32,165 bases of DNA from the NCBI GenBank assembly GCA_903858815.1, contig CAIOKE010000132.1, positions 1-32,165 of the forward strand. The letters are read 5' to 3'. Below, one piece after another: positions 1 to 32,165 of this stretch. The notes under the pieces are model-generated. The model was given only the letters and a program-made list of their open reading frames with translations. It was not told the origin of the DNA and ran no database searches. The first letter of the stretch is position 1; the number at the start of each line of letters is the position of its first letter. Position numbers and translations under genes: made by a program. Source of the DNA: an uncultured Planctomycetaceae bacterium. Lineage in GTDB: Bacteria; Planctomycetota; Planctomycetia; Planctomycetales; Planctomycetaceae.

Positions 1-850
1 AACACTTCCTCGTTCACTCCAAATGCCAGGACCAACCTCTGGGGCCACCCACTGACGGCAGTCGCCTTTGAAGAACCCAGCTGTGGGGACACACCTGCTA
101 TGCCCACCTGTCATGCCTACGCGACCCCGGCGTGAGTCTGTAAGTCTGTGGGGACACACCTGCCGTGCGGGCGTTCCCGCCCCAGCGGGGACACACCACT
201 TTTGCCGCTGCCCCTCGCTTGAATAAGCCTCAAAGCCGGCGATGTTGCTTTTCCGCAACAACACTTCCTCGTTCACTCCAAATGCCAGGACCAACCTCTG
301 GGGCCACCCACTGACGGCAGTCGCCTTTGAAGAACCCATCTGTGGGGACACACCTGTCATGCCGACGCGACCCCGGCGTAAGTCCGTGGGGACACACCTG
401 CCTTGCGGGCGCTTCGTCCCAACGGGGACACACCAATTTCACCGCTCACCAATTTCACCGCTCGCAATGGCGCGAACCAGCCTCAAAGCCGGCGATGTTG
501 CTTTTTCGCAACAACACTTCCTCGTTCACTCCATATGCCACGACCAACCGCTGGGGCCACCCACTGCCGGCAGTCACCATTGAAGGACGAGGTTGTGCTG
601 AGGACCAAGCCGAGGGGACACACCTGCCGAGCGGGTGTCCCGAACCAGCGGCGAACCAGCGGCGAACCAGTGGCGAACCAACTGCGAACCAGCGGGGACA
701 CGCCACTTTCGCCGCTGCCCATGGCGCGAACCAGTCTCGACACCGACGACGTTGCTCTTCCGCAACAACACTTGTCGAATCATTCCCAATGCCGGAACCA
801 AACGCCGGGGGCCACCCACTGGCGGCGTCCAATTAATTGGGGGAGGGGGG
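1..850. repeat. Four degenerate tandem units of about 255 bp
   Basis: The same block, beginning AACACTTCCTCGTTCACTCC, starts at 1, 260 and 513, and a more diverged copy starts at 767, so the period is 259, 253 and 254 bp. Units 1 and 2 are almost identical over their first 85 bases. The later units drift and the last breaks off near 835-850. Inside the units the core GGGGACAC occurs eight times, at 85, 150, 187, 344, 388, 424, 614 and 694, usually continued as ACCTG or ACCACTTT. Long open frames cross the array on both strands, but they follow the repeat and have no protein-like features, so I treat the block as non-coding. The left end is cut by the window edge. The source of the repeat is not known to me. 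Confidence 0.88.
642..696. repeat. 11-bp minisatellite, five copies of a GAACCA unit
   Basis: GAACCA recurs at 642, 653, 664, 675 and 686, exactly every 11 bases (consensus GAACCAGCGGC). It occurs only in the third 255-bp unit. Single related GCGAACCAG segments sit near 473 and 727 in neighbouring units, so the array looks like a local expansion of a segment already present in the larger repeat. Confidence 0.85.
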
Positions 851-1078
851 GCTGCAGGATCGCAAAACCGCCGACGATCGCGTTCAGAGTCTCGCAGTTT
901 CACGGGCCAACCAGTGCAAAAACCGACGGTGGAAGCCGGTCCCATGGAATTTCTCTGACAAACGGTACGCAGAACGCCAAAATCGACTTGGATCAGGGAA
1001 TCGCCGGAGCCGGGGCCCGATTTCGCGCGCCAGCTGGGTTTACGGTGCGCAGAATAGGGTGTGTCAGCCAGTCGCGGT

Positions 1079-1108
1079 TTGACATCGAACGCTGCGGAAC
1101 GATAATAC
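1079..1108 (+). promoter_or_regulatory. Sigma70-like promoter of map-rnc
   Basis: A perfect TTGACA (1079-1084) is followed by GATAAT (1101-1106, spacer 16) or TAATAC (1103-1108, spacer 18). Transcription would start near 1115, about 40 bases before the map start codon. The rest of 850-1152 shows no gene or other clear signal. Prediction is from sequence match only. Confidence 0.6.
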
Positions 1109-1152
1109 GGTTCGGTTTTGTGGATTGCAGGGATTCTTCAGGGTGAAGTATT

Positions 1153-1956
1153 TTGTCGTTGCTGCAAAAAAATATCCCACTGTATTTGCTGGAAGAAGAG
1201 CGTGAGGGGTTGCGTGCTGCTGGCCGCTTCAATGCCTCGCTGATGGATTTTCTGCGTCCTTACGTGGTCGAAGGGACATCCACGGACAAGCTCGACAAAC
1301 TGGCTCTCACTTATACTCGCGATCACGGGCACATACCGGCCTGCCTGAACTACAAGGGTTATCCGAAGACCATTTGCACCAGCGTCAACGAAGTTGTGTG
1401 CCATGGCATCCCCAATTCGACTCCGCTGAAAAACGGGGATATTGTGAATGTGGACATCACCACAATCGTGAACGGTTGGTATGGTGACCAGTCGGAAACC
1501 TTTTTGATTGGTGAGGTGACGCCGTCAGCCCGTCGTCTGGTGCAAACCACCTTCGACTCGCTGTACCTTGGCATACAGGCTTTGCGTCCGGGTTGCATGG
1601 TGACGGAGATTGGTCGCACGATCCAGAAATTCGCTGCCGCTGCTGGATATTCAGTGGTGCGTGAATATCAGGGTCATGGGATTGGTCGCGACTTCCATCA
1701 GGAACCGGGAATACCGCATTTCCCCCAGCCTTCCTCAAACCGCGATCTGCTGCGTCCGGGCACGTGTTTTACGATCGAACCGATGTTGAATATCGGGACC
1801 TGGGAAACTCGCCTGGACAAACGCGACAAGTGGACCGTGCGAACTCGGGACAACGCACTGTCTGCGCAATTTGAGCATACGATACTGATGACTGAAACGG
1901 GCCCTGAGATTCTGACACTGACGAAGAACGGCCCTCAGCAGGGGCATCAGTTCTGA
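1153..1956 (+). CDS. map: Methionine aminopeptidase, type I
   Basis: Cytosolic metalloenzyme that removes the initiator methionine from nascent proteins. The 267-residue product has the whole pita-bread fold and is close to the usual 250-290 residues. The five metal ligands are visible: D101 (in NVDIT), D112 (in YGDQSETF), H175 (in [12 protein letters not shown]), E209 (in TIEPM) and E241 (in FEHTIL). H84 (VCHGIP) matches the conserved substrate-side histidine. There is no N-terminal zinc-finger or SH3-binding extension, so this is the simple bacterial form. The start is TTG at 1153, chosen because AGGGTG lies 7 bases upstream and the next methionine (residue 31) would cut into the fold. The stop TGA at 1954 abuts the ATG of the next gene, so the two are probably co-transcribed from the promoter at 1079 and translationally coupled. 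Confidence 0.95.
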
Positions 1957-3726
1957 ATGGCAACAGATCCCGACAATCTGGAAAGCTGTGAACAGCGAAT
2001 CGGCTATCGGTTCACTGACAGATCGCTGCTGCGCCGCTGCCTGACACACAGTTCGTCGGCCGAGACACGTCTGGATTCCAATGAGCGTCTGGAATTTCTG
2101 GGGGACGCGGTTCTTGGTCTGGTGATCTGCGAGCATCTGTTTCAGCTGTACCCGGATCAGCGGGAGGGTCAGTTGACGCAGATGAAGTCGTGGCTGGTCA
2201 GTCGTCAGACCTGTGCTCGAGTTGCTCGTGCGCTGGATCTTGAGCCGCTGATTTTTGTGGGTCGTGGACTGCAGCAGATACCGGAATCGATTCTGTCGGC
2301 TGTCATCGAGTCGCTGATTGCCGGAATCTACTTCGACGGTGGGCTGGTGGCTGCGCGGACCTTCATTGTGATGGCATTTGGTGAAGAGTTGCGGCTGTGT
2401 CGTCCGCTGGACTCAGAGAACTACAAAAGCCAGCTGCAGGAATACACTCAGCGGGAACTCGCCTGTACTCCGGAGTACTTCGTGCAGGAAGAATCCGGGC
2501 CCGACCATGCTCGTGAGTTCCTCGTGGCAGCGCGTGTTGGTGAGCAGACCTTCCCCAGCGGTCGCGGTCGCAGTAAGAAGGAAGCCGAGCAGCAGGCTGC
2601 CCGGAATGCTCTGCTGGCTCTGACTGATCCAGCTCCCGGAAGCCTGCCGACTGACGCACTGCATGATGAACTGCCGGAAGTCAGCGGCGACATTCGTCTG
2701 CGGTTGCTCCCGGAATCCTCCCCCAAACTCTCAGAATCTGCAGGACTCAGTCACTTGCCAAGCACTTCAACAGAAGCCTCTGTACTGCTGCGACCAGCCT
2801 CGGCTGAGCTGCGATTTCTGCCTGAGGGTCCTTATTCGCTGGGTGCTGATCGAGCCAGCTGGGTGGCAATCCAGCACGGTGCCGCTGCACGAACAGGTTC
2901 CCTCAACATCCTTGATCTCAGCACTGGTCAGAATCAGTCGTGGAAACTGCCCGGTCGTCCGGGATTTGCCTTCCCCACCAGCCTGAACGGAGTGTTTGTT
3001 GTCGGAGCGGAGCGGCAAGTGGGACTGTTCGACACGACCAGCGGAAACTGGTCTGTCCTGTTCGAGGGTATCGAGCAGGGTGTGGACAGCACTGTGATCA
3101 ACGATGCCGTGATCTGGCAGGACTGCCTGATTTTCGGCTGTAAGTACTACCCGACCTGTGATCAGCCAACGGGTGGCCTGTATCTGTGGCGGCAGGCAGA
3201 TCATCAGCTGTTCAAACTGCTCGACAATCAGAAATGTTCGAATGGAAAGGCCGTCATCACGGACTCGGCCGGAGAATTGTGGCTGTACGACATTGATTCT
3301 CCGACGAAGCAGATCGTGCGATATCCGCTGGACCCGGTCGCTGGTCGCCTTGATATCTCACGGCGGGAAGTGGTTGTGGATCTGAATCCGGAGGAGGTCT
3401 ATCCAGACGGCATGATCCTGACTCCCGATCACAGCAGTCTGATCGTGGCTCTGTATGACCCGGGTGATCCGTCGTGTGGCGCAGCACGACAGTATTCGCT
3501 GACCACCGGAACCCTGGAAGCGGTGTGGACCTGCCCCGGTTCGCCTCGAGTCACCTGCCCGCAGCTGGTGCTTCACGAAGGACGAGTGCGACTGCTGCTG
3601 ACAACAGCTGTCGAACACATGACTGTCGAGCAGCAACAGCAGCATCCGAATGCCGGCTGTCTGTTTATCGCCGACACTGCGTTCACATCACTGGGTGATC
3701 AGCCGGTATTCAGGCTTCAATCATAG
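1957..3726 (+). CDS. rnc: Ribonuclease III fused to an SMP-30/gluconolactonase-like beta-propeller
   Basis: The 589-residue product is more than twice the usual 220-250 for bacterial RNase III, which cleaves double-stranded RNA in rRNA and mRNA processing. Residues 1-150 are the nuclease domain, with signature ERLEFLGDAVL; acidic residues E43, E46, D50 and E118 are present, but the position of E. coli D114 is A115. Residues 155-222 are a double-stranded RNA-binding domain ending GRGRSKKEAEQQAA. After a linker (about 223-285) the rest reads as a six-bladed SMP-30/gluconolactonase-type propeller, with candidate metal ligands E290 (EGP), N382 (IND), N429 (SNG) and D484 (YPDG), the pattern of that lactonase family. 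The frame is open throughout. The gene starts on the base after the map stop. Its last 17 bases overlap the convergent VOC gene. The role of the propeller is unknown; a lactonase or sugar-acid activity is only inferred from the fold. Confidence 0.9.
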   Translation: MATDPDNLESCEQRIGYRFTDRSLLRRCLTHSSSAETRLDSNERLEFLGDAVLGLVICEHLFQLYPDQREGQLTQMKSWLVSRQTCARVARALDLEPLIFVGRGLQQIPESILSAVIESLIAGIYFDGGLVAARTFIVMAFGEELRLCRPLDSENYKSQLQEYTQRELACTPEYFVQEESGPDHAREFLVAARVGEQTFPSGRGRSKKEAEQQAARNALLALTDPAPGSLPTDALHDELPEVSGDIRLRLLPESSPKLSESAGLSHLPSTSTEASVLLRPASAELRFLPEGPYSLGADRASWVAIQHGAAARTGSLNILDLSTGQNQSWKLPGRPGFAFPTSLNGVFVVGAERQVGLFDTTSGNWSVLFEGIEQGVDSTVINDAVIWQDCLIFGCKYYPTCDQPTGGLYLWRQADHQLFKLLDNQKCSNGKAVITDSAGELWLYDIDSPTKQIVRYPLDPVAGRLDISRREVVVDLNPEEVYPDGMILTPDHSSLIVALYDPGDPSCGAARQYSLTTGTLEAVWTCPGSPRVTCPQLVLHEGRVRLLLTTAVEHMTVEQQQQHPNAGCLFIADTAFTSLGDQPVFRLQS

Positions 3727-4102
3727 CCGTTTTGCGGCTGACCAGCTGCACGGGCAATCCCCATGGATCCCGCAGCATGGCAAACGTATCACCGGTCGCC
3801 AGCGTGTGCACATCGGCCACAATACTGGCACCGGCTTGTGACAGTCGCCTTACATCCCCGGGTAGATCGCGGGAGAGAAAAGCCAGATGCAGTGCGGGTG
3901 GCTGGATCGTCGGAAAATCGAGCGCCGGAGCATCGGGATTCTGATAGAGCTCGAGCATCACGGTGCCACTGTCATCGGCGAGGAAGTGCACGTATGGAGG
4001 CTCAACAGTCCGCCGCTTCACCTTCATTCCAAGGTGCTCAACATACCAGCGTGCCATATTCAGTGCATCGGGGACATTCAGCGCCAGATGTTCAATCTTC
4101 AT
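3710..4102 (-). CDS. VOC-superfamily (glyoxalase/dioxygenase fold) protein
   Basis: A 130-residue single-module VOC protein. It starts IEHLALNVPD, typical of the first beta-alpha-beta-beta-beta unit, and ends in DPWGLPVQLV, typical of the second. Probable metal ligands are H5, E51 (MLELYQ) and H72 (ALHLAF). At the fourth position, where glyoxalase I usually has Glu, there is Q119, so this need not be a lactoylglutathione lyase; a dioxygenase-like, resistance-like or non-catalytic role is equally possible. It lies 25 bases downstream of the DsbD-like gene on the same strand and is probably its operon partner. Its 3' end overlaps the end of the RNase III fusion gene by 17 bases, tail to tail. 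Confidence 0.88.
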   Translation of the reverse strand: MKIEHLALNVPDALNMARWYVEHLGMKVKRRTVEPPYVHFLADDSGTVMLELYQNPDAPALDFPTIQPPALHLAFLSRDLPGDVRRLSQAGASIVADVHTLATGDTFAMLRDPWGLPVQLVSRKTAMIEA

Positions 4103-4127
4103 ACGTCACCTGCAGACATCAGAGGGA

Positions 4128-6695
4128 TCAGGGAGCGGTGGATTCCGCAACAGCAGCAGCGGCCGCGGGCTGCCCGTTGTTCCACGCTTCCAGCCCCTGC
4201 TTAAGAAACGCCAGAAATGCGGCCGGATCATTCAGCTTGATTTCCGTGTATGTCGACAGCACCTGGCCGTCCGGTGAAACAAGTGCGTAGCTGGGCATTG
4301 CGACATCGTTCAGCAGGTTGACGGCAAGGTTTCTGTTGAATTCCAGAATCTGCTCCTGCAACTTTTCATCCGCAACACCCGGCACCATATCGAGGTAGAC
4401 CTGATTGAGCACGAGGTCGGCCATCGCACTGCGAACTTCCCTGCGGGCCAGCACATTTCGCTCCATCGAACGACAGTTCACGCAGTTCACACCGGTGACA
4501 TCCAGCAGTACGGGACGCTTGAGTCGGCTGGCCTGCGCCAGAGCATTCTCGTGCTGCAGCGCCCACGGCTGATCATGGTAGAACACGACATAACCCAAAT
4601 CCGGATGCTGTCCTTTGACAATATCGGGCGGAGCGAATGCTGACACCTGCTGCCAGACAATATCTTCGGGCAGTTCCATGCTGACTGCCCCGGCTGCCAT
4701 CCGTCCGGCCAGCAACAAAAACAGGCCGGCAAAGATCGAACGCGATATGGAAAGTCGTGGACGAGACCCGAATTTCAGCCCCAGCAGGTACAGCCCCGCA
4801 TACGCAGCCAAAGCCACCCACACCCAGAGAAACGTTGAGAATGTGACATAGGTCGGCATCCGTTCCTTCGACAGGCCGATGTCCGCCACGCTCAGAAATT
4901 TCAGGGCAGCTGCCACTTCCACAAGGCCAATCACGAACTTGACATCATTCATCCAGCCGCCACTGCGAGGCAACTTCTTCAGCATCCCGGGGAACATCGC
5001 CAGAATGAAGAACGGAGAAGCAAATGCCGTTGAAAAACCCAGCATTCCAAGTACCGGCCAGAACAAGTCACCACTGGCCGACAGGACCAGCAGCGGCCCC
5101 ACAAATGCAAAGGTGCAGGTAAACGACACCAGTGTAAACGTCAGGGCCATGAAGACGACACCCACAAACCCGCCAGCAGATTCGCGGCTGCTGGTCCAGT
5201 TCAGCATCCAGTACGGCACCGACAATTCAAAGACGCCCAGCAGCATCAGGGCAAATCCCGCAAACACCGCCGTGAAAAACAGATTGAGCCAGGCATTGTT
5301 GGCAAGGTTCGTCAGGCTGGTCCCGCCGAAGATCTTGCTCATGGCAATCCCCAGCACGGTAAAGGCTGCGATGATCGACAGACAGTAGACCAGCGCCAGT
5401 TTCATGGAACTGCCCGCCCGCTTCTCTTCCTGCTTCAGGAAGAAAGCTACAGTCACCGGGATCATCGGAAACACACAGGGGGTGGCCAAAGCCACGAAAC
5501 CGGCACCGATTGCTGTCAACAGAAACTCAAACAGGCCCTCCTGCCGCGTTACCCCGCCCTGCGGACTGGTTGCAGCTGCAGTGACTCCGGAAACCGCTCC
5601 GTCGATCGGCGGGCCACTCCCACGGACCTCCGCCCCGGCTGGTGCACTGTCCCCGGACTGCGATAAGGCCACACGAAACTCCGTTTTTGTGGGCGGTTTG
5701 CAGATGCCATCACGGCAGATCTGAAAACGAATTGCCCCACCGACAGAACCGGTCGCCGCCGTGACCTTCAGTCGACGATTCCAGGAGACCATCCCATAGT
5801 GCACTCGCTGAGTAATATCCGGGAGCGGTTGTTCAACCGTCGCAGCCGTGTCCGCAGTGAACTCGGCCCCCGTAAGTTCCAGCCCCTGCAGATCACGCAG
5901 GTCGATTGTCGTGGGGATTCCCGCCATCTCAGGATTCTGATCAAGGGCGAAGATGTGCCAGCCCTCAGCAACCGTGGTCAAAATCGTGAGGGTCACTTCA
6001 CTGCCGACAGTGGCGGTGGATGGAGTCAGGCTGATTTCGAACTTCACATCGCCGGCCTTCGCCGTTTTCCCGAAACCGATCGGCGGCGTCAAAGTCTGAC
6101 GGGACGTGTCCTGGGCTGCGGTAGACGCAGACGTCGCCGGGGCCGAATCAGTGGTTGCTGAAGCCGCGGACGAACTCTGACTCAGAGTTGCAGAGAATTC
6201 ACGATCGAAGAGCGGAAAACAACCGCGGGAGTTGCAGAACTGTCCGTTGAGTATACCGGAAACCGCAGTCGTTTCAGAAAGCTGACCATTCAGAATCAAC
6301 GTCCACGTCACACGATCATAGAACTTTTCGGTGTTCTGCTGCAGATCCTTATCGAAGCTGCTTTTGGGGGCTCGATCAGCCTGCCACGTCCCGGATTGCT
6401 GCAGACCACCGGTCGTGGTCAGCTTAATGCGAGTGGCTGCCCCGAACGACGGATCCATCGAATAGGTGTGGGCCCCCGGTGGCAGGGTCATGGTAACAGC
6501 CAGACTGGCTGAGCTGTCGGTCAGTTTTGTGAGCGTCGCGGTGACGGCGACATCCGTATCGTCAACGCCAGCCTGATCTCCGAAAATCCCGGGCAGTTCC
6601 AGACTACCGGGGTTCAGATCCTGGGCGATGGCTGCCGGCATCTGGCAGAGGCCGAAGCAGATCAGCAGCAGGGGCAACAGGGCGTTGAACTTCAT
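4128..6695 (-). CDS. dsbD: DsbD-like thiol:disulfide interchange protein
   Basis: Inner-membrane carrier that would pass electrons from cytosolic thioredoxin to envelope thiols. The 855-residue product has a signal peptide (about 1-25). Two tandem DsbD-N/DsbC-like domains follow, at about 30-170 with C154 and C159, and about 200-345 with C327 and C332 (CRDGIC). A polytopic membrane region (about 390-660) carries the paired cysteines C407 (TPCVFPM) and C527 (SFTCTF). A C-terminal thioredoxin-like domain has C738-V-N-C741. All three redox modules therefore keep their cysteine pairs. E. coli DsbD is about 565 residues with a single N-terminal domain, so the extra length here is the duplicated N-domain and linkers. 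The tail after about 830 is Ala-rich. It is the upstream gene of the pair with the VOC protein. Substrates cannot be told from sequence. Confidence 0.92.
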   Translation of the reverse strand: MKFNALLPLLLICFGLCQMPAAIAQDLNPGSLELPGIFGDQAGVDDTDVAVTATLTKLTDSSASLAVTMTLPPGAHTYSMDPSFGAATRIKLTTTGGLQQSGTWQADRAPKSSFDKDLQQNTEKFYDRVTWTLILNGQLSETTAVSGILNGQFCNSRGCFPLFDREFSATLSQSSSAASATTDSAPATSASTAAQDTSRQTLTPPIGFGKTAKAGDVKFEISLTPSTATVGSEVTLTILTTVAEGWHIFALDQNPEMAGIPTTIDLRDLQGLELTGAEFTADTAATVEQPLPDITQRVHYGMVSWNRRLKVTAATGSVGGAIRFQICRDGICKPPTKTEFRVALSQSGDSAPAGAEVRGSGPPIDGAVSGVTAAATSPQGGVTRQEGLFEFLLTAIGAGFVALATPCVFPMIPVTVAFFLKQEEKRAGSSMKLALVYCLSIIAAFTVLGIAMSKIFGGTSLTNLANNAWLNLFFTAVFAGFALMLLGVFELSVPYWMLNWTSSRESAGGFVGVVFMALTFTLVSFTCTFAFVGPLLVLSASGDLFWPVLGMLGFSTAFASPFFILAMFPGMLKKLPRSGGWMNDVKFVIGLVEVAAALKFLSVADIGLSKERMPTYVTFSTFLWVWVALAAYAGLYLLGLKFGSRPRLSISRSIFAGLFLLLAGRMAAGAVSMELPEDIVWQQVSAFAPPDIVKGQHPDLGYVVFYHDQPWALQHENALAQASRLKRPVLLDVTGVNCVNCRSMERNVLARREVRSAMADLVLNQVYLDMVPGVADEKLQEQILEFNRNLAVNLLNDVAMPSYALVSPDGQVLSTYTEIKLNDPAAFLAFLKQGLEAWNNGQPAAAAAVAESTAP

Positions 6696-7125
6696 GGCAG
6701 GGATCCCGTTGTAAAGGAAGAGGGCCTGCGGAGTTGGCAGACTGTTTGAAACAGCCGTCAGCCGCAGACCAGACCTCTGTGCGGAAGGATACCGGCTGCT
6801 GTCTGCAAAGGCTAGGTTTCGATTGTCAGAGTGGCTGTAAATCCAGTTGCCGGAGCATTCACCAACCGTGGCGAAATCCCCGAAAATGCGTAAAAACAGC
6901 GGGGATTCGTTCCGTGGTGACCGGTGTATTCTGCTGCACCAGCGTCGAGAATTCCCCGCAAAACCACAAATTCAGCCCGTTTCTTTGTGGCAATTTGTGC
7001 CCGGACTGCGATACTCAACACTGTGAGACTGAGTCTCAGGTTCATCACAAAAGGCAACTGAAGGCGCACGAAAGGTGCGTTCGGGGTGTGTTTGCCAGCC
7101 TCGCGTGTGTCGGACCTGTCCGCTG
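6696..7125. other. Intergenic region between the divergent dsbD-like and feoAB genes
   Basis: About 430 bases with no credible gene; the short open frames here lack family features. The region must hold the promoters for both directions. The only clear structure is the palindrome at 7024-7038, listed separately. I could not pick a convincing -35/-10 pair. Confidence 0.6.
7024..7038. promoter_or_regulatory. 15-bp perfect palindrome upstream of feoAB, candidate operator
   Basis: TGAGAC-TGA-GTCTCA is a perfect 6-3-6 inverted repeat about 90 bases before the likely feoA start. Position and symmetry fit a dimeric repressor site. Iron regulators of the Fur and DtxR families bind such sites in front of feo operons, but this sequence does not match the classical Fur or DtxR boxes, so the regulator is unknown. 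Confidence 0.4.
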
Positions 7126-7491
7126 ATGTGCAGCGGTTCAGACCATTTCTTTCGATCGGGCAGTACCGTGAGCACCACCGCCAGCACAATCTCAAGCAGC
7201 CTGCGACTTGCCGATATCCAGCCGGGGCAGACAGTTGTTGTCACTCATGTGTGTTGCGGTTTTGCGATAGCAGCGCGCCTGATGGAACTGGGTTTTGTTC
7301 CGGGTGCCACCGTGCAGGTGCTCCGACGGGCCCCATTTGGCGGTCCTGTGCAGTATCGCGTGCAGGGTGTTTCCCTGACGATGCGACCTGACGACGCTCG
7401 CTGCGTTTATGTCGGGGGTGCTGGCGAGTGTGACGGAGATTGTGGTTGCGGCGGTTCTCAGCCGGCCGAACAGCAATTCGTGGGTGTCTGA
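7126..7491 (+). CDS. feoA: FeoA-domain protein with a cysteine-rich tail
   Basis: Small cytosolic SH3-like partner of the FeoB ferrous iron transporter. The FeoA domain begins near SLRLADIQPGQTVVV and runs through ARLMELGFVPGATVQVLRRAP to the terminal beta-strand around DDARCVYV. Two features are unusual: CC in the loop after the first strand (THVCCG), and a C-terminal extension with three closely spaced cysteines (ECDGDCGCGG) that could bind iron or another metal, which is inference. The start is uncertain: ATG at 7126 gives 121 residues, and GTG at 7168 gives 107 and begins nearer the domain. Neither has a strong ribosome-binding site. It lies 76 bases upstream of feoB on the same strand, the usual feoA-feoB order. 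Confidence 0.82.
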   Translation: MCSGSDHFFRSGSTVSTTASTISSSLRLADIQPGQTVVVTHVCCGFAIAARLMELGFVPGATVQVLRRAPFGGPVQYRVQGVSLTMRPDDARCVYVGGAGECDGDCGCGGSQPAEQQFVGV

Positions 7492-7567
7492 CCAGACTGT
7501 GAAACCGCACAGATAACCGGCGAAGTGTCAGAATTGCAGGGCTGGGCCCGGAGGTTGGCAGGCGGCC

Positions 7568-9760
7568 ATGGCGGATCTTGTAGGCTCGACCCCCAATCGC
7601 CCGTGGCGAGTGGCTCTTATTGGAAATCCCAACACGGGCAAAAGCACGCTGTTTAATGCTTTGTCTGGCCTGCGAGTGCGGACGGGCAATTACCCGGGAG
7701 TGACGGTTGAGCAGCGGGTTGGTCGTGTCGTGTGGGGTGGTCGGGAAGTGGATCTCCTCGATCTTCCCGGCACATACAGTCTGGCCCCACGATCTCCTGA
7801 CGAAATGGTGGCGGTACAGGTCCTGACCGGGGTTTCCGGCGAACCGGCTCCGGATCTGGTCATCTGCATCTGCAATGCGGCGGCCCTTGAGCGAAACCTG
7901 TATCTGGCGACTCAGGTCCTTGAGTCTGGTGTTCCGGTCGTTCTGTGTCTGAACATGTGGGATGCGGCTCAGGCGGCGGGACTGCAGATTGATACGGCAG
8001 CTTTATCAGCGGGACTGGGTGTACCAGTCGTGTGCACATCAGCCAGTCGTCGCGAAGGTCTGGAGGAGTTGCAGCGGGTGGCAGTCGATCGCCTGCAGGC
8101 GGGTCCGTTCAGCCAATGCGCAGTGAAAGACATCCTGTCGGCAGAGATTCGCCGGGAAGTTGTGGCGGTGTTTGCGGCACAGCGTTCAACGGGCGGGATC
8201 AGTTCGAATGCGGCCGAGTTTCTGGCATCGCGAGCCCTGCTGGATCCAGAGGGTTCTGTTGAAAAGCTGCTGTTATCTCAGGAGGATTCGCAGTTTGCAG
8301 CCACCCTGACGCAGGCTCGTGAACGCCTGCGTGTCGGGGGAATTGAGATTCCGTCTACGGAGGCCCGCCAGAGATATCATTTCATCGGTCGCTTGCTGCA
8401 TACCGTTCAAAGTCGTCCAGTGGGTCGTTCCGGACAACTGACGGATCGACTTGATGCAATTCTGACGCACAGCGTTGCGGGGCTGGCAATTTGTCTGGGC
8501 GTGCTGTTGCTGTTGTTTTCCACCATTTACTGGTTCACAGCTCCGCTTAGTGATGGCGTTGAAAGTCTGCTGGGGCTGGTTTCAGAGACTGTGACTGGAT
8601 CGCTGGCCCCGGGGCCATTACGCAGTCTGCTGACGGATGGTGTGATTGCTGGTGTGGGTGCGGTGCTGGTGTTTCTGCCGCAGATCTGTCTGCTGTTTCT
8701 GTTTATCGGTCTGCTGGAAGACTGTGGCTACATGGCGCGAGCGGCATGGCTCATGGACCGCCTGATGTCCGTGATGGGACTGAGTGGCCGTTCATTTCTG
8801 CCGCTGATGTCATCATTTGCGTGTGCGGTGCCTGGTATCATGGCGACTCGAGTCATCGAGAATCGTCGTGACCGGTTCGTGACCATCCTGATTGCTCCAT
8901 TGATGAGCTGTTCGGCTCGCCTGCCGGTCTACGTGCTGATGATTGGCACGTTTATTCCTGACCAGCAGCTTGCCGGTCTGTTGCCGCTGCGTGCGGTGGT
9001 GTTGTTTGTGATGTCAATTCTGGGCCTGGTTGTGGCAGTGCCTCTGGCATTTGTCCTGCGTCGAACGGCATTTCGTGGTGAATCCTCGGGGTTTCTGCTG
9101 GAGCTTCCAGACTACCGTCTACCATCGCTGCGAGTGGTTGTGTTGCGGGTCTGGGAGAGTGCGTGGTCGTTTGTCAGCCGAGCTGGTACGTTGATTTTTG
9201 CGGCCAGCGTGCTGGTCTGGGCGGCCGGGTCATTCCCAGGCAACCATTCTGAGCGTTATCAGTTAATGTCTCGGCTGGAGACTGAAGCGGATTCGGCGGA
9301 TGCTCCCATTTGGGAAGCTCGTCTGCGTGAACTGAATGCGGCCCAGCTGGAGGGCAGTCTGCTGGGTATGTCGGGGCGAGCGGTCGAACCGGTATTTCGC
9401 CCGCTGGGCTGGGATTGGCGAGTGGGGGTTGGTGTGCTGGCGTCATTCCCGGCTCGGGAAGTCGTCATTGCGACTCTGGGGACAATCTACAGTCTGGGCG
9501 GCGACGTCACGGAGGAGGACGAGGGTTTGCGGGGGGCACTGCGTGCAGCCGTCTGGCCTGATGGCCGGCCCGTTTATAATGTCCCTGTAGCCCTTTCCGT
9601 GATGGTGTTTTTCGCATTGTGTGCTCAGTGTGTCTCCACGTTAATGGTGATTCAGCGTGAAACGAACTCGTGGCGCTGGCCGCTGGCCTGTTTTGTGTGG
9701 ATGACGGGGTTGGCGTGGCTGGGCGCGTTATTTGTCTACCAGGTGGGCATGCGGTTCTGA
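7568..9760 (+). CDS. feoB: Ferrous iron transport protein B
   Basis: Inner-membrane ferrous iron importer with an N-terminal G-protein domain. Of 730 residues, about 12-180 form the G domain: G1 is G19NPNTGKS, G3 is D65LPG, and G4 is N129MWD. A four-helix regulatory domain follows (about 180-280), with LLSQED and FIGRLL segments. The membrane part (about 300-720) contains the two Gate-like regions, including LPLMSSFACAVPGIMATR with cysteine and GVLASFPAREVVIATLGTIY. Length is normal (E. coli 773). ATG at 7568 follows GGAGG (7550-7554) and AGGCGG (7560-7565). There is no FeoC gene; the next gene is an unrelated kinase. Confidence 0.95.
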   Translation: MADLVGSTPNRPWRVALIGNPNTGKSTLFNALSGLRVRTGNYPGVTVEQRVGRVVWGGREVDLLDLPGTYSLAPRSPDEMVAVQVLTGVSGEPAPDLVICICNAAALERNLYLATQVLESGVPVVLCLNMWDAAQAAGLQIDTAALSAGLGVPVVCTSASRREGLEELQRVAVDRLQAGPFSQCAVKDILSAEIRREVVAVFAAQRSTGGISSNAAEFLASRALLDPEGSVEKLLLSQEDSQFAATLTQARERLRVGGIEIPSTEARQRYHFIGRLLHTVQSRPVGRSGQLTDRLDAILTHSVAGLAICLGVLLLLFSTIYWFTAPLSDGVESLLGLVSETVTGSLAPGPLRSLLTDGVIAGVGAVLVFLPQICLLFLFIGLLEDCGYMARAAWLMDRLMSVMGLSGRSFLPLMSSFACAVPGIMATRVIENRRDRFVTILIAPLMSCSARLPVYVLMIGTFIPDQQLAGLLPLRAVVLFVMSILGLVVAVPLAFVLRRTAFRGESSGFLLELPDYRLPSLRVVVLRVWESAWSFVSRAGTLIFAASVLVWAAGSFPGNHSERYQLMSRLETEADSADAPIWEARLRELNAAQLEGSLLGMSGRAVEPVFRPLGWDWRVGVGVLASFPAREVVIATLGTIYSLGGDVTEEDEGLRGALRAAVWPDGRPVYNVPVALSVMVFFALCAQCVSTLMVIQRETNSWRWPLACFVWMTGLAWLGALFVYQVGMRF

Positions 9761-9976
9761 CCCCCCATCGCTGCAGACAACTTAAGCAATTCCCAAAAGT
9801 TTCCGGAGTTCGGGCTGGAAATGTGCGTGGACTTTGCGTTTTTTATGGAGTCAGGGGACGGTGTAGGCTGGTTCCTGGCAAATTGCTCTGGAACAGGGTC
9901 CGGATAACCGGCGCAACTGGCCGAATCTGAGTACCGATGACGATCGTCCCTTCTGGACTTTTCCCGTCGGTATCTG

Positions 9977-10849
9977 TTGTCGGAATCCATGGCAATGCCT
10001 GACAGTTCCATGACCAGCAATGAGCTCAGGATTCGACAGCGTCTGGGCAAGTACCGAATTGAGCGGAAGCTGGGCGCGGGTGGCTTTGCCGCCGTCTATC
10101 AGGCGATGGACACGGTCCAGGGCATCCGCGTGGCCCTGAAGGTGCCACATTCTCAGTACACAACGGAAACTGTGCTGACGAATTTTCGCCGCGAAATCCG
10201 CACGACGGCGCCGCTGGAACACGACAATATCCTGCCCATCAAGGATGCCAGTATTATCGACGATCGCCTTGTCGTCGTGTTTCCGCTGGGCGAAGAGACG
10301 TTGTCTGACCGCATGACTCGGCGAATCAGCCTTGAGACGGCTCTGGAGATTTCCGAACAGATCCTGAAAGCGATGGCACTGGCTCATTCCCACAACGTCA
10401 TTCATTGTGACATCAAACCGGAAAACGTGATTCTGTTTCCGGGCAACCGTATTCGGTTGGCAGACTTTGGTATCGCCAAGGTCTCGCAAAGAACAGTTCA
10501 GGGGGGCGGTACGGGGACGCTGGGCTACATGGCCCCGGAACAGGCGATGGGCAAGCCATCTTTTCGCTCCGATGTGTTCTCGATCGGCCTGATTGTCTGG
10601 CGTCTGGTTTCCGGGCAGTGGCCAGAGTGGCCGTTTCAGTGGCCCTTCGCCGGGTATTCGAAACTGCGTGGCCGGATCCATCCGGATTTTATTGACTTCA
10701 TGCACCGGGCGATTGATCTGAATCCGCGACGGCGGTTTCGTGACGCTCAGCAGATGCTGTCTCTGTTTCTGCGTCTGAAAAACCGCACACTCAGGCACGC
10801 CCGTGCTCGCCGGGCAGCCGTCAAACAGGCCCAGGCTATCGCCTCCTGA
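9977..10849 (+). CDS. Soluble Hanks-type Ser/Thr protein kinase
   Basis: A 290-residue protein that is almost only a kinase domain. Seen in order: Gly-rich loop LGAGGFAAVYQA, catalytic lysine K55 (VALKVP), catalytic loop HCDIKPEN with D145, DFG with D163, and MAPEQ. The catalytic loop has HCD in place of the common HRD, so it is not an RD-type kinase and may not need activation-loop phosphorylation (inference). There is no transmembrane helix, PASTA, TPR or WD40 region, unlike many large planctomycete kinases; the C-terminus is a short Arg/Ala-rich helix. Start TTG 9977 is taken; ATG 9989 (four residues shorter) is equally likely. It lies 216 bases after feoB and could be read through from it, but no substrate can be named. 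Confidence 0.9.
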   Translation: MSESMAMPDSSMTSNELRIRQRLGKYRIERKLGAGGFAAVYQAMDTVQGIRVALKVPHSQYTTETVLTNFRREIRTTAPLEHDNILPIKDASIIDDRLVVVFPLGEETLSDRMTRRISLETALEISEQILKAMALAHSHNVIHCDIKPENVILFPGNRIRLADFGIAKVSQRTVQGGGTGTLGYMAPEQAMGKPSFRSDVFSIGLIVWRLVSGQWPEWPFQWPFAGYSKLRGRIHPDFIDFMHRAIDLNPRRRFRDAQQMLSLFLRLKNRTLRHARARRAAVKQAQAIAS

Positions 10850-10884
10850 CAGACTCGGTCCCCCACGTGGCCCACCCTGACCAA

Positions 10885-13722
10885 TTACAGTTTTTTCGGT
10901 CCCTCCAGACGCGTGGGTGGCAGCTTTGCCAGTGCTTTGATCGACTTTTCGGCCTCAGGATCGTTCGGTACCAGCGTCTCAAAGCGAATCCACTCATCCA
11001 GCGATTGGGCATACAGGCCGGCCTCGTCCAGTAATTTGGCCAGAGTTCGCCGCAGCTCAAGATCAAAGGGCCGCGCCTCGAGCGTGTCTCGCAGCAATTG
11101 CAGACCCTCTGCCGCGCGATCAGTTGCACACAACTGGCGCCCCCGCAGGATTACCACCGAGTTGGTCTGCCGAAAGCCGCCCGTGACCCACAATTCCTCT
11201 GCCCGCTTCAGCAGGCTGTCTCGAACGGGGCCCGCAGAGGAATCCATCCCCGCTGCTGCACAGGCCTCAAAGGTTTCCGGCAGGAACAACTGCAGCGTCT
11301 GCTCAGTGCCAAACATATCCGCACTGAGCGACATAATCTCTGACCGAAACTTCTCGGAAACCTTCAGTGCCTGATTCCAGAATGTCAGCCCGTCATCCAC
11401 ACGATTCGCCAGAATCAGATGGTGCCCCAGCACCGCAAGGCCTTCAGCAGCATGCGGCGAACTGAACAGAAAGTGGTACAAAATCCGGTCCTCGTCCGGC
11501 TGCTTTCCAAAAAACTGGTCCACGGAATACAGACTGCCAGCGATTGCCGGCACGAACGGGCTGGTCTGCAGGACTCGACGATACTCTGCACGCCACGGGT
11601 ACTTCTGCAGCGATCGCAGCAGCGGATCCCGCAGCAGCCCGGGTGTTTCTGAGTAGTCGTTGGACAGAAATCGCACGGTGTATGGGCCAATCAGCAATTG
11701 TCTCAGACGTTCGTTCCGTCGCTGTCGCTGCATTCCTTCTGTCTTTTCCGGGATCGGGTCCACAGCGATCGATTCCTGCAACATCGAAACTGAGCTGAGC
11801 ACTTCCATCAGCCGAGCGCGTGTCCGTAACAGGTCTTCGTTGTCAGGGCAAAGCTGCAGTGACTGAGTGATGGCAGCCAGCACTCGATCCCCGTTCTCAA
11901 TCAGATCATCAGCATCACGCCGATCAATCATGCGTCGTGCATCGACATACCCCTGGTATCCCTGAGTCGCGGCGTACAATCGTGGAATAGAAAGCGCGGC
12001 CCCGGACAAAGCCACTAACCAGATCGGCAGCACCAACCACCAGCGGGCCCCCAGTGGCCACGAACGATTCCAGAGTCGCTCCACAGCAGGTTCAGGCAGC
12101 TGATCCGCGACGTCTTCCCGACGCCGATCCACCAGACATACCAGCAGCATCGCAGCCGCGATAATCGCCGGCAAAGCCAGACTGAAATCAAGAAAGACCT
12201 GGCCCATCAGACCAAACATCATCGCCAGCAGCGCAGAACCCGCCCAGTCACCGTAACGCCGACGAACAAATGCCCGCTCCTCAGGTCCCGAAAAGGCCAG
12301 ACGGATACCGGAGGTCAAACCCGCCACACCAGCCAGTATTCCCAGCAGCAAACCACAGAAACCGACTTCAATCAACAACTCAAAATACTGATTGTCCGCA
12401 TGCTCAAACCAGTTCCGTGAATAGTGTCGCTGATACGGCAGAGTGCTGTAGCTGTAGGCCCCCAATCCACTGCCCAGCAGCGGAAAATCACGAATCGAGG
12501 TCCACGTGTCAGACCAGTGCACCACACGAATCGTCCACGGCGAAACCGGGTCCTTCAGAGTTTCCAGTTCTGTCAGAATCGGCGTGTCCAGTTCCAGCAG
12601 CAGCAGCAGACCGCCTGACAGCACCAGCAGAATTCCGATACTGCAAAGCGCCAGAAACCACCGTTCCGTCTGCAGACGACTGCCGAAAAACGCCACCACC
12701 GTCACACAGCCGGCAATGATACCCGCCCGTGACAGAGTTCCGGCAATTGCCACCAGCAACAGTACGCAGATCAGTGACAGGCCAATCTGGATCTGAGTCA
12801 TTGCCCCGAACTGCCGAGCGACAGCGCCGAGCGTCTGGCCCAATCGTTCCCGCCAGCTGAGTTGTCGCAGCGTCTGACGAACAGACTCCGGCGTTTTCCC
12901 GAATGAAACTCCCGCACAGAACAAACAGCACGACAGACAGATAATCAGCCAGCCGGCTGCGTTATTCGGATTCACAAAACAACCGAACGGCGGAGCAGGG
13001 CTGATCTTCCACTGATTGCCAAACACCACCTCTTTTGCACCCAGCTGCTGCCCCAGCGCCAGCAAAGCCATCAAGGCACCGCTGAACGACAGCAGTCCAC
13101 AGGCCGCAACAGCACGACTTACCGTTCCAGTCGTCTCTGCAATCACCAAACCCAGCAGAACAATCGACAGATACTGCCCCAGCACACTGCGAGTTTCATC
13201 GGGCATGCACGTTCCTGGCACACGCTTGCCTGCCAGTTCCTGCGTTGACGGCAAATCGCCGATCAGATCGGCAAACACAGCATGACGCATTTCAAACACC
13301 GGATGCTGCCAGATCGGAAGCAGCTGCACACCCCCGATCAGACACAATCCCAGCAGGCACAGCACAGGTCGCGAAATGCGAAAGGGAAGTCGCCGGCCAA
13401 ACAGACATCCCAGCAAAACGAGACCCGCCGCCAGCACTGCACCGCAGTGCAGCACCAGCCTGCCGTGCGGAATTACACTGCCCATAAACCAGGGCGACAC
13501 GGCAATCGAACCGGCCGCTGCAATCGTAGCGCCCCAGTTGCAGTACTCCTCGATCGGGTGCTCGCGATCAGCGTCGAACGATCGACGTTTGCGTCGACGA
13601 TTCCGCTGCAATTCACGATCACTCTCTGAATTCTGCACGTTTGCGCCCACCCCGAACTGACTCGTTGCCTGACCACGTTGAGTGCCGATTGTAACGGTTT
13701 CAGCAATCTTGTCGCAGTTCAC
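10885..13722 (-). CDS. O-antigen ligase/polymerase-like (Wzy_C) membrane protein with helical C-terminal part
   Basis: A 945-residue multi-pass inner-membrane protein. An Arg-rich N-terminal stretch (about 35-55) precedes many hydrophobic segments up to about 590. The diagnostic Wzy_C/WaaL loop is visible as GSGLGAYSYSTLPYQRHY followed by NWFEHADNQYFELLIEVG, the region that in this family contacts lipid-linked glycan. From about 610 onward it is soluble, helical and repeat-like (TPR-like in character), with a final block ending LARLPPTRLEGPKKL-type sequence. Such proteins join or polymerise glycan chains on the periplasmic side. No other glycan genes are adjacent, so the glycan is unknown. 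The start is uncertain: GTG 13722 gives the longest form, while GTG 13650 or 13638 would drop 24-28 unconserved residues. It converges with the kinase gene, 35 bases apart. Confidence 0.82.
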   Translation of the reverse strand: MNCDKIAETVTIGTQRGQATSQFGVGANVQNSESDRELQRNRRRKRRSFDADREHPIEEYCNWGATIAAAGSIAVSPWFMGSVIPHGRLVLHCGAVLAAGLVLLGCLFGRRLPFRISRPVLCLLGLCLIGGVQLLPIWQHPVFEMRHAVFADLIGDLPSTQELAGKRVPGTCMPDETRSVLGQYLSIVLLGLVIAETTGTVSRAVAACGLLSFSGALMALLALGQQLGAKEVVFGNQWKISPAPPFGCFVNPNNAAGWLIICLSCCLFCAGVSFGKTPESVRQTLRQLSWRERLGQTLGAVARQFGAMTQIQIGLSLICVLLLVAIAGTLSRAGIIAGCVTVVAFFGSRLQTERWFLALCSIGILLVLSGGLLLLLELDTPILTELETLKDPVSPWTIRVVHWSDTWTSIRDFPLLGSGLGAYSYSTLPYQRHYSRNWFEHADNQYFELLIEVGFCGLLLGILAGVAGLTSGIRLAFSGPEERAFVRRRYGDWAGSALLAMMFGLMGQVFLDFSLALPAIIAAAMLLVCLVDRRREDVADQLPEPAVERLWNRSWPLGARWWLVLPIWLVALSGAALSIPRLYAATQGYQGYVDARRMIDRRDADDLIENGDRVLAAITQSLQLCPDNEDLLRTRARLMEVLSSVSMLQESIAVDPIPEKTEGMQRQRRNERLRQLLIGPYTVRFLSNDYSETPGLLRDPLLRSLQKYPWRAEYRRVLQTSPFVPAIAGSLYSVDQFFGKQPDEDRILYHFLFSSPHAAEGLAVLGHHLILANRVDDGLTFWNQALKVSEKFRSEIMSLSADMFGTEQTLQLFLPETFEACAAAGMDSSAGPVRDSLLKRAEELWVTGGFRQTNSVVILRGRQLCATDRAAEGLQLLRDTLEARPFDLELRRTLAKLLDEAGLYAQSLDEWIRFETLVPNDPEAEKSIKALAKLPPTRLEGPKKL

Positions 13723-14072
13723 CCCAACAGGTTTGCCGGGAATTCAGACACGTCAGTCCCGGCAACGTAAAGATACGCCAACTAAGCAAACTGGATCAAC
13801 AAGGGGAGTAACTCTCGGATCCGCAGGGGCGTTTGACCGCACACCAATGACCGGTTGCCCACCGTGAGCCACTTCGGCAGACACTGTGTGCCAATCCAAT
13901 ACCTGTTACCGCATAGCGAACGGGTGGGCGGAATTCGGACCAGTCCGCTCGGATTCCGGCGTTTGAAACAGACCGTGCCCAAACCTGGTAAAGACTGGAC
14001 TTCACGGACCTGCATGGGCGAGAATTACGCGGTTGAGTTGCCCACATTCCGACTTCGCAGGAGTCCCACTTC
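13723..14072. other. Intergenic region between divergent Wzy-like and PSCyt1 genes
   Basis: About 350 bases without a credible gene. It carries the inverted repeat at 13733-13765 and, at 14059-14063, AGGAG nine bases before the PSCyt1 start codon. I see no convincing promoter boxes. Confidence 0.6.
13733..13765. promoter_or_regulatory. 9-bp perfect inverted repeat in a divergent promoter region
   Basis: TTGCCGGGA (13733-13741) and TCCCGGCAA (13757-13765) are perfect complements separated by 15 bases. It lies 10 bases before the GTG at 13722, so it could be a hairpin in the leader of the Wzy-like mRNA or a protein-binding site. No gene ends here, so it is not a terminator. Confidence 0.4.
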
Positions 14073-17000
14073 ATGACTCGGCACTCTGCGTCCCTCCTAT
14101 TGCCCGCCACCCTGCTGCTTTGCGGCCTGCTGTCCGGCAGCACTGCACAAAACTGCTGCGCTGCAGGTCCTGGTCCGCAACAACCACCGCACAAAGACCT
14201 GCAGTACAATCGGGATGTGCGTCCGATTCTGCTGGACGCCTGTTTTTCGTGCCATGGGCCGGACAGCGCTTCCCGCAAAGCGGATCTGCGGCTTGATCAG
14301 TTTGACGCTGCCGTGGCGGCCGGCGCAATTGTTCCTGGTGACCCGCAGGCCAGCGAAATCATCAAACGTATCCAGTCGGCAGACCCTGCGGTTGTGATGC
14401 CGCCTCCGGCCTTCAGGAAAACTGTCTCTCCTGACCAGCAACAAATACTGGCCGACTGGATCAGTGCAGGAGCAAAGTATCAGCAGCACTGGTCCTATCT
14501 GCCTCCGGAAGCCAGCACACCACCGCAAATCCCTGCGGACATCGCCGCCCGCTACCCGGAATGGACCAGCAACCCGGTCGATGCTTTCGTCCTCGAACGC
14601 CTGCTGGCCACCGGACTGAGCCCGGCTCCGGAAGCGGACCGACGCACTCTGGCCCGCCGTGCGGCCCTCGACATTACCGGTCTGCCACCCGCCCCCGAGC
14701 TGCTGCAGAAATTTCTGCAGGATGACGCTGCAGGGGCCTACGAGCGTTATGTGGACAGCCTGCTGGCGCTGCCGGAGTGGGGCGAACATCGGGCCCGATA
14801 CTGGCTGGACTACGCTCGCTACGCCGACACTCATGGACTGCACTTTGACAACTACCGCGAAATGTGGGCCTACCGTGACTGGGTCATTTCGGCGTTCAAT
14901 CGCAATCTGCCGTGGGACCAGTTCACCACGGAAAATCTGGCCGGAGATCTACTGCCACAGGCCACGCTTGACCAGAAGATCGCTTCCGGCTTCAACCGCT
15001 GCAACATGACAACCAACGAAGGCGGCATCATCGACGAAGAATATGCCGTGCTCTACACACGCGATCGCACCGAAACCATGTCGGCCGTCTGGCTGGGAAT
15101 GACCACCGGTTGCGCCACCTGCCACAGTCACAAATTTGATCCGTTCAGCCAGAAAGAGTTCTATCAGCTGGCCGCTTTCTTCAACAATACAACGCAGGCG
15201 GTACGCGACGGGAATATCCGTGATACCCCTCCGATTATCAATGTCCCACGAGCAGAGGATCGACCTCGCGATGCCGAACTGCCCGCACTGCTCAGTGCCG
15301 CACGTCAGCAGGTTGACGCACGACGCAATAGTGCACGCCCGGACTTCACTGCATGGCTGGCCACTGCCACCACCGCTTCTCTGGGTGGTGAGATATCAAC
15401 CGACAAACTGCACCTGCAGCTGAATCTTCCCGGCAGTACCGAACGACAGCTGCAGGTGAATTTTCGCGGCACTCCGCAGTCCCTGCAACTTACGGAATCG
15501 GCAAACCTTGAGGGAACCGGAGCGGAACGCACTCTGAATGTGCAGGGGACCGCTGCAGAGCTGGCAGACGCCGGTAACTTTCAGAATTCCCAGCCGTTCT
15601 CCTGCATGGCATGGGTCAAAGTCCCGGCCAACGACGGATACGGGGCCATCTGTGCACGAATGGAACCGTTCCCGCGACACCGTGGCTGGGACTTCTGGAT
15701 CCAGCAGCGGCGTGTAGGTCTGCACATGGTCAGCGACTGGCCAGGCAAGGGATTGAAGCTGGTGTCGCGTGACCAGTTCCCGGCCAACGAATGGGTGCAT
15801 GTGGCAGTCACCTGCGACGGTTCCCATAAAGCCTCCGGTATGCAGCTGTATATCAACGGCAAACCGCAGGGAAAGAATGTTGAAAATGACTCACTCGATG
15901 ACTCGTCAATCGAAGCCGCGGTGCCCTTTCGGATCGGACAGCGTTCCGATGCCTCGCCATTCACCGGTGCGCTCCGTGGCCTGACAATTTATGAGCGAAT
16001 TCTGCAACCGGCTGAGGTAGCGGCCGTGGCCAGTCGCACTCGCTACCTGGCACTGCTGGCAAAACCTGCCACCGAACGTTCGGAAGCCGAAACCGGGGAA
16101 CTGTTCGATTTCTGGCTGCGGACTCTGGATCCGTCATATCTGCAGGCTGCCAGCGGTCTGGCCGCCCTTGAGAAAGAGCAGGCTGACCTGCGGGCTCGAG
16201 GAACGATTGCCTATGTCACCCAGGAAAAGGGTGAAACGGCCATGGCATTCGTGCTGCAGCGGGGCGAATACGATAAGCGTGGTGAACAGGTCGGTCCGGA
16301 AACTCCCGCGATCCTGCCACCATTTCCGGCGGACGCCCCGCGCAATCGCCTCGGGCTGGCTCGCTGGCTGCTGCTCCCTCAGCATCCACTGACAGCCCGC
16401 GTCACCGTCAATCGATTCTGGCAGGAAGTCTTCGGAACCGGTCTGGTTCAGACATCCGGTGACCTCGGTGTCTCCGGTGAACTCCCCGTCAATCAACCGC
16501 TGCTGGACTGGCTGGCCGTGGACTTCCGCAGCGGCGGCTGGGACGTCAAACGACTGATTCGTCTGCTGGTCCTGTCCGCCGCCTATCGTCAGTCGGCCGA
16601 AGTCACGCCCCTGAAACTGGAAAAGGATCCGGCCAATCGTCTGCTGTCGCGAGGACCGCGATTCCGCATGGATGCCGAGATGATCCGGGATTACGCACTG
16701 GCTGCCAGCGGTCTGCTGGTGCGGCAGCAGGGAGGCCCCAGTGTGAAACCTTATCAGCCCGAAGGTGTCTGGGAGGCCATTGCAATGGACGTCAGCAATA
16801 CTCGCAGCTACCAGCGGGATGCAGGCGCGTCACTGTACCGTCGCAGCATGTATACATTCGTCAAACGCATGGCACCGCCGGCCTCGCTGGACATCTTCAA
16901 CGCCCCCAACCGGGAATTCTGCGTGATTCGAAGAGAACGCACAAACACTCCTCTGCAGGCGCTGGTGACACTCAATGATGAACAGTTTGTGGAAGCGGCA

Positions 17001-17291
17001 AGGCGACTGGCCGAACAGGCCCTGCTGGGGCCTCATGAAACAGACCAGCAGCGACTGCAGCAAACCGCTGAACGCGTTCTGTGCCGTCCCTTAAGCGATC
17101 CTGAACTCGAGGTGCTGCTGCAGTCCCTGCAGCAGCTCACAAGTTACTATCAGTCACATCCGGATGACGCCAGACTTGTGTCGCTCGTTGGCGAATACCG
17201 CTGGGATGAAAAGCTGCCTGTCGACCTGCTGGCTGCATGGACTCTGCTGTGCAATGAACTGCTGAATCTGGACGAAGTTGTGAACAAGTGA
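14073..17291 (+). CDS. Planctomycete PSCyt1-DUF1549-LamG-DUF1553 protein
   Basis: A 1072-residue exported protein of the family greatly expanded in planctomycetes; its biochemistry is unknown. It has a signal peptide (about 1-25), then a PSCyt1 cytochrome c-like domain with C57-F-S-C60-H61, a c-type haem-binding motif, then DUF1549/PSCyt2 (about 160-370), which holds a second CxxCH at C347-A-T-C350-H351 in the conserved CATCHSHKFDP. A LamG/concanavalin A-like domain (about 480-645), with WVHVAVTCDG and LYINGKP, is inserted before DUF1553/PSD1 (about 750-1072), which ends near LLCNELLNLDEVVNK. AGGAG at 14059 supports the ATG at 14073. The DUF1501 gene follows 39 bases later, the standard pairing for this family. 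LamG suggests binding of a polysaccharide or other surface ligand (inference). Confidence 0.95.
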   Translation: MTRHSASLLLPATLLLCGLLSGSTAQNCCAAGPGPQQPPHKDLQYNRDVRPILLDACFSCHGPDSASRKADLRLDQFDAAVAAGAIVPGDPQASEIIKRIQSADPAVVMPPPAFRKTVSPDQQQILADWISAGAKYQQHWSYLPPEASTPPQIPADIAARYPEWTSNPVDAFVLERLLATGLSPAPEADRRTLARRAALDITGLPPAPELLQKFLQDDAAGAYERYVDSLLALPEWGEHRARYWLDYARYADTHGLHFDNYREMWAYRDWVISAFNRNLPWDQFTTENLAGDLLPQATLDQKIASGFNRCNMTTNEGGIIDEEYAVLYTRDRTETMSAVWLGMTTGCATCHSHKFDPFSQKEFYQLAAFFNNTTQAVRDGNIRDTPPIINVPRAEDRPRDAELPALLSAARQQVDARRNSARPDFTAWLATATTASLGGEISTDKLHLQLNLPGSTERQLQVNFRGTPQSLQLTESANLEGTGAERTLNVQGTAAELADAGNFQNSQPFSCMAWVKVPANDGYGAICARMEPFPRHRGWDFWIQQRRVGLHMVSDWPGKGLKLVSRDQFPANEWVHVAVTCDGSHKASGMQLYINGKPQGKNVENDSLDDSSIEAAVPFRIGQRSDASPFTGALRGLTIYERILQPAEVAAVASRTRYLALLAKPATERSEAETGELFDFWLRTLDPSYLQAASGLAALEKEQADLRARGTIAYVTQEKGETAMAFVLQRGEYDKRGEQVGPETPAILPPFPADAPRNRLGLARWLLLPQHPLTARVTVNRFWQEVFGTGLVQTSGDLGVSGELPVNQPLLDWLAVDFRSGGWDVKRLIRLLVLSAAYRQSAEVTPLKLEKDPANRLLSRGPRFRMDAEMIRDYALAASGLLVRQQGGPSVKPYQPEGVWEAIAMDVSNTRSYQRDAGASLYRRSMYTFVKRMAPPASLDIFNAPNREFCVIRRERTNTPLQALVTLNDEQFVEAARRLAEQALLGPHETDQQRLQQTAERVLCRPLSDPELEVLLQSLQQLTSYYQSHPDDARLVSLVGEYRWDEKLPVDLLAAWTLLCNELLNLDEVVNK

Positions 17292-17330
17292 TCGGTGCCG
17301 CGAAAACCTCAATCAGCGGAAAGCTGCCCC

Positions 17331-18800
17331 ATGACCTCGCCCAATGAACTGCGTCTGCATCTGACTCGCCGGCACCTGCTGCAGTCCGGATCGTGTCTGC
17401 TGGGAACCGCCGCGCTGCACAGCCTGCTGCAGGAATCGGCCGCTGGATCGGAAACATCCGATGCAGCTGCGGCCGTTGGCTTTCCTGGTCAGCGTCCGCC
17501 GCATTTCCCGCCACGTGTGAAGCAGGTGATTTACCTGCATATGGTTGGTGGTCCATCGCAGCTGGACCTGTTCGACTACAAACCGCAGATGCAGGACTGG
17601 TACGACAAAGACCTGCCGGAATCCGTTCGCAACGGCCAGCGACTCACGACCATGACCAGCGGTCAGGCCAGGTTTCCCATCGCCCCCACCATGTTCGGCT
17701 TCAGACAGTCGGGCAACTGCGGCATGTGGATCACCAATCTGCTGCCGTGGCTGCAGAAATCGGCCGACGATATGTGCTTTGTTCGCAGCATGTACACAGA
17801 GGCCATTAACCATGAGCCGGCCATCAGCCTGATGCAGACCGGAAACCAGGTCACCGGGCGACCGTGCCTTGGGGCATGGGCATCCTACGGGCTGGGCTCA
17901 CTGAATCGCAATCTGCCCTCCTTCGTCGTCATGGTTGCCCGTCCGACAAACACCGAGCAGGTGCAGGCCATCTCCGCTCGTCTCTGGTCCTCCGGCTACC
18001 TGCCAGGTGAACATGCCGCGACACCATTCCGCACATCGGGTGACCCGATTCTCTACATCAATGATCCCCCGGGAGTACCGCGGGATATTCGCCGCACCAC
18101 GCTGGATGGCGTGAGGCGACTGAATGAAATCAGCCATCAGCGACTCGGCGACCCCGATATTCAGACCCGCATCGCTCAGTACGAACTGGCGTTTCGCATG
18201 CAGTCCAGCGTGCCGGAACTCACCGATATTGCCTCGGAACCGGAATCCACCTTCAAACTGTACGGTGATGAATCCCGCAAGCCGGGCACACTGGCCAATA
18301 CCATGCTGCTGGCACGTCGCATGGTGGAACGAGGAGTTCGATTCGTACAGATCTACCACAACAACTGGGACATGCATGCCAACGCAGCAGGTCGCCTGCC
18401 CAGCCAGTGCCGGGACCTCGATCAGGGTGCCTACGGGCTGATCAATGACCTGAAGCAACGTGGCATGTTCGACGAAACCCTGATCATCTGGGGCGGTGAA
18501 TTCGGACGCACCGTCTATTCTCAGGGCGGTCTGTCAAAGGCCAACTATGGCCGTGACCACCATCCGCGGTGCTTCACCATGTGGATGGCCGGCGGTGGCT
18601 TTCGTGGTGGCACAATACACGGAGAAACTGACGACTTCAGTTACAATATCGTCCGTGATCCAGTCCACGTTCGCGACTTCCACGCCACTGTCCTGCACCA
18701 GATGGGCTATGATCATGAACGCCTGACGTTCAAATACCAGGGACTGGATCAGAAGCTGACCGGTGTGCTGCCAACGCGGATCGTTCAGGAACTGATCTGA
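17331..18800 (+). CDS. DUF1501 protein with Tat-like signal (partner of PSCyt1 gene)
   Basis: A 489-residue member of the DUF1501 family, whose fold is related to sulfatases and alkaline phosphatases. The N-terminus has a twin-arginine-like signal, RRHLLQSGSCLLGTAAL, so export in folded form is likely. Family hallmarks are HMVGGPSQLDLFDYKP near the start, NNWDMHAN in the middle and WGGEFGRT followed by GRDHHPRCF near the C-terminus, the last carrying likely metal-binding Asp/His residues. ATG at 17331 is chosen because GGAAAG lies 7 bases upstream; an in-frame GTG at 17295 would add 12 residues before the signal. The gene directly follows the PSCyt1-DUF1553 gene and is probably co-expressed with it. 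Substrate unknown. It converges with the phosphate permease gene, 7 bases apart. Confidence 0.93.
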   Translation: MTSPNELRLHLTRRHLLQSGSCLLGTAALHSLLQESAAGSETSDAAAAVGFPGQRPPHFPPRVKQVIYLHMVGGPSQLDLFDYKPQMQDWYDKDLPESVRNGQRLTTMTSGQARFPIAPTMFGFRQSGNCGMWITNLLPWLQKSADDMCFVRSMYTEAINHEPAISLMQTGNQVTGRPCLGAWASYGLGSLNRNLPSFVVMVARPTNTEQVQAISARLWSSGYLPGEHAATPFRTSGDPILYINDPPGVPRDIRRTTLDGVRRLNEISHQRLGDPDIQTRIAQYELAFRMQSSVPELTDIASEPESTFKLYGDESRKPGTLANTMLLARRMVERGVRFVQIYHNNWDMHANAAGRLPSQCRDLDQGAYGLINDLKQRGMFDETLIIWGGEFGRTVYSQGGLSKANYGRDHHPRCFTMWMAGGGFRGGTIHGETDDFSYNIVRDPVHVRDFHATVLHQMGYDHERLTFKYQGLDQKLTGVLPTRIVQELI

Positions 18801-18807
18801 AAGACTT

Positions 18808-19914
18808 TCAGCCGGCCCCCGGCACCGGCATCATTCCGGTGGCCTGCATAACGCGGACCAGCGACCACGAAATGCCGCCGGATATTGGTATCGTCAGAAT
18901 CCACGCCCACGCCATCTTTTCCACGATGGTCCAGTTGAGCGCATTCAGACGTTTGGCCGCCCCCACGCCCATGATCGAGGCCGAAATATTGTGCGTCGTG
19001 GACACCGGAATGCCCAAAGCCGATGCCACCCCGATCACCACGGCAGAACTGGTCTCAGCCGCAAAGCCGTGAACCGGCTGCAGGCGAACCATCTTGTGCC
19101 CCAGTGTCTGAATAATTCGCCAGCCACCGGCCGCTGTGCCAGCTGCCATCACCACCGCACACAGCAATTTGATCCATGTCGCAATCTGAAATTCCTTCGA
19201 ATTCTCTGGCAGTGTCGTTTTCAGAAAACTGAGCCATTCCGGGAGATCATCAAATTTGCCACTGGAGGTCCCGGCAACAAGCGCAAGGGCAATAATACCC
19301 ATCGTCTTCTGGGCGTCGTTCGTACCGTGCATGAATCCCATCGCTCCGGCACTGATCAACTGCGTGCGGCCAAACACCATCCCAACCGTACGCGGCCGCC
19401 AGTTCTGCAGCAGAAAATACAACAACCCCATGATCAGCAGACCCAGCAGAAAGCCGCAGAAAGGCGATGAAAACATCGGCACGATCACCTTCCACAGCAC
19501 CCCTTTGCTCTGATACCAGTGGCGGCTGTCAGGCTGTGACCAGATCACGACGTCCCACGTTCGAGCGGCTGCGACCGAAGCCCCCAACAGACCGCCAATC
19601 AAGGCATGACTGGAGCTGGATGGCAGCCCCACATACCACGTCACCAGATTCCAGACAATACCGCCCAGCAACGCACACAACAGCACTTCCTGAGAAACGA
19701 TCGACGTATCCACCAGCCCGGCAGCGATCGTTTTGGCCACAGCAGTGCCCCACAACGCCCCCACCAGATTCGTGGCAGCAGCCAGCATCACCGCCTGCCG
19801 CGGAGACAGCACTCGAGTAGCCACCACGGTGGCAATCGAATTGGCCGTGTCGTGGAACCCATTGATGTATTCAAAAACCACGGCAATCAGGATCACACAG
19901 AAAATCAGCAGCAT
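18808..19914 (-). CDS. pit: Inorganic phosphate transporter, PiT family
   Basis: A 368-residue integral membrane protein. Both copies of the PiT signature are present: NGFHDTANSIATVVATRVL near residues 18-36, and HGTNDAQKTMGII with N199-D200 in the second half; two inverted halves of membrane helices surround them. PiT permeases import phosphate as a metal-phosphate complex using the proton or sodium gradient. ATG at 19914 is chosen because the protein starts directly with the first helix, MLLIFCVILIAVVFEY; an upstream extension to 20013 would overlap the previous gene. The DUF47 gene ends 19 bases upstream, and this pair is a common arrangement. Confidence 0.94.
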   Translation of the reverse strand: MLLIFCVILIAVVFEYINGFHDTANSIATVVATRVLSPRQAVMLAAATNLVGALWGTAVAKTIAAGLVDTSIVSQEVLLCALLGGIVWNLVTWYVGLPSSSSHALIGGLLGASVAAARTWDVVIWSQPDSRHWYQSKGVLWKVIVPMFSSPFCGFLLGLLIMGLLYFLLQNWRPRTVGMVFGRTQLISAGAMGFMHGTNDAQKTMGIIALALVAGTSSGKFDDLPEWLSFLKTTLPENSKEFQIATWIKLLCAVVMAAGTAAGGWRIIQTLGHKMVRLQPVHGFAAETSSAVVIGVASALGIPVSTTHNISASIMGVGAAKRLNALNWTIVEKMAWAWILTIPISGGISWSLVRVMQATGMMPVPGAG

Positions 19915-19933
19915 GGGAATTCCGAGGTCAGCG

Positions 19934-20563
19934 TCAGGCGTTCTTGAGCACAATGTGGGAAATGACGTTGCCAGCATCACGACAACGGTCGATGACCTTC
20001 TCCAGCAGGTCATACAGATCGCGCACCAGCATGGCCTGCAACGGCTCGTAGCGCCCGTTGTAGACCTCGCCCAGCAGACGCATAATCACGTCGTCAGCTT
20101 CGCTCTCCACGGCCTGCAGACGATCAGACAACATCTTCATCGTTTCCAGTGAAGGCATTCGCCGCAGATGCCCCACCATCTCACACAATGTCGCCGTGGC
20201 GCGATCAATCAGCTCCATCTGCTGCGCAAAATCCACATCCTGCAGCCGCTGCGGCGCCAGATTGAAACGCTCAGCAAACTTCTCAATCGTCTTCGGGATC
20301 CGATACAAAGCATAGGCCAGAGCATCTATGTCCTCGCGCTCCATACCCGTCACAAAAGTCGTCACCAGATCTTCACGAATCCGCTCAGTAATCCGACGAT
20401 CCTTGCTGCGCGTCAGACGAAACTGATCCAGCGGATGAGCATGCTTGCGATCCCGCAGCAGATCAATCAGCAACTGTGCGGAAGCCCGAGCTTCCGCCGC
20501 ACTTTGTTCCAGCAGTTCGCAGAAATGAGCGTCCTTGCTGAAGAATTTCTGGATCGAAAACAT
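19934..20563 (-). CDS. DUF47 (PhoU-like) protein, PiT accessory
   Basis: A 209-residue all-helical protein of the DUF47/TIGR00153 family, distantly related to PhoU. It opens MFSIQKFFSKDAHFCELLEQSA and contains the repeated helical pattern with Asp/Glu near DREDIDALAYALYRIPKTIEKF-type and ESEADDVIMRLLGEVYNG segments, which in PhoU-like proteins bind metal clusters. These proteins usually sit beside PiT permeases and are thought to control or assist them. ATG at 20563 has AAGG 10 bases upstream; ATG 20572 is possible but too close to that site. Longer upstream in-frame sequence is not conserved in character and overlaps the divergent CobW region. Confidence 0.9.
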   Translation of the reverse strand: MFSIQKFFSKDAHFCELLEQSAAEARASAQLLIDLLRDRKHAHPLDQFRLTRSKDRRITERIREDLVTTFVTGMEREDIDALAYALYRIPKTIEKFAERFNLAPQRLQDVDFAQQMELIDRATATLCEMVGHLRRMPSLETMKMLSDRLQAVESEADDVIMRLLGEVYNGRYEPLQAMLVRDLYDLLEKVIDRCRDAGNVISHIVLKNA

Positions 20564-20803
20564 CGCCAACATGCCTTGCGGAAAAACGGGCCCGAAAAAT
20601 TCACGGTTTCTTAACAATCTACCCCGTTCCCCTCGCGATACGTGCCGCAACGGTCGTTTGTTTTGCAAAAAACCTGAAATTTGGACCGTCTGGCAATTTC
20701 CTGCCAACTCCGCACATTCCGCCGGCCACAGTTGACCACAGTCACGCGGCAGACCAGAGTCTGGGAATACCTCATACCATTCACAGAAAGCTGCTGCTGT
20801 CGC
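20564..20803. other. Divergent intergenic region with palindromic AT-rich element
   Basis: Between DUF47-pit and the CobW gene. It holds a 10-bp palindrome TTTTGCAAAA (20661-20670) lying inside a wider pair of arms, ACGGTC (20650-20655) and GACCGT (20684-20689). It may be a control site for either gene, but this is only a pattern. Confidence 0.35.
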
Positions 20804-21826
20804 ATGACTGCTGTCCCAACCAGTCTGATCACCGGATTCCTCGGCACCGGAAAAACCAGCTCCATCAAATCGCTGCTGCAGCAACGCCCCGCAGCAGAAC
20901 GCTGGGCCGTTTTCATCAATGAATACGGTATGGTGTCCCTCGACGAAGCTTTGCTGGATCAGCCACAGTCAGATGACGTACAGGTCCAGGAACTGGCCGG
21001 CGGCTGCTTCTGCTGCGAAACGGCCGACCTGTTCAAACCCATGCTGGTGCAGTTCCTCCGCAGAACACGACCGCATCGACTGCTGATCGAACCCAGCGGC
21101 GCCGGACATCCGGCCAGCGTTCTCGATATGCTCCGCGAAGGCCCCTTCTTCCGTCAGCACCTCGACCTCAAAGCCGTGATCTGTATCGCTGACCCACAGG
21201 ACTTCGATAATCCCAGAACTCGCAGTAACCCGGTCTTCCATGATCAACTGGAAATGGCTGACGTCGTGGTCATTAATCACGTGGATCATCGCGCTGCCGA
21301 AAGTACCGCCGGATTTCGGCAGCACCTTGAACAACTCGATCCACCCAAACTGCTGATCGCCGAAACGACGTTTGGTAACCTCAATCCCGCATGGCTCGAT
21401 CTGCAGACTTCAGTACCTCGCCTGCCGGATTTTCCCCACGCCCATGCGGCTGCTCTCAACACAGCACTGCCACTGCTGCAGCCGCTGCCCGCCAGCCCCA
21501 CTCTGCCCGCCTCACCAGCACCCGGACAACCCGTACTGCTGCAGAATTCCGGACTCGGATGGTGGGCCTGCGGCTGGCTGTTTTCCCCGCATGACAGGTT
21601 CCCGCGACACGAACTGTTCGATCTGCTCGAACGCATCGCCGGTGTCCAGCGTCTGAAGGCCGTCTTCCACTGTGAAGATGACTGGTGGAGCATCAATCGT
21701 GTGGGTCACGAAGCCACGTTTCGCCGCAGTGCATGGCGACGTGACAGCCGCCTTGAAATCATCTGCGATCAACCCCATGACTGGACCGCACTGCAGCAGC
21801 AGCTGCTGGCACTTCTGCGATCCTGA
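20804..21826 (+). CDS. CobW/COG0523-family metal-handling GTPase
   Basis: A 340-residue cytosolic G3E-family GTPase. Seen: Walker A GFLGTGKT (residues 11-18), FINEYGMVSLDE, the metal-binding GGCFCC with C68, C70 and C71, EPSGAGHP, and a C-terminal CobW_C domain ending near WWSINRVGHEATFRRSAWRRD. The guanine-specificity motif is NHVD, where NKxD is usual. Members deliver or insert metals such as zinc or cobalt, or support nitrile hydratase; which metal cannot be told here. There is no long histidine-rich stretch. ATG at 20804 is chosen because the domain starts at once; the in-frame extension back to 20681 is Cys/Arg-rich and unconserved. It is divergent from DUF47-pit across 240 bases. Confidence 0.9.
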   Translation: MTAVPTSLITGFLGTGKTSSIKSLLQQRPAAERWAVFINEYGMVSLDEALLDQPQSDDVQVQELAGGCFCCETADLFKPMLVQFLRRTRPHRLLIEPSGAGHPASVLDMLREGPFFRQHLDLKAVICIADPQDFDNPRTRSNPVFHDQLEMADVVVINHVDHRAAESTAGFRQHLEQLDPPKLLIAETTFGNLNPAWLDLQTSVPRLPDFPHAHAAALNTALPLLQPLPASPTLPASPAPGQPVLLQNSGLGWWACGWLFSPHDRFPRHELFDLLERIAGVQRLKAVFHCEDDWWSINRVGHEATFRRSAWRRDSRLEIICDQPHDWTALQQQLLALLRS

Positions 21827-21871
21827 CCACAGCCCCGGCCCACCGGTCCTTTATCCACTGACACACGCGAC

Positions 21872-23818
21872 TCAGGACTCTGTCAGTTCCAGATACGGAT
21901 CCAGCCCCATATTCTCGTACTGCTCCAGACGATGCCGCTCCTGCTTCAGCAGGTGTTTGCGCTGCCGACGATGCATCCGCTCCAGAAAATTCTGCACGCG
22001 GCGAAAATATCGCAGCCACGTCCGCCCCAGCTCACCATAACGGTCCGGCAACGCCACTCGGCGCTTACGCTGCACTTCCTTCGGCTCTCGACACCGCAAC
22101 AACTCGTCTTCCATCGACAGAAAGAACTGATACGAACCGGGGTCGCCCTGCCGAGCCGAACGCCCCACCAGTTGCCGGTCAATCCGCTTCGAACTGTGCA
22201 TTTCCGTCGCAATCACATGCAGCCCACCAGCCCGACGCACCTCCTCCTCAAGCAGAATGTCAGTACCGCGACCAGCCATATTCGTGGCAATCGTCACTCG
22301 CCCCGGATGCCCCGCATCCTTCACAATCTCCGCTTCTTGTTCGTGGTAGCGAGCATTCAGAATCTGATGCGGAACAAGGCGATCCTTCAGCAGCAAACCC
22401 AGCGCTTCAGAGGCTTCAACGGAGGGCGTTCCCACAAGGATTGAACGACCGGCCAGACGCAGCTCCTGAATCGTATCCACAATCGCATTTCGCTTGGCGT
22501 CCTGAGTCGTGAAGAAGCGAGGATTCAGCCCGCGCCGAATACACGGACGATTGGTGGGAATGCGAGTCACTTTCAGGCGATAGGTCCGCCGCAGCTCACT
22601 GGCCGCCTGCACCGCTGTTCCCGTCATTCCCGCCAGATGAGTGTACTGCCGGAAAAAACTCTGCACCGTAATTCGCGCTGCCTCTCCGGTCGCTGCAGTA
22701 ATCGGCACCATCTCCTTGGCCTCAATGGCCTGATGCAGCCCATCCTGCCACTTGCGACCGTCCATCACTCGCCCGGTCCCCTCGTCAACAATCACCACCT
22801 TATTATCAACAATCACATAGTCGCGGTCACGCTCAAAGGCATGCTTTGCCGTCAGCGCTTTTTCCACCTGCGAATAAATTCGCTCTGTGTCGATCGAACT
22901 GAGCAGCGACGGTTTGGACATCAGCACCAGCTTGCGACAGCCGGCATCCGTCAGCCACGCATTACGCCGCTCAGGCTCGTACACATAATCAGTTCGCGGC
23001 TGCAGCTGGTGCGCCGCACGGTTGCTCCAGCGAAACAGATTGACCGTCGCCGGATCATTCGGTTGAGTCAGACCGATAATCAACGGCGTTCTCGCTTCAT
23101 CAATCAGAATACTGTCGGCTTCGTCAATCAGAGCAAAGTGATGACCACGCTGCACAGGTTCCTCAGCCCCCTGCAGAGTCCTCAGGAATCGCCGGACGGC
23201 AGGAGCCCCGTCTTCCTGACTGGCCCCCTTGCGCAGACGGTCGCGCAGAAAATCAAAACCCATTTCCTTGGACGTTCCATAGGTAATATCAGCCGCGTAA
23301 TTCTGTCGCCGCTCGTCCGTCTCCATCTTCTCCAGAATCTTACCAACAGTCAGACCCAGCTTTTCATAGACAGCCCCCATGATCTGACAGTCGCGCCCCG
23401 CCAGATAGTCATTCACCGTCACCACATGACAGCCCTGCCCTGACAACGATCGCAGAAAAGCGGGCATCGTCGCTGTCAGAGTCTTGCCCTCACCCGTCTG
23501 CATTTCTGCTATATGCCCCTCAAACATCGCGATCGCCCCCATGATCTGCACAGGGAAATGACGCATATTCAAGGTTCTGGCCGACGCTTCACGCACCAGT
23601 GCATAGGCGTCCGGCAGCAGCTGCTCAAGCGGTATGCCGGCTCGCGCTTCCCAGCGAATCCGCCGCGATTTCGCCAGCAACTCCTCATCGGTCAGACCCG
23701 TCAGCTGGTCGCTCCGCTGAATAATGTCATCCGCCATCGCTCGCCAGCGCGAACGACGAGCAACCTGGGGAATGAACCCGGAACGCACAGCGTGATAGAG
23801 TCGGCTGGAAAAACTCAT
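21872..23818 (-). CDS. Short SecA-like translocase ATPase (SecA2-type paralogue)
   Basis: A 648-residue SecA homologue, much shorter than housekeeping SecA (usually 830-1000 or more). NBD1 has Walker A Q107TGEGKT and a Walker B written DEAD (D232-E-A-D235), where SecA normally has DEVD, followed by SILIDEARTPLIIG. The preprotein-binding region (about 250-350) contains RDYVIVDNKVVIVDEGTGR. NBD2 carries TNMAGRGTDI and GRSARQGDPGS. The helical scaffold begins after YQFFLSMEDELL, but the protein stops about 80 residues later in a basic helix, so the helical wing domain, the two-helix finger region and the zinc-binding C-tail appear to be missing. ATG at 23818 starts MSFSSRLYHAV. No SecY2 or glycosylation genes are nearby. 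It may be an accessory export motor or a SecA remodelled for another role. Confidence 0.88.
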   Translation of the reverse strand: MSFSSRLYHAVRSGFIPQVARRSRWRAMADDIIQRSDQLTGLTDEELLAKSRRIRWEARAGIPLEQLLPDAYALVREASARTLNMRHFPVQIMGAIAMFEGHIAEMQTGEGKTLTATMPAFLRSLSGQGCHVVTVNDYLAGRDCQIMGAVYEKLGLTVGKILEKMETDERRQNYAADITYGTSKEMGFDFLRDRLRKGASQEDGAPAVRRFLRTLQGAEEPVQRGHHFALIDEADSILIDEARTPLIIGLTQPNDPATVNLFRWSNRAAHQLQPRTDYVYEPERRNAWLTDAGCRKLVLMSKPSLLSSIDTERIYSQVEKALTAKHAFERDRDYVIVDNKVVIVDEGTGRVMDGRKWQDGLHQAIEAKEMVPITAATGEAARITVQSFFRQYTHLAGMTGTAVQAASELRRTYRLKVTRIPTNRPCIRRGLNPRFFTTQDAKRNAIVDTIQELRLAGRSILVGTPSVEASEALGLLLKDRLVPHQILNARYHEQEAEIVKDAGHPGRVTIATNMAGRGTDILLEEEVRRAGGLHVIATEMHSSKRIDRQLVGRSARQGDPGSYQFFLSMEDELLRCREPKEVQRKRRVALPDRYGELGRTWLRYFRRVQNFLERMHRRQRKHLLKQERHRLEQYENMGLDPYLELTES

Positions 23819-24159
23819 CGCACACCAGTCTCTGATAAGTCCCCACAGGGAGTTTCTGCTGCAGCCACAGGTCACCGCAGCACAGTGGCAGTATACCGCC
23901 ACAACCCGGCAACGGACAGATCCGCAGCCCACACGCTCGCCACGGCTCGACACTCCCAACGCCACCCCCCGCCTGCAACGGCAGAATTCGCCGAAACACA
24001 TCGTTTTCCCGCAAACAAATCGAACTCACACCGGCTGCGACCTGAGTTGGCGAATTGCCCGCCGATCGTTATTTTGAAGCACCACGGACACGGCCGCATC
24101 ACACAGCGCGTGTTCCAACACTGCTTTCTTCCTTCTGTCCACCAGCCAGATCGCTCGTC
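23819..24159. other. Divergent intergenic region between the SecA-like gene and trpA
   Basis: About 340 bases with no credible gene. A weak hairpin, GTGGC (23885-23889) with GCCAC (23898-23902), is the only structure I noticed. No trp leader peptide with tandem tryptophan codons and no attenuator is visible ahead of trpA. Confidence 0.5.
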
Positions 24160-24975
24160 ATGACCGCTGTTTCCGACGTTTTCCAGACTACCGTCGCCCA
24201 GTCCCGCATGGCCTTCATGCCGTTTGTCACTGCCGGTGACCCCAATACGGAAACCACCGCCGCCGTCCTGCTGGCACTCCGCGATGCCAAAGTCGACCTC
24301 GTCGAGCTGGGCTTCCCCTACAGTGACCCTATCGCTGATGGACCTGTCATTCAGGCCTCCTACACCCGCGCCCTCGCAAATGCCATCACCGTCGAAAAAA
24401 TCTTCGCCATGATGACCAGCCTGAAAGGACAGGGACTCCCGCCGGTACTGGCCATGGTCTCCTTCGCCATTATCTTCCGACACGGCACCACAACCTTCAT
24501 CCGCGATGCCGCCGCTGCAGGCTTCAGCGGTCTGATCGTACCTGACCTGCCGGCCGACGAAGCCGAAGACCTCCTCGCAGTCGCCTCGGCCGCCGGTCTC
24601 GATCTCGTACAACTGATCGCTCCCACCACGACCGCCCGACGAACTCAGCAGATCCTGCAGGCCTCAACCGGATTCCTCTATTGCATCTCCGTTGCAGGGA
24701 CCACCGGTGTGCGTCGTGACCTGCCCCCGGAACTGCTCGACCAGCTCCGCAGTCTCCGCACGCAGTCCCGCCTGCCACTGGCAGTCGGCTTCGGAATCAG
24801 CGGGCCGGAACACGTGGCCAACCTTGAATCGGTGGCCGACGGAGTCATTGTCGGATCAGCCATGGTGCGACGCATCGCCGAAGCCGGCAGCCCGGCAGCA
24901 GCCGCCAAAGCCGCCGGTGACTTCGCTCGCGAAATGGCCACCGCCGCTGCCACAGCCAAACCGTCCCTCCGCTGA
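24160..24975 (+). CDS. trpA: Tryptophan synthase alpha subunit
   Basis: A 271-residue TIM-barrel enzyme that cleaves indole-3-glycerol phosphate to indole and glyceraldehyde 3-phosphate; indole passes to TrpB. Catalytic E49 (VELGFPYSDP) and D60 (IADGP) fall at exactly the E. coli numbering. Phosphate-loop regions SVAGTTGVR and GFGISGPEHV are intact, and length matches the family (268 in E. coli). ATG at 24160 is chosen on that alignment; an in-frame extension to 24055 is unconserved. No other trp gene lies in the window, so trpA stands alone here. It converges with the VWA gene, 11 bases apart. Confidence 0.96.
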   Translation: MTAVSDVFQTTVAQSRMAFMPFVTAGDPNTETTAAVLLALRDAKVDLVELGFPYSDPIADGPVIQASYTRALANAITVEKIFAMMTSLKGQGLPPVLAMVSFAIIFRHGTTTFIRDAAAAGFSGLIVPDLPADEAEDLLAVASAAGLDLVQLIAPTTTARRTQQILQASTGFLYCISVAGTTGVRRDLPPELLDQLRSLRTQSRLPLAVGFGISGPEHVANLESVADGVIVGSAMVRRIAEAGSPAAAAKAAGDFAREMATAAATAKPSLR

Positions 24976-24986
24976 TCACTGCAGCC

Positions 24987-27158
24987 TCAGGCGAGGCCAG
25001 CAAATTTGCGGCCCGTCCAGAAGACGGCCAGCAGCACAATAATCAGGCCACCCCACAACGGATGACTCCAGATTCGCAGCGGCACAATCACCGGTGCCGG
25101 CTCAGGCATCGCTGCCAGCCGCTGCACCAGCTGCTGCACCGAAGCCACATCCGTTGATTCTCCCCGAGTCATCCGGGAAATTTCCCGCAGCACATCCGGC
25201 CGCGCCGGCTGACCCACCTGCTCACGCTCCTGACCCACCACCGCCATCCGCATTTCCAGACGCGCACCCGTCTCTGCACAGGCCGCCCGCAGGATGTACT
25301 GACCACCCTCGCGAGGCACAAAATCGCCGGAAAACAGCCCCCACGAATCCTGACCCGATGCCGCCAGCCGGATCGTTTCGGTGGCACCACTGGGAGCCAC
25401 CGCCTGCACCGTCACCGATCCCTCACGCAACGGTTCACCACCCGCCGTCATCACGTTCGCATTCAAGGTCACCGCACTGCCGGCTTCCGGACGATCGGGC
25501 GAAAAGAACAGCCGCATCGATTCCCCCTGCGACATGTTCCGCTGATAAGCCATCCACCGCACAACCTGTCCCCAGAACCGATAGTGATACAGGTCCTCCA
25601 CACCCTTCCGCCACCGCCACGCTCCATCACTGCCCATGTACAGCACCTTGCCCGTCCCCGACGTGCGCGCCGCAATCAACGGTACCCGCCCAAATGCCGT
25701 GGATTCAGAATCATGAGTGGCCAGCACCTGAGCACCCGCCCGAGCACGCTCGGCTGCCGCATACCAGTAAAATCCCGGCAAACCATTCCAGATCTTCTCA
25801 TTCTCAACGTCGTCCGCCTCCAGTCGAGTCAACAGACTGCGACGACCTGCCTCCGTCAGTGCAAAACGACCGGGGCGAGTTGTCCCGCGACCACGCGACA
25901 CTGACGTATTCATCACTACCGGCAGCAACTCATCCAGCTCAGAATTCACCAGAGTATTCTGATTGCCCTGAATCCCCGGCAGAAACACCAGACCGCCAGC
26001 CTGAGTCCTGACAAGCTGCTTCAGACTGGCACACTGCTGCACTGAAAGACCACGAGGACCAAGCCCCACATCACCCAGAAACACCACGTCATACTCGAAC
26101 AACTGAGCATCCTCGGGGAATGCCGCCAGATAACCCCGACCACCGCCGTTCTCTGTCAGATCAGGATGCAGCAGCAGACAGCTCACATCCACCCCCGGAT
26201 CCCGCTCCAGCGCGTTCCGCAGATACCGATACTCCCACCGCGGCAGCGACTCCACTATCAGCACCTTCAACTCTTCCTCACGCACCGCAATCGGAATCTG
26301 CAGCTGATTGTTGTCCTCACGAATCTCACCGTCGCTGACCGGAATCTGCAGCGACAATGTGTACTCACCCGTCTGAGTCGGCTTCCATTCCAGAGCATCC
26401 TGGAGCTGCCCCATGCCCGGCACGCGGACCAGCTTCGTCACCGGCTCACCCTGCGTTCCTGTCAGTGTCACAGCCAGACTGGATTCCTGCGGCAGCCAGC
26501 TGGTGATGCGAAATGGAATTCGCACCGCCTTCCCTGCCACGCCGAACGTGGGAGCATCAGCGGCCGTCAGAATCAGATCCGGCAGCCGCTGCTCACTGCC
26601 CACCGGCACACTGTAAATCGGGATCCCCCGCACACGCAGCTGCGAAGCCGCAACAGCAGGCGCCTCGCCGACATTCCAGTCACCATCCGAAATCACAACC
26701 AGTCCACGTAAACCCGCATGACGCTCTGCCGCCGCCAGCAACGCAGACTGCAGGTCCGTACCGCCCGCTCCAATCGGCTCCGCCGCAGAAAAGGGCTCAA
26801 ACACCACCTGCATCCGCTGAGCAACCGGCTGCCAGACTTCAGGGCGAATCAGACCGTCGGCCGTTTCCTGACGAGTACTGACCACGGACTGAACGGCAGA
26901 ATCGCGAGTCTTCATACTGCCGGAAACGTCGTGCAGCACCACCAGTCGCGGCTGCTCATCCGGACGAACCTCACGCTGCAGTTCCGGCTGATTCAATGTC
27001 ACCAGCACCAGCACGATCAGCACAAATCGCAACAGCTCCAGCGCAGCGACCGCACGAGTCCGGCCACCACGGCGCCAGCTGACCACGCAACAGGCCGCGC
27101 CAGCCAGCAGCACCAGCAAAGAAAGAATCAGTGATGCCGGAGTCCAGAGAAACGTCAT
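24987..27158 (-). CDS. Membrane protein with VWA domain and GATase1-like region
   Basis: A 723-residue protein anchored by two N-terminal hydrophobic helices (about 5-25 and 45-65) and one C-terminal helix (about 700-720). Between them lie a von Willebrand A domain with MIDAS motif D77VSGS, a beta-rich stretch of Ig/CARDB character (about 190-290), a class I amidotransferase-like fold (about 300-480) without the nucleophile cysteine at its elbow (FLPGIQG), and further beta domains. This architecture is frequent in planctomycetes beside MoxR ATPase, DUF58 and BatA-type genes, but none of those is adjacent here. Start is uncertain: ATG 27158 begins MTFLWTPASL; GTG 27215 adds 19 residues. Function is unknown; metal-dependent protein binding at the envelope is inferred from the VWA domain. 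Confidence 0.85.
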   Translation of the reverse strand: MTFLWTPASLILSLLVLLAGAACCVVSWRRGGRTRAVAALELLRFVLIVLVLVTLNQPELQREVRPDEQPRLVVLHDVSGSMKTRDSAVQSVVSTRQETADGLIRPEVWQPVAQRMQVVFEPFSAAEPIGAGGTDLQSALLAAAERHAGLRGLVVISDGDWNVGEAPAVAASQLRVRGIPIYSVPVGSEQRLPDLILTAADAPTFGVAGKAVRIPFRITSWLPQESSLAVTLTGTQGEPVTKLVRVPGMGQLQDALEWKPTQTGEYTLSLQIPVSDGEIREDNNQLQIPIAVREEELKVLIVESLPRWEYRYLRNALERDPGVDVSCLLLHPDLTENGGGRGYLAAFPEDAQLFEYDVVFLGDVGLGPRGLSVQQCASLKQLVRTQAGGLVFLPGIQGNQNTLVNSELDELLPVVMNTSVSRGRGTTRPGRFALTEAGRRSLLTRLEADDVENEKIWNGLPGFYWYAAAERARAGAQVLATHDSESTAFGRVPLIAARTSGTGKVLYMGSDGAWRWRKGVEDLYHYRFWGQVVRWMAYQRNMSQGESMRLFFSPDRPEAGSAVTLNANVMTAGGEPLREGSVTVQAVAPSGATETIRLAASGQDSWGLFSGDFVPREGGQYILRAACAETGARLEMRMAVVGQEREQVGQPARPDVLREISRMTRGESTDVASVQQLVQRLAAMPEPAPVIVPLRIWSHPLWGGLIIVLLAVFWTGRKFAGLA

Positions 27159-27247
27159 GAAAACTGCAGCCAGAAGAAAGCCGTTGACCCGCACGGAACA
27201 CTGGTCGCCCGACACTCACTTAAACACCGGACACAACCAGAGATGTC

Positions 27248-27265
27248 GTCGGGACGGAACCCGAC
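27248..27265 (-). terminator. Small hairpin after the rhodanese gene, possible weak terminator
   Basis: GTCGGG (27248-27253) and CCCGAC (27260-27265) form a perfect 6-bp stem with a 6-base loop, about 54 bases past the rhodanese stop on the minus strand. There is no T-run after it, so termination here is doubtful. Confidence 0.25.
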
Positions 27266-27318
27266 ACCCTGTATTCTGCCCTCAAGCCTCCCCAGGAAGC
27301 AAACGATCCCCGCCAGTT

Positions 27319-27900
27319 TCATTCATGACAACTGCTGGTGCTGCAACCACCACAACCCGCCGGCAAACGGCCTGCATGAGCAGCATTCCACGGCAACTTC
27401 GCAAATAAACGCACCAGAAATCGCGAATTCTTCCACGCCGCCCACGCCATCGCCGCACCCGTCAGACCCGGTAACAGCAGCAACCACGGCTGCCAGATCG
27501 CCGCCAGTGACCCCGCCACAGTACTTAAGCCCGCCACCAGACGAATCTGCCGGTCAATCGAAATCGGACGCCGAATCCCGCGGTTCAACGGCAACCCAGC
27601 CGACTGCCACGCCTGAGTACCACCGTCAATCGAAATGACATTCGTGTACCCAGCCTTCTCAAACAAACCACACGCCACAATCGAACGATTGCCCGAACGA
27701 CAGATAATATACAGGGGCTCCTGAGCCCGCTCGCCACGCGATTCCATAATCGCCTGAGGATTCAGACCATCCAGAGGCATCAGTAATGCACCCACCGCAT
27801 GCAGCTCGTAGAACTCATCCGGAGTTCGCACGTCGATCAGATCAAAGCCACCGCGCTGACTGATCGGAACAAATTCGTTGATGGTGATGCGCACAGCCAC
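27319..27900 (-). CDS. Rhodanese with membrane DUF2892 domain and cysteine-rich tail
   Basis: A 193-residue protein. Residues 1-105 are a single rhodanese domain with IDVRTPDEF and active-site loop C67RSGNRS, which would carry a persulfide. Residues about 118-170 form a DUF2892-type pair of short membrane helices (LVAGLSTVAGSLAAI and WLLLLPGLTGAAMAWAAW), ending AKLPWN, as in YgaP-like proteins. The last residues, CGGCSTSSCHE, add three cysteines and a histidine, a possible metal or sulfur-binding tail. Start GTG at 27900 has GGA 6 bases upstream. It begins 16 bases after cysH on the same strand, so a joint role in sulfur handling is likely: reduced sulfur from sulfate assimilation or thiol detoxification at the membrane (inference). 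Confidence 0.9.
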   Translation of the reverse strand: MAVRITINEFVPISQRGGFDLIDVRTPDEFYELHAVGALLMPLDGLNPQAIMESRGERAQEPLYIICRSGNRSIVACGLFEKAGYTNVISIDGGTQAWQSAGLPLNRGIRRPISIDRQIRLVAGLSTVAGSLAAIWQPWLLLLPGLTGAAMAWAAWKNSRFLVRLFAKLPWNAAHAGRLPAGCGGCSTSSCHE

Positions 27901-27916
27901 AGTAGTTCCGTTCTCG

Positions 27917-28708
27917 TCAGATCATGAAATCAGTCGAACGACCAAGGATGCGGTCAATCAGATCCTGAGGGAAATCCACCGCCGGAGCCCGCTGAGGATC
28001 CATGTCCGTCGGATTGATACCACAGTAAACACTCCACGGACCCAGATGCCGCCAGCGACCCGCACGCTTCGGTTCACCCGGCAGCACCGGCGTCGTACAG
28101 CGATTACAGCCAATCGTTGAATACCCCTGCTTGTGCAGCGGATTCAGAATGACATTGTGGCTGGCAATATAGCCTTCCATCTGCTCGTCATCAAAATTCG
28201 CCAGCACATTGATTCGCAGCAGATTCAGTCGAGTATCCACAGCCAGAATCGGACAGGTCCCGCGACGACCACCGTCAGCCCGACGCAGACTGCCAATCAA
28301 CGCATCATACTCGCCTCGCACCTGGTCCAACGGCTCGTTCTTACGCAGCTCACAACACTGCTTCTGACCCTCCGGAGTCAGATACAAAACTCCCAACTGC
28401 TCCGTCTGCTGCTCCATCGTCAATGCCGGAGTCAGAGTTCGGATCGCCAGACCATACTCACGAGCCAGACGGTCACGCGTCTCCAGAGTCTCCTGAAACA
28501 GAACACCAGTATCGACAAATACCACAGGCATTCGCACTGGCACCGACTGCAGCATGTGACAGACCACATTGCCCGCCTCCTGCATCGACGTCATCGCAGC
28601 AATCCGCTCGCCAAAAATCTCCTTCGCCCACTGCAGAAGTTCCTGCGGACTGCGGTTGTCAAACGTACGATTCAATTCGGCCAGATCGGCCTGGCTCAGA
28701 CGCGCCAT
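27917..28708 (-). CDS. cysH: Phosphoadenylyl/adenylyl-sulfate reductase
   Basis: A 263-residue assimilatory reductase that reduces APS or PAPS to sulfite with thioredoxin or a similar donor. The four cysteines of a [4Fe-4S] cluster are present as C118-C119 and C201-N-R-C204, which favours APS as substrate. The P-loop-like region ([13 protein letters not shown]), [12 protein letters not shown] and the GRWRHLGPW segment fit the family. The catalytic C-terminal cysteine is C229, but its context is VYCGINPT, not the usual ECGLH/ECGIH. ATG at 28708 has GGAG 9 bases upstream, and its leader contains the inverted repeat GTGAAG/CTTCAC (28725-28742). First gene of a pair with the rhodanese. No cysDN, sat or sulfite reductase gene lies in the window. 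Confidence 0.93.
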
Positions 28709-29014
28709 CGCAGAAATTCTCCACGTGAAGCAGCCACTTCACTTCGCTGCCCATGAACACACAATCCCGCCAACCCAGTAGCAAAAATCCCACCCACCAG
28801 CACAAAACATCACGCATTTTCGAGCAAAAACACTGAGTTTTTCAGGGTTTCCAGCTGTCAAGCAGAATTCAGCGAAAATCATAGCGGGAACACATTTTTG
28901 GAAAAAGTCCGGTCGGCGGATGTTGCCGGATTCCCACGCAGGTCGATAGTATTCTGAAATTCGGCCATTTTTTCCCACCAGTGATTACGTCCGCCCACCT
29001 CAGGAGCCCCTGCC
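28709..29014. other. Divergent intergenic region between cysH and DUF1501 gene
   Basis: About 306 bases without a gene. A possible promoter for the DUF1501 gene is TTGCCG (28923-28928), 18-base spacer, TAGTAT (28947-28952). AGGAG at 29002-29006 stands 8 bases before the ATG at 29015. On the cysH side there is the GTGAAG/CTTCAC inverted repeat. Confidence 0.45.
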
Positions 29015-30319
29015 ATGCTGGATCTGGTTTTTGGACGTTCGCGAAAGAACTGCGAAGGGACCTCGCGACGCAATTTCCTGCGAATTGGTGGACTTGGTTT
29101 GTCCTCCGTCTCCCTGAGCAACCTGCTGCAGCAGAAAGCTCGCGCCGCAGAACAGGGACTCCGTACCAGTGACAAATCGGTCATCTGGCTGTGGCTCAGC
29201 GGTGGACCCACGCATGTCGAAACGTTCGACCCGAAGATGACCGCACCAGCCGAATATCGTTCCGTCACCGGCGAAGTGCAGACCAATCTGCCGGGAGTCA
29301 CGCTGGGCGGAAACTTTCAGAAAATGGCACAGGTCGCCGATCGGATGGCCTTCGTGCGGTCATTCGCACACACCAACAGCGGACACTCCGGCGGCACACA
29401 CTACGTAATGACCGGATATGATCACCGCCTTGCCGATAACGGTGCCAATCCCAATCGCCCATTCCTCGGTTCCATCGTCTCGCGGATTCGCGGGACCAAT
29501 CACCCCAACACCGGAATCCCCACCTACGTCAGGCTGGGTGGCATCTACGCAGACGGCCCGGCGTTTCTTGGCACAGCCTATGGCCCCTTTGACCCGGCCG
29601 GCGAAGCTCGTCGCAATATGTCACTCACCGTTGATCAGGGTCGGTTGACCAGCCGCCGCGCCATGCTCGACGGAATCGATACCGTCAATCGCCAGATCGA
29701 TCGCAAAGGTCTGATGGAAGGCCTTGATTCATTCGAACAGCAGGCCTTCAATCTGATCCTCAGTCGCTCACAACAGGCCTTCGATATGAAGTTCGAAGAC
29801 CCACGAGTCGTGGATCGCTACGGACGTGGCCTCGGTGAACAACTCCTGCTGGCCCGCCGACTCTGTGAATCCGGCTGTGGCTTTGTCACAGTCAACTACG
29901 GTGGCTGGGACATGCACGGCAACATCAAACAGGAAATGGATCGCCGCGGTCCGGAAGTCGATAAAGCCGTCGCCGCACTGATTGAAGACCTCGACCAGCG
30001 CGGCATGCTCGAAAATGTCCTGCTGGTCATCAGTGGCGAATTCGGACGCACACCCAAAATCAACGGCAGTGGCGGTCGGGACCACTGGGCACCACTCAGC
30101 ACACTGGCCTTCGCCGGCGGTGGACTGAAAATGGGGCAGGTCATCGGCGAATCTGCCGAAAAGGTGGATGTGCCCAAAACGACCCCCATCACTCCTCAGG
30201 ATCTGATGGCGACCGTCTTCGATGTCCTTGGATTCGACAAACGAATTCAGTTCACCAATCAGTCTGGTCGCCCAACCTACATGATCGAAACCGGACGCCC
30301 GATCGAAGAACTGGTCTGA
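29015..30319 (+). CDS. DUF1501 protein with Tat signal
   Basis: A 434-residue DUF1501 family protein. The N-terminus SRRNFLRIGGLGLSSVSL is a clear twin-arginine signal, so it is exported folded. Hallmarks: WLWLSGGPTHVETFDPKM, FAHTNSGHSGGTHYVMTGYDH, NYGGWDMHGN, VLLVISGEFGRTPKING and GRDHWAP, with Asp and His residues likely to bind metal by analogy with alkaline phosphatase-like folds. Function has not been established. The start ATG 29015 has AGGAG 8 bases upstream. Unlike the copy at 17331, it has no PSCyt1-DUF1549-DUF1553 gene next to it and appears to be a single-gene unit ending at the hairpin terminator at 30353. Confidence 0.94.
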   Translation: MLDLVFGRSRKNCEGTSRRNFLRIGGLGLSSVSLSNLLQQKARAAEQGLRTSDKSVIWLWLSGGPTHVETFDPKMTAPAEYRSVTGEVQTNLPGVTLGGNFQKMAQVADRMAFVRSFAHTNSGHSGGTHYVMTGYDHRLADNGANPNRPFLGSIVSRIRGTNHPNTGIPTYVRLGGIYADGPAFLGTAYGPFDPAGEARRNMSLTVDQGRLTSRRAMLDGIDTVNRQIDRKGLMEGLDSFEQQAFNLILSRSQQAFDMKFEDPRVVDRYGRGLGEQLLLARRLCESGCGFVTVNYGGWDMHGNIKQEMDRRGPEVDKAVAALIEDLDQRGMLENVLLVISGEFGRTPKINGSGGRDHWAPLSTLAFAGGGLKMGQVIGESAEKVDVPKTTPITPQDLMATVFDVLGFDKRIQFTNQSGRPTYMIETGRPIEELV

Positions 30320-30352
30320 GAACATCGCTCAGAACTGACGCAGCAACACAGG

Positions 30353-30380
30353 AATGCCGGGCCTTCGTGTCCGGCATTTT
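30353..30380 (+). terminator. Rho-independent-like terminator after DUF1501 gene
   Basis: AATGCCGG (30353-30360) pairs perfectly with CCGGCATT (30371-30378) across a 10-base loop and is followed by two more T. It stands 34 bases after the stop codon at 30319. The T-run is short, so efficiency may be modest. Confidence 0.65.
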
Positions 30381-31541
30381 GCGTTGTGTCAGCCGTTCTC
30401 GCCCCACCACCACCAAAAAACAATGGGGCTAACATGTGGCGCTTACCCGCACCCTCGGCTTCAGCCCGCCCCCCCCAACACGCACCACCGTGAGCGTAAC
30501 AACGCTGGGCGCCGGTAAGTCCCCCCGACGCACCGGCCAACCGCATGAAGAACAATGCCCGTCAGCTTACGCTAACCGGGATTTGGCTTAAGTTATTGCT
30601 TCATGGAATACCTGTTTCACCGCGGCGCGGGGGCTGCGATCCGAAGATGTTGAGTACGCTGCGCTCGCGCCAGGGCATGGGGCGGGCTTCCCGCAGAAAC
30701 GCTGAGAGGTCTTCTTTGTCTTCATTTCTCTGCGCCTCTGCGGGACATGGCTTTCGTTCAAACGAACTTGAGCGAACCTCGACGAATGATTCTGGATCAA
30801 CGAAGAATGCTGTGCGCACCTGCAGGTTGCAGTCTGATGGGGTTGCCCAAAAACGCATCGGATACTGCTTCCGTGCCTGGAAAAACACAACTGCTCACAC
30901 GCAGACGACAATACCCGTCAGCTCCCGCCCCAGGGACCACCGAGCACCAGCCTGGTAACGCCCGGGAACAACACCCGTCAGCTGTCGCTGACGGCTCGCC
31001 TGTGGGGGGAGGCTTGAACGCGTTGGACGACACGGGCTGAAGCCTTGTCATTACCCACACATTCAGCTGTTTGTGCCCTCGGCTTTCGGAAACCGGCCTT
31101 TCAGGCCTGAATCGCAGCCGCAGGCAGAGCAAAAACGAAACACTCGCCCCAATAAAACACTTGGTTTCGTGGGTAACGACAAGGCTGAAACCCATGCTAC
31201 GACCGCCGAGCACCAGCTCGGGGACGCTTACCCACTGACCCTTCGGCTCGGCAGGAGCCTCGCCCTCCCAGAGGGAACTTCACCGACAACTGACAACGGC
31301 CCGCCGAGCGACCTGTCACAACCCCGGTACCGCCCAACGCCGTTTACCTGATACCTGTCCAAAAACAACAACAACCGCATCCAACCGGTACTCAACCCCA
31401 CGGTTCACCATCATTCCCGATTTTTCCCGTCACACTCGCTTGATTTAGTGCGGTATAACAGTATCCCCATGGGTGTATTATTTCGTCACATGCTCATACC
31501 AGCACATCCACCCCACAAATCTCAACGGGAAGGAAGCGCCC
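30381..31541. other. Non-coding mosaic of short repeats
   Basis: About 1.16 kb with no credible gene: open frames on both strands are short and unlike any family. It holds short direct and inverted repeats (listed separately) and fragments such as CTCTGCGCCTCTGCGGG near 30730 and a self-complementary CCGAGC-ACCA-GCTCGG at 31206-31221. It looks like remnants of dispersed elements. Upstream of the Rpn gene, GGAAGGAAG (31527-31535) is the ribosome-binding site. Confidence 0.6.
30552..30994. repeat. Three dispersed copies of a CCCGTCAGCT repeat, one a perfect hairpin
   Basis: ACAATGCCCGTCAGCT (30552), ACAATACCCGTCAGCT (30908) and ACAACACCCGTCAGCT (30968) share 14 of 16 positions; the second and third lie exactly 60 bases apart. 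In the third, CCGTCAGC (30975-30982) and GCTGACGG (30987-30994) form a perfect 8-bp stem with loop TGTC. The first copy keeps a damaged version of the stem and the second has lost it. This resembles REP-type elements. Confidence 0.7.
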
Positions 31542-32165
31542 ATGGTCATCGGAATCAATCCTCTGGTCGATTACGCCTTCAAATTGCTCTTCGGCAGCGA
31601 AAAGCAAAAAGCACTCACCATTCGATTCATCAACGCCGTACTGGGTGGACAAATCCCAGTGACCGACGTCACCTTTCCAAACACCGTGCACAGCAAACTG
31701 TCGGAAGACGGCAAATTCTTCATCCTCGACGTGCTCGCCGAAGACGCGCTCGGACGCAAATTCAACATTGAAGTCCAGATCGCACTGCCCGCGGGAATGG
31801 CAGAAAGAATGGTCTTCTATACCGCAGAAACCTATGTCCGAAGGCTGCAGCAGGGACAAAACTACACGGATCTGCGGCCCTCCATCAGCATCTGCGTCCT
31901 CGCCGGGGCGCTCATCAGGCAGCCTGCAAAACTGCATCTGGACTTCAGACTGCGCGAAGAAACACTACCCATCACCCTGACGAACGATCTGCAAATCCAC
32001 TTTTTGCAACTGAATCATCTTCAGGTCACCGCGGAAACACTGTATACTGCCACACCAATCGAACGCTGGTGCTGGTTCTTCCGCCACGCGTCAGAACTCA
32101 CCACCGAACAGATCAGCCAGTTACTCCCCGATCAGGAATTCACAGAAGCCGCCAGGGTGCTTGAG
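31542..32165 (+). CDS. Rpn family recombination-promoting nuclease/putative transposase, 5' part
   Basis: Open from ATG 31542 to the window end (208 codons, no stop), so the gene is cut by the edge; family members are usually about 290-310 residues. It starts INPLVDYAFKLLFGSE, typical of the PD-(D/E)XK nuclease-transposase family (PF12784-like), and shows the nuclease core: FFILDVLAEDALGRKFNIEVQ, with the Asp of LDV and the Glu-x-Gln of IEVQ as likely active-site residues, then MAERMVFYTAETYVRRLQQGQNY. Rpn proteins (E. coli RpnA) are DNA endonucleases that raise RecA-independent recombination. GGAAGGAAG 6 bases upstream supports the start. It follows the repeat mosaic, fitting a mobile or recombination-prone region. 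Terminal inverted repeats cannot be judged without the 3' end. Confidence 0.9.
   Translation, partial: MVIGINPLVDYAFKLLFGSEKQKALTIRFINAVLGGQIPVTDVTFPNTVHSKLSEDGKFFILDVLAEDALGRKFNIEVQIALPAGMAERMVFYTAETYVRRLQQGQNYTDLRPSISICVLAGALIRQPAKLHLDFRLREETLPITLTNDLQIHFLQLNHLQVTAETLYTATPIERWCWFFRHASELTTEQISQLLPDQEFTEAARVLE

Follow-up and report, generated by a model that had tools for sequence, protein, structure and literature searches.

In an uncultured Planctomycetaceae bacterium, a ribonuclease III (RNase III) and an SMP-30/gluconolactonase-like propeller are encoded in one uninterrupted frame. The window analysed here is a stretch of 32,165 nt (contig CAIOKE010000132.1, assembly GCA_903858815.1), and the frame occupies positions 1957-3726 (+), specifying 589 aa from an ATG start to a TAG stop. 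RNase III, a textbook enzyme of RNA processing, usually occurs by itself in bacteria. We lean, with some reserve, towards reading the product as a genuine two-domain protein, formed by stop-loss fusion of an rnc-propeller pair into two independent tethered domains whose pairing is selected; this leaning concerns the reading as a whole. The pairing of RNase III with a lactonase-like protein, seen among varying flanking genes and as a fusion in two genera, may hint that RNA processing is connected with a small-molecule enzyme. No publication describing an RNase III-SGL fusion turned up in a literature search that covered subscription papers thinly. The features of the locus are as follows.

1153..1956 (+): map, type I methionyl aminopeptidase (TIGR00500, 283.6 bits)
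1957..3726 (+): fused gene, RNase III - linker - SMP-30/gluconolactonase-like propeller, 589 aa (frame and domain matches)
1990..2616 (+): RNase III, residues 12-220 (TIGR02191)
2269-2271 (+): L105, in the column of E. coli E100
2299-2301 (+): A115, in the column of E. coli D114
2422..2619 (+): double-stranded RNA-binding domain, residues 156-221 (Pfam PF00035)
2632..2760 (+): linker predicted to be disordered, residues 226-268 (AlphaFold pLDDT <50)
2671..2706 (+): conserved element LPEVSGDIRLRL in the RNase III tail, residues 239-250 (comparison of relatives)
2755..2757 (+): TTG codon 267, with AGGA 9 nt upstream; of the two putative internal starts, it has the better position
2818..3609 (+): propeller, SGL match, residues 288-551, with ligands E290, N382, N429 and D484 (PF08450 and alignment)
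3710..4102 (-): glyoxalase-family gene, convergent (PF00903)
4128..6695 (-): DsbD-like thiol:disulfide interchange gene (PF02683), a neighbour in several relatives too

Domains of the fused protein

The curated equivalog score places the N-terminal part in RNase III: TIGR02191 matches residues 12-220 with 207.5 bits, against a cut-off of 166.25. Pfam PF00035 (dsrm) covers residues 156-221, so the C-terminal double-stranded RNA-binding domain (dsRBD) is present. This is the sole TIGR02191 match in the window genome. PF08450 (SGL) matched residues 288-551 with 104.8 bits, above its gathering cut-off of 26.3; the genome has seven SGL matches, the propeller of the fused gene among them. Between the two domains lies a linker of about 45-65 residues, depending on the choice of propeller start. 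The first-pass annotation, made from the letters alone, had described both domains as complete and joined in one frame by a linker of roughly 60 residues; the search of the 589-residue protein, in which RNase III, dsrm and SGL all matched, agrees with that description.

The core acidic residues of RNase III are given in PMC8708148 as E38, E41, D45, E65 and E117 (E. coli numbers). Their counterparts in the fused protein, E43, E46, D50, E70 and E118, were kept in 61 of 61 aligned rows, and the equivalent positions were unchanged in 49 planctomycete RNase IIIs as well. The fused protein thus resembles bacterial RNase III (rnc; TIGR02191) in its nuclease domain, dsRBD and five core acidic residues, and differs in carrying about 370 extra residues and in lacking equivalents of E100 and D114, which the same review lists as further highly conserved acidic residues (PMC8708148). 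L105 and A115 stand in their places. According to a table in that review, E100A and D114A are weak in vitro (PMC8708148), and PMC9291653 describes D114 as not coordinating Mg2+ directly.

Among the 49 planctomycete RNase IIIs sampled, the fused protein included, none had E in the E100 column (L, I or M instead), the placement of which depends on the alignment, and two kept the D114 equivalent. In other phyla, the E100 equivalent was kept in 69 and the D114 equivalent in 66 of 70 RNase IIIs, picked by their similarity to the fused protein. As aligned, the lack of E100 and D114 is a trait of the planctomycete sample and not of the fusion.

The metal site of SMP30 consists of E18, N103, N154 and D204, and Arg101 is its substrate (sugar)-binding residue, as reported in PMC3551927. 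In the propeller alignment, E290, N382, N429 and D484 of the fused protein were each invariant in 55 of 55 rows, which upholds the E/N/N/D ligand pattern that had been noted from the sequence and is also that of the SMP-30/gluconolactonase family (PF08450). In a profile alignment, N382, N429 and D484 fell on the SMP30 motifs RFND, SNG and PDG and were aligned with xylonolactonase motifs too; E290 was matched to E18 through its LPEGP motif because the profile alignment stops short of it, and is a putative counterpart. Since all four positions are invariant, the propeller probably still binds metal and ligand. The position of Arg101 is V380 in the fused protein and I or V in 53 of the 55 rows. 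The substrate is therefore probably unlike that of SMP30, and because Arg101 is absent the propeller was not classed as a gluconolactonase. It is probably a metal-dependent SMP-30-family hydrolase, a lactonase, with a lactone as the presumed substrate.

A propeller-only sequence search against solved structures gave no match at E 0.001, while a profile search did match. Foldseek on the model recovered bacterial RNase III structures (Aquifex, E. coli) and the SGL fold (2GHS, E 1.5e-17; 7PLC, 3.3e-17; also human and mouse SMP30). The closest solved structures were the Agrobacterium regucalcin-like protein 2GHS and Caulobacter xylonolactonase 7PLB/7PLC. The propeller fold is common to the fused protein and the SMP-30/gluconolactonase family, with target-normalised TM scores of 0.85-0.88 to 2GHS, 7PLB, 7PLC and the SMP30 entries, whereas identity in these structure matches was only 18-25%.

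Occurrence among relatives

In genus g1, to which the window belongs, 17 of 18 genomes matched, the exception being G017 (61% complete). Of the 17, eight were fused, two were split by one in-frame TAG, three had the genes adjacent and four had them unlinked. Stops between the domains were checked directly in each linked frame (G008, G009 and G203 have stops). The wider search took in 170 family genomes at E 1e-72 and 397 class genomes at E 1e-3, and among the matches listed linked pairs occurred outside g1 in two more genera, g45 and g47, in the same gene order.

g1, fused, frame checked for stops: G000, G003, G004, G005, G007, G010, G015, G016
g1, same frame with a single TAG between the domains: G008, G009
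g1, adjacent, with a different spacing or frame: G002, G006, G013
g1, rnc and propeller on different contigs: G001, G011, G012, G014
g45: G106 fused; G203, G392, G360 adjacent; G357 cut by contig ends; G275, G315, G351 unlinked
g47: G243, G118 adjacent; G427 adjacent by match coordinates only
g58: G234, G240 unlinked

The fusion is thus present in at least nine genomes, and the propeller gene comes directly after rnc in at least 20 genomes of three genera; both counts are lower bounds from the genomes inspected. The frame of G015 leaves the contig end inside the propeller. G007 and G010, relatives at 79-80% identity, carry the same full-length frame, which makes a sequencing error in the window very unlikely. 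Sequencing or assembly error was rejected as the source of the fusion, the fused frame being open in nine genomes including G106, where it sits on a single 8.92-Mb contig.

A fixed, conserved fusion was likewise rejected, as sister species in g1 are unfused. A short RNase III followed by a separate propeller gene, which the first-pass annotation had named as counting against the fusion, was found in G002, G006, G008, G009 and G013; these unfused close relatives mean that the fusion is variable within g1, not that it is false in the window, where it stands. The survey of planctomycete relatives proposed there returned a fusion that recurs in nine genomes and varies within the genus. The fallback offered at the same time, two proteins sharing one mRNA, fits the adjacent unfused relatives; in the window genome both parts lie in a single open frame. 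Since rnc and propeller are unlinked in four of the 17 g1 genomes and in G275, G315, G351, G234 and G240, the pairing is dispensable. With fused, one-stop-codon, adjacent and unlinked states, g1 offers a natural series for how fusions arise and break.

In G009, the TAG that splits the in-frame pair is followed by CAGCCA, which we take to fit the CARYYA leaky-stop context. That context is known from plant viruses and the rule is eukaryotic, and its occurrence in G009 may be chance.

History of the pair

A joint tree was built from 35 genomes with both proteins, leaving out seven with RNase III only and two with the propeller only. The best tree requires four or more changes in fusion state and five or more in linkage (G357 left out). 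The nine fused rows as one clade were rejected (AU p 3e-8), as were the eight g1 fused rows alone (p 0.004). The eight g1 rows together with split G008, which is sister to G003/G016, were not rejected as a group (p 0.35), so a single g1 fusion that re-split in G008 is possible. For this reason four or more independent fusions are not claimed despite the four state changes. What these trees safely allow is either two or more origins of the fusion, or a single old fusion with many later splits.

A mobile origin was unsupported by plasmid, phage and viral-contig matches. None of the plasmid or phage records with a match (68 and 12 respectively) covered 80% of the query, and viral contigs yielded one relative, matching the RNase III part only. 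In a viral-protein fold search, matches were named ribonuclease III or as assorted propeller proteins and, judged by annotation, none was named both.

Gene neighbourhood

No nucleotide separates the TGA of map (1954-1956) from the ATG of the fused gene, and at its other end the fused gene overlaps the glyoxalase-family gene by 17 nt. The map-rnc order, remarked on in the first-pass annotation, recurs: eight of the linked g1 genomes have map before the pair, and the end of map is found at the contig edge upstream of the pair in G002. Most of these map-flanked genomes continue downstream with glyoxalase and/or DsbD genes in convergent orientation; G008 does not. The pair is flanked in G004 by a PhyH gene upstream and a Zn-peptidase gene downstream; the PhyH flank is found also in G015 and the Zn-peptidase flank in G005, the contigs of which end on the other side. 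Upstream of the pair, five g45/g47 genomes have a divergent gene, and seven genomes without an observed rnc-propeller linkage have a similar one upstream of rnc; a scan of one gene from each set, in G203 and G234 respectively, identified trypsin-PDZ both times. The immediate flanks in G006 and G106 are common to no other genome.

An intact pair between flanks that vary on both sides speaks for a connection of rnc with the propeller gene, but inheritance from a single linked ancestor, with rearrangement around the pair, suffices to explain the differing neighbourhoods. Around standalone propellers, no neighbour family within three genes recurred in more than four of 38 loci, and no pathway was seen.

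Linker and selection

The AlphaFold2 model of the fused protein, based on an alignment of 55 rows (eight fused proteins and 47 propellers from separate genes), had a mean pLDDT of 86.5 and a pTM of 0.58, with residues 226-268 below 50. The structure prediction suggested at the outset thus gives two confident domains joined by a 43-residue tether that is predicted to be disordered. The element LPEVSGDIRLRL has a counterpart in G007 and G010, and a similar element occurs in G003, G008 and G016. This short conserved element after the dsRBD, of which VPESETDGRDVFLSL is the G003 version, lies in the otherwise disordered RNase III tail and is present in split G008 too; it could be a docking motif.

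Across seven pairs of fused genes from three clades, the RNase III part had a dN/dS of 0.028-0.056 and the propeller part one of 0.053-0.101. Both domains are under constraint in the fused genes, and the purifying selection (about 0.03-0.10) that had been put forward as a check is borne out. Linker values were 0.23-0.40 in the five closely related pairs; the comparisons of G000 with G007 and with G010, at a dS near 1, gave 0.59-0.68. Linker length differences within each fused clade are whole codons only.

Random substitution was simulated in 2000 runs per clade, and runs with no more amino-acid changes than observed were counted. For the whole linker there were 90 (G007/G010), 29 (G003/G016) and 325 (G004/G005) such runs of 2000; for the linker tail with the conserved element, in the same order, 35, 11 and 1291; and for the propeller-side linker 886, 504 and 78. 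Whole-linker purifying selection as proof of translation is weakened, because the signal is that of the RNase III tail in two of the three clades. The propeller-side half appears nearly free, not clearly under coding constraint, and the tether is therefore compatible with drift. Because the frame is open, the tether is presumably translated.

Between codons 220 and 285, the fused gene of the window contains neither ATG nor GTG, and its linker has only two TTG codons (250 and 267), the second with AGGA 9 nt upstream. At least one in-frame linker ATG is present in G003, G004, G005, G007, G010, G015 and G016, and none in G000 and G106, in which the former start Met of the propeller is missing. 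Within 20 nt upstream, only one of the linker ATGs listed has a Shine-Dalgarno-like motif (G010, GGAG at 15 nt). GTG 303 of G003 has AGGAG 6 nt upstream.

Proposed mechanism and alternatives

In the mechanism proposed, the stop codon of rnc would have disappeared from a co-directional and probably co-transcribed rnc-propeller pair, the shared transcript being suggested by gene order. The N-terminal part would serve as the cell's only RNase III, dimerising and cutting double-stranded RNA (rRNA precursors, structured mRNAs), the C-terminal part would act as a metal-dependent SMP-30-family hydrolase, probably a lactonase, and a flexible, largely unconstrained tether would join them. With so loose a tether each domain would work alone, and the fusion would mainly fix equal dosage and co-location; selection would keep the pairing and not an allosteric contact. 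The fused chain is presumably made, with both activities kept and the two parts in a common process. A published precedent exists in the Deinococcus Cu/Zn-SOD-SGL propeller fusion, DrSOD, reported to have both activities (PMC12362111). Both proteins fuse an unrelated enzyme to an SMP-30-type propeller; the partner in DrSOD is an SOD, predicted in that report to be periplasmic (PMC12362111), whereas RNase III, the partner here, is presumably cytoplasmic.

The stop codon may instead have been lost almost neutrally, between genes that are neighbours by history and share transcription only, with no functional consequence. The alternation of fused and split states among close species, the nearly free evolution of the propeller-side tether and the genomes with unlinked rnc and propeller all speak for this, but the pair recurs with differing upstream and downstream neighbours, and the fusion is found both in g1 and in G106 of another genus, a single clade being rejected (AU p 3e-8); on this evidence a neutral loss is unlikely, if the first alternative to be weighed. 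A further reading, which we hold to be rather improbable, has the propeller acting as a functional partner to RNase III in planctomycetes, a small-molecule hydrolase or binder that ties metabolism to RNA processing. Selection would then act on the pair as one unit, fusion would have happened repeatedly, and the ligand would perhaps be an RNA- or nucleotide-derived lactone or ester.

One frame could also give two products, the propeller being made for the most part by internal initiation (at TTG 267 here, at an ATG in most of the other fused genomes) or released by proteolysis of the tether. The linker ATGs of seven fused genomes and the AGGA and AGGAG motifs before TTG 267 and GTG 303 are consistent with such starts; against them stand the ATG-free linkers of G000 and G106 and, as a weak argument, the finding that only one listed linker ATG has a Shine-Dalgarno-like motif. 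We hold two products to be improbable. The first-pass annotation had suggested metabolite sensing that controls RNA cleavage, that is, a ligand or metal on the propeller altering the activity of RNase III on RNA. The four invariant ligand positions and the joining of the propeller to RNase III speak for a sensor, yet this suggestion gained no positive support: the 43-residue tether is predicted to be disordered (pTM 0.58), its propeller-side half is little constrained, the sole conserved tether element seen belongs to the RNase III tail and is kept in split G008, and sister species do without the fusion. A sensor is very doubtful.

Other features of the window

Upstream of map, positions 1-842 hold imperfect direct repeats, three copies at a spacing of about 253 nt, containing the 15-mer TGGGGACACACCTGC, which occurs seven times on three contigs of the window genome. 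At 21872-24001 (-), the window encodes a SecA-like protein of 709 aa in which DEAD, cross-linking and P-loop domains were matched; standard SecA is longer.
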